Shown piece after piece: positions 1-64,000 of a stretch of 64,000 nucleotides of DNA. Every line of letters begins with the position of its first letter. Position 1 is the first letter of the stretch. This DNA is from Gordius sp. MW1 (Eukaryota > Nematomorpha > Gordioida > Gordea > Gordiidae), in the NCBI GenBank assembly GCA_964036665.1, contig OZ038526.1:18042001-18106000 (forward strand), in the 5' to 3' direction. Made by a program: the position numbers and the translations under genes. The notes beneath the pieces were generated by a model. The model was not told where the DNA came from. It did not search any database and worked only from the letters and a program-made list of their open reading frames with translations.

Positions 1-50
1 AAATTTTTAAATCTGCCCCCCCCCTAATTTAAAACCTGGCTACGCCCATG
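1..50. repeat. Right end of a GGCGTAGCC-type hAT MITE, cut by the window edge
   Basis: A C-tract is followed by CCTGGCTACGCCCATG, the same terminus as the complete copy at 27613-27761. The left end lies outside the window. Confidence 0.6.
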
Positions 51-59
51 AGTTAACAT

Positions 60-345
60 GTAAACTTCAGTAAGCGGGCTGTGATAGACGATAGAATTTA
101 TTTTGACTTACGCATATTAGAGATCTGCAACGGGCTGTTTTTAGAAGGTCGGCCCGCCCATACCCGTTTTCAAAACTTCAAGGCCCGTCCGAGCCCGCCC
201 GTTATTTTTTTCCATCACTTCAAGCCCGGTAAATTTTTTAGGCGCGTCCTTAAATTTCTCAGGCCCGTTCGTACCCGTTTAGAAAAAAGTTAAGCCTGCT
301 CAAGCTCGTTCAAATTTTTTTGAAGCCCCGCGCCCGGTCCCATCA
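60..345. repeat. GGCCCG/CCCGTT-rich subterminal repeat block
   Basis: Imperfect repeats of GCCCG, CCCGTT and CGGGCT alternate with AT-rich spacers. The pattern resembles the reiterated subterminal motifs of hAT elements seen elsewhere in this window (GGGCTGGG at 19.0-19.9 kb, TCTCG family). I did not find its other end. The 70-residue open frame across it follows the repeat and is not considered a gene. Confidence 0.4.
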
Positions 346-1083
346 AAACTTTCACAAAATTTTATATTATTTTTTGACATATTTATAAAAAAACATCAAT
401 AATTATAATGTAAAAATAATATATTATCAATTATTTGTGCAGTTAATATGCCTAAAAATTTTAGTATAGTACTACCATTAAATTACTTTAAAAAATTACA
501 TCTGAATATTCCACTTTAAAAAATTTACTTTTATTTGATTAGTTTAAGTTAACACACCTAAAAAGTTAGAATTCAGTATTACCATTAAATTAAAATACTT
601 TAATAAAATGACATTACATGAGAATATTCAACCTTCAATAAGCAGTTTACATTGATTTCATTAATTTATATCAGTTAATACATCTAAGTTTTAGATTAGA
701 ACAAAATATTTATTAAATTTATGGCCCTAATAATAATTATAAATTTGTGAAAAAATTGAAGGGTATATTTAATAGAAAGCATAATTTGCTGCTTTTGCTC
801 GCAACTAGTTAAATGATTATATATAATAAATGAGTTTAAAATATAATACTTTTTAATCATTAGCTCCTCCCACACATCTCAAAAACTAGCAAAAGCAATG
901 CAACACTCTGACTGTGTTGAATTAATGAAAAATATAATGGTTTGTGAGTAAAGAAAAAATAATATTTAATATATATTGTAAGTTGTTGAAATTTAATATG
1001 TATAATCTATTGAATTAGTGGGGGGGGGGGGGGTAGAGGCCCCCCCAAGCAATTATTTAGTATAGCGTAATTTAATTAATAAA
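346..1083. other. AT-rich intergenic DNA, no gene seen
   Basis: Very AT-rich sequence with no convincing open frame; a G-tract lies at about 1020-1033. Nothing else recognised. Confidence 0.5.
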
Positions 1084-1616
1084 CGAGGGCCTTCGGCCCT
1101 CGTGGCAAGGGGGAGAAGGGAATGGAAGAGGGGAAGGGAAGGGGGGACGACTCATCTGTACTTCGTATAAATGTATCATATTTGCTATGCAATTTATGGG
1201 CGAGAAAGGTGGGAAGGGGCGAGAATGCCTATAGGGGGGTATTAAATGTCTAATGATTAATTAATTATTTATACAAATTTTCCATTTATAGGCAAAATGT
1301 AATATGGCAAAATGTAATATAGGCAAGGGTTAGGGTTAGATTTAGTGTTTGCATCTAGTTGCGTATTACATTAGTTTTTATGGCCTTTAGTGATTATGGG
1401 TCTAACAAACATTATATTATAAAACATCACAATGTTAAGAATTTGCAGAATTGTTGGGAGAAATTTTTTGTTGAATTTGAACAATTTTTAATTAAAAAAA
1501 TCAAAAATTTGGCCAATGGTCATTTTTCTCTAATGGTCAGTACCAACAGATACTCTATAAGTCAATGATAGCCAAAAAAACGGAAAAAAATTTTTGATGC
1601 TCACTTTGGCCAATTA

Positions 1617-1870
1617 TGGTTACACTCTTATTTGAATATCGTTACTTAGGAAAGAATTTAACCTTCTAGGTAATTAGAATAAAGCAACTTGCTCGTCCGA
1701 AGAACTTAACCATTCACACCCATCACTATTCATAAATCTTAACTTTATTATTTTACCACTCACCTCGCTACTATCTAAACAAGATGTTTTAACTAAATAT
1801 TCATTCATTTCGAATCATTTTTATTTTGGGTTATAAATAAAAGTAAAAGTAGAGAACATATTTCTCTACA
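1617..1870 (+). repeat. 5' LTR of the miniature LTR element
   Basis: Direct partner of 2849-3101; followed immediately by the PBS-like TGGTGACCCCG. Confidence 0.65.
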
Positions 1871-2848
1871 AATGGTGACCCCGTATTTTCGGGGGAGCCC
1901 AATTTTTTTTCTCCCTCCCCCTTAAAATTTATAACCCGGGTCCACATTGACCCCGACTTTCGGGGAGACATATTTTTCTCCCCATAACAGTCCCTTTAGT
2001 AATGGTGTTTGGTTTTCTTAGTTAAAAATAAAACAATTCAGATATAGGGCCTTATCTTCTCAATCCGGCGTCCATATGGTACTACTGCTGAAAGATACAA
2101 ACTACCTACCTATCTGATTGTTAAAACGAAAGAAAACCATGTGACCCTACTACAACACTACACAAGCAACAACATCGTCTACCGAACGTACAATTGACCT
2201 CTGCCCTGCCAATGGCCTCACTGCAAAACACATCCCATAATAAGCAACATCATATAACCTATTACAACTAGCAAGTACAACGTTCGACAATGCAACAACA
2301 CTTAACTACTACCACTACCAAAGTTCTAACCAATACTGACCGATTAAACTGAGGGATGAATGCGATTCCAAAATAGATATGTCTTCTCCGACAAATCTTA
2401 CTAATATAAAGGATAGCACATTAACTTAAATCATCACTTACCTCTCGGTCACAACACCAGCCAACACTATTGCAAACACTAAACAACATTGACAGCCAAT
2501 ACAATTGCAAACACTAAACAACATTGGCAGCCAACACAATTGCAAACACTAAATAAAATTGGCCAACTAAGTTAACAGCTAGTCTATCTCATTTAGACGA
2601 AAAGAACAAACTTTCACTTTAACTTTGCAGTATTAACAAACATTAAACGGTGATATACTACCACTTGCTTTCTATTCAAATAAATTTCAACGCAAACACG
2701 CTACAACACCTTCAGTTGAGAACTACTGGCCATTTACCTTATGCAAAACATTACAAACATGTTCTCGAAGGCCACATTTTCACCGCATACACCTACCAAA
2801 AAAACCTTAAATGGCACTTCACTCCGTGAAACTGGTGAGGGAATTATA

Positions 2849-3101
2849 TGGTTACACTATTATTTGTATATCGTTACTTAGGAAAGAATTTAACCTTCTA
2901 GGTAATTAGAATAAAGCAACTTGCTCGTCCGAAGAACTTAACCATTCACACCCATCACTATTCATAAATCTTAACTTTATTATTTTACCACTCACCTCGC
3001 TACTATATAAACAAGATGTTTTAACTAAATATTCATTCATTTCGAATCATTTTCATTTTGGGTTATAAATAAAAGTAAAAGTAGAGAACATATTCTCAAC
3101 A
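2849..3101 (+). repeat. 3' LTR of the miniature LTR element
   Basis: Near-identical to 1617-1870, preceded by a polypurine-like tract and followed by the resumed satellite (ATGGTCATTTTT). Confidence 0.65.
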
Positions 3102-3700
3102 ATGGTCATTTTTTTCCATTGGTCAGCAGCCAGCACACGGTAAAAGTGGATATAAATTCATAAGAGTAAAAAAAACGAAAAAAAAATTTTCGAATCACAT
3201 TTTGGTCAATGGTCATTTTTTTCCATTGGTCAGCAGCCAGGACACGGTAAAAGTGGATATAAATTCATAATAGTCAAAAAAAAAAACGAAAAATAAGTTT
3301 TCGAATCACATTTTGGCCAATGGTCATTTTATTCCATTGGTCAGCAGCCAGCGGACGGCCAAAAAGTCATAATAGCAAAGGTAGGAACAGGAACAATCAT
3401 AATAGTCAAAAAAAACGAAAAAAATAATTTCGATTCACATTTTGGCCAATGGTCATTTTTTCCATCGGTCAGGAGCCAGCGGACGGCCAAAAAGTCATAA
3501 TAGCAATGGTAGTAACAGGAATAATCATAATAGTCAAAAAAAACGAAAAAAACCTCGGATTTACATTTTGGCCAATGGTCATTTTTTTCATTGGTCAGCA
3601 GCCAGCGGACGGCCAAAAAGTCTTATTATCAATGATGGTAACAAGAACAATCATAAGAGTAAAAAAAACTCCGGGATTCTAAACCAAAAACTAGTTAAAT
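3102..3700 (+). repeat. Satellite array of copy A, period about 110-129 bp
   Basis: TTTTGG(C/T)CAATGGTCA recurs at about 3200, 3311, 3440 and 3566. Each unit holds CATTGGTCAGCAGCCAG and a poly-A-rich AAAAAACGAAAAAA segment. Short forms carry an ACACGGTAAAAGTGG variant, long forms a CGGACGGCCAAAAAGTC variant. Overlapping frames in several phases are products of the repetition. Confidence 0.8.
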
Positions 3701-3889
3701 TGCATAGCAATTAAAAGTAAACAACTTTTATTTATGTTTATTTTATAATACAAACCCTTGTAGTGGAGGGCATAGGGTAATTATAGCAATTAATATCAAT
3801 GTTACCCAATTCAAAAACGAATAGATATACTTATGCATTAATTTAACGTAGCAATTAAAACCCGACCCCGCCCGAAAGCGAGGGAGATA

Positions 3890-4330
3890 GAGATGAGGGG
3901 TGGGGCACCTCTTATGTATTAATTTAAAAAATAACACAGCGAGGGAGATAGAGATGAGGGGTGGGGCACCTCTTTCTCATGCATTAATTTAAAAAATCGA
4001 TAACCTAAAATACCCAATGCAAATAGATAGGGAGGGTAGACAACGGACAACGGACTACCAAAAAACGAGCCCATAAATTGCATAGCAATTAATAATTATT
4101 TTAATTGCTATGCAATTTATGGGCTCGTTTTTGGTTGTCCGTTGTCCGTTGTCCGTTGTCCGTTACCCTATCTATTTGCATTGGGTATATTAGGTTATCG
4201 ATTTTTAATTGCTATGCATGAGAAAGAGGTGCCCCACCCCTCATCTCTATCTCCCTCGCTGTGTTATTTTTAATTGCTATGCATAAGAGGTGCCCCACCC
4301 CTCATCTCTATCTCCCTCGCTGTGTTATAT
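3890..4330. repeat. Junction palindrome between copies A and B
   Basis: GAGGGAGATAGAGATGAGGGG and GTGGGGCACCTCTT at 3890-3975 return inverted at about 4210-4325; the GCCCATAAATTGCATAGC motif is mirrored about a centre near 4090. The right arm has an expanded GTCCGTT heptamer run (4137-4164). This is where two element copies abut head to head. Confidence 0.75.
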
Positions 4331-4472
4331 ATAAGATTTGTTAAATTATCTATTATATAAACATAAATAAAAGTTGTTTACTTTTAATTGCTATGCAATT
4401 TAACTAGTTATATAATAAGCATAAATAAAAGTACACTGAAGCAATTGTTTATTTTATTATGCAAGATTTACA

Positions 4473-4507
4473 TTAAATGAAACTAAAAACAACATAAAAA
4501 TCATAGA
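4473..4507. repeat. 35-bp inverted repeat, left of the RT frame
   Basis: Perfect reverse complement of 6858-6892, which spans the stop codon and 3' flank of the RT frame. The match stops sharply on both sides. Confidence 0.85.
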
Positions 4508-6864
4508 CACCCCCTATTATTTACGAGCCACACATCCATAAGATTACATCAGTTCAACAAAGAGCCAAACGGGTTTCCGCTAAACTCAACCTTTTCGACA
4601 TCCAGGGTGCTCTTCGCCTGGCCAATTCAGACTGCAAAATTTCCCCAGACACTCAAGAAACCTTCGAATCTTTACAAATTAAACACCCTGAAAGAAATTG
4701 CTCCCAATTTCCCTCTACAATCAATTCCCCCTTCAAGGACTTCACATCGCATGAAATTCTCGAGGCTATCGGTTCTTTTAAAAAATCCTCAGTAGGTTCT
4801 GGTTTAGACGGTTTCCGGGCTTCACATTTAATAGAATTAACAAGACCTCACATTGACAGGTCTGGCCACTTCACATCCACCCTAGCAATCTTCCTTAACC
4901 AGGTTATTAAAGGCTTAGTACCTGACGCGATCTCTCCCTACTTTTTTGGGGCCACCCTAATATCACTTACCAAACCAGATGGTGGCCTTCGTCCAATAGC
5001 CATGGGTTCAATTTTTAGACGCCTATGCTGCAAACTAATTATTGCTCGAGTAAAAACCAACATTGCAGATCAATTAGCTCCCATCCAACTAGGTTTCGGA
5101 ATCAAGTGTGGTTGTGAAATCGCCTCTCACGCTGTCCGCATAGCCCTCGCCCATCCCGACCATTCGATCCTAGCTAAGATCGACTTCAAAAACGCCTTTA
5201 ATACTATCTACAGGTCACACTTCTTAACAGAGGCTTACAAATTTCTTCCCGAGTACTCCATTTTCCTTAATGCATGCTACGCTCCTACTTCCATGCTCAA
5301 CTTTAATTCCAAAATAATTGCATCGAGTGACGGCATTCAACAAGGAGACCCGCTAGGCCCCCTACTATTCTGCCTAGGTATAAAATCCCTGACCGAAGAC
5401 CTAGCCTCTAAATATAATCTATCACTCAACTTGTGGTACCTAGACGATGGTACCATCAAAGGAAATGCAGAAGACGTCAAAGAAGCCCTTTCATACCTTG
5501 AAGTCGAAGCTTCAAAAATTGGTCTCCATCTTAATCATACCAAGACCGAGGTTTGCAAAAACAATACTGACCCTTTAAGCCTAGACCCATACTTTGACGC
5601 TTTCAAACATATTCACCCTAACGAACTAACGCACTTAGGATCTCCCATAGGTGGCTCACACCCTTGTAACAAGTTATTAACAGAGACAATCCTAAAACTA
5701 GTAGAAATCAAACCCCTCCTTTCTTACTTGCCAGCCCACCAGGCTTTCTTTTTAATTAAAAACTGCTATTCTTTACCTAAGATAAATCATATCTTCAGGT
5801 CATCCACCTCATTCTTAAATCCCAGTGCTCTATCTTTATTCGACCAAAAACTCAAAGACGTTGTCGAGGAAATCACAAACCTTTCTTTTACTGGGTCTCA
5901 ATGGAAACAAGCGTGTCTCCCCACAAAATATGGTGGTTTGGGCCTGAGATCATCCTCTCTTGTAGCTTTGTCGGCCTTCATCTCGAGTCGACTTTCAGCC
6001 AAACCAATCATCGACATACTAATCGATCAACCAGATCCTTTCACCCAAATCGCCCTCGACATGTGGAGTTCTTTGTCCGACCCTAACACTCCATTCCCTA
6101 CCATAAACTCTCAAAAGAGTTGGAACACTCCTCTCTACGACCATGCCCTTAAAACTCTTATATCGGGCGCATCGTTGGAGGAGTTACCAGCTTTAAGAAG
6201 TTTCGCATCAAGGTCCGGCCACGAGTGGTTGGAGGCCATCCCAAGTCGGACTCATGACCTTCAACTCTCCAACAACGAGTTCAGGATTGCAACAGGGCTC
6301 CGCCTAGGATGCGATATAGTTGCCTCTCATCAATGCAACTTATGTGGCTCATCCGTTGGTACAAAAGGTCACCACGGCCTGCATTGCAAATTTAATAAGG
6401 CCAGATTTCTACGGCACACATCCGTTAACGCTCTTCTACAGAAGACATTCAAAAAGGCGGGCTTTCCTTCCCAATTGGAGCCTAATGGTCTTTGCCTTAG
6501 CGACAAGAAGAGACCTGATGGACAGACCCTCATCCCATGGGCAAAAGGGCTATGCCTAGCTTGGGACTACACTTGTCCGGATGCCTTTGCTCCCTCAAAC
6601 CAAAACAAAGACCCCCTTGTTGATTCTGAAAGATTAAAATCCGCTAAATACGCAGAACTTAATTCCTCACTCCTTTTCTCCCCCATAGTGACCACTACCC
6701 TCACTACAATAGGTCCTAAAACCCAAGCCCTCCTGAAGGAATTGGGACGCCGCATAGCTGCCAATACCCTTGACAAAAGGGAAACTTTTTTTATAAAACA
6801 GAAAATCGGAATGATTATTTGCCATTACAACGCTATGGCAATTTTTGAATGTTTACCTCTATGA
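4507..6864 (+). CDS. Reverse transcriptase with C-terminal restriction-like endonuclease (non-LTR type), 5'-truncated
   Basis: An uninterrupted frame of 785 codons runs from the TAG at 4504 to the TGA at 6862; the first in-frame ATG (5002) falls inside the RT fold, so the N-terminus and true start are missing. RT motifs in order: IDFKNAFN (motif A), GIQQGDPLGPLLF (B), YLDDG (catalytic, C), then LGSPIGG. The C-terminal part has a C-x2-C...H-H...C knuckle (CNLCG, HHGLHC) followed by RPDG and AWDYTCPD, the layout of PD-(D/E)XK endonucleases in R2/NeSL-like elements. This family usually carries N-terminal nucleic-acid fingers, absent here. The protein would nick DNA and prime reverse transcription in the nucleus. 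The frame is intact, unlike the second copy at 51.5-55.1 kb. Mobility today is unknown. Confidence 0.8.
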   Translation, partial: TPPIIYEPHIHKITSVQQRAKRVSAKLNLFDIQGALRLANSDCKISPDTQETFESLQIKHPERNCSQFPSTINSPFKDFTSHEILEAIGSFKKSSVGSGLDGFRASHLIELTRPHIDRSGHFTSTLAIFLNQVIKGLVPDAISPYFFGATLISLTKPDGGLRPIAMGSIFRRLCCKLIIARVKTNIADQLAPIQLGFGIKCGCEIASHAVRIALAHPDHSILAKIDFKNAFNTIYRSHFLTEAYKFLPEYSIFLNACYAPTSMLNFNSKIIASSDGIQQGDPLGPLLFCLGIKSLTEDLASKYNLSLNLWYLDDGTIKGNAEDVKEALSYLEVEASKIGLHLNHTKTEVCKNNTDPLSLDPYFDAFKHIHPNELTHLGSPIGGSHPCNKLLTETILKLVEIKPLLSYLPAHQAFFLIKNCYSLPKINHIFRSSTSFLNPSALSLFDQKLKDVVEEITNLSFTGSQWKQACLPTKYGGLGLRSSSLVALSAFISSRLSAKPIIDILIDQPDPFTQIALDMWSSLSDPNTPFPTINSQKSWNTPLYDHALKTLISGASLEELPALRSFASRSGHEWLEAIPSRTHDLQLSNNEFRIATGLRLGCDIVASHQCNLCGSSVGTKGHHGLHCKFNKARFLRHTSVNALLQKTFKKAGFPSQLEPNGLCLSDKKRPDGQTLIPWAKGLCLAWDYTCPDAFAPSNQNKDPLVDSERLKSAKYAELNSSLLFSPIVTTTLTTIGPKTQALLKELGRRIAANTLDKRETFFIKQKIGMIICHYNAMAIFECLPL

Positions 6865-6892
6865 TTTTTATGTTGTTTTTAGTTTCATTTAA
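6858..6892. repeat. 35-bp inverted repeat, right end of the RT frame
   Basis: Covers the last codons, the TGA stop and AT-rich 3' flank; perfect inverted partner of 4473-4507. Confidence 0.85.
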
Positions 6893-7060
6893 ATAAAAGT
6901 TGTTTACTTTTAATTGCTATGCAATTTAACTAGTTTTTGTTATACAATAAACATAGATAAAAGTTGTTTACTTTTAATGCTATGCAATTTAACTAGTTAT
7001 ATAATAAACATAAATAAAAGTTGTTTACTTTTTAATTGCTATGTAATTTAACTAGTTTTG
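6893..7060. repeat. Tandem repeats of about 55 bp flanking the RT unit
   Basis: About three copies of a unit with AAATAAAAGTTGTTTACTTT, GCTATGCAATTTAACTAGTT and ATAATAAACAT; one more copy lies left of the RT unit at about 4360-4430. The RT unit therefore sits inside this short array. Confidence 0.7.
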
Positions 7061-7960
7061 GGGTTAGAATCCCGGAGTTTTTTTTGACTCTTATGATTGT
7101 TCTTGTTACTATCATTGATAATAAGAATTTTTGGCCGTCCGCTGGCTGCTGACCAATGAAAAAAATGACCATTGGCCAAAATGTGAATCGAAATTATTTT
7201 TTTCGTTTTTTTTTGACTATTATGATTGTTCCTGTTTCTACCATTGCTATTATGACTTTTTGGCCGTCCGCTGGCTGCTGACCAATGTTATATAATAAAC
7301 ATAAATAAAAGATGTTTACTTCTAATTGCTATGCAATTTAACTAGTTTTGGGGTTAGAATCCCGGAGTTTTTTTTGACTCTTATGATTGTTCTTGTTACT
7401 ATCATTGATAATAAGACTTTTTGGCCGTCCGCTGGCTGCTGACCAATGAAAAAAATGACCATTGGCCAAAATGTGAATCCGAGTTTATTTGTTCGTTTTT
7501 TTTTTACTATTATGATTGTTCCTGTTACTACCATTGCTATTATGACTTTTTGGCCGTCCGTTGGCTGCTGACCAATGGAAAAAATGACCATTGGCCAAAA
7601 TGTGAATCGAAATTATTTTTTTCGTTTTTTTTTGACTATTATGATTGTTCCTGTTCCTACCATTGCTATTATGACTTTTTGGCCGTCCGCAGGCTGCTGA
7701 CCAATGGAATAAAATGACCATTGACCAAAATGTGATTCGAAAATTGTTTTTTCGTTTTTTTTTGACTATTATAAATTTATATCCACTTTTACCGTGTCCT
7801 GCCTGCTGACCAATGGAAAAAAATGACCATTGGCCAAAATGTGATTCGAAATTTTTTTTTTCGTTTTTTTTTACTATTATGAATTTATATCCACTTTTAC
7901 CGTGTCCTGGCTGCTGACCAATGGAAAAAAATGACCATTGGCCAAAATGTGTTTCGAAAA
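7060..7960 (-). repeat. Satellite array of copy B
   Basis: Reverse complement of the copy A satellite (TGACCATTGGCCAAAATGTG repeated). A 236-residue minus-strand frame runs across it (7485-8195), but it is a translation of the repeat and is not annotated as a gene. Confidence 0.75.
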
Positions 7961-8571
7961 TTTTTTTTTCCGTTTTTTTGGCTATCATTGACTTATAGAG
8001 TATCTGTGGGTACTGACCAATAGAGAAAAAGTGACCATTGGCCAAATTTTTGATTTTTTTAATTAAAAATTGTTCAAATTCAACAAAAAATTTCTCCCAA
8101 CAATTCTGCAAATTCTTAACATTGTGTTGTTTTATAATATAATGTTTGTTAGACCCATAATCACTAAAGGCCATAAAAACTAATGTAATACGCAACTAGA
8201 TGCAAACACTAAATCTAACCCTTGCCTATATTACATTTTGCCGTTATTACATTTTGCCTATAATGGAAAATTTGTATAAATAATTTATTAATCATTAGGC
8301 ATTTAATACCCCCCTATAGGCATTCTCGCCCCTTCCCACCTTTCTCGCCCATAAATTGCATAGCAAATATGATACATTTATACGAAGTACAGATGAGTCG
8401 TCCCCCCTTCCCTTCCCCTCTTCCCTTCCCCTCTTCCCTTCCCTTCTCCCCCTTCCCACGAGGGCCGAAGGCCCGAGTTTTTATTAATTTTTAGATAAGT
8501 AAATCTTTTAATTGAGTTAAGTGACTTATTAATATTAAATTTCTGCTTTGGTTATTTATAAACAAGATTTA

Positions 8572-8682
8572 ATTTAATTTTAAAAGCTCCAAACAACAAC
8601 TATTAAATACGTTTGGTATATTTTTTGGGATTGTTAATTTTAAAACCTCCTAACAACAACTATCAAATATGTATGGTATTAA
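8572..8682. repeat. 46-bp tandem duplication
   Basis: Two diverged copies of a unit beginning TTAATTTTAAAA and ending ATGTATGGTAT or ACGTTTGGTAT, between copies B and C. Confidence 0.6.
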
Positions 8683-10078
8683 TTGCTATGCAATTTATGG
8701 GCTCGTTTTTTGGTTGTCCGTTGTCCGTCCGTTGTCCGTTGTCTACCCTCCCTATCTATTTGCATTGGGTATATTAGGTTATCGATTTTTTAAATTAATG
8801 CATGAGAAAGAGGTGCCCCACCCCTCATCTCTATCTCCCTCGCTTTCATGCGGGGTCGGGTTTTAATTGTTACGTTAAATTAATGCATAAGTATTTCGTT
8901 TTTGAATTGGGTAAAATTGATATTAATTGCTATAATTACCCTATGCCCTCCACTACAAGGGTTTGGGGTAGAATCTCGGAGTTTTTTAGACTCTTATGAT
9001 TGTTCTTGTTACTATCATTGATAATAAGACTTTTTGGCCGTCCGCTGGCTGCTGACCAATGAAAAAAATGACCATTGGCCAAAATGTGAATCCGAGTTTA
9101 TTTTTTCGTTTTTTTTGACTATTATGATTGTTTCTGTTACTACCATTGCTAATACGACTTTTCGGCCGTCCGCTGGCTCCTGACCGATGGAAAAAATGAC
9201 CATTGGCCAAAATGTGAATCGAAATTATTTTTTTCGTTTTTTTGACTATTATGGTTGTTCCTGTTCCTACCATTGCTATTATGACTTTTTGGCCGTCCGC
9301 TGGCTGCTGACCAATGGAATAAAATGACCATTGGCCAAAATGTGATTCGAAAACTTTTTTTTCGTTTTTTTTGACTATTATGAATTTATATCCACTTTTA
9401 CCGTGTCCTGGCTGCTGACCAATGGAAAAAATGACCATTGGCCAAAATGTGATTCGAAACTTTTTTTTTGATTTGTTTTTGACTATTATGAATTTATATC
9501 CACTTTTACCGTGTCCTGGCTGCTGACCAATGGAAAAAATGATCATTGGCCAAAGTGAGCATCAAAATTTTTTTTCCCGTTTTTTTGGAGATCATTGACT
9601 TATAGAGTATCGTTGGTATTGACCAATAGAGAAAAAATGACCATTGGCCAAATTTTTGATTTTTTTAATTAAAAATTGTTCAAATTCAACAAAAAAATTC
9701 TCCCAACAATTCTGCAAATTCTTAACATTGTGATGTTTTATAATATAATGTTTGTTAGACCCATAATCACTAAAGGCCATAAAAACTAATGTAAAACGCA
9801 ACTAGATGCAAACACTAAATCTAACCCTAACCCTTGCCTATATTACATTTTGCCTATATTACATTTTGCCTATTTTACATTTTGCCTATAAATGGAAAAT
9901 TTGTATAAATAATTAATTAATCATTAGGCATTTAATACCCCCCTATAGGCATTATCGCCTTTCTCGCCCATAAATTGCATAGCAAATATGATACATTTAT
10001 ACGAAGTACAGATGAGTCGTCCCCCCTTCCCCTCTTCCCTTCCCTTCTCCCCCTTCCCACGAGGGCCGAAGGCCCGAG
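8683..10078 (-). repeat. Hairpin/satellite element, copy C (inverted)
   Basis: Starts with TTGCTATGCAATTTATGGGC and GTCCGTT repeats, continues through the CCCCACCCCTCATCTC block, a satellite at about 9000-9580, the conserved flank and the GC hairpin at about 10059-10078. It carries no RT unit or LTR insert, so it shows the unoccupied structure. The 17-bp unit TATTACATTTTGCC is reiterated near 9838-9890. Confidence 0.65.
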
Positions 10079-11582
10079 TTTATTATTTGGGATTGGGGCA
10101 ATGGGGGCAATACCAAATTGTTATAAAGATAGTCGCTATATAGTTTTACCAATTGTATTATTTTACAAAAGTTAGCATATTTTTTGTTACTATACCCGTT
10201 CCATCTTGGACTTTCATTAATTTGTACAAACTCACAATAGGCCATCTTATTTTATGTAGCCTCAATCTATTTAATTAGGTACATAGTTTCGTTGTTATTT
10301 AACTATGTTCATAAATAATTTATTGGGGGTGGACGTGCAGTCTCTAATCGATACCTGGACGTGCAGTCTCTAATCGATACCTGGTTTTTGTTTTAAAGGA
10401 AACAATGGACCGAAGATGGGCCGTAATATAACCTGCGGGCTCGGGCCGTGCAGAGGTATAAGTAAGACCCCCGCTGAGTCTGTTACAAAATCATATAAAT
10501 TTCTTGTATACATTATAAAGTATAAAGAAAGGTGTGTTCTTATGTTATATATTAATTTATATTTATTTAATGTTTTAACAATAAAATTATATTTTTCTCG
10601 TAACTAATTCACTCATGAAAATCTCAACGCGCATTTCAAATTGATAAGTGTTAAATGGAGACTATATATAAAAATCTATAAATTTTAAATTAGGCTAATT
10701 TAAAACGGCTTACTTTTTTACATGATTATTATTAACATCTGTAACACAGATATATTGTATATTCAATAAAAAAAATACAATCGAATATTAAAAGATGCAA
10801 AATAAAAGTTTTTGATAAGGGTTTTCTAATAATAACGAAAATGTTGAATGAATACACGTGTCCTTTTAGATTTATCAATATAAAAGGTTACAAAAATTAT
10901 AACGTATGAAGTATTAAAAACCCCAAATTCGAACCTGGTACAAAATCGTAGGGCAATCGCAATTTTAAAAGGTATTTAAATTGTCGCAAATTAAGTGTCG
11001 CGATTTATGGCCACATGCTAAAACCTCCTCTCTATACTATCTATTTTATGCCAAAACATACGAACAAGTCTAATGTATCGTTATATTTACCTTTCTAATT
11101 TTTAGGTCCTCATTACGACTCGCAACGTTCTATATAATCAATAATAGCATGCCTCTCTCGCTGTGTTGCTATGATACAAATTGAAAAATGGCCTAGCCAG
11201 CCGTGAATTGAGAATGAAATATGGCTTAATGCGTCGGTTTGATAACTATGTTCAAATTAAGCAACTTAAAATAAGTATCTGGCTCGGCTACCGTTTTCAC
11301 AATTATACACTGCAAAAGGGTAAATCCTTAAATTTATTTAGTTTAAAATCAAGACGTATCATAAGTTATAATAAATTAGGCTGCAGGGCAACCATATATA
11401 CAATTACAAGTGATTTTACGATAGAATACAATATATAGACGGTGAGGAGATTGTGGGAGAAGGCGGCATACTTTGTAATGTGTTAAATAAACATGGCTAA
11501 GACAAATCAAGTTACATATACTAGGTAAGAGGTAACGACAATCATAAATCTAAGGGTGTGTCTCGGGGAGTGAGTGCTATAA
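10079..11582. other. Intergenic DNA with a 27-bp tandem duplication
   Basis: GGACGTGCAGTCTCTAATCG plus seven more bases is repeated twice at 10331-10384. Otherwise AT-rich; two frames of 60-85 codons (10416-10607, 11181-11438) show no recognisable domain and are not called. Confidence 0.5.
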
Positions 11583-13422
11583 TTATTTGTATTCGGGGAA
11601 GAGTATGGTGTCTAAGGTGAGTGGTATAGCTTTAGCCCGAGCAGATTTCAAAGCACGATCCATGGTCCTCTCCACGCTCTCGAACAGGGGTATAGCCCGG
11701 GGGTATCGATATATATCTTCGACGTTACGCCGCTCGCTGAGCACTTGGTAGTAGGTTTGCTTGGAGGTTTGGTATGGGTTGGCGTACACCGCGTCCTTCA
11801 ACTTGTTTCGCGTCTCGAGCACGAGGAAGGCTTCCCGGTCCTCGGGGTGGTTGTGGCCCAGGGTGACGCGAAACAGGCCGTTCGAGAAGATGGCCCGACT
11901 GTTGCACCGGCGATCGCGACACTTGTAGTCGCGCTTGTTCACGCGGCTCCGGTGGAAGGCGTACAGGTAATTTTGGCAATACACCATGGCTTGGCCCCGC
12001 TCCGACCGCACGTACTGCAGTTCGTCCTCTGAAAAAACGCGCGTAGCACGCAAGCGAAAAGGTGATGACAATGGTGGTAAAATAGAGCTTTTCACGCAAT
12101 TTTTCGAGTTTATTTAATTTTATTTGGGGCAAACGATTTGTATTTAGCTTGAAATTAATCTTGAATTTGATTGAGCATAAAATCAGGCCTCGAGGTTGTT
12201 GAAAACTAGTGTCGTAAAAACGGTTGGGTTTTGTTTGGTCGACCTTATCAAACCTTTGGTCTATTAATGCGACTAAGATAAAGAGACCAAAATATCTTTG
12301 GTTTGCCGATGTTTAATCGACTAATACCAAAGGTCGACCAAACAAAGCGCAGCCGTTTTAACAACACTTTGTTGGAAACATTTATTAATAAACTTTTGCC
12401 ATAATTTTGGCTATATTCGACATCAAACGTTTTTAAGAAAAGTTTGCATTACGCAGCCATTGATGAAAAACAATGTTTATCCAGCATTTTTATTATTATT
12501 ATTATTAAAATTACCTGTTGCCGATAGTCTTTCCAACGTTGCTGGAGCGCGCCTTATGGCTTCTAACGGACAAAATAAATGTTGAAACAATATATTAGTT
12601 TCATAGTTCTTTTCACTATACCTTAACAATTTTAAGTTCTTATTTTAAAACGGCTATGGTTTCAATTGTTACGTTTCACAATATTCAAATGCTCAAGTCC
12701 TTCTATAGAGAAATGTAAAAATAAACGCTAATTTATATTAAACGAATTACCTACTAATACTTAAACTTAACAAAGTGAGAGAAGTTTATATCTATTAAAT
12801 CGTACGATACCAAGTAATGCCTTTAAAAATATACTTCAACCATACAAAGTAGGTGTAGAGGGCGATAATTTACCCTGGGGATCTGGTTCCTTTTTGGGGA
12901 GGGTTCGGTTCCTGGCCCGTCCCATGGCCCGACCGATCGAATTGAAGGAGGGAATGACGTTGGGGAACTCGTAAATGTCCGGGGGGAACTGGCGTTCTCG
13001 CAGCACTTGCTCGTACGTCTCTTTCAGCGCCTGGTGCGGGTTGGCTTTGACGGCCTCCTTGAACAAATTTTTGGTTTGCAGGGCCAAAAACTTGCCCCGT
13101 TCGCTTTCGTGATTGTGGGCCCGGGTAACGGTGAAGGTGTCGTAGCACTTGATGGCACGGGAGGGGCAATGCTTGTTGCGACACTTGTAATCGATCTTGG
13201 GGCCGCGGACGCGGTGGAAGCGGTACAGATAGCTGTCGTGGTACACCAAGTCCCGCACCTTCTTGCTCCGTAAGTATACCATAGACGGATCCCCGGCGTA
13301 CGAATCGAACACTGCGCGTGTAAATAATATGTATATTAAAATGAAAAATATCGTAGTAAATATTTTTTCTAACCATCTAGAGTAGTATGCAAGATAAATA
13401 ATGTCAAAACTCGAGCAGACAT
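11583..13422 (-). CDS. FLYWCH zinc-finger protein B (two fingers), spliced
   Basis: Exons on the minus strand: 13311-12874, 12562-12515 and 12028-11583 (stop TAA), all joined in phase 1 at GT-AG sites. A possible first exon at 13422-13374 (ATG, donor GTTAGA) keeps phase and would give 326 residues, but its donor is weak and its ATG lies in the tip of a MITE, so the start is uncertain. Each large exon encodes one FLYWCH finger with the full C-x4-C...H-x-H ligand set (CRNKHC/AHNH and CRDRRC/GHNH), followed by a related helical tail (ANPHQALKETYEQVL; ANPYQTSKQTYYQVL). FLYWCH fingers bind DNA or other proteins, often in chromatin regulators or transposon-derived genes. The exons are strikingly GC-rich for the window. 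Confidence 0.7.
12208..12368. repeat. MITE with AGTGT..TAAAACGG termini, in the FLYWCH gene B intron
   Basis: Inverted ends of about 35 bp (AGTGTCGTAAAAACGG versus AGTGTTGTTAAAACGG, each followed by TTTGTTTGGTCGACC). A relative lies at about 49702-49901 in RAD23 intron 7. Confidence 0.7.
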
Positions 13423-13762
13423 GGGATTAGGGATTGAAATTAGAGGGGGGGGGGGCAATGATTATGGAGGGGCTGGGTTTGGATTGATAACCTAGGTAGA
13501 GGGAATCTTCTCCTTTTTTATTTTTATTTTTTTCCCCTGATGATGGGCCATAATTGCCCGAAGTATCGCGTTTCATTTCCCTCTACCTAAGTTATTAATC
13601 CAAACCCACCGATTTTATACAATATTCATAAAAACGAAATTTGACAATTCTACATTATATGGGCAAAATGATAGTTGTTTGAAATTCAAGCTTTAATTAT
13701 ATTAAATTTTTAAAATTTAGAGGCGGGCAGCCGCCCCTCCCTGCCTCCCCCTAACTACCATG
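13420..13762. repeat. GGCGTAGCC-type hAT MITE split by a second MITE
   Basis: Outer halves (CATGGGATTAGGGATTGAAA..GGAGGGGC and GGGCAAAATGATAG..CCCCTAACTACCATG) match the intact family copy at about 61004-61148. Flanking octamers CGAGCAGA and CGAACAAA agree at 6 of 8 positions. Confidence 0.6.
13474..13608. repeat. Nested inverted-repeat element
   Basis: TGGGTTTGGATTGATAACCT at 13474 is mirrored by TTATTAATCCAAACCCA ending at 13608, with GGTAGAGGGAA paired inside: arms of about 32 bp. It sits in the outer MITE; the inserted segment may extend to about 13660. Confidence 0.65.
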
Positions 13763-14348
13763 CGAACAAACTATTAGTTTATGGGTGCAAAGGGATCAAC
13801 AAGTCTTGGACCACGTCTCTAGTAATACCACATTGAAAAACAATAAGACATTATCCCGCTATAAAGGGGTTGAACGTTAGGATGCATAAATAATATTTTT
13901 TTCTTCACTTCGCATAATAAATTACAATAATTTTATTTTGCCAAATATTAAAAAACAAAAAGACCCACTTTGGGATCGGAATGAGGCTTATTTTTTATAT
14001 AATTTATTATTTTGTTTTCGTATAAAATTTTGTCGTTTTTTACTTTGTTCAATACAGATCAAACATGGGTGAACACCTAAAAGATTTTAAATAAGGAATT
14101 CAAATGCAGTAAAAAACATAAGAAAAATCTAGCCCAACTCACGCTTATGGAATTAATTAAAATAATTAATCATCAAAATTACCATAAAGCATATTGTATA
14201 AAATAAACCTTATAAAATAGTTGCACTCGTAAATTCCGATTATTCATGGAAGACGAGGCTATAAATTTATCGAGATACACTTTAAAAAATAGTGGGAAAA
14301 GTGCTCCATTTTCTTAACAATGCAATTTTCATTAAACTTATTATTGGG
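13763..14348. other. AT-rich intergenic DNA, no gene seen
   Basis: No open frame or repeat recognised. Confidence 0.4.
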
Positions 14349-15810
14349 CCATTCCATGTCGATTCGTCAAATAAAAGACGATTTTCGACCGACCCTCTCA
14401 GATCAGGATAATTTTTGGCGAGTGTGTGGGCCTCATTTATTAGACTAATTTCTGAAAATTTTAGCCATTTTGGGCCAATACTTTTTAAGTTGTAGACGTT
14501 TAAAGGGCCAAAATCACGTTCGAGAGCGTTTGGATTTTCCTATTTTTGTCATATATTTAAAAGTAATTGCGTTATTCACTCAAATTTTGGTGCATTTTGT
14601 TCCTAAAAATTCTCTATCGATATAATTTAACCAAAAACCTCAAACTTTTGTGGTTAAATTTTTGTGGTCAAATTAGTGAAAAATCTATGATATCACCAAT
14701 TTTACAATGGGCCCTCCTTTATGATTCATTATCATATTTCAATCAAAAATGTTTGGGATTGGCTACGAGATGGTCAAAAATTCGAAAAATTACATTTCCA
14801 CCAAAAATATTTATAGATGGCGGTATAATCAATTATCAAAAGAACATATTATGATGTTGTTATTTAACAAATTGCAAATTTATAAAGAATATATGGTAAA
14901 TAAATAAAATTGGATTAAAAATCAACTTAAATTTTGAACTTTTATCTACGCGATGGGCAAGTAACCAAGTCTGAAAAAATTTAATAAAAAATGGTCACAA
15001 CTAGCAAGCAAAATTTTTTAAAACAACTTTCATTCTGCATAAATTTTTTATATTTAGCATAAATTATCAGTAAAAAAATAAAAGTATATGAGCAATTTTG
15101 CCATCATATTAGTAATTTTTTTTTTCAACCTCACATTTATTTTAGTCTACCCCTATATCATTTAAGTTAAAATTCAAGATCTAATTTTTAAACTCGGATA
15201 ATTGCCCATTGCGCAGAAAAAAAAGATCAAAATTTAAGTTTATTTTTATTCCAATATTATTTATTTACCATATACTCTTTATAAATTTGCAATTGATAAT
15301 AAACAAACATCATAATATGTCATTGTAATAATTGATTATATGGCCATCTATAAATATTTTTGGTGGAAATGTAATTTTTCGAATTCTTGACCATCTCGTA
15401 GCCGACCCCAAACTTTTTATGATTGAAATATGATAATGGATCATAAAGGAGGGCACATTGTGAAATTGGTGATTTCATATATAGGGTGTTTTTAAATTCA
15501 CTAATTTGACCACAAAAAATTAACCTCAAATGTTTGAGGTTTTTAGTTAAATTATTTCGATAGAGAATTTTTTTAGGGACAAAATGCACTAAAATTTGAG
15601 TGAATAACGCAATTACTTACAAAAATATGACAAAAATAGTAAATCCATAAAACGCTCCCGAACGTGATTTTGGCCCTTATAACCTCCATAACTTATTGGC
15701 CCAAAATGGCTAAAATTTTATTACTCCAATAAATGAGGCCTACACCCTCACCAAAAATTATCTTGATCTGAAATGGTCGGCCGAAAACGTTTTGATTTGT
15801 CATGGAATGG
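14349..15810. mobile_element. Foldback element with arms of about 700 bp
   Basis: CCATTCCATG at 14349 pairs with CATGGAATGG at 15801, and similarity continues inward on both sides (AGATCA(G/A)GATAATTTTTGG, GGCCTCATTTATT, TTTTAGCCATTTTGGGCCA) to a centre near 15080. The two mirror-image open frames at 14567-14854 (+) and 15320-15589 (-) translate to related peptides simply because the arms are copies. No target duplication was identified. Confidence 0.7.
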
Positions 15811-15899
15811 TACTATTAAAAATAACTGATATATTTAACAGGTTTGATCGCATCAAAACTATTGGAATAAAAGGTTGGGTATAAAGTAGAGAACAATAT

Positions 15900-17654
15900 T
15901 CAGTATTTATATAAGGTTATATAATGACCATTACTTGCTGCATCATCCATGGGATACCCACCTAGAGTATATAAGATATAAATATTAAAATAATAAATTT
16001 TTGAGGGAATTATAAATGAAATATAAGTTACCCTCAATAATAGGATGCTCGCTTTTGATAGTATCGTAGTTGGGGTAAATGTAGCTCTCCTCATTATAAA
16101 AATCACAAAGGTCATAGATCAGACTGTCAATTTTGGGTATCAACACAATGGGTTGTGGTCTCTTTCCAGCTAAGATAGCCTCTTTTTCTGCATCAAGATC
16201 CATGTCTTTGAAAGTGTCATAATCCAATTCAGAAGTATCAGAATCTAACAATTCATCATATAACACTAATATATATATATATTTTACCTGTGTCTGATGA
16301 AGAATTGTCGGGCACAGTTTCCATACCATATGAAAGACCTATTGTAAGCATAAAAATTTATTAGCAGTATTTTATATAGTAATTATAATAATAATATGTC
16401 ATTTCAGTAGAGAGATACAAGTCACAAGAATTATAAGCTTAAAATGATAAACTTATATATGCGTGAGTGTTGTATAGTAGCAACTCATAATCAAAATAAT
16501 ATAAAGTTTTTAAAAGGTGTAAACTGCCAAAATAGAAATAGTGATCAAAATTGTTATATCAAGAATTATAATCTTTGTAACAACTTAAAAAATTAGTTAA
16601 TAAGGAATGGGATATGAAGCACCAATTATCATTAATTTATAATAGAAGATTTTATATTAAGCAAAAAAACAACACAAGTCTTAAATACAGACAGGTTTTC
16701 AACAAATAAAAGTATAAAGGTTGAGTCTAATTCAGCAAGGATATTCAAGTACATACTTTTCATAGATGGAAAACAATTCTTTTTGTGGGTTTTAGTGCAA
16801 CGAAAATTATCAGCAGTTAATATTCCTCTGCCTAAACAACTTTTGTTTCGACATTTGTAATAGATATGATCACTATCAATTTTAGTTTGAAGATATGAAT
16901 GACCCCTATAATTTAAAATTGGATTTCCCTTTCTAGAAACAGACGCTGAAAGCTCTGGGTCATTTTCAATAGCTAAAATCATATTAATTTTTTTGATAAT
17001 CTACATATAATTACCTTTAGTTGTTAGAAGAGTTGTGAAGGTATCTAGAGATAATTTATTTAAATTATTTTTTAAATATATTACTTGTCCCATTGAGTCT
17101 AGATGGTTTAGTGTCTCCATGTTTAAGTGAATCAATAAATTCTTATAATTTTTTAAAATTTATAAGTCAATTTATTTACCTTGTGATGATAATAAAGCAA
17201 CAGATGGCTCTAAAATTTAAGTTAAAATTATTACACAAAAAAGTATAAATACTTGTAGGTAGAACCTTTTTAGTTTTAGGGTTATAAGAATCTAATAAAA
17301 GCTTTGATATTAGTAAATAAATTTTAACATACGTATATTATGGGAGTTACAAAATGGCATATGTCCTTTAGTGCAACGAAAATTCAGATTCGTTAATACG
17401 CCACGGCCTGGACAAAATCTGTTTCGGCATTTATAATATATCTGATTGTCACAAATCTTTGTTTGTAAATAATAATGGCCAGCATATATAACAACAGGAT
17501 TTCCCTTTTTAGAAATAGCAACAGATATATCTGGATTATTTTGAAGAGCTTCATCAAAAATATTTTGTTGAGTAGAAATTTTATCTTCATGATAATCTAT
17601 ATCCTCGACTAATACGATATCATGATTAATATTTTCAAATTCAGTATGGTCCAT
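15900..17654 (-). CDS. FLYWCH zinc-finger protein A (two fingers), seven exons
   Basis: Minus-strand exons 17654-17333, 17209-17180, 17044-17015, 16972-16757, 16338-16288, 16265-16032 and 15961-15900 (stop TGA) join at GT-AG sites. Every junction is in phase 1 and the total is 945 nt (314 residues), which supports the model. Finger 1 spans about residues 51-103 (KCRNRFC, then CTKGH and FC) and finger 2 about 143-195 (KCRNKSC, then CTKTH and NC). In both, the usual final H-x-H is replaced by H-x3-C. The C-terminal third is acidic (DELLDSDTSELDYD) without known domain. Two 30-nt exons link the fingers. The parallel finger-plus-linker layout suggests kinship with FLYWCH gene B; the AT-rich base composition does not match it. 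Confidence 0.75.
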
Positions 17655-18236
17655 GGTTTTTACTTCGACTTAAAAACAATGTCGATTGCGATGTCAATCA
17701 GTCAGGCGAATTGGATAAGAGTTATGCACAAGGGTAAATTAAATTTATAAATTTCTTAACTTGGATACTAAAATTAAGAAATAAAAATAGCATACAAATT
17801 TGAATTTTATTGAATAATTTTCTAGTATTCAATATTAAAGTTTTTAAACACAATTATAAGAATTTTGCGGCATTGATTTAATTGTTATTTATTCAATGCT
17901 GAATTTTGGTATGTATGCATTAAAACCGGTGGACTCAACCTGGTAATTAAGTTTAGCAGTAGTTCAATTATTAAACAATTATTTAATTAAATTTTTAAAA
18001 GAATTAATTATTATAATGACCATTGAGTATAGGCTCATTTCTTGGGTAAAAATTTGGAAGTAGATTTAAAAGGGTTAACAACTTTTATTAACAAAGTTAA
18101 TTGCAAAAAAAATTCCAAAGTTAGAAGGCAGTTTTTTATCACATTTGGGCTATAAAAATGCTTTTATTTATTAGCATGTCGAAGACATTTTGGAAAAGTA
18201 ATAGTAATTATAATCTTTCTAGATTTATATAACTTT
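17655..18236. other. Upstream region of FLYWCH gene A
   Basis: AT-rich, no open frame. The promoter is presumably here, but no motif stands out. Confidence 0.35.
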
Positions 18237-18424
18237 CATAGGCGTAACTAGGATTTACTCATGGGTAGTGTCAGAAAATTTTCAAGTTGTAAATACTTTT
18301 TTTGGATAAATATTTTTTAGTTCTAAAAGTTTAAAGTGACAATAGTACAAATAATAAAATACTATTAGTAAAATTCCAACAAATCTTTATTTATATTAGA
18401 TATACAATATAAAAATGATATAAA

Positions 18425-18800
18425 TTTTTAGTATACTGGAGTATACACGTCTTACACGTCTTTTCCTTTATAATTAATTTTACTTACGTGTATGTTACTT
18501 CCCCCCCCCCACTCGCTTATACGTGTTTGTTATTTCTTCCCCCATATATTAGTATTGATTAACACGCATCATTGAATTTTGTACACAATGTATTGTATCG
18601 AGAAATATTTTATACTTTGATAAATTATTTTATTCTGTGATTTTTACCTAGTTTTTTGAATATAATAAAGATGTAGAGAAAACAATCATAGTATATTGTG
18701 GCGGGGGAGTCTTTAACAATTTTCCCCCTGCAATCCACCTATCCTTTGATCATTACTTTTAAATCGCATCCTGTTAAAATGTAAATTTTATCATCCACTT
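18425..18800 (+). repeat. Dispersed repeat, first copy
   Basis: Similar over about 370 bp to 22625-22990, in the same orientation, including GTATACTGGAGTATACACG, a C-tract and ATATTGTGGCGGGGG. A related piece is inverted at about 53110-53700. Confidence 0.75.
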
Positions 18801-19017
18801 AAAATAAAAATGTAAAATTGGTGTCAGCGAAGATAAAAAATCCCACTCCTACCCTCGGTAAAAACGTTTAAAAATAATGGGAACAAATCTCGTCCCCCCC
18901 CCCCTTCATCTAAATAGAATAAATCAAATTCTTGAAATTAAATTCATATCATCGAAGAGGAACAATGCATTAATTATCCGATAGCTTCGGAATCTAATGA
19001 AAGACTGAATCGTACTT

Positions 19018-19867
19018 TAGAGTCCTGCATGGGCCAATAAACCCATCAACCCGCCCAGCCCAGCCCAGCCCATGATAGGTTGGGCTGGGCTGGGTCGAGG
19101 AAAATAAATATTTTAATGGGCTGGGCTGGGTTAAGTAAATAATAAATTTTATGGGCTGGGTTGGGCTTATATAAATTTGATGGGCTGGGTTGAGAATTGT
19201 TGAATAATAAAAATTTAATTTTAAAATTAATATATTAATTCAAAGTCTAATTAAGTTTTGCAATTCTAATAACATCCGTCGCTTCGCATTTTACTAATTT
19301 ATTTTATTCAATTAACATGTTAAAAAACGCCAACTTAAAATATATTGATAACGACAATGCTAAAAGCACCTCAAATATATGGAAAGTATTTATGTTGGAA
19401 GTAGGAGATAACAACAAACCAACAGGAAAAGTTAAATGCAGGCTCTGTAATGCTATCTATAGTCATAACGTCAAAATAGGTAAAACAAGATTGACTATTA
19501 TCATATTCTAAAACCTGAGGGTATTTAAAAATTTTATAAGCTATATACTTTTAATTATTTTAAAGGTGAACCAATGGAAATTGAATTATTAAAAGATGGA
19601 ATTAACACAGATGATTAATTTATATCATTTTATTGTATTTTAATATATATCTAATATGAAAACAAATATATTTATCCATTGTAAAGTGTGAATTAAATTT
19701 AGGAAGAAAAAATATTTAAGATGGGCTGGGCTAGGTTTTGTTAGGCATGGGCTGGGTTGAGTTGGGTTTACAAAATGTTTGTGAGTATGGGCTGGGTTGG
19801 GCTGGATCGACCTGAACATGGGTTGGGTTGGGCTGGGCCGGCAAAAACCGGCCCATGCAGGACTCTA
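19018..19867 (+). mobile_element. hAT element with GGGCTGGG subterminal repeats and a BED-finger remnant
   Basis: The 18-bp terminal inverted repeat begins TAGAGTCCTGCATGGGCC. Flanks are TCGTACTT on both sides, a perfect 8-bp target duplication. Tandem GGGCTGGGTT motifs fill both subterminal regions. Confidence 0.9.
19317..19511 (+). pseudogene. BED zinc-finger N-terminus of a hAT transposase (remnant)
   Basis: 64 codons. The peptide shows S-x2-IW-x2-F, then VKCRLCNAIY, the aromatic and Cys-pair part of a BED finger; the second (His-containing) half and the catalytic RNase H-like core are gone. BED fingers bind transposon ends in hAT transposases. It sits centrally in the 850-bp element, so this is a deletion derivative that cannot move on its own. 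Confidence 0.65.
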
Positions 19868-20179
19868 TCGTACTTATTAAAATTCGACGAAGCAGGAAAA
19901 CAATGCCTCAATATTCCGAACACATGGCAACCACCGCGACAACCTTGGATAAGAAAAAAAATGGCCCCTTAGTTAATTATTGTGGAATTCGGAAATGAAA
20001 TTAATTATGTTCACTGCAATAAGGATAATATTGGTGATAATAAAGTATAAATAAGGTCGGGCCTGGGTCTACGACCATAATTGTTAAGGAAGCAGGAGTC
20101 TCCTTAATTTTCAGATGAGGGCAAGGTTTCAAATAATGAGACTAATACCTCATGTATGGAGGTAAAGGCATATAAAAAT

Positions 20180-21847
20180 TAGTGTTTCGATCTCGTCTCG
20201 GTCTCGAAAACAAAATCTCGTCTCGTCTCGGGAGCGATTATAAAAACCTCGATCTCGTCTCGTCTCGTTCTAGAAAAATCTCGATCTCGTCTCGACTTTA
20301 AGAAAAAATATATACGAAATAAAAATTTCTTCTGTTTTATTAAAAATATTAAATAAGTGTTAAAAAATCCAAATGGCAAACTTTTGTAGGGGATTAAGCC
20401 TACTTTATTCTAACTAAATGAACTTTATTAATATAAAACCAAAAGATATAATATAATATCTTCTCTATCGCTAAGCATTAGTTTATATAACATGCTATCG
20501 AGGTTAATATGAATAACATTATTACTCGTAATGTTTGTGTATTCAAATTATAATGAGTGTGAATAGAGTAAGGAAGAGTGTGAATAGAGTGATATCCAAA
20601 TCATTTAGGTAATACTATACTTTTATATTTTTCGAAAAGCTTTAAACACAAACTTTTTAAAGATTTAGATGGACACGACATCTCATTGACAATATCAAGA
20701 TATGAATTAATTCATAAAGATAACATTTTCCATGGAAAGTGCAGACTAAAAAACCATAAATAAATTTAAAGTATAGAAAATTAAATTATATTGTTCTAGC
20801 AAATTGTAATTTATATCAAATTAACTATGTTTGCCAACTAAAAATAGACTTAGAAATAGGTTCGCTTATAGTTGACTTAGTTGCATAATTGAGCTAATTG
20901 AGATCCTTCTTTAAATCAACGTGCACGTATTTAATTTTGTGAAAAAACCATTATAATCAAATTTATATTCTAATTAATTACCTTCGAATCTAACAAACTT
21001 TGCCAATAGTAATTTATATAGTAGAGTATAGGTTCGTGTCTTTATTTTATATTGCACAAATATTATAGTAAATTTAAATGCACCTGCTCACCCAGCTTGT
21101 AATGTGAAAAGTAATGCATACGACAAAACTATGTATTCATATAATGACTTATTAAGGTTCAAAAACTTTGGAGGTTTACTATTAGTTGAAGCATAAAAAC
21201 TTCTAGAAAACTCATAATTTAAGATTTAATTTATTACGGTATCATTAAATACTCTATTGTTCTTTTGAAATCGTTAGGCGGGTGCTCAAAAATCTCGAGC
21301 CATCTTAGCTTAACTTGTTTAATTATTCAAACTGATTGACTACCAATTTATAATTACCGCATCATGCAGGATGAGTAACTGCGAAATTCAAATATGCTTT
21401 AGTAGTCAGAACTCATTAAGCCTAACATTATGTAATATTTAATAATGCTATAAATACAAATATGTGATAAATGTATTATAAAATTATTCACATACCCTAA
21501 GGGTCAACCATGCTTAGGTAAATGATTGCCAAATTTTAAATTTTTGCAAAAATCTATAATATTTATTACACTTCGAAATTTTTTTAATATCAAATATATT
21601 CCATACACATTGATCTATACTTAATACCTTAAATGAAATCATGCAAATTAAATTACACAATAATTTACTTAAATCTAGCGATCAATAAAAAGTCGAGATC
21701 TCGCCGAAAAAATCTCGTATCGTCTCGTCTCGACATCAAAATTCTCGTCTCGATCTTGACTCCATTTTTTAAATTCTCGTCTCGTTTCCTCTCGTCTCGG
21801 TTTTTCGAGACGAGACCGAGATTTTTCTCGGTTTTTCCGCATCACTA
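20180..21847 (+). mobile_element. TCTCG-family non-autonomous hAT element, copy 1
   Basis: Begins TAGTGTTTCGATCTCGTCTCG-like and ends TTTTTCCGCATCACTA. ATAAAAAT flanks both ends, a perfect 8-bp duplication. Both subterminal regions (about 100 and 170 bp) are dense in TCTCG/CGAGA. The interior has no coding frame. Confidence 0.9.
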
Positions 21848-22624
21848 ATAAAAATGCTGAGAATTCCTCATTTAAGATGGATCGTAGAGATTTTAGAACG
21901 ACATAAAACAACATAATGATCCGATAACAAATGGCAATACTCGACGAGTGAAAGAAAAACGAAGAGAAGATAATTCCCCTCGTCAACTAAAGAAAAACAA
22001 GACGAAACACTCAAATACATGAAATCCAACTAAAACAGATAATTCAAATAGAAATTCAAGACCTAAATTCGTCGTATTTATTTGGTAAGATAAAATTCAA
22101 CGAAAACAACACACTTGAATTATATACATACATAAATTATAAATTTAACGAACTAACAACATGCTTGAATTATACACATATATTAATTATATGAAAATTA
22201 TGTTATGAACCAATATTCAACCCCCCCCCCCCGCGTTTTCTTTTACTATTATTTGGCGGTCTGCGCAGGCGCAAAATGATAATTTTTAAAATGGCACACA
22301 ATCAAGATTAATTATAATTTTTGTTGAGGCTGTTGCTCGGTAAGTCACAGAGCAGGAAAAAAAATCCGTTAGCCATGACGTACCCTTTTTATCGCTGATT
22401 TACACCTATATCAGTCGTGTGAGCAAAGGCCAGAGCTGGCACTAGATGCCAGATGTTGGAAATTTATAATTTTAATAGTACGTATAGAATGTTCTGACTT
22501 TGTTTGTAAAGATTAAATAGATGCCGCCTCGATCTTTAAATAAAAGAAAGTTGCACTTAACAACACTCAACTCTTAGAAATTTATCGAAAGTACATTAAG
22601 TCTTCGACTTCTCAATAAAAGGGA

Positions 22625-22990
22625 AAGGTGTTGTATACTGGAGTATACACGTCTTTTCCTTTACATTTAATTTTACTTACGTGTGTGTTACTTCCCCTCC
22701 CCCCCCCCACGCGCTTATAGGTGTTTGTTATTTCTTCCCCCATATATTAGTATTGATTAACACGCATCATTGAATTTTGTACACAATGTATTGTATCGAG
22801 AAATGTTTTATACTTGGATAAATTATTTTATTCTGTGAATTTTACGTAGTTTTTTGAATATAATAAAGACAAAACAATCATAGTATATTGTGGCGGGGGA
22901 AACTATTACATTTTTCCCTCTGCCATCCACCTATCCCTTGATCATTACCTTTGCATCCTGTAAAAATATAAATTTCATCATCCTCTTAAT
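22625..22990 (+). repeat. Dispersed repeat, second copy
   Basis: Direct partner of 18425-18800 with small indels. Confidence 0.75.
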
Positions 22991-23934
22991 TTAAAAATGT
23001 AAAAAATTGAAAATCACTATCGACGATTTTTAGATAGAAACTCATTTACAACATTTTTAGTTTCAGGAGTATATTGCCTGTGGACATAGAGCAACGTTAA
23101 TCCGGTAAGCCTGAAATTAAAAATTAATAAAATCATTAAGTTTACCTTTCTTGTCCAATTGTGCTTCTAAGATATGTTTTAAGTATTTTTAGCACTGTAA
23201 AACACCGCTCATGAGAGCACGTTGTCACAGGTAGGGTTGCTAATATATGTTAAAGAATTTTAATATTAGGATAAAGATCTAGATTGGAGGCATGATTGGA
23301 GAGGTATCCAATGCATTGCTAGATAATATTTCTGAATTGGAGTTTTTAAAGGATGAATACAACGATTTAATTTCAAATGGAAACTGCTCTTCTGATCCTT
23401 CTAGATCATCTTCATAAAATTTTGCTAATATTAAAAAATTATTTAATAATTGAGGGGTGAGCTGAACGGGGTCTTTAATAAAGAGTGTATCAAATCCCAT
23501 AAGTATTTGTTGGTTTTTAGTGAATCGTTCATCTAATTCAGCTAAAAGAGAATCCAAAAAGGGATTATACAACGAGATCCTTTAATAGGCTTCGGGGCAT
23601 GTTGTCTGTATGTTTGATTTTAATGTTTGAAGGCACGTCCTTCTAGGAATAGTAATAAAAAATCATGACCTTTTCCAAATGTTGAAACATTGGTAAAATT
23701 TATAATCAGTATATTATTAACATACCATAAATATTAGGTATTTTTTAAATGTTATCCTTACTATTATCTATTTTAGACTTAACACTGGCAGTATCTAGAA
23801 AAATTATTAGATTTATAGTAAGTAAGTCATATAAAACATTTTCCTTCACAAACTCTCAATAACTAAACTTACCAATTGCTAGGGTTTGATTATTTTTTTT
23901 CTCTTCTTCTTATCCTTATAGAATTAGTACTATC

Positions 23935-25139
23935 CAGGGGCGTATATAGAATTTTTTTTTTTTGGGGGGGGGGGGGGTTTGTAAATATACAATTTTAAAT
24001 TAATAATTTATAACGATTATAAGAGCTCTCTAGTGTTTACACAGCCCAATAATATTTTTTTCAACTTGCCTATAAAACCCTTAAAACAATTAAAATTTTA
24101 ATGCTGCAAAAAATATTGAACATTCTTCTGTTTAAAATCATTTAACAACTGAGCATATTTTGAAAAAAATGAACATTTAAAAAAAACATACTATGCATAA
24201 TAACACCCTACATTTTACACCTCTGAGAGGAATCCCTTGTTTTCCACAGAAGATGATTGTTTCAATTATAACAATGAGTGCTTGTCTTAATTTATAATTA
24301 TTCATCCTATTTTCTTCTGATAATAAATTACAAATTAATTCTTTTTTATTGGTACAAATATTCTCCAATGAATTAAAAGTTTCAATTGAATGCTTATGAT
24401 ATTTAGCAGAAACATGAGCTTTGAAAACTTCCAAAGCATTTTTCCATTTTTAGAATGGACATGTAATTAGGGCTTTTAATTCCTGGTGAGATCCATATTT
24501 ACCAGTTCTTTTGCCCCTAATTACACAGAATTTACAAAAGGCCCTGTGAAGAGACTCAGAATATGCCAACCATGGATATTGTTTCATCCAGGTATAATAG
24601 AATTTCAAATTACGATTACCCTTAGGAAAGGCATATTCTAAAACTGGCTTCCAAATTAAATTAATAAATTTAATCCTTTCCATATTGTCTATATTTTTTT
24701 CAAAAAATTTTCTATATCATAAATAGTTATGTTCTTTGTTGATTCGGTTGTAGAGAGAGGGAATGAAATCTTTGCTAATGAAAAGCATACTATTTGAATT
24801 TATTTAAAGGTCTTACCAGAAGATTCAGGTTTTTATTTTAAGCTGCAATTAATATCTTTTTTGTTAGTTATTTCTTTGATGCAGAAGTCAAGCATAGTAC
24901 CCTTTCTTTTATTCATAGTATTAGAGGAATTCATAAAAGATGGCAGAAACTTTTTTATAACCACAAGGAAAATTTTGTACATTTAAGCGAAAAAAACCCG
25001 TGTTCTTACAAGCTTATTTAAATAACATACTAATTTTGAAATATTTATTATGTAAAGCAAAATGATTTTTTTATCCGCGGGGGGGGGGGGGGGGTTTCAA
25101 CCTCAAACCCCCCCCCCCCCCCCCTTATCTACGCCACTG
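23935..25139 (-). mobile_element. hAT element of 1.2 kb inserted in the third duplicated exon
   Basis: Ends CAGGGGCGTA and TACGCCACTG with adjoining G/C tracts; flanks GTACTATC and GTACTATA match 7 of 8. It carries its own transposase N-terminal fragment on the minus strand. Confidence 0.75.
24177..24683 (-). pseudogene. TTF-type zinc-finger N-terminus of a hAT transposase (broken)
   Basis: The peptide contains FPKGNRNLKFYYTWMKQYPW, then AFCKFCVI, the TTF-finger pattern. After an in-frame TAA (24452-24450) the same frame continues with KYHKHSIETFN and IIFCGKQGIPLRG, typical of DUF4371 hAT proteins. A GT donor follows LRG; the catalytic part is missing from this element. Confidence 0.7.
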
Positions 25140-25769
25140 GTACTATAATTTTCTAAAAAACTAAATTCGAATCTAGAGTGAGTTTGAACAAATAGTAAAT
25201 TACCCTGATCACTAATTGTGATTGTTAGTGTTTGATTATCCTTTTCCTTTTCTTCTTGTCCTCTTCCAGAATTAGTACAATCATTTTCTAAGAAACTAGA
25301 TTCTATATATTTAGCTTATATAATTTATTTATCACCCTGATCTCTAATCGTTAGTGTTTGGTTAACCTGTTCCTCTTCTTCTCTTACTGAATTAGTAGTA
25401 TCATTTTCTAAACTAAATTCTAGAATCTAGAGTGAATTAAAATAATTTGTAAATTACCCTGGCTACTAATTGTCTCCTTTGAAAAGTTAATTTTTTTAGG
25501 GAAGTAGTTATAAATGGAATATCGTTTCATATTAAAATTTCGGAAATGGAATGGGAGCTATCTATCTAAAATTTAAATTCAAATAAAATTTATAAATTTT
25601 GAACATAAAAAAATAGAAAAAGCAACAAAAAACTTAATAAAACTCCCAAAATAATTTATAAATTATAATTATCAGTAATATTTGTGTGCAAATACAATAT
25701 GAAAAATATATTATTTGAAAATCATGGGTAGTGTTCCAACCTTAAAACCACCCTTTCCCTACGCCAATG

Positions 25770-27604
25770 ATAACTTAACTATCAAAGTATAATTAAAGAA
25801 TTGGTTATAATTTTTATAAAAGTGGAAACATGCGGATGCAGTATAGTGAGGTGTAATTGACGGGGGCACTCCGTTTAAAATGTGTTAGATCAAATATTTC
25901 ATTCCCATAAACTATTACCGTTCTTAAGACTATATATCCCAATCGGAGTGAACCTTTAAATTTGTTTAACGACTTGAAACGAGTGAAAGGCGCAAAATAG
26001 TTTATGAGGTTAACAGAAGGATTAATGCATATTTTTATGTGTAGTCTTATATTGTTAATTATAAATTCCGTTTACAATCAAAAATTTGCCAAAACCCTAT
26101 TATTAAATAGTAATGCTGTTTATACTTTTGGCAACTTATATAAAATTAAATATTTAAGCTGTTTGTTTAAAAAAATTTTAATTGATAATTCATTATCAGG
26201 AGAAATGATTGACTGAGACCAATAATTTTATTTCTAACGGAACGTGATAATTGTCGGCATTAGTCTTCAATGTTGAATAAATCTGTTTACAATTTACTAT
26301 TTGGTGTATCCTTAAATTCTTCTTGTTCATAAATTCAAAAAATCAGTCGCTTAGATCTTGTTATAATTTTTTGCTCATAGATTTGTGGATCCAGATGAAC
26401 ATATCTCAAAAGATTATTTAAGAAAACAAGTTAGCTGTATTTTATTTGCGTACAGATTCTGACACTATAATTTTTTTAATAAAAAATCAAATTTTATTAT
26501 AATTATAATTTTTATTTTTAATAGATAAATCTTAATCCTATTCCTTGAACTAGATATTATAAGCGTATCCCAAATTCAAGTTAAATTTTACGTTAATGAC
26601 TAGTGTGTTTTTAATTTTAAAATAAATTTTACAATTTTTAAATGCTCCTCGCATAATCAAATAAAGTTAATAAAATTCATTAGACAAAATCAGTGAAATA
26701 AGTTATAAATAAAAATAATACAAAAATATACTTCATATGGTTTTCAAAACTCAAAAATTTAATTTCATTTGAGGAAATATAGGTAACTAGCTCTAGCTCT
26801 ACCCGACCAAGTACCTTTGACAGAGTCTTTAATAAATCTGTTGTAGGTAATTATTTAATTAATTTTTTTGTTTAAAACCTTTTAAAGTAATTTAATTAGC
26901 GGTGGGAATAAAATGTTTGAAAGTAATTTAATTAGTGGCGGGAATAAAATGTTGAGAAACAATTTATGACACTAATTTATCGTCTGCAGGAGATGCCTAA
27001 TTAGTGGTTGGTTTAAGGCACTAATTAGAAGCAGACGAATATGTAAAAGGCATTCCTCATGCAAATTGAGATGTGCAGTACATCGACCTATCTTAAGGTT
27101 AAGGGCATCCCTCATGCAAATTGAGAAGTGCAGTACATCGACAGGGTTTAAATAGCTGGATTTTTACCCTGCATATCATAATATTTTTTCCCCTACTTAG
27201 AACTCGGTTGTCCTGCTACACCTATCTCCAAAACCCAGACCGCCCTAACCAATACCTTTATTAGTTCATATATATATAGACCGCGAACATTCTTCCCCTA
27301 CGTCCATTGTCAAATATACATATATATTGAATCCTTTCAATAAACAACCCAAATAAAAAATTATAGTATTTTAACTTTGATAATAGGCAAAAAAATGTAT
27401 TGCTGCATTGTAGAAAGTACTATATAGCAAAATGAATGTATCACTCCTGGAATTTACCTTAATTGTTTTGATTTTTTCATCATGCCTTATTTAAACAGCG
27501 CCTCCCATGCATCAAACAATAATCCAGTACTTCAATACCTATTAATTATTTTTAGCAAGAATTATCAAGAGAGTCAATTAAATTTCCTTGTCAGAGATTC
27601 TATA
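25770..27604. other. AT-rich intergenic DNA with two short tandem duplications
   Basis: A roughly 47-bp unit with GTAATTTAATTAG and GGGAATAAAATGTT occurs twice at about 26886-26955. A roughly 59-bp unit (CCTCATGCAAATTGAGA, GTGCAGTACATCGAC) occurs twice at about 27050-27141. No gene is seen. Confidence 0.5.
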
Positions 27605-27612
27605 GCTATAAT

Positions 27613-27761
27613 CATGGGCGTAGCCAGGGGCTAAATTACAGGAAAAAAAATTTTCAATGCAAAATCTTTGAAAAATTAAAAAAGTTATGGTTGCGCCCCT
27701 CTAATTGAATTTTTTAAATGTTTTGCCCGCCCCCCTAATCCAAAACCTGGCTACGCCCATG
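27613..27761. repeat. Complete GGCGTAGCC-type hAT MITE
   Basis: Perfect 16-bp terminal inverted repeat CATGGGCGTAGCCAGG, 149 bp in all, flanked by GCTATAAT on both sides (8-bp target duplication). The best reference copy for the family. Confidence 0.9.
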
Positions 27762-27993
27762 GCTATAATATCATATAACATGTAGCCAAAAACAATATTC
27801 TATATAGATGGTTAAGAAGTTAATACTAGAAAGCATCCATTTGCAGTCGATATTTAAAATATAATCTTAGACTCAATTTAAAATCTTGACATGATGCTAT
27901 TATGCTGGAGGGTAAACGATTTTAGACTGGTCTTAAGGAGATCAGAAGTATAGACCTGCATGGGTGACCCGAGGTCAGATCTGGCCTAGGCCT

Positions 27994-28157
27994 CATAGGC
28001 GTATCTAGGGGGGGGGGGCGGGGAAGGGCGGCCCCCCTTTAAATACAAAATTTCTTAAACTATATTAAATTATGGCTAAAATTTCCAAAAATTATCATTT
28101 TGCCTCTCCCTAAATCATTATTGCTTCCTTCTAATCCCAATTCTGGCTACGCCCATG
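27994..28157. repeat. GGCGTAGCC-type hAT MITE
   Basis: CATAGGCGTATCTAG..CTGGCTACGCCCATG; flanks CTAGGCCT and CTAGGCTT match 7 of 8. An internal G-tract follows the left end. Confidence 0.75.
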
Positions 28158-28303
28158 CTAGGCTTTTAATATCAGAGGCTTTAGATTACGGGGTAAAGAT
28201 TGAAAAACGAGTAGTTAATTTTGTTAAAATAATTTTCCACATTTTGTTTTTTGTTAGTTATGAATATGATGATGCTTAGAACACTTATCTACATAGGCAT
28301 ATG

Positions 28304-29635
28304 TAGTGTTTCGATCTCGTCTCGTCTCGGTCTCGAAAGCAAAATCGCATCGTCTCGGGTGCGATTATTAAAATCTCGATCTCGTCTCGGCAAAGAAAAA
28401 TCTCGATCTCGTCTCGGCGAGAATTCTCGTCTCGACTTTTAAAAATAATTATACTATATATATTTTTTTTTCTGGTTATTACAAATTATTATACAAGATA
28501 TAAATTCGTCATAATGGAACCAATTTTTTATCTCAAACCCCAAAAACAAGCTAGATGAGTAACTTAAGGTAGAAAGCATTATTAGTGTTATATACTACTC
28601 TGCTCGAAGGTATAATGCTAATTAATAGCTTTTATTTCCTGGCTGAGGCTCAGTAAAAGGATAAAGTTTAATAAAATCATCACATTTTAACATTATGAAT
28701 TTATTGAGATCTTATATAATAACGTTGAAATAGTGACAAAAATGCGAGAATAAACATTTAAAAATAATATCATTATTTTTAACGAGTAATTATCTGAACA
28801 TTGCAAATACAATAAAATAGGCATTATTGTTGGAAGAACATGAAAGTTTTGAGATCTCATGTTAATTGCACATATGTAATTAAATTAAAGCTGTTAAATA
28901 TGATTTAAACAATTCTTATTATATATTATAACAACATATTTACTTAATTCATTTATTATTAATTTTGGCATAAAATAATTACATACTAAAAAGGTTTATG
29001 TTCATATATTTTAATTTATTGATAAATCTGACTATTCGAAAACAATCTTTCAGCAGGCACCGAGGTCGCCCGGGTGCTCAGAAAATCTCTAGCCATTGCT
29101 GCTAAATTGGGATAATTATTTTTGTTAATCAACTAATTATATAATATATAAAATTATTTAGTCATTTTTAAAGAATATGTTTGATATATAATAACTGTTA
29201 AAAGCTTTTTTCTGAATCATCTAGGAAGACAGTTTAACTCCTTATTAACTTGAGTAATAAATGTTATAGTAATCCTTATGACGGTAACGTTTAAGATGCC
29301 GTCAAAAAACTGAACTATTGCTTAGGCATTTTTATTGCTTTAAAGCACAATTTACACTTCCTAGTTATATTTAATTTATCCTTAAATACTGTGAAATGTT
29401 TGAGTATAAACAAATTTGAAATTTGCGCCAAGCGGATAATTAGGTGCGTAAGTTTCAAAATCATATTAATTTGCATTTAAACTACTAAATCTCATGAAAT
29501 AAAAATTTATGATTAGCTAAATTGAGTCTAATTAATAAAAATTAAAGCCGAGATCTCGCCAATAAAATCTCGTCTCGTCTCGGTTTTTCGAGACGAGACG
29601 AGACCGAGATTTTTCTCGGTTTTTCCGCATTACTA
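28304..29635 (+). mobile_element. TCTCG-family non-autonomous hAT element, copy 2
   Basis: 1332 bp with TAGTGTTTCGATC and CCGCATTACTA ends, flanked by GGCATATG on both sides (perfect 8-bp duplication). TCTCG/CGAGA clusters fill both ends. The 63-codon frame at 28251-28442 is the repeat translated. Confidence 0.9.
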
Positions 29636-29643
29636 GGCATATG

Positions 29644-30088
29644 CAAAGAAATTCACGAAAAAATAATTTTTAAGAGTTGATCGACTTCACCCACAAGCGT
29701 GCTCTACATTTCAGAAATAGTTCGTGACATGAAACCTCTTCTATATGTTATAATTACGCATATTATAACTATTATTTTATTTTATACGAGTATTTTATTT
29801 TGTTATTCGGGGTTCGGCGGGGTGGGTGGGTAATGTGTCGTTTTATAACTTTATTTTTTTGTGTATATTTACGAGCAGATATCCACATTCTGATGATGGG
29901 AGAATTTTTTTAATTAACCCGGAGGGGTAAGTGGTACATTGGCCGCTAGTGCCAAAGTAATAAAACAATGAGATAGTAGGTATTACAATTAATTAGGGAG
30001 AGGGGGGGGGTTGTAAGAATGGGATAAATCGTATAAGAGAGAGGCTGAGAACAATGAAGTAGACGCTTATGTCAATTAAAAATGCTTG
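29644..30088. other. Intergenic DNA, no gene seen
   Basis: AT-rich with scattered G-runs; nothing recognised. Confidence 0.4.
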
Positions 30089-30649
30089 ATAACTGTCGTG
30101 GTTTCTCCCACATAGTTTACCATAGGCCGATGTTAAACGATCCTGAATTTTGGACTATATTTCCGATCTGAAAATTGCGATTTCTTATTCAGTCCAAAAA
30201 AACAACGAAGTGATGTTTATTGGTTTTTAGGCATCCGTCCGACACTTTCTAAGATAACCCAATCAAAATGAGAGGTAAAATAACTCTGCGCAAAATGTAA
30301 TATATAGGCCAGGGTTAGGGTTATATTTAGTTATTTATTTGATAATATGTATTTATTTATAAAATAGATATTATATATTTTGATATAACTTATTTTGTTT
30401 TAATTGTACATATTACATGCGTATGAATATGCGTGAAAACCGGTCTCAAAAGTGTCGGACGCTTATACCCGAACCATGTTTATTATTTATTTTATCGGAG
30501 ACCACGTGATTTCTATTTTAGCGCAAATCTTAAGACGTTCATAATTGCAAAACGATATTTAATATCAAATACGTTTGCAAGATTTAATAATATTACAATT
30601 GTAAGATTTTAAATGTTTTTTATTTATTTTTTAAGGCTGAAATTTTAAG

Positions 30650-31440
30650 AAACACATTTAAATCGTGGGATGAACTGGCGGAAGCCAAAGAGAAATACGA
30701 GAAATCCGTAGCAATAAATTATTTTATATCTGCTTCTACAAAAATATCCATGAAGAAACACGATCTAACGACATCTTCAGTGTTTAAATACTCTAGTGTA
30801 AGATTTAGCTGCATCAATGGAGGCAAAAAATTTATAAGCTAGTCTAAAGGAATGAGAAGCTCTAAAACAAAAAAAAATTCAATGCCCTAGTTGCTTCTCA
30901 TTCCGTTTGATCCCTACCAACAATGTTCTAGCATTTGTCTTGAGCAAATATGTTCCAGACCATAATCATATATTAGGTATATTTAAATTTTTACAATAAT
31001 TATTTTTTTAGATGAAGAATATTTTAATCATCTTCCTAAACAAAGGATGTTGAATGATGAACAAAAAGTCATTGTGGAAAATGCATTGAATATGGATGGC
31101 AATATGCTTAAATTACAAAAAATTTTAAAGAAATCAGGAAATTTTAATACTTTCTTTTAGATCTCAACAATGTACTAATGCCACCAAAACTTATTCATAA
31201 ATATGGAAGGACTCAACAACTTAAAAGCAAGTTTTATATAGGCAAATAAATATTTTTAAATCTAGATTTTATTAGGACCCCTAAGGTTGTTGAAGAAAAT
31301 GTGTGGGATGTGATGAATACTATTATAAATGGTAACCTATGTTGAAATATCATTAACATGTTTTAGATAAAGAAAACATACCAGCAACTGTCAATATGAA
31401 ATCAACAAAAATATTTCCTAATATATATAATTTATGAATA
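30650..31440 (+). pseudogene. FAR1-like DNA-binding domain gene of the MULE, decayed
   Basis: About 30653-30985 translates to TFKSWDELAEAKEKYE, RFSCINGGKK, an in-frame TAG, then, after a frame change, CPSCFSFRLIP and DHNHILG: the C-x2-C..H-x-H pattern of FAR1/WRKY-GCM1-type fingers found in MULE proteins. After an intron (donor near 30976), a second exon at about 31013-31160 has LPKQRMLNDEQK; further fragments reach 31440. No catalytic transposase core is visible. Broken by at least two stops and one frameshift. Confidence 0.65.
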
Positions 31441-31512
31441 CTACAATAAATTTTATACAATTTTAATGTTTAATAAAAAAGTAGAAAAAGATTATACATC
31501 AATCTATTTGAA

Positions 31513-31950
31513 ATCTGTTATAAATGTTTTAAGGTATTTTGCTATAAGAGTCAAGATCTGTTATAAAAGTTTTAAGGTATTTTGCTATAAGAGTCAATAT
31601 CTGTTATAAAAGTTTTAAGATATTTTGCTATAAGAGTCAAGATCTGTTATAAAAGTTTTAAGGTATTTTGCTATAAGAGTCAATATCTGTTATAAAAGTT
31701 TTAAGATATTTTGCTATAAGAGTCAAGATCTGTTATAAAAGTATTAAGGTATTTTGCTATAAGAGTCAATATCTGTTATAAAAGTGTTAAGGTATTTTGC
31801 TATAAGAGTCAATATCTGTTATAAAAGTTTTATGATATTTTGCTATAAGAGTCAAGATCTGTTATAAAAGTTTTAAGGTATTTTGCTATAAGAGTCAATA
31901 TCTGTTATAAAAGTTTTGAGATATTTTGCTATAAGAGTCAAGATCTGTTA
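31513..31950 (+). repeat. 43-bp minisatellite, about ten copies
   Basis: The unit starts ATCTGTTATAAAAGTTTTAA and ends ATAAGAGTCAA(G/T). Most copies alternate between a GGTATT..CAAT type and an AGATATT..CAAG type, giving an 86-bp higher-order dimer. It lies inside the MULE, downstream of the pseudogene. Confidence 0.9.
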
Positions 31951-32834
31951 TCATCAAAAATTAATTACTTAGATAATAACCATTATAATACAAAATTCTA
32001 TTCAATTTTAATCAATGCTTTATTACTTATGTTTAATAATAAATATATAACAGATAAATGTTATGCAGCAATCAATTTTAAGATTATTTATGTAAATTCA
32101 AATTTTTCTACTTTGCTTCATTTTTACCAACCTAAATTTTGAACTAGATATGTAATATAAGTTGATTATATAATTAGCAAGTTTATGTAACAAAACGATA
32201 ACTTACTAATATTAAACAGTTTTTCGCGGTTTTCTGATAAATAAATAATAAACATCACTTTGTTGCTTTTTTGGACTGAATAAGAAATCGCAATTTTCAG
32301 ATCGGAAATATAGTCCAAAATTCAGGATTGTTTAACATCGGCCTTTACCAAACGCGTATTCCCCCCCCCCTCACCTCTCTCTTCTCGCTTTATGATACGC
32401 GCATTAATGCCAACACGCGTATCCCCCCTCACCTCTCTCTCTCTCTCCTCGCTTTATTATATGCGTACTATTAATGCCAGCTACGCTGGCAGTTCGCTGG
32501 CATTTCAGGTTATGTGTGGATGATCGTACTTAATAATTAATAGTTTTAGTTTCTTTGTTCGCATAATTTTCTCGTTTTTTATATATAGTATAGTTTCCTT
32601 TTGTTCGCGCGGATATATTCGATTGGGATTTATCGGAATAAATTATGTAGTTCTATGTAGTGAAATTAGTTCTAAGAATTTTAGTAATTAATATTCAAAA
32701 CAAATTAAGGTAAGATTAAAATGAGTAGGATATTCACACATATTACACATATTTGTAATTTAAATGGTTGATAGAAATAGTAACTTAACCTAATCCTTAA
32801 TAATAATCTCATTTTGATTTTTACATTTTCTTTA

Positions 32835-34409
32835 ATGGTGTCAGAAGTAATTACTCTTTTTAAATAGGAAAAGAAATGTTTATTGTTTTTATGTATTTAT
32901 CTTTTGGTTGGTTTAATATTAATCAAGATATTTTAGGAGTAAATATAAAGAAGGGAATTATTTTGATTGCTATTGTAACTTAGATTTTTGGGTAATAAGA
33001 AGGGTATGGCAATATTTTTAATTTTTAAATACGATGAGTTAGTTCATAAGTCTCAATAGAATCGCGCGAAGGTAAACATTTTTTATTATGCATGTTTTGT
33101 TCCTTCAATTTTTTCACCTTTTTTTCGCATGAAATTCATTTAATATTTATGAATATGATTGACGCGCATGTGACCGTCAATCGCTGTCTGTCATTGTCCT
33201 TGATTGATCAGCTGGTATCCGACAGTGCGATAATAGAGCGCCGAAGGTATGTGATTCCGGTGCTGCGGGAACCTATTGCGGTTCTGTAAAATTCTGTCGG
33301 TACCTGCTTGATGATCGGAATATGGCGGGTGGACAAGATGACGCGGTGGTATTTAACGTTATGCATGAATGTTGCATGTACAGGTGTGGTCAATATGTAC
33401 TGAAGGATAATTCCAGTGCTTTGGGACGGTAGGGCCAAGCCCGAATGAATTCTGCCGGTACAGAGCAATGCGTGTACGACGAGGTTTAGGATATTAAATT
33501 TAGTTTTGCATGAGCGCACGTTTAACCCAGAAGCGAATTAATGAGACCATTTACGACGCTAAGCGTCGGTACACCTTCGGGTGTGGCGCCTGCGGGTGCG
33601 GCGTCACGGACGCGTTTAATTATTTCGAGGGCTTAATGCCTGTTATGACCTGTTTTTTGGCTTAATGCCGTATCACCTTTAATTAGGTTTGATGAGGTCG
33701 AGTTTATTGGGTGGGCAAGCTTGCTCCTGCGCATGATTTAGTAACCTTTTTTTGGTTAGTTACCGGAACGTAGCATTTAATATGTTGAAAGGTAATACCA
33801 TCGTAGTCAGGTCCAAGGTTACCGTTATGGAGTTCACGACTCTCAGGTGATTATGGTAGGCGGAGTTGCATTTTATGCGAGATACGTCTGATGACAGTTT
33901 ACACTTAGTACTGTCGCTGGTGCCTATGTCGGCGCCGATAGCTGATGTGTGGTATAGCGACGTCACCTTAATTTAACGGAACAATCGTAATCTTGGGTCG
34001 AGAGGCTAGCAGCTCTTATAAAGAAGCGGCCTCAACGACTTAGAGTGGCGAAGATGTTTTTGTCTCACTCTTTGGGGGTAATCAAGAAAACTACTTGGGT
34101 TGCGTCAAACGAAAACAATTGGGTAGAGTATCCCGAACCCAACGACGCTCAGATGTGGAAACCCCCTCCCCCTAGCAAGCTCGATGGGGAAGTGCGATTC
34201 AATTTTGGTGGTTAACAATGAAATCAAATCGAGAATACCAATTAAAAGACCGAACCAAAAAATGATCCAGGAAACGTTTAATACAAATCGATACGTACGC
34301 CGGAACAAAAGACAAGTGAAAAACGTAATGCGGTCAAGAACGCAGGTCCGATGACGTGCTAATAGAGAGTCAACACTCAGGTCGGAGGAGGTTATCTTGA
34401 AGGGTATGG
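32835..34409 (+). other. Internal region of the LTR element, no recognisable gene
   Basis: Higher GC than its surroundings. Short frames on both strands (for example 33208-33519 minus, 33760-33966 minus) show no known domain. Ends in a purine-rich stretch before the 3' LTR. Confidence 0.5.
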
Positions 34410-34773
34410 TGTCGTAATTTCTCCCACATAGTTTACCATGCGCGTATTTCCCCCCCCCCCACCTCTCTCTCCTCGCTTTATGATACGCGCATTAATGCCA
34501 ACACGCGTATCCCCCCTCACCTCTCTCTCTCTCTCCTCGCTTTATTATACGCGTACACTTATAGGGACTTATCGGAACATATCGGAATAAATTATGTAGT
34601 TTATGAAGTGAAATTAATTCTATGAATTATAGTAATTAATATTCAGAGCAAATTAAGGTAAGATTAAAATGAGTAGAATATTCACACATATTTGTAATTT
34701 AGAGAGTTGATAGAAATAGTAACTTAACCTAATCCTTAATAATAATCTCATTTTGGTTTTGACATTTTCTTTA
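34410..34773 (+). repeat. 3' LTR, keeping the unoccupied MULE target
   Basis: TGTCGTAATTTCTCCCACAT, then TTTACCATGCGCGTATT runs straight through the point where the 5' LTR is split by the MULE. Confidence 0.75.
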
Positions 34774-35957
34774 ATAACAATTAAGACATACTTGATTGTT
34801 AAAAAGTCCACACAGTTTCCTGCTTTAAGCTTGTAGAATTAGCAATGCCTTCCAAGTGAGAGGTCTTTTTTATTAGCCAAATGCATTTATGAGAAACGAA
34901 GAAATAATTTGAATGCCGACATATCTAGTCTTTAGATCTCGTCTCTGTCTCGAAAGCAAAATCTCGTCTCGGGTGCCAATATGAGAGTCTCGTCTTGGTC
35001 TAGAAAAATCTGGGTCACGTCTCGACAAAAAATCTTAAAATTTAAACTATTTTATTTTTTTTCCAATGTTTTTAAATTTTTATATTAAAATTTTTTTACC
35101 TAAATTATTCAAAAACATGTTTAAATGTGTCATTTGCATATTTGAATTATCTGGGACTCTTAGTTACCATTGGCAAAAATATGTAATGTTTTTAGATAAA
35201 TTATTTAAGAAAATAGTTGTAGCCCTCAAAATGATCTTCATCATTTTCATTTCTAAAGAATTTATTGCAAATTTTTTATAATGTTTTAGAAACCTAAAAG
35301 GTACGGGTTGATACTTTTTATTAATATTTATAACATAAGTATTTAGCTGCAGGCATTACAACGTTGTAAAAACAACAATAAAAGTAGCATTGTTACTGGC
35401 AGGAATAAGAGTTTTGAGGTTTTCACTAAATTGAACTTATGTAATTTTATAGCAAATACTTTTATGTCCCAAAATAAAACAATTCTATTATAGTGTACCC
35501 TCCCAAAATATTTAATTAATACATTTTTTAAATAATTCACCAATTATTTTAAAGCTTATGTTCATATATTTTAATGTAGTGTAAAATCGCACAGAAAATT
35601 CAGTGAATTAGTGTTCACTTGCCAATTCTACCTTTATAATGTGAAGGTTATATAAATGGCAAAATACATACATAATGTTATTTATGACCTGAGAACTTAG
35701 AGGTTTAACATGAGTTCAAGCATAACAAACTCCTTGTCTAATGATTTGATCCAATGCTTTATAAACTTCGGTAAGCACAGAAGTCACTGGGGTGCATAAA
35801 TAGCTTTGGCCTATGTAGCCCACTTTATATAATTTGTAGGGGATATAGGCTAAATCCCGAAAAGGCACAATCCCGAAGCTACTGCTACTGCTACGATTTT
35901 CAAATTTCCATATGTTTTTTAATTTTAAAGTTTAATCATATCAGCGATAATATTATG

Positions 35958-36249
35958 TTTCAATCAATTCAAGAGCTAGATTTGGGTGCAACCTTTACAA
36001 TTTACTTATGTCAGAATCACATTTAATTTGTTAAATTTATACAATAAACCATTTAGTACACAAATGTTTAAAATTATTACTTTCAATCAATTCAAGAGCT
36101 AGATTTGGGTGCAACCTTTACAATTTACTTATTTGATAATCATATTTAATTTGTTATATTTATACAATAAACCATTTAGTACACTAATGTTTAAAATTAT
36201 TACTTTCAATCAATTCAAGAGCTAGATTCGGGTGCAATCTTTACAACTT
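35958..36249 (+). repeat. 123-bp satellite, left portion
   Basis: TTTCAATCAATTCAAGAGCT begins units at 35958, 36081 and 36204. The array resumes right of the Ty3/gypsy element at about 41203 and 41324. Confidence 0.85.
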
Positions 36250-36692
36250 TGTAGTGTTTAGACATTGGCGACATTAAGTAGCCAATTGGATAAAATCGAA
36301 TTGTAGCGAATTGGATAAAATCGGAGGATTTTTCGTTCTAGTTTGTTCTACACCATTTCCAGAATATTCGAGGATCTAAATTAGGAACTATATAATGCCA
36401 CTGCATTTGGAATTATGAGATCCGTAATTCTTCTGATCCTCACAGGATTACTTTACTCCATCCCATTTATTCTCGTTACATATCTATCCATATGTTTTAT
36501 TACTACATCTTCGCTGCAATTGTTTAATCTCATGTTTTGTCCTTTTATCTCCAAATTGTATTCGCATGATATGTCTCTTTTAAATAAAGATTCTTTGAAT
36601 ATATTAGACTGTCATGCATCTCATCCAAACACCACTAAATTGGTGATATAGCAAAATAGGTGATTAACATATTCTCCTAAACACAATCACTA
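36250..36692 (+). repeat. 5' LTR of the Ty3/gypsy element
   Basis: About 443 bp. Differs from the 3' LTR at roughly ten positions (about 2 percent by eye), including a 2-bp indel. It contains a 78-codon hydrophobic frame also present in the 3' LTR. Confidence 0.85.
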
Positions 36693-36713
36693 AATTGGTA
36701 ACCCATCTTAAAC

Positions 36714-37593
36714 ATGAACACGCAACCTACTGATTTTTCAACTTCCAATGAGGAAATACCAATAAACACTTCTACTACTGGAGGTATCAAGCAGGAATCA
36801 ATTGTCCACATCAAAATCCCTGATTTCCACTCTAGGAACATTCAGATTTGGATAGCACAGGTCGATGCTATATTCTCAACCAGGAGGATATCTTCTCAGA
36901 AGGTAAAATATGCATATTTACTAGAATCTCTCCCCATAGAAGTGGCAGAGGAGGTCGCTGATCTCATCCTTAACATCCCAGAAGAGAATCCATATGATGC
37001 CTTAAAACAAGCATTGATTAAAAGAATTGGACAAGAATCCAAAAGCTCTTCAAGGATGTCGATAAACGACAAATCCCCAAGTCAACTCTTACGACATTTA
37101 AAGTCCTTACTAGGAGAACACCAAATGAGCGATACAATTCTCAAGAACTTATGGGTAAACAAAATGCCTAAAGAGATTACAGGAATTCTAATCTGTTTGG
37201 GAGAAGAAAAATCTCTATCAAGTTTAGCTGAAGTCGCTGACCGAATATATGAAACAATTTCACAAAATAATTATATTACTACTATAGCTAAATCCACTGA
37301 TAGTGACAAGGCTATACAGGATTTAACAAAAAAAATTAGTAATTTAGAGTTACAGATAAACAATTTATCTCAACGATCCTACCATGGAAGAGTACGAACA
37401 AGAAGTAATTCATCGGAACAGGGCACAAAAACACCCATACTGTTATTATCATTCCAAATTCCAGGACAAGGCTCGCAAATGCGTAAAGCCCTGCGCCTTC
37501 ACGGATGACACTAAAAAAACTAACAGGCCGGGTGGTCCAGACGACGGCTACTGCTGGCACGGATTCAAACAGTCGTCTATTCTACATTATTGA
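36714..37593 (+). pseudogene. Gag of the Ty3/gypsy element
   Basis: The main frame (36714-37508) encodes a 264-residue capsid-type protein with the IQIWIAQVDAIF and NPYDALKQAL motifs usual in this arthropod/worm gypsy group. Its downstream nucleocapsid-like part (CYYH, KARKCVKPC) is in another frame (37384-37593), so a frameshift lies near 37400. The start ATG at 36714 follows the 5' LTR by 21 bases and a TGGTAACCC sequence that could be the primer-binding site. Confidence 0.7.
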
Positions 37594-40571
37594 ACAAACG
37601 TCGAAACAAAAGTATCTTATCGATACCGGCGCCGAAGTTAGCATTATTCCACCACCAGCCAATTTCCCAAAAATTTCAAATGGTCCGGTATTGCAAGCTG
37701 CCAACAAAAGCAACATTTGCATCTTTGGACAAAAGATGTTAGCTCTAAACCTAGGCCTAAGACGTGAGATACAATGGATATTCCTGATAGCAGACGTTCA
37801 CACGCCGATTATAGGAGCTGACCTGTTACACAAACACAATCTGATGGGGGACATTAAAAACAAAAGATTAATCGACGGAGTGACACATCTATCCTCAAAA
37901 GAATTCGCCTCACAGCACCAAACACTTGGAATTCGTGTAGCATTCACTCATCAGAATTCTAAATTCAAGGCCATATTAAAAGACTTTCCGTCGCTCACTT
38001 CACCATTAAACTTTACGGGTCAAATCCCACAGCACGACGTACGACACCTCATTCTGACAAAAGGCCCAGCCCAACACTCACGCCCCAGATGATTGGCGCC
38101 CGATAAATTAAGTGCAGCCAAAAAGGAGTTCAAATATATGCTGGAACTAGGTATCATCAGTGAGTCAAAAAGTAATTGGGCATCCCCATTACATTTGGCT
38201 GTCAAAAAATCAGGCGACTGGAGACCCTGCGGGGACTATAGAAGCTTGAATAAAGTAACGGTTCCCGACCGATACCCAATACCCCACATACATGACTTCA
38301 CAGCAAATCTATGCGGAAAAACTGTTTTTAGCAAATTGGATTTGGTAAGAGCATACCATCCTATTCCGGTTGCACAGACATCTGCAAGACAGCCGTAACG
38401 ACACCGTTCGGACTTTTCGAATTCCATAGAATGCCTTTTGGGCTAAAGAACGCCGCACAAACCTTCCAGAGGTTTATCGACGTAGTTTTAAGAGGAATAG
38501 AAGGAACCTACGCATATATAGATGATATTCTATTAGCTAGCTCGTCAGACGCGGACCATGAAAGGCTCCTAAAAACCGTTCTTCAACGTCTACAAGAATA
38601 TGATTTGAGGATAAACCCGCCAAGTGCCAATTCGGAGTCGGAGAATTAGAATTTCTAGGACACAGAATATCTTTTACAGGTAAAACCCCCCTACCGGAGA
38701 AGATTGATGCCATACAAAATTTTCCAATTCCGGATTCGAGTAAAAAACTCCGCAGATTCCTCGGTATGATAAATTTCTACCATAGATTCTTACCAGGAAT
38801 GGCGCAAACCCTACAGCCATTAACTGACATACTTAAATACCCTCGGAAATCCGTGGTTTTAAACGACAGTGAGAGGAAAGCGTTCGACAAGGCTAAAGCC
38901 GCGCTCGGCGAATTCACTACCCTAGATTTTTTGGACACCAGCCAAAAAACCAAAATTACGTTGACGACAGACGCATCCAATTCAGCGGTGGGTGCAGTGT
39001 TGGATTAAACTGTAGCAGAAAAAACTTCGCCTGTGGCATTTTTTTCGGTTAAGCTTCAGCCAGCTCAATCACGAGCACATTCAGTCGAGAACTCCTCGCC
39101 ATCTACCTATCTATCAAACACTTCAGACACATGTTAAAAGGCCGACACTTCACCTTTTTTACCGACCATAAGCCTTTAACCTACGCATTTAATGCGAAAC
39201 CTGACATATACTCGCCGCGTGAAACCAGGCAACTGGATTTTATATCTCAATTCACCACAGATATACAATACATCAACGGCGAAGCGTATCCAGTCGCGGA
39301 CGCACTTTCTTGGTTAGGAGTGGATGCTATCAAGTTACCAGAAATGCCCGATCTAGAATAGATTTGCAGACAACAAATAAATGACAAATCCATGAAAAGC
39401 TTAAAGGATTCATCATCTTTGAAGTTACAGTTATTGCCAATTCCAGGATCCGAGAGAAAAATTCTTTGCGATGTTTCAACTGCCAAACCTCGACCGGTCA
39501 TTCCAGAAACACTCAGAAAAACAGTTTTTGACCATTTTCACGCTATATCACACCCAGGCATACGCGCCACTCTGAAACTAATTACAAATCGAGTGGTCTG
39601 GCCGTCAATAAACAAAGACGTTGTTAGATGGGCTAGAACTTGCATAAGATGTCAACAAAGCAAGGTTTACCGACACACAGTTACGGTACCTGGAACCTTT
39701 GCTCAACCCGACGCCCGTTTCGCACACATACACATCGACTTGGTAGGACCACTAACACCGTCAAATGGATATACACATTTATTAACGGCAGTGGTCCGCT
39801 TCACCAGATGGCCCATGGCTATTCCCTTGAATGATACATCCACGGAGACGATCGCGAAAAAGTTGATAGAGCACTGGATTGCAAACTTTGGTGCCGCATA
39901 CGATTACCACCGACAGAGGACCACAGTTTCAATTATCTCTCTTCCGCGACCTTTCCAATCTCTTAGGATGCACACATATTAAAACAACCGCCTACCATCC
40001 CGCAGCAAACGGACTCGTCGAACGATTCCACAGACAACTTAAAGAGCCGTTAAAAGCCGCCGGCGAGACGAAGTGGAACGAAATTTTACCATTGATATTA
40101 TTAGGTTTACGTTCAACTATAAAAGAAGACATAGGTGCAACAACAGCAGAATTGGTGTACGGTACGAGTTTACGACTACCAGGAGACTTCGTCCTAAATA
40201 GCGAACCTGACCCATTACAACATTATTTCGTTGACAAGTTGAGGAGGACCATGGCAATTCCTTACCCCATACCAAAACACCATGCCACAACAAAAGAACA
40301 AGTCAGCAGAGATCTGTTCGAAGCAACCCACGTTTTTGTCAGAAACGACGCTGTACGTAAGCCACTCTCTCCAACGTATGACGGTCCTTACAAAGTATTG
40401 AAACGTCAACCAAAATACTTTGTTCTTGAAAAAAATGGCAAAAGAGATTCAGTCTCATTAGACCGATTAAAACCCTGTCATCTAAGTAGAGAGGAACCAT
40501 CCTTTCAGATTGCCGACGAAACTCAAGCTGAAGCAGACCCAAGAGGCGGAAGAACCAGCCAAAGTAACTAG
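37505..40571 (+). pseudogene. Pol of the Ty3/gypsy element (protease, RT, RNase H, integrase), multiply broken
   Basis: Protease has LIDTGAEVS (about 37616-37642). RT shows [11 protein letters not shown] and YAYIDDIL (catalytic pair at about 38518). RNase H has TTDAS and FTDHKPL. Integrase has an HHCC-type finger (HPGI, CIRCQQS), HIDLVGPL and [13 protein letters not shown]. Breaks: stop TGA at 38090, frameshift near 38385, frameshift near 38620, stop TAA at 39006, frameshift near 39080, stop TAG at 39359, frameshift near 39895. The last segment (39879-40571) reaches a natural-looking end. No chromodomain is apparent. It cannot yield a working polyprotein. Confidence 0.85.
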
Positions 40572-40682
40572 AAGAGGTAGAAAAATACATTGGCCGAAAA
40601 ATCTTCGTGAATACATAACATATTTTTAAGCCAATTTTTATCGACATATTTAAAACTTTAAATATATCTGGAAGGGGAGTAT

Positions 40683-41123
40683 TGTAGTGTTTAGACATTG
40701 GCGACATTAAGTATCCAATTGGATAAAATTGAATTGTAGCGAATTGGATAAAATCGGAGGATTTTTCGTTCTAGTTTGTTACACCATTTCCAGAATATTC
40801 GAGGATCTAAATTAGGAACTATATAATGCCACTGCAATTGGAATTATGAGATCCGTAATTCTTCTGATCCTCACAGGATTACTTTACTCCATCCCATTTA
40901 TTCTCGTTACATATCTAACCATATGTTTTATTACTACATCTTCGCTGCAATTGTTTAATCTCACGTTTTGTCCTTTTATCTCCAAATTGTATTCGCATGA
41001 TATGTCTCTTTTAAATAAAGATTCTCTGGATATATTAGACTGTCATGCATTTCATCCAAACACCACTAAATTGGTGATATAGCAAAATAGGTGATTAACA
41101 TATTCTCCTAAACACAATCACTA
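40683..41123 (+). repeat. 3' LTR of the Ty3/gypsy element
   Basis: Near-identical partner of 36250-36692. Confidence 0.85.
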
Positions 41124-41202
41124 CCATTAGGCCCTCCTTTGTTTTGTTTAGCCATTCATTTACTTATGTAATAATCATAACACAAATGTTTAAAATTATT
41201 AT

Positions 41203-41360
41203 TTTCAATCAATTCAAGAGCTAAATTTGTGCAACCTTTACAATTTACTTATGTAATAATCATATTTAATTTGTTATATTTAGACAATAAACCATTTAGT
41301 ACACTAATGTTTAAACTTATTACTTTCAATTAATTCAAGAAGCCAGATTTGGGTGCAATG
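41203..41360 (+). repeat. 123-bp satellite, right portion
   Basis: Units start at 41203 and 41324; the continuation of 35958-36249. Confidence 0.8.
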
Positions 41361-43086
41361 TTTATGTTTTAATATTTTATAAGACTTTGTATGCATTATG
41401 AAAAGGTTTATTTATATTCTGTTGTCTAACATTAAGTGTATTAAAAATTTTAATATTAATTTAGGTAATCAAAATTCATTTAATTAGTTTGAGGAGTTTA
41501 TACTTTATATTAAAAACTTAATATAACTTTCTTTTCAATCTACAACAAATTAAATTTGATACCTTATTTTATATGTTCTTATTATTACAAAGAGATTTAG
41601 TAGCAATATATAATTAAATTTTTAATAATGTTTTTTTACTTAAGAGTTATCTAAAAATCTCCTGCACTTTTACATTTACACTGAAAGCTGTTACATTTAA
41701 AAAAGGAAATAGATGAGTAACTTGTTACTTAATAAGTATTTATAAAACAAGAAATAAATTTTATTATACATCAGAAATTAAATAATACACTTGTAAATAC
41801 ATGTATATGGATATTGGCAATTATAAATATGGGATGTGGGGTGACTAAAAGGTGAGGCAGGAGCTCGGAGAGACTTAGGATTTGCATGAAGAACTGATAC
41901 ACCCTTTATAAAAATCAAAGAATGTTTATAAATAAACTTACAGATAAGGGATGTTGAATAATAGCTGGAGATGGGAGAGACTTAGGATTTGTAGAAGAAC
42001 TGATACACCATCTATAAAAATAGAATGTTTAAAAATAAACTTACATCATTTACTAGTTCTACATTTGTAATACTCCCTTAGACCTTTTCCACCATTCACT
42101 TTAATATACTCATATCTTCCATAAAGTATAATTTGTTTTTTTCTTTAGGATATAACAAATTGAACTTTAGATATTTTAAACTTAAATTTAAAATGAACAG
42201 GAGTTTAGGTGAGATGTGAGTTTAGGTAAGTGAACTATTGGCAAATGCATTGATACGGTTAATTGGCGTAAAAGTGTAGCATTGAAATTCGGGATTATGC
42301 CCTTTCGGGATTTAGCCTAGGAACCATTTGTAGTATGATTAATTAACGACCGATTCAAAATGGCACCACATCAGATAGGATGATTAATTGTTGCGAAATT
42401 TGAAGATGCTTTGGAACATTTACGAATTCATCAAAACTCATTTTAAGTCTGTGTATTTATATTATTTTAATGCTAAGTATATAAATATGCAATAAATATA
42501 TTGAAAAATTATTTACATGTCTTAAGGACCGCTCATTTATTATTCAACGAGCTAAAATTTTAAAATTTAAGTTATAGGCGGCTTAAGTGTGGAAAATTAC
42601 CCAATATTGAAAGTATTCAAATTATATTAATTTACATTTAGCATCCTAAGTGTGAATTACAAAATAAAAATGCACAAATCTATTTATTACATTATATTAT
42701 GATGATCAACTAAAAAAATTTAAAGTCGAGATCTCGCCGATAGAATCTCGTATCGTCTCTTCTCGAGGTCGAAATTCTCGTCCTGATCTCGACCCAATTT
42801 TTTAAAGTTTCGTCTCGTCTCGAGAGATTGAGATTTTTCTCGGATTTTCCGCATCACTAGACATATCTGAACCCTGTATATCTTAAATGAATATAGTTCA
42901 CTTAAAATTGTATAATTATATTATAAACGTCAAATTTAAAAAAACGTAACACAAATATTACGTTTATTTATAAAATCTATAATTATTTAGTTCCCGGTCT
43001 GGCCAACCTGAGCCCTAACCGGCCCTTATTTTAATTTAGATTTTGCGTCCTGGCCATGCCTAGAACAGAAGCTTTTCCGTAATATT

Positions 43087-43330
43087 TTAATTCAAACCAG
43101 GCTTAATTTTATACCAAATTATATGACCGTCGCGGGTCACCCGAAACCTATAATTCTGGTCGGCAGGATTTAGAATTGGATAAAAAATGCGGAATGGAGT
43201 CAGGTTACCATATAAATTTTCAAACTCTGATATTCTATTTTTTTCACAATTGTGATAAAAATCGTTTACAGAATAAAGCCTGCTATTTATATAATGCTGT
43301 GGGTTTAACATATCTCTTGGCATAAAATTT
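43087..43330 (-). CDS. Orphan 3'-terminal exon, unrecognised protein
   Basis: A minus-strand frame of 78 codons from the ATG at 43323 (MPRDMLNPQHY) to TAA ends with YRFRVTRDGHIIWYKI. The frame stays open upstream to a pyrimidine-rich acceptor-like CCTCCTCCTAG (about 43350-43340), so this may be the last exon of a gene whose other exons I could not find between here and RAD23. It lies in a repeat-free gap between the hAT copy and RAD23, divergent from RAD23. No family recognised. Confidence 0.35.
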
Positions 43331-44389
43331 AATTGGTTAACTAGGAGGAGGATTTAGGTCAAAATTTCAAAATAGCTTTGCGTTTAGTTTTTGTGTTTGG
43401 ATATAAGATTAATTAACTGATTTTTGGTCTTAGTTCCTGATTATAATGGATTGTTAAAATGGGTATGAGATATAATTTATCTTAAAGATTCTGAAATCTA
43501 AATTAAAACGAAAATTAGACATTGCGAAGTATTTATTGTTACCTGATTAAATAGATAAATGCAAAAGTGGGCTAATGTTGTGGTGGACTAGAGGGACGCA
43601 CATAACTTGGAATGTTCTATAATTTAAATTGAAATACAAACGGCGTCAACAATTTATTCCTGTAGATCATTGTCGATTGTTTTCTCTACTACTGCGTTTA
43701 ATCTTTGATAAAAACATAAAAAAATAAAAATGCATAAAAATTCTTATCGGGGATGTCTCGAATTTACACACCTTTAGATGTAACGATTCAGTTGCAATTG
43801 ACCAAAGAGCAAATAACAAATAAATGTCTACGAAAATGCATTTGTCGATTAAAATGTGTGCATCTAATCCTAACCCACCCCTAACCTAAAACCCCGACCT
43901 AAAACACTAACCTTAACGTTTTCGTCTCTGTAAACCCCTCTCAAGGAGCATTTTCGTTAAATATTCATAGACATTCGTAGACATTCATAGATATTTGGTC
44001 AGTTAAACTTTGGTCAAATGCACCGATACGATTCAGCCCTTATCCCAAATAATTTATAACATACATTATTAAAATGATTTTTAATTAAATATTTGTTACT
44101 TAAATATAAGCTCTTTAATAATTTTAATAATTTGCTAATTATAACTTTTGCTACGAGTACATACTAGAAATTAGTTTTTTTCAAAATGAATGAGAGTTAC
44201 ACATTTAATGGATCAGTATAAATGAAATGAAAAAACTTTTGTTCAATATAGTTTATTCAAACTTAATAAATAATCAGTTTACATTATTAGTTTTATATGT
44301 CCAAGCTTAGACATGTAAAAAAATTGATTGCATTTTAAATTTCTGTGAAATATCAGCCATCCTATATCGCTTTCGACTCCCAGTTTGAA
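43331..44389. promoter_or_regulatory. Upstream region of RAD23
   Basis: Contains CTAACC-rich DNA (about 43868-43915) resembling the block at 63383-63440 in the Fox intron, with loosely inverted flanks (GATTCAGTTGCAATTGACC; GGTCAAATGCACCGATACG). The RAD23 promoter is presumably here; no core motif identified. Confidence 0.35.
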
Positions 44390-47300
44390 ATGCGGCTTAC
44401 TATAAAAACACTAGATAACAAGGTCTTCAATATTGATGCCGAACCTAGCAATACCGTATATTTATTTTAATAAGTTATCTATATAAGATAGGTGGCCGAA
44501 TTAAAGACTATGATACAAACAGAAAAGGGGAATGAATATCCAACAAATGGTCAAAAGCTAATATATGCAGGTAATCATATTGAATTTATCAAATATAAAA
44601 CATTTTAAAGGCAAGATGCTGAAGGATGAACTTACATTAAGCCAATATAAAATTGATGAAACGGGATTTTTAGTGATAATAGTAAATAAGCCTAAAGTCT
44701 CTCCGCCAATCAAACAAACTGATACTTCCACAATTACTTCAGCTACATTGGAAAACCTTAACAAATTAAATGTATCTGCTCCACAAGATTTGTAATCTCT
44801 ATTTAACTATTTTAAGTTGATTATGTTATAGAAAAGATGCTCCAAAAACTAAAGCAAAAGATTCTAAGGAGTCATCTACATCAAATCCTCCTGCAACAAA
44901 TATTGATAATGCTATTCATCCTGAATCAACATTTGTGACAGGGGAGGAGACAGAAACAATGATTGTGGATCTTATGAATATGGGTTTTGATAGAGACTTA
45001 GTGGTAAGAGCTTTACGAGCTTCATTTCACAATCCATCCCGGGCAGTTGAATATCTTGTAAATGTAAGCTCTATACTTATATTAAAGTGAATTTGAATTT
45101 TTAAGAATATTTGTGATGAACTATATCAATTATTAGTGTATTTTGTTATAAAATTAGACATATACTGATAAATAAATGTTGTATATTATTTGAAGCACTA
45201 TATGATAGTAAAGAGTTTCAAAGTTGCTTTTGTGCCAAAATTTGTTATATCTACAACAGTTGTTTTACATCGCCTGCTATACACCAATATTTAGATACTT
45301 GAGTTGACAGTAATAACAAATTGTCTGCTGCATTTCCTAATTTTTTTTTATAATATATATTTTAAAAATCTCTGCATATTTTATAAATTTATTTGACTTG
45401 TCTGCATTAATCAATTGCAAAAGAAATACAAATTTGATGAAATTAATTACTTAATCCTTTGTAATAATTATTAAGAGTTAGTAAAATTATAATATAAGCC
45501 TTTATCATAGTTACACTTAATGAAATTAATTACTTTCGATCCTTAGTAATAGTTATAAAAATAAACAACAATATTTGCCTATTTTTGAACGCTGTGTTAT
45601 TATTATCAATATTGTTAATGGGAGTAGCCAGGATTGAAACTAGAAGGGCAATAATGCTTTAGGGAGGGGCAAAATGATATTTTTTGAAATATAGGCCTTA
45701 ATTATATTAAGTTTTGACAAATTTATTGAGGGGGTGGCTGCCCCTCCATGCCACCCCCTGGCTATGCCCATGATTGTTTGTAACTAGGATATCTTAAATT
45801 ATATCATTCATTGTGTATTGTAACTACTTGTTTTGCATCAACAACATTTCAGGGTTTGCCTCCCGAGCTTCTTGTTCCTGTTGAAGCAGCAAGCAATCCT
45901 GCACAAGATCCAAGTTTGGGGCCAGAACATTTATTGGCCCCTAGTGAAGCACCTCTTGGACAAGAAGCAGAAGGTTGCATTCATGCTTTTTAACCTAAAT
46001 TTTTTTGATTTAGCATTAATATTTTTTTTTAATTTGTGTGTAACTCATTAAAGAATAATATGAAAAACCATCATGACAAAGTTTATAGCTTGAACCTTTT
46101 TGGCATATTTTTAATGTTTGTTCCTACTAAAAAAGGATTTCTAAAAATTTTGACATTTTTTTAAATATTTATGTGCCATATCTTTTGAGCAATTCAGCTG
46201 AATTTAAATGTTTTCTGCATCAAACTTACTTGGTTGTCCTATTTGCAACTTTGTGTGGATTGCTATTATTTATATGAGATTCTGGTACTAATGTTTATAT
46301 TGAAACTTTATGCCAACATTATATTAATTGTTTTAGTTAATTATATGTAAAGCATCACATTTTTATTTTCCATTTTTAATAATCATACTAATAGACATTA
46401 GTTTAAACATACAATGTCATTTATCTTCTACATTTCATTTCTCTTAAAATGTTTCAGCCATTGGATTTTTTTAAATTTTGCTTTTTTTGCTTAACTAAAC
46501 ATAAATATTAACATTACTAATATTTGCCTAATGCATTTTGTTTAGGTGAAGACAGCCTAGCTTTCTTGAGAACCTTGCCTCAATTCAGGCAGATGCGTCA
46601 AATTGTTCAACAAAATCCCAGCTTGTTGCAAGTTTTTATCCAACAACTCGGGCAACAAAATCCCCAACTTTTGCAGGTATCTTAAAAAATTTATTCTAAA
46701 AAAATTTGCCCTAAATATTCTGAGGATCAAGCATTTGTAACCAAAAAAATTTGTATAAAATATTGTAGACATATAGTTATTTTGGGGCTTGTTATCGTAA
46801 AATTTAATCACTACAAGTAAAATTGGTTTTCCTTGTGTTCACATCTCTAGCTCATTGCTGTTTATAATCCATGAAATACCTTATCTATCATTTTTAGTAT
46901 TAATTAATGTGACTGTACCAATTTTATATACGTAGCCAATTCAATATCATGTATTTGTATCGTTGATTTTGCATTGCAAAAGAGAATCACGGAAAATCAA
47001 GAACGTTTTATCCAGATGCTGAACGAGCCCGACACCACCGAGGCTCCTGTGGGTGCTGCCCCGGGCAACGTGCCCCCCGCTTTGGCCGAAAATCAAATTG
47101 TCGTGACGCAACAAGAGAGAGAAGCCATAGACAGAGTGAAAAAATAAATAAGCCATAAACTTTTTTTTAGACCTTCCTCAATTCTTTGCCATGTTTTACT
47201 TTGAAAAAAACAACTCGTTATTAGCAGGAAATCTAATTAATATTGTTTGTTCTGTAATGTAATGGCAGGAATAACGATGCAAGATTTTTGGGTTTAAATT

Positions 47301-50133
47301 TCTAAAAGCTAATAATAACCAGGGCCTTCGGCCCTGGTGGGGAGGGGGGAAGGGAAGGGGGAAAAGAGGTGCAGGAGGGAAGGGGGAACAAAACTCATCT
47401 ATACTCCGTATAAACAAACGTACATATATGCTATGCAATTTATGGGCGAGAAAGGTAAGAAGGGGCGAGAATTCTTATAGGGGGGTATAAAATGCAAAAT
47501 GATAATTAAATTTTTGTAAAACCTGCTATAAAACACTCATTAATACTTTATTTATTGAGGAATAGGTTTTCTTTCTTCATTCTTATTTATCAACTTTTAA
47601 ATTAATCAAAATGACTAAAGGAACGCAAATAGAGGGTATGACTTTGGAAAACCGATAGTCATCCTTCCAAAACTTACAACTCTCAATTTAGAGTTTTTGC
47701 GATACTGTATTGGTGTAGGCGACCCATTAATTTGAATTTGACTGACTCTATTCAAATCATGCTCATATGTATAGTATAAACAAGATATTAAAAAAACGGA
47801 AAAAATTTCCAATCAGACCTTGGCCATTGGTCATTTTTTCCATCACTTTGGCCAGTGGTCATTTTTTTAATGGTTAGCAGACAGCCAACTAACTAGGCTA
47901 TAATTATAATCTAGAAAAAAAATCGATTTTAATCTCACTTTGGCTAGTGGCCATTTTTTCCATTGGTCAGTAACTAGCACACTGCCAAATACTGGTCAAT
48001 AATTATAAGCTAGAGAAAAAATTTGATCTTAATCTCATTTTGGCCAGTGGTCATTTTTTTATTGGTCAGTAGCCAGCAAACGGCCAAATAGCCTATATTT
48101 AAAATATAGAAAAAAAAATTTGCTACACTTTGGCCAATGGTCTTTTTTTTCATTGGTCAGTAGCCAGGACACTGTCAAAAAGGATATAAATACATAAGAG
48201 ACGAAAAAAAATTCGAATCACAATTTGGCCAATGGTCATTTTTTTCATTGGTCAGTAGCCAGCGGACGGCCAAAAAGTCATATTATCAATGGTATTAACA
48301 AGAACAATATATAATAAAAAAAATAAAATAAAAAAAATTTGCCCTCTCCGGGATTCGAACCCACATCAGTAGAGGCATAAGCCTTTGTGGGGGGGGGCCA
48401 GGAACCCATATCAGTAGAGGCATAGGCCCTTGTAAGGGGAGCATAGGTAATTATCAATGTTAACCCAATATAGCAGTTCAAAAACGAAAAAAAATTTCGA
48501 TTCACACTTTGGCCAATGGTCATTTTATTCGTTGGTCAGTAGCCAGCGTGCGGCCAAAATGTCATATTATCAATGGTATCAACAAGAACAATATATTAAT
48601 TTAAAAAAAAAATAAAAAAATTTGCCCTCTTCAGGATTCGAACCCACATCAGTAGAGGCAAGCCTTTGTGGGGGGGGGGCATAGGGACCCATATCAGAAG
48701 AGGCATAGGCCCTTCTGAGGGAGGACATAGGGTAATTATCAATGTTAACCTAATATACCAATTCAAAAACGAAAAAAAAAATTCGAATCACAATTTGGCT
48801 AATGGTCATTTTTTCATTGGTCAGTAGCCAGGACACGGTCAAAAAGTCCTATTATCAATGGTATTAACAAGAACATTATATTAATTTAATTTACAAACAA
48901 AAAAATTTGCCCTCTCCGGGTATCAAACCAGCAATTTAGAACGTTGGACGGACGGACAACAAAAAGCAAGCCCATAAATTGCATAGCTATTAATATTCCA
49001 CTTATTTTTTTTTATCTGGGGTCTTTTATAATGTACTTGATCTTTTTGATATTACTAACGCCATAGCTAATAATATTTAATATGCCTATCATTATAACTA
49101 ACATCTCAACCAACATTTCGTAGACTGGGAGGGAAGGGGGGGGGGGTAGGGAAAGATATATCTCCTAATATAAAGGATGTAATGTTTGAAATTTATATTG
49201 CAAATTTAAAAAATGTGCCACTTTTTTCCCCTAGAACTAAATTTTCTGAAAGGTACTTTGATTCCAATCCCACACCCTAGAATCACTCAAATACAATATT
49301 AAATTATGTGAGTTTTTACTTTTTTTAATATATATTGCAAATATGAAATTCGGGTCATCATCAATAAGCATTCCTAAAAATTATTTAAGAACTTCAAATT
49401 CCTGTTTTACTCATAGACTAATAGACTGCTCATCTCTTATATATTCACGCATCAAAAGTGTTGCAAAAAACGACCGCCGTTTTGATAAGTGAAGTAGGGT
49501 TTGTATAGCTATGGATTGTATTGGACAATAATCATTGTCTTATAACATGAAACAACCCATTTTAATCATTATAGCGATTTTAAAAATTCATCAAACCATA
49601 TGAATTGGGCAAAATTCATGTTTCACTTTTCAAAATGGATGCCAAATTGTGGAACACTTTTTAAAAGGGAATGAGCAGTCTATTAGTCTATGGTTTTACT
49701 ATGTTGTTAAAACGGCTGGGGTTTGTTTAGTCGACCTTTATTTCAACTACGACTAACAATCGACTTTGGTCTGTTTTTCAAATTTCGATTAAGCCTAAGG
49801 TCGATTAGAAAAACAGACCAAAAACCTTTGGTCTACTATTTATGTTTACTCAACTAAAACTAAAGGTCGACTCAACAAAACTTAGCCGTTTTTAAAACAC
49901 AATACCTCCCCGTCTCCACTTTATAATAGAGAGCTCTAGATTAGGTTGATAATATTTCAAAGCTCATTTTCGTGGTATATTTTACGAGTGGTATTAAAAC
50001 ATATTGTATTTATGTTTAGTTGAAAGCGATGGGATTCCCCGAAAGCATGGTTGTACAAGCCTACTTCGCTTGCGATAAAGATGAATCTTTGGCCGTGAAT
50101 TTTTTACTCTCTCAAAACTACGAAGATGAATGA
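44390..50133 (+). CDS. RAD23: RAD23 UV excision repair / proteasome shuttle protein, eight exons
   Basis: Exons 44390-44455, 44492-44570, 44611-44791, 44832-45063, 45853-45973, 46546-46676, 46983-47135 and 50020-50133 total 1077 nt (358 residues) with all phases agreeing. Domains in order: ubiquitin-like ([25 protein letters not shown], residues 1-77); UBA1 (about 149-186, [13 protein letters not shown]); XPC-binding/STI1 (about 228-283, [16 protein letters not shown] and [13 protein letters not shown]); UBA2 (about 314-356, LKAMGFPES). This is the canonical layout; human RAD23A has 363 residues. RAD23 stabilises XPC in nucleotide excision repair and delivers ubiquitylated proteins to the proteasome. 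Two donors are weak (GTTGCA after exon 5, GTGAAA after exon 7). Intron 7 is 2.9 kb and holds three mobile elements; intron 4 holds a MITE. Confidence 0.93.
45617..45772. repeat. GGCGTAGCC-type MITE in RAD23 intron 4
   Basis: ATGGGAGTAGCCAGG..CCTGGCTATGCCCATG with an internal GGGAGGGGCAAAATGAT motif shared with copies at 13.4 and 61.0 kb. Confidence 0.7.
47319..48995 (+). repeat. Hairpin/satellite element, copy D, in RAD23 intron 7
   Basis: Starts with CCAGGGCC-TTC-GGCCCTGG (47319-47337), a GA-rich tract and TATGCAATTTATGGGCGAG, followed by a diverged satellite (TTGGCCA(A/G)TGGTCA..TTGGTCAGTAGCCAG) and ends GGACGGACGGACAAC..GCCCATAAATTGCATAGC. Single, forward-oriented and more diverged than copies A-C, so probably older. 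Confidence 0.75.
48341..48370 (-). repeat. tRNA 3'-half-like segment (B box) in copy D
   Basis: On the minus strand the sequence reads GGGTTCGAATCCCGGAGAGG: a T-arm/B box followed by acceptor-like bases. Further forms lie at about 48624-48645 and, degraded, 48906-48925. No complete tRNA cloverleaf or A box is seen, so this is not a tRNA gene. Confidence 0.5.
49412..49692. repeat. MITE with 22-bp TIR in RAD23 intron 7
   Basis: Perfect inverted ends of 22 bp starting CATAGACTAATAGACTGCTC, flanked by GTTTTACT on both sides (8-bp duplication, hAT-like). 281 bp, non-coding. Confidence 0.9.
49702..49901. repeat. AGTGT/TAAAACGG-type MITE, second copy
   Basis: TGTTGTTAAAACGGCTGGGG and its inverted counterpart near 49885-49901, with GTCGACC inside each end; relative of 12208-12368. 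Confidence 0.65.
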
Positions 50134-51128
50134 ACTCCGACATCGCCTCTTAAAGACGTTCACCTCAAATATTAATTATACAAACATACAACACACACAC
50201 ACACCCTCTCCTTTTCTTCTACTAACCTCCTTGAAGATTTTACTCGCTTCTGCTGCTAATCTTACACTCGATAACAAAACCTCGTTGTTAAAATTTCGTA
50301 ATTTGTGTTGAGGGGGGATGGGATAAATCATGCAACACAATCTAGCACCGAACTTTCCCCATATCTAACATCTACTAAACTATTCTGTAAAAAACCTTTA
50401 GAGGAACATTTTGAAATTTACTGGACCTTTTTCTTCACTTTGTAAATATCAGCGAATAAGATTAATATGATAGCTTTTCACCCTTATTTCCCCCTAACGA
50501 TTTCCTTGGTTTTGTAACGCGTTGCGATTAAGGGTTGGCCAAATTTTCATGGTGATACATTCATATATTTGTTACTGTGTAAATTACTTTTTGCTTTTTA
50601 TAAAGATCATTCATTACAATAATGTGTTATGCGTCTTTATGTCCCATTTTTTCCCTAACGTTGTTGGTTAAGCCATTTCCTTTAGTATTAGTTTCAGTTA
50701 AAATTTAAAATAAATGAAATTGGAAATTCTTTGTAAGTGTTGTTATTTATACGTTAGTCTCGGAAAGAGGTATTGCAAATTTTGTCGTTTCTAACAATCG
50801 TAATCAACCACAAAAAATAAGTTACCAATTGCGCTTAGATTTGTAATTTCCAGGGTATGATATCGTTGAATGTGTTTTTTATGTATCATTAGGTACCCTT
50901 TAAAAACTTGAAAAATAATATTTAAAAGTGAAGTTTATGAATCTATTAATAAAAAAAGTTTCTTTGACTTGTTATAAGTTCGTTTAATACATAAAAAAGA
51001 GCTCTTTACGTTCACAGCCTTACACAACGGGCCATCTTAGTCCATATTATTATGTTGGCTCACCCTCTATAGATTTACCTAATGTTCTCTATATATGAGT
51101 GTGCCTTAGAGTTTCTTTGATGATACAT
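50134..51128. other. RAD23 3' flank and intergenic DNA
   Basis: Contains the RAD23 3' UTR (AATAAA-type hexamers near 50700-50712). No other gene seen. Confidence 0.4.
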
Positions 51129-51449
51129 TTAGTGGTGCGGAAAATGAGAAAAATTATGATATCGTCTCGAAAAGCTCGAGATCGAGACGAGAATTTCAAC
51201 CTCGAGATACGAGATTTTATCGGCGAGATCTCGGCTTTAAGATTTGTAAATTGACCATCATATTCATAGAAAATTAAAGTTGTTTATTCCTCCAAACAAA
51301 GACACCAATTTATCCAAACATATCAAAGAAGCAATTCTAAATTTCAACAACGGAACACCCCCTACAATGTCAAATAAACAGACATCAAAGATAGATATAT
51401 CATTATAACAAAGAGCAAATCAAATCTCAAAAAAAAACAATTCTTACAA

Positions 51450-54400
51450 TTTAAGAGGTGCTTTGAATGTATTTTATAATAACCACACCATGGTATCTGC
51501 CAATCAAGATTTATTTACCAAATTAGTATCTTGCACCCTAACTCATATCATACATTTAAATACCCAAACAGTATTTCTTCATTGTCATTTTCTCCCCAAG
51601 AAATTAGTGAAGCTATCAACTCATTTCCCCTAGATTCCTCTGCAGGGTTAGATGGCATTAAACCTAACTTCTTGCAAGATTGAATCAATTTAAAGAACAA
51701 TTTTTCATACTCATTGCTTGAATCAATTACCCATCTTTGCAACTTAATTGTAAATGCCAATGTCCCTCAAGAGATTAGGCCAGTTCTCTTTGGTGCACGT
51801 CTTTTAGCTTTAAAAAAACCTAACAATTCCTTAAGACCCAACGCCATTGGGAGTGTATTCCGCCGTTTAATTTCTAAAATATTTTGCAAACGAATCAAAC
51901 CCTCATTGACCAATACCCTTTCACCTCATCAATTAGGCTTTGGTGTGAAGGGTGGATGTGAGGCTGCAAGCCATGCAAGTCGTATCACAATACAAAACCT
52001 TCATCCCGAACACTGTCTAGTGAAACTGGATTTCTCAAATGCCTTCAATCAGCTTAATAGAAACGTTTTTATGGAAAATTTTTTAGAAGAATTTCCCCAA
52101 TACGCAAATTATATCTTAGAAAGTTATGGATCACCATCCCTTTTAAATTTTGGCTCCTTTATTATTAAATCTGCTGAGGGCCTTCAACAAGATGATCCCC
52201 TTGGGCCACCATTATTTTGTTGCGGGATAAAGAAACTTATTAACCAAATTAAGGACCAGTGCGACCTATCATTACATGTGGTACCTAGATGATGCGACTT
52301 TGGCGGGCAGCTATGATCAGGTCGCCAAAGCCATAACCATTATCAAAGACTATTGTGTACCTTTAAATCTATCGCTCAACGATGGCAAATGCGAAATTTT
52401 ACAACCACCTACTTGCGACCAATATTCGATTTTTAAACCTTATTCCACCGTAGCTAAGGAAAAACTTTTTATGCGCGGTTCACCCATAGGCGGATCCGTG
52501 CTTGCAGGACTTTTTAAATAAACTGTAATGTCCGGCGGGTAAAAAAAGGCTGAGCGAAGGATTTAAAATAACTTTATTTACGCTAATGCGACTAAATATT
52601 TACAATTATAAAGACGATTTACAATTAAAATAATTGGCGACGGTAAAACTGAAATGTTTCGTAAAATTACAATAAAAGGGGAAAGATGTAGGGATTGGGG
52701 ACAATTACAAGGATTTAGGAAGAGTACAAAGTTTTGGAAAAATTTATAAGGACTGAATTATTGACATGGGATTTCGCTTTTATAGCTGTTGAATCTTCCC
52801 AGGGTGGTGGACTTGATTGAACGAGCAATGTACGGGAAATCTTCAGACGGGGCTGCAAAAATGAGTTCCATATGTGGCTGGGTTAAAAATTAAAATAAAA
52901 AGTAATTAAAAAAAGAAAGCGTCAAAGAAAATTAGCCACTTCCGCGTCTAGGTTAACCCGCGGTAAAAAATGCCTTCCTTTGACCAATTCCTTTTTTTAA
53001 TTATAAGGATTGCAGAACCGTTCTTTAACCCTTTTACATTAATATTAATAAAATAAATCTAAGTAAGATTAAAGTATACCGCGGACAGTAAAACGCGATA
53101 TACCAACATATGGTTACGTGGTATACACGTATACCACACCTTTCCCTTTTATTGAGAAGTCGAAGGGCCAGGGCTGTCCAAATTCAGGGTGTCCATAATC
53201 ACCCCGGACTCCAGCTCTGTGATATCGTTGGGTTGGGTTGTCTTTCCCAAACCGGTTTTTAATTTTAAGCACATTGGGGGCAGGTGTTTGGCCTTACACC
53301 CCCAACACAATATCGTATTCCTAGAAAATACGATTTAAATACTAAAAAAGGTCTAAGAGAAGGGGAATCATCAACATAAATAAATTGGAAGATCTGAGGA
53401 AAGTTATTGGGAAATATTGGGTAAGGGGGATAGGAAATTTCGAGGGCCGGGGAAAACCTTTTCCCCGGTAATGGTATTGTATTATTTCTACACCTCACAT
53501 GTCTATAAATTTTATTGATAACATCACAGAATCAACTAATTATCGAAATATAAAAATGTATTAATTATTGATATCAAAATTATCAAAGCAATCCGATAAG
53601 ACGCGTATATCGAAAATCACTCACGCGTAAGAAATAACAAATACGTATAAGCATAAGCGCGTCGGGGGGGGGGGGAATATACGCGTACTAGAAATTAAAT
53701 GTACAGGAATAGAGTTCTATGTACTACACATTAACTAGCATGTCCATGAAAGGCAGATGGTGTCGTAGACTACTACATTCTGAAGAACAAAAGAGAATAA
53801 GAGTACCTCGCGTATTATCATATACGTGTTAGAAAGTTAGCGGCGTTGTATGGGGGGGGGGGGTAGGTATCCTCGTATCGAGAGATACGATATAAACATT
53901 TAGCTTTGTTGGCCTCAAAAATGGAACTTTTAAAATTGTTACCAATACATCACGCCTTTTTTATGATAAAAAACTTTTTTAATATCTCCAAGATTCAGCA
54001 TTGTTTTAGATCAGCCGCTGCTTTTTTACATACTGATATTCTTAAATTATACGAATCCACAATTAAAAATCTCCTAGAAAAAATTTTAAACTTATCTTTT
54101 AATGATACTAGCTGGTTACAAGCCACACTTCCAACTAAATCTGGAGGATTAGGAATAAGGTCCCCTTTGACCATTAGCCTAGTAGCCTTCCTCTCGTCTT
54201 TCAATCTAGTTAAAGATCTCGTTTTAAATTGACCACCCATACGGAAGATTTTTTAACGCAAACTGCTTTAACATCATGGCTTGAAAATGTAATGCCAGGA
54301 GCCATTATTCCAGATTCAGTCAAACAACGAGATTGGGATGCCAGTATAGTGTCACGCTCCGTCGCTTACCTACTTTCGAGTTGTGACGCCGTACAGCATT

Positions 54401-55107
54401 TCAATCTCAGGTCACTAACGACTGACTCTGGTCACGAATGGCTGGAATGCATTCCAAGCAAGTTCTCTGGGCTCTTACTCTCAAACCCCGAAATTACTTA
54501 CGCGATCGCCTTGAGACTGGGGATCCCAATTTGCAAGCAATTGACTTGTAAAAATTGTAAGAAACAAATTGATGTTTGGGCCCACCACCCCTTACATTGT
54601 AAACTTAACAAATTCCGTTTCATTCGCCATCAAAAGATCAACCTTTTGATTCAAACCGCTTTACTAAAAGCCGGCTTCCCTTCTATTCTCGAACCATCTG
54701 AACCCACTCTTGAGGGTAGAATGCGCCCCGACGGAACATCCACAATTCCATGGGAGGATGGTAAGTTCCTATCTTGGGACTTTACTTGCATCGACGTATT
54801 TGCACCCTCTAACAATAACGCTGACCCATTAGCTCTTGCGGAAGCACGCAAAACTCATAAATACCGTGATATAACTCCTTCTAAAATTTTTATCCCTATC
54901 GTGGCTTCTTGTTCTGCCACTTTTGGCAAACAGGCATTAGCCTTCTTTAAATTGATGGGAAAGAGATCCCCCGAAGGAAAATACTCAGCAAGTTTTCTTT
55001 TAGGCCAAAAAATAGGAATTTTAATAGCCAAATACAATTATAAGACATTTTCCGACACCTGGCCCTCGATGAAGATGACGAGTAGTCACGCTTTTTATTT
55101 ATATTGA
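51450..55107 (+). pseudogene. Second RT/endonuclease non-LTR element, broken and split
   Basis: Related to 4507-6864. The left part (51.45-52.52 kb) has KLDFSNAFNQLN and WYLDDATL; the right part (53.9-55.1 kb) has KSGGLGIRS, a C-x2-C..H-x4-C knuckle, RPDGTSTIPW and SWDFTC. Breaks: TGA at 51681, frameshift near 52272, an insertion at about 52518-53900 and a frameshift near 54228. Motif B reads QQDDPLGP where the intact copy has QQGDPLGP. The 3' end has AATAAA followed by an A-rich tail (about 55142-55181), as left by reverse transcription of a polyadenylated RNA. The last 292 codons (54229-55107) are open. Confidence 0.75.
52518..53900. mobile_element. Insertion of about 1.4 kb in the second RT element
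   Basis: Splits the RT frame. Starts near TGTAATGTCCGGCGGG and ends near CGATATAAACA, with TG..CA-like ends; no ORF of note. Part (about 53110-53165: GTATACACGTATACC, then TTTTATTGAGAAGTCGAAG) matches, inverted, the 22.6 kb repeat family. Could be a solo LTR; its class is unresolved. Confidence 0.5.
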
Positions 55108-55912
55108 TCGTGTTTTATATTTTTCATATATAGATTTTACCTAATAAAAATTTTTTTTAAAAAAAAAACAAAAAAAAAAATTTATATTGTAATTTACATT
55201 GAGGATGTTAAATATTAATTAATAACACTAGTCAACAAATAATGGTCTTGTTTAATCAACCGAGAAAATGTCAACATATTCTGATAGAGTTATTTGTGGT
55301 GAACACAAACATGTTTTTCGTTCTTTTCCTATACGTCTAGTTTTCGAAATATTTAGATTCAAAGTTGCGAAAATGACCGTTTTTGGGGCTCTATAGGGCC
55401 AAATTGAATATCTAAAATAAAAATTTTAAACCTCTAAGTGGTAGAACCAACTTAGGGTAAAACATTAAAAAATGATTTTTCCCCCTATTTTCATTACTTT
55501 TTAATATATATCAAAGCAATTAGTCCCTATGCGAAATCGCGGCTTCCTTTGAGCCTCCCTCCCTCACTATCTAATTGGCTTATATGTATGTATAAATGTT
55601 TGCCACGAAGACGCCCCAGAGCTTAGTTAGTGCAATCTAAGGTTGAGCCCCTTCTAACGCCAAATGGCGCATCAGGCCACGTTAGTGATAACATGTATAA
55701 ATATCTGTAACAAAATGGTTAATATACAATGTAATTATGACATGTAAATATGTAATACCTATTGACTTGAAAGTAATGTAAAGCCTTCAATGATAAGGTC
55801 GTAAATGGATAATGCGTGTGAAGATCCTTAATGAGAGAGCCGCAATAATTGGTTATTTGAGAAGTCTTTCCAAAGTTCCCTGTCTTGCATGATGGTCAGC
55901 AATGAATTCCAG

Positions 55913-56401
55913 TCATAACCTAGTGTTTGGACATCGCGAAACACCTTGTAGAGCCAGCTGCCATTGCATTTGCGACCTTTTAGCTGGGGTGGACACAAGA
56001 ACAGGGAAGATAGACAGTAGTTGGTTCCCTACCTTCGTCCTTGATGAGCCAAAAAAACCCCATTTCCTCGCGAGTAGAATGTTTTTAATTGGAGCGATTT
56101 TGCAGCGCACCCATAGATCCTCGTTGGTTATTCTCGTCGGATTTAATATCCGGCAAACGATACGTAGCATTTTATTAAGACTCACTTGCAGTTTCTTTAA
56201 GCTGGGAGCCTTCAGCGACCAAGATTCGCATCCGTATAGGAGAATTGGTAGGATCGTGACTTTGAAAATCCTCAGACGCGTATGGAGCGTCAGTTGACGT
56301 GAGCGCCAAATCGCCGAGCATGAGTAGAATTCGACCATGGTCCGACGGAGCTTCGATTCGACATCCGCTTCGGCTAATTGGCTTATATGTTTATATAACA
56401 C
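55913..56401 (-). pseudogene. C-terminal fragment of a LINE (non-LTR) reverse transcriptase
   Basis: The 162-codon minus-strand frame reads FKVTILPILLYGCESW, then LQVSLNKMLR and TNEDLW, the conserved post-RT region of APE-type LINEs. RT catalytic motifs are absent, so it is a 5'-truncated relic. Lies inside the palindromic element, in inverted orientation to the nearby RT/endonuclease element, and is unrelated to it. Confidence 0.75.
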
Positions 56402-56598
56402 TATACCCTTAGTGCATGTGAGTGATTGATGATGTGTGGTGGGTGCAAGAGTAGTGGCTTAATACGAGCTATTCCTTCTACTACGCCTGTCATCCTCCCT
56501 CTCTAATAGAGTAATAGCTCGTATGAAGTCACTACTCTTGTACCACCATACATCATTAATCATTCACATGCACTAATAAGGGTATAGTGTTATATAAG
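56392..56598. repeat. Inverted repeat of about 80-bp arms, nested MITE
   Basis: ATAACACTATACCC at 56396 pairs with GGGTATAGTGTTAT ending near 56594; GATGTGTGGTGG and CAAGAGTAGTG are also paired, around a spacer of about 40 bp near 56480-56520. Confidence 0.8.
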
Positions 56599-57643
56599 CA
56601 TATAAGCCAATTAGATAGAGAAGGAGGGAGGCTTAAAGGATGCCGCGATTTCGCATAGGGACTAAATATTCGATATATTGGAAAAAGTAAAAACAATAGG
56701 GAAAAAATCATTTTTCAATGTTTTACACTAAGTTGGTTCTACCACTTAGAGGGTTAAATTATTCTTTTTAGCTATTCAATATCGCTCTATTGAGCGTCGA
56801 AAAGGGTCAAAGACGGTCATTTTCGCAACTTTGAATCGAAATATCTAAAAAACTTGATATATAGGAAAAAAACGAAAAACATATTTGTGTTCACCACAAA
56901 AAACTCTATCAGAATATGTTGAGCGTTTCCCAGTTGATTTTTTTTGTAGACCAGTGTAATTGGACTTTTTTCGATATTAGTCAAACCACACCCAAGTAGC
57001 GGCCTATAGTTTAAATTTTAATAATTTTAGCTAGTTGAATAAAATAATAGTGGCCCTTGAAACATGTAAACAATTTTTAAATATATTTATTGCATATATC
57101 CTTAGCATTTAAATTTATATAAACACAAACTTAAAATGAGTTCCAATGAAGTAGTAAATAATCCTATAACATCCTAAAATTTCGCAACAATTACATCATG
57201 CTCTCCGATGATGATATTTCGAATGAGTGGTTAATCAATGTAATTATATTTATATAAATTTGGCTACAACGGCTGGAGACTCTTAGAGTACCCCAGCGAC
57301 TTCTCTGCCTGCCGAACCATTGCTTTCAAATGCATCATATAAAATCATGAGACTACCAGGAATTTGTTAAGCCTGAACTCATGGTACACCTCTGAAATTC
57401 TCAAGTTTTAAATCACACTATGCATTTGTTTTGCCATTTGCATTACCTTTCAAATTATAAAGGTAAGGTAGGGTTGGCGAGTGAACCTAATCCACTGCAT
57501 TTTCCCTCCGATTTTGCACTACACTAAAACATATGAGCATAAGCTTTATTAATAAAATAATTTGTGGCATAACTGAATTATTTAAAAAATAGATTAAGTA
57601 AATGACTCGGGACATAACTATAATTGAATGGTCTAATTTTTAA

Positions 57644-58374
57644 CAGTGGCGTAAATGAGGGGGGGGGGGGTGTTTTTAATTAATAACTAAATTAAATGCT
57701 AAAATATTATAGTTTAGTTACATCAAAGACTTTAAGACACTTATTAAAACCTAGAAACATAATTTTTTTGACAAAAATGCGGTGTAAAATTCCCAAATAG
57801 GATGTGAAAATTGATATGAAAAAATCTTGTTTGAACGTTTATTTCCCATGAAAACACCAGGCTGCCCCAGGAATTAGATAACTAAGCGATTATTATAATG
57901 TTCCTCATTCTATATAATATTAATACTTTTATCATTATTTGTCTAAAATTTTCTGCTAAAACCCATCATGGTTTGATAACTAAATTGCCTGCCAAGGCCA
58001 GCCAAACCCTTTAATTGCCCAATTCACTAAGGCTGTCCGAACAGCCGGGCCCGAAGTGACGATTTTGAATTTCAAGAATTAAATTTGACTTGTTTTCAAA
58101 AAAGTTTGATCTAACTCTTAATTTTTATAAATAGAAAGGTGACAAAAAAATAGTAAACTATATAAAAAATCTCATTATGGTGCCCGCCCAGGCCTTCTTC
58201 AAAATCTCAATATAGAACGGTAGCTTGCCAGACCCCTTAGCCGAGTGGGCCCAGCAGCGAGCCCGTCTTTTTAGCTGTTAAATTTTTACTTTTAATTACA
58301 AATAAAATGGGGCAAATTGTTTTGCTAGATTACCCCCCCCCCCCCCCTTCGTCAAAATCCTGGCTACGCGCCTG
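57644..58374. repeat. CAGTGGCGTA..TACGCGCCTG hAT element
   Basis: Flanked on both sides by ATTTTTAA (8-bp duplication). G-tract and C-tract adjoin the ends, as in the element at 23935-25139. The interior is non-coding. Confidence 0.8.
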
Positions 58375-58953
58375 ATTTTTAAATGTAAAAGCACTTGTTA
58401 TAAAATTATATATGTGCATTTTATTGAAAACCTCAAAACTCTTATTCCCACCAGTAACAATGCTACTTTCAGTGTTGTTTTTACACCGTTGTAATGAGTG
58501 CAACTAATTACATATGTTGTGAATATTGATAAAAAGTACTTACCGACTCGAACGTTTTAGGTGTCTATAATTATAATAAACATGCAATAAATTATTTTTA
58601 GGATCGTCCTGATGAAAGATTTCAGAGGGCTACAACTATTTTCTTAAATTATTTATCTAAAAACCAATACTAACTAAGGATCCCATCAAGTTAAAAAATG
58701 CAAATGACACGTTTATACAGGTTTTGGAAATGGGTGCGCCATTTTGATTTTCGCAATTTTTATGATTATTTATATAATAATTTAAATAAATTCGTGGAAA
58801 AATTAAAATAGTAGAATGTTTTTATAAAGGTCGAGATTTTCGCCGAGACGAGACCTAGATTTTTCTAGACCGAGACGAGATCGAGATTCTCATAATTGGC
58901 ACCCGAGACGAGACGAGATTTTGCTTTCGAGACAAGACGAGATCGAAACACTA

Positions 58954-60197
58954 GATTAGGTCCTTGAGCGCCTCATCTCTAATTGACGTACCACCGATTC
59001 ACCATCAAATTGTCAAGTACAAAAAAACCTTGTGCCCCGCCCTGGCTTCAAAGCGGAATTAATGATAATTTGTGTTAATATAATAAAAAGTCAAATGATA
59101 TTTTTGTTTGTAATCGTCAAGTATTTTTAAATTGGCTATTGCCTTTCTTTTTCTCTTTTTTACCTATTAAATTGTTAATGTTATTAATGCAATACCTTTA
59201 AACCTTTTTTAAATCTAAAAAATACTCAATAATTTAGGTGTATAAAAAATTTGATATATATATATATATTTATTGTATATAGTGCTCGCCTTTAATTTAT
59301 TGATCCGCTATACTAGCTCGTCTAAGTTCACTTAGCCAATTTTAATGATTTTCAAATTGGCAAACAACATCACTCACTGTCAAATAAGACATTCACATCC
59401 TTATGGACTAATACTACAAATTGCAAGGGAATTCTCGTTTTTCCCGGTAAACGTCTTTAAGGAGAAATATTTTAAAGGAAATTCCCCTAATACTCGTAAT
59501 TATTTATAATTTTATATTAATTTAAAAATTTTCCGCCTTCTCGTAATCATTTTTTTTATACATTTATAGCTATTAAAAATATTCTACACACCATGATCGT
59601 GTTAGGTTTTTAATTAACTATTGACTTATATGTTCACTTTTTTATCATACCACTATGCACTGCTGACCTTAATGTATCGTAAAAGACGATCGCCATTTTG
59701 AAAATAAGCCTAAATTCACAAATTTATGTAATATGGTTAAAAATTTATTGATAAATTTGTATTTATTGCGTAGCCAGGCACTTAAAATAATAATGCAAAA
59801 TTTATAATTCTGTGTATTTTAAAATGTGTGGCCTTATAGTAGCGATGTTATAGGGCACGTTTATATTAATTTTATGTTAAAGATATTTATTCAATTTTGA
59901 AAACCCAGCGAAAATTGGAGTGGTATGGAAAAGCCTTCTGCTATACGATAGGGTTGAGCGATCTTTAAAACATTTAATCATATTTGTTTGTCTATTAATA
60001 ACGGAACATATTGAAATTTTTGAAACATAATTTTGCATTTTGAGTCAAATTTCGCGTTTAAAAATTTCGTGTGCACATTACTTTATAATGTAAACACATT
60101 TTTCTATTTCAAAGTCGCACTAACATTCTAGCTTTTTTCTCTTGTTGATACCCATAAAATACGTGACATTTTGTTAATTTTTTTAAAACACTTTGAT
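58954..60197. other. AT-rich intergenic DNA, no gene seen
   Basis: Nothing recognised beyond a (TA) run near 59255. Confidence 0.4.
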
Positions 60198-60327
60198 CAT
60201 GGGCGTAGCCAGTGGGATTCTTCAATGCAAAAACCCTTAAAAATTAAAAAAAATTATGTTTTGCCCCTCCCTAATTAAACTTTTAACCCCCCCCCCCCCC
60301 CTAATCCAAAACCTGGTTAAGCCCATG
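60198..60327. repeat. GGCGTAGCC-type MITE
   Basis: CATGGGCGTAGCCAG..CCTGGTTAAGCCCATG with a long C-tract; 130 bp. Confidence 0.75.
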
Positions 60328-61003
60328 CTTGATAAATGTCTTTATTTCAATAATATATTAAATATACATTTTAAGTTTTTACACCTTAAGTTAATTGTTT
60401 ATAGAAGAGACTATTTTAAAAAATAGAATTATATTAACACTTGAAAAGGGCTTATTGAAAATTTTAATTTTTAAATAAGCTTTCTTGACACATAAAAATT
60501 GAGCAACATCCAATATTAACATTTATTAAAAGCTAGTTATATAATTTTAAATTCAACAAATAAATTCATTCAATTTGTATCATCAATATAAATGCGTTTA
60601 ATAAGAATAATATTGTTAAACGTATTTGTTCTTAATAAATTTCCATATTATACCCATCATTTGCTCCAAACTCCCTTTCATCCTCACTGGAAAATAAATC
60701 TCTCTATAAATTATATACAATATTAAAAAATAAAAAGTAAATAGTAAATCTTTTAAACAGTGGTTTAGGCATTATATTTAATATTTTGAAAAATTCGTTG
60801 CAAAAGCTGAAAAAATCTCCCATTCGATTGAGAAACATGGGAGTAGCAAAGGGCAACTGCACCTTTCCAATAATACTTAATATTTCATAAAAATAAAGAA
60901 AATTATCATTTTGCACTCTTTATTATTGCTTTCTTTTATGGGGAAGACAGTGTCCTAATTTGGAAGCCTCTCTTTTTAAAGAAGAATTATATCTTTATTA
61001 ACA

Positions 61004-61148
61004 GGATTGGATTTAGAGGGGGGCCATAATGATTCAGGGAGGGGCAAAATAATGATTTTTAATTTTTAGCCATTATATTAAATTTTAAAGGATTTTTGGG
61101 TTTGAAGGGGGGCAGCCGCCCATCCTTGCCACCTCTCCTACGCCCATG
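61004..61148. repeat. GGCGTAGCC-type MITE, left tip lost
   Basis: GGATTGGATTTAGAGGGG..GGCAGCCGCCC..CTACGCCCATG; matches the outer halves of the split copy at 13420-13762. Confidence 0.65.
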
Positions 61149-61471
61149 TTAACAATTATACTTCTTTAATCGTGTAAACAGGAATACTTGGTAAATTCAT
61201 TTTAAAACCTATATTTAAGATAATTTAAATATTCCCCGTTGAAAAAGTCGGTATTACCTATTGACAACATTAATCAATAGTTTGATATCTACCAAAATAA
61301 TTCGTGTTTTTAGTTTATTAACCATTCTGATAAATCATGAAGGATTAAAATAAATTGACCCTCCATTTTCATCATACGATCTTTTCAAAAAGGTTAATTA
61401 AATTTTTATATTCAGAAATAATGTTTTATAAGCTAACCTTTATTGAGAATGGTGCCAATTTTCGAAATTAT

Positions 61472-61624
61472 AACGGGCGAGCCAGGATCCAAATTAAAAA
61501 GGAGCAAAGTTTGACAATGATAAATTTATGATTTTTCGAACATACAACAATAATTATATTATAAAAGAATTCATTAAACTTGGGGAGCAGATGCTCCTCT
61601 CTGCCTCCCCCTGGCTATGAACAT
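61472..61624. repeat. GGCGTAGCC-type MITE just upstream of the forkhead gene
   Basis: GGGCGAGCCAGGATCC at the left and TGCCTCCCCCTGGCTATGAACATG-like right end. It ends about 60 bp before the first ATG of the Fox frame and may overlap its 5' region. Confidence 0.6.
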
Positions 61625-61685
61625 GGAGAATAAATATAGGGAAATTACCAAACGTTTCCTGGCACTTTTATAATCGATATCGTCT

Positions 61686-63957
61686 TTGCTAAAAATGTCA
61701 ATCATCTTTAAACGTCATTTTAAAAATTTGATGGACGTAAGCTTCTTTTTTATTAATTTTTTCAATTCTTTGCGATTTCCATTCAACAAAGTTATGTTTC
61801 CATCACCTAAAAATTTTAAATCTTCTTTGACCCAATTTACTTTACCAAATCATTACTCTTTATTTGAAGAAAATGAATTCGACTATTCGAAAGGTGGAGG
61901 AAATAACTTGAGCAGTCATCAAGATGCATTGTATGCTCCAAATGGAATATGTTATAAAATTAATAATCCGACTTATGAAAGAATCGATGGTGAAGCCAAT
62001 TATATAAGCAACTATGGTTTACAAAACCAGCTAATGGAACGTTATCAAAATCATATAAAGCTAAATTTAAATGATTACGAAGGTGCCTTAAATCAGATAT
62101 ACAAACCGCCAGACTTCAATCGAATCAGGAATATTTATGATAGTAAGAAAGATTTTTATGAAAACACAATGGGCCCTCAAAACGCAAATTATAATAGGGG
62201 TAAAGCAAGCCCAAATTTGGAGCACACTTTGAGGCACAATAATTTAAATACTCTACAACACATAAACACTGTAAATTGTTCCTCCTTCAACAATTATTAT
62301 TTTACCTGCCAGCCCAACACCCATTTTCCAACGTATGAGCAGTGTCCCCAAATTTTAACTCAGCCAAGCAATCATCATTTAAGTTACAGTTTTCCAAACA
62401 GATCCCACATGGGCTACGATTTAAATCGAACTTTTAATACGAATTTTAAGAGTGACCCGCTTGAAGGTGATATTTTGAAAATTAAATACAATTTTAATTA
62501 TCCTTCTGCCGTTGACAATCGATTTGAGCAGCACAAAACTTATATTAACAACTCACCCTTGAGCCTAGGGACTTCATCCGTCGGTATTTTTGACTCATCG
62601 ACGATAAAAAATGGGAAAATTTTTGGAAAAAATGAATCAATACATACAAATCTCCTGCTAGAAGACGTAGTATCTCAAATGGAAAATACGGAATTTCAGT
62701 CAGAGAAAATGTCAGAAATAGCAAATCAAAGTGTCACCAGCACTTTAAAGAGCGAGTTAAATTTAAAACCCGTAAAACCTAGAATACTGGTCAAACGCAA
62801 AAACAAATTAAAGATCCAATTAGATTTTAAAGATTTTGATAAAGTGCCTGCCCAAATAAATTTGCCAAAGCTAAATGAACTACCTGATTGTCCTACTACA
62901 CAAAATCACACAGAAATTCTGGAAAATGTCATCGTAGCATTAGATAAAAAACCCAAACTTCCCGATGTTTCGATTGTTCAAGATAAAAATTATGTAAAAT
63001 ATTAATCAATTTTCCTATAATTTTATTATAAGAACAATTAAATATTTTTATGCCGCAATATTTTATCAGCTAAATAATTCAAAAAATAATTCTATTTATG
63101 GGCTAAGAAAAAATAACCATAACCATTTAGCATAATTATACGTTTTAGCTCTAAGGCCTATGAATTTTTACGATAATTTCGGAATTAACTTAATTTAAAT
63201 ATAATTGGTTCAAAAGCAATAATAATTGCTCTCAACTATTTTCAAAATCTAATCGTACTTTTTGTAAGACGTTTGACAGGATAGGGGTCAAAGTAGCAGA
63301 ATGATGAATAAGTAGCAGAAAAATATGACTTTTAGATAATCAATATATTAGAATTAAATCTCAAATTGGGAGGGAATTTGATGTGCATCTAACCCTAACA
63401 ATAACCTAAAAGGCTGACCTAAAACACTAACCCTAACCCTCCTGACCAATCTTGATTAGTTCTGACCAGTTCTGACCAATTTGGCAGCTTTTTTTCTGCT
63501 ACTTTGACCGGTTCCCGTTTGACATATCCTGTTTAATTAACTAAATCTTACGTATTAACAGCCAGTCAAGCCTCCTTACAGTTACATCGCTCTCATAGCT
63601 ATGGCCATCCAAAACGCTCCGGACAAGCAGGTCACGCTGAGCGGCATCTACAAATTCATCATGGACAAATTTCCCTTCTATCGCGACAATTGTCATGGTT
63701 GGCAAAACAGCATCCGCCACAACCTTTCACTCAATGAATGCTTTGTCAAAGTTTGTGGTGCTGGGGCTAATGGTGGCACCAATTCTATACTAATAGGTGA
63801 CAATAATCAATCGCCCGACCTGAATTCTGGACCTACTTCTAACAGCAGCTCTAACAATAAAGGTAGCTATTGGACCCTGGACCCGGCGAGCTTTAATATG
63901 TTCGAGAATGGGAGCTTTCTTCGACGCCGACGCAGATTTAAAAAGCTCAAGTTATGA
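61686..63957 (+). CDS. FoxC: Forkhead transcription factor, FoxC-like, two exons
   Basis: Exon 1 is 61686-62993 (donor TAT|GTAAAA) and exon 2 is 63562-63957 (acceptor TTAACAG|CCA), both phase 0, giving up to 567 residues. Exon 2 holds the DNA-binding domain: [20 protein letters not shown], then helix 3 [18 protein letters not shown], and [15 protein letters not shown], which matches FoxC best. Wing 1 carries about 36 residues rich in G, N and S where FoxC usually has about ten. The stop comes five codons after the basic tail, so there is almost no C-terminal region. Exon 1 is Asn/Tyr-rich with no domain; that it belongs to this gene rests on phase agreement and proximity. The start may be the ATG at 61794, since 61737-61791 (GTAAGC..CAACAAAG) looks like a short intron. 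Confidence 0.75.
63260..63530. repeat. Inverted-repeat element in the Fox intron
   Basis: TTTGACAGGATAGGGGTCAA and AAGTAGCAGAA at the left are mirrored by TTCTGCTACTTTGACC and GTTTGACATATCCTG at the right. CTAACCC-type runs lie between. Confidence 0.65.
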
Positions 63958-64000
63958 ACATCACCATTACATTGCATACGTATATATTTTGATAATTTAT

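Follow-up and report, generated by a model that had tools for sequence, protein, structure and literature searches.

In the window, meaning the whole 64,000-nucleotide stretch of Gordius sp. MW1 DNA analyzed here, positions 4432-6892 very probably represent one recent insertion of an R2-like, single-ORF LINE of the restriction-like endonuclease (RLE) type that was made by twin priming. The structure carries a 10-bp target-site duplication (TSD), an inverted arm from the 3' terminus of the element and a body without this terminus; body and target have 3 nt in common at their junction, and the two flanks together make up one complete repeat unit (Table 1). An initial annotation of the locus had noted a reverse transcriptase (RT) frame bracketed by a 35-bp inverted repeat and named twin priming at insertion among its possible sources. 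That source is favored by the build of the arm, by the TSD, by the repeat unit that reappears when the flanks are joined and by six comparable cases elsewhere in the subfamily.

Anatomy of the insertion

Comparison of the window sequence with itself showed that the two copies of the 35-bp repeat are exact reverse complements, confirming the perfect match that had been annotated. The repeat ends sharply on both sides, with ATTTACA versus CTTTTAT outward and CACCC versus GGTAA inward. By reasoning rather than simulation, a perfect match of 35 bp within 2.4 kb lies far beyond chance. The left copy is only the inner part of a 76-bp arm, the outer 41 bp of which (4432-4472) match the 3' untranslated region (UTR) of another copy, L009, up to the outer end of the arm and do not recur at the right end of the insertion. 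In the coordinates of the natural copy L011 (2,985 bp), the arm covers 2914 to the end, while the sense-oriented body covers 564-2948 with 99.87% identity over 2,385 bp (blastn) and is missing sequence at both element ends. Because the body lacks the 41 bp present in the arm, the element does not terminate at position 6892: its true 3' end is at the left of the insertion, and synthesis from the right started at an internal site of the RNA. The annotated view that the 3' end of the unit, stop codon included, is found inverted at the 5' truncation point therefore holds for the stop (TGA, 6862-6864), which the right repeat copy does contain, but not for the end itself, as the arm continues for 41 bp more. 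The window copy has neither poly(A) nor poly(T), and since the arm lacks poly(T), the evidence that it started precisely at the 3' terminus of the RNA is the L009 match.

Table 1 Features of the insertion in the window, and arms and bodies of the other armed copies in L011 coordinates
Feature	Position	Strand	Evidence
Left target flank, part of a ~57-bp tandem repeat	4375..4431	+	Joined-flank match
TSD, left copy, TAAATAAAAG	4422..4431	+	Sequence comparison
Inverted arm, first cDNA, with true 3' end: 41 bp of 3' UTR and 35 bp overlapping the body	4432..4507	-	L009 3' UTR match
Left copy of 35-bp repeat, overlap of the two cDNAs	4473..4507	-	Exact reverse complement of 6858-6892
Body, second cDNA	4508..6892	+	blastn to L011
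5'-truncated frame (RT, zinc knuckle CX2CX8HX4C, RH, RPD..D, KX2KY), stop at 6862-6864	4508..6864	+	Pfam, PDB matches, motif comparison
Right copy of 35-bp repeat	6858..6892	+	Exact reverse complement of 4473-4507
TSD, right copy; 6890-6892 (TAA) also fits the element	6890..6899	+	Sequence comparison
Right target flank, same ~57-bp tandem repeat, empty-site comparison	6900..7062	+	Tandem array 6890-7060 and joined-flank match
L025, arm; body	2889-end; 73-2912		
L026, arm; body	2803-poly(A); 663-poly(A)		
L029, arm; body (last bases common to TSD)	2885-poly(A); 893-2981		
L030, arm; body	2828-poly(A); 870-2901		
L070, arm; body	2770-2835; 2834-poly(A)		
L072, arm; body	2941-end; 2849-2969		

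The 41 unpaired outer bases bear directly on a second source named in the initial annotation, in which the cDNA from the right end folds back, primes itself and copies its own start, leaving an inverted 3' end at the left. Such snap-back junctions, with antisense element sequence at the 5' junction as in the window, have been reported for R2-driven insertions in engineered human cells (PMC11371274), so that snap-back is a serious rival for an R2-like element. However, an arm formed in this way cannot hold sequence that is missing from the copied cDNA, and the window arm extends 41 bp beyond the right end of the body. Together with the arms of the sister copies described below, this makes a snap-back origin extremely improbable.

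The TSD is an exact 10-bp match that brackets arm and body together. Its right copy begins with TAA, shared by target and element; these 3 nt are a weak microhomology, which may mark where the second primer annealed. When the flanks are joined across the insertion, they form a unit of a 57-bp repeat with 96% identity over 96 bp to a neighboring unit (6965-7059). The insertion sits in this 57-bp tandem repeat, which is itself within a large composite palindrome. This location, along with the abundance of the RT family (585 first-look candidates in the genome), is what speaks for gene conversion or recombination, either inside the palindrome or between two opposite copies, as the maker of the inverted repeat. 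On the other side, repeat and arm consist of element sequence, the single 10-bp duplication around both pieces points to one event, and a like anatomy with other breakpoints occurs at six other loci of the subfamily. The TSD and the arm content contradict the gene conversion suggested earlier, and we regard recombination of either kind as very unlikely.

Under twin priming, a staggered cut would have left two 3' overhangs of ~10 nt. The left overhang would have primed at the RNA 3' end and been extended by 76 nt, while the right one would have annealed 41 nt further in, at the TAA of the element, and been extended by 2,385 nt. Both cDNAs would then cover the same 35 nt of template and would have been joined at 4507/4508; this shared template stretch would produce the perfect inverted repeat. 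The simplest model, with one RNA, does not call for overlapping cDNAs; for the overlap to arise, either a second RNA must have been used or the first cDNA must have been displaced.

The element and its protein

The frame at 4507-6864 is open for 785 codons and contains an RT domain (Pfam RVT_1, E = 9e-19). The longest copies, L010, L011 and L015, reach a common 5' point, spanning 2,985 bp plus poly(A) with a single 937-aa ORF; L011 and L015 share the same flanks. From the agreement of these sequences, the common point is probably the real 5' end of the element. Given the longer copies, position 4508 is a 5' truncation that lies 152 codons into the ORF. The RT/endonuclease frame annotated as intact is accordingly open and carries RVT_1 but encodes a partial protein.

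The best PDB matches of the protein are R2 proteins (9nl3, E = 2e-7; 9dou, E = 3e-7). Its C-terminal part contains a knuckle, CNLCGSSVGTKGHHGLHC (CX2CX8HX4C), followed by RH, RPD with a further D 16 residues on, and KSAKY (KX2KY). For RLE LINEs, the corresponding motifs are defined as a CX2-3CX7-8HX4C knuckle, RH, PD..D and KX2KY (PMC5678591). The key knuckle and endonuclease residues are invariant in a paralogue at 54214-55104 of the same window. A CPVC...H.H stretch near the start of the 937-aa ORF of L011 resembles a zinc finger by eye only, and Pfam called no N-terminal zinc finger in this ORF. A second, broken RT relative occupies 51355-55065 of the window; it is 31-41% identical in pieces and has the same knuckle and endonuclease motifs.

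On these protein features, we read the element as an R2-like, single-ORF, RLE-type LINE. It resembles R2 and RLE LINEs in its single ORF, its matches to R2 proteins in the PDB, the spacing of its CCHC knuckle and its RH, PD..D and KX2KY motifs. It differs from R2 in having varied flanks instead of one fixed site and in that many copies end in poly(A). With such flanks it does not look like R2 proper, and the variety of flanks among the copies read speaks against insertion at the R2 site of the 28S rDNA. The 3' UTRs of L009-L028 and L048-L074 continue after a common TTGCAT with several unlike sequences before poly(A), which perhaps reflect readthrough from different source loci.

Inverted arms and target duplications across copies

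The genome (211.8 Mb, 12 contigs) was searched with 4473-6892, and 40 of the 585 first-look candidates were scored. Only the window copy matched from query base 1; in the other 39 long matches, the alignment started no earlier than query base 36. The initial annotation had also considered a real mobile unit bounded by the 35-bp repeat, to which the perfect ends and the surrounding TSD would lend themselves. The sole match from base 1 among the 40 scored candidates argues against it, as do the asymmetric arm with its 41 unpaired bp and the 17 of 20 copies read with long flanks that continue in element sequence upstream of the window's body. As the arms of other copies also start and stop elsewhere, such a unit is practically excluded. 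Recurrence with different flanks had been proposed as the check. In the same 40 candidates, this exact left repeat is missing from every other copy, as for an insertion scar, but scars of this type are found again in other copies of the family, so that the event is no one-off. A LINE frame bracketed by a perfect inverted repeat is not necessarily a new transposon, and like scars in sister copies are informative on how the family inserts. Of the alternatives 'recent or under constraint' offered for the identity of the repeats, a recent insertion fits the 99.87% identity to sister copies, and constraint is not needed.

A census of the subfamily by pattern search with the 3' end gave 52 matches; since two belong to L026 and two to L029, these represent 50 insertions, every one of which was retrieved. 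The 5' junction was readable in 46 of the 50 (not reached in L062, L068 and L071; flank reading N in L067). An inverted arm adjoins the body in seven of these 46, namely the window copy, L025, L026, L029, L030, L070 and L072, with different breakpoints in each. Second priming fell between position 2835 and the poly(A) of the 2,985-nt element in all seven, thus at most ~150 nt from the 3' end. The two cDNAs overlap by at least 24 nt in six of the seven and by 2 nt in L070. Microhomology at the arm/body junction, counted by eye, is absent (0 nt) from the window copy, measures 1-2 nt in the remaining armed copies and decides nothing.

The arms of L029 and L030 terminate in a long poly(T) and their bodies have no poly(A) tail, as expected if synthesis was primed on the poly(A). 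L026 carries poly(T) at one end and, at the opposite end, a poly(A) of lesser length. Snap-back is again difficult to reconcile with the sister copies. The arms of L025, L029, L030 and L072 hold UTR or poly(A) that is missing on the right, and that of L070 covers positions upstream of its body start. By sequence, snap-back fits L026 only, where the homopolymer of the arm is nevertheless longer than that of the body. Unlike the R2 snap-back junctions, arms in six of the seven cases (all but L026) contain sequence that a snap-back could not copy, which rules it out for these copies.

Related structures occur beyond the seven. L031, from another subfamily (~94% identical), has the same kind of structure with an unclear TSD. 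L009 (C5:21612468-21621852) is near full length and has a left poly(T) of >40 bp within a 12-bp TSD and a right run of ~6 A; it may be a twin-primed copy whose first cDNA consisted of nothing but poly(T), and it was counted apart from the armed copies. The near full-length L017 (C7:237065-246449) is joined at its 5' end to an 84-bp sense fragment of the same element (positions 2679-2762), which from its sequence looks like a template jump.

TSDs in the armed copies measure 10-14 bp, with 11-14 bp shared in the six besides the window. We compared flanks across the subfamily using 75 bases outside the arm or body and 100 bases at the right end, with a cut-off of 10 shared bp. The left segment started outside the arm and the right one at the end of the body, and matches did not need to touch the junction. 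Near-homopolymer matches were dropped, and a 10-bp A-rich match of L013 is therefore uncounted. Left out were L015 (flanks duplicating those of L011), L031 (other subfamily), L062, L068 and L071 (5' junction not reached) and L067 (N); L009 was kept in the no-arm group. Flanks shared at least 10 bp in 7/7 armed versus 6/38 unarmed copies (Fisher p = 3.8e-5), and 5.5% of 1,980 mismatched flank pairings reached 10 bp. Since the match found for the window was its own tandem repeat rather than the TSD, the test was repeated without the four tandem-sited copies, the window included, yielding 6/6 armed versus 3/35 other copies (p = 1.9e-5). The link between TSDs and arms thus still stands after this correction, and the TSD at the window is weaker evidence than those at the other six armed loci.

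The three unarmed matches outside tandem repeats are L009 with its poly(T) arm, L014 with a tail-like match and L016, which has a TSD, no arm and a 3' end primed early. L020 also ends early on its 3' side, at 2955, and has neither arm nor TSD, and L018, of seemingly ordinary structure, may possess a true TSD of 12-15 bp. L016, L018 and L020 count against a clean division into copies with arm and TSD and copies with neither. A long poly(A) is likewise missing from several other unarmed copies, and the absence of a tail is therefore not diagnostic by itself. By repeat phase L074 looks blunt, and L050 appears close to blunt by eye.

It is conceivable, and we propose it tentatively, that the geometry of second-strand cleavage decides the outcome. 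Early cuts leaving ~12-nt 3' overhangs would let both ends prime near the RNA 3' end and give twin-primed copies with a TSD, blunt or 5'-overhang cuts would give ordinary inserts without a TSD, and the usual cDNA overlap would reflect two RNAs copied at once, one per target end.

Comparison with known systems and surrounding repeats

Twin priming, or 5' inversion, is established for human L1, where one TSD encloses two opposite cDNAs, one from the RNA 3' end and one primed internally, often at microhomology. In cultured cells, the TSDs of most L1 inversions measure 10-20 bp and peak near 15 bp, and only one inversion was obtained from the two zebrafish LINEs of the same study taken together (PMC4245944). 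Among genomic L1 copies, inversion was not associated with short TSDs (PMC2912911). The window copy resembles these L1 events in having two opposite cDNAs inside one TSD. It differs in that the twin-primed element is an RLE LINE, and most unarmed copies of the family show no TSD. RLE LINEs generally make TSDs of 10-20 bp, with 13 bp for R4 (PMC6895275), a length near the 10-14 bp of the armed copies.

Twin priming itself is thus already known, and the interest lies in the family-level pattern in an RLE LINE. What makes this pattern notable is the frequency of twin priming, the second priming at most ~150 nt from the 3' end and the link to the TSD. In one model for R2, second-strand cleavage is late: the first strand is synthesized, a template jump follows, and only then is the second strand cut (PMC6895275). 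Twin priming would imply that the second end becomes available early, when little of the first cDNA has been made. Twin priming in 7 of 46 readable insertions of a natural RLE family would be in vivo evidence for early second-strand cleavage in this class. In the portions available, PMC6895275 brings up twin priming solely as an event of L1 that may be related; in the open-access literature, as far as its text was accessible, we found nothing further that pairs twin priming with a restriction-like endonuclease.

The composite palindrome around the insertion extends over ~9 kb (1080-10080 of the window, ends set by eye) and combines tandem units of 110-130 bp with long inverted arms that are 77-99% complementary among the pairs listed. 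Elsewhere in the genome, the same 57-bp repeat is occupied by the RT copy L018 and the short L074. Further repeats were seen in the window. Two 262-bp direct repeats, 97.3% identical and ~970 bp apart, lie at 1615-3106; the first is followed by TGGTGACCCCG, which by eye is like a tRNA primer site, and the whole resembles a small non-coding LTR element. Frames at 36702-40571 resemble, again by eye, gag-pol of a Gypsy-type LTR element, and a 123-bp tandem repeat lies beside them at 35958-36246.
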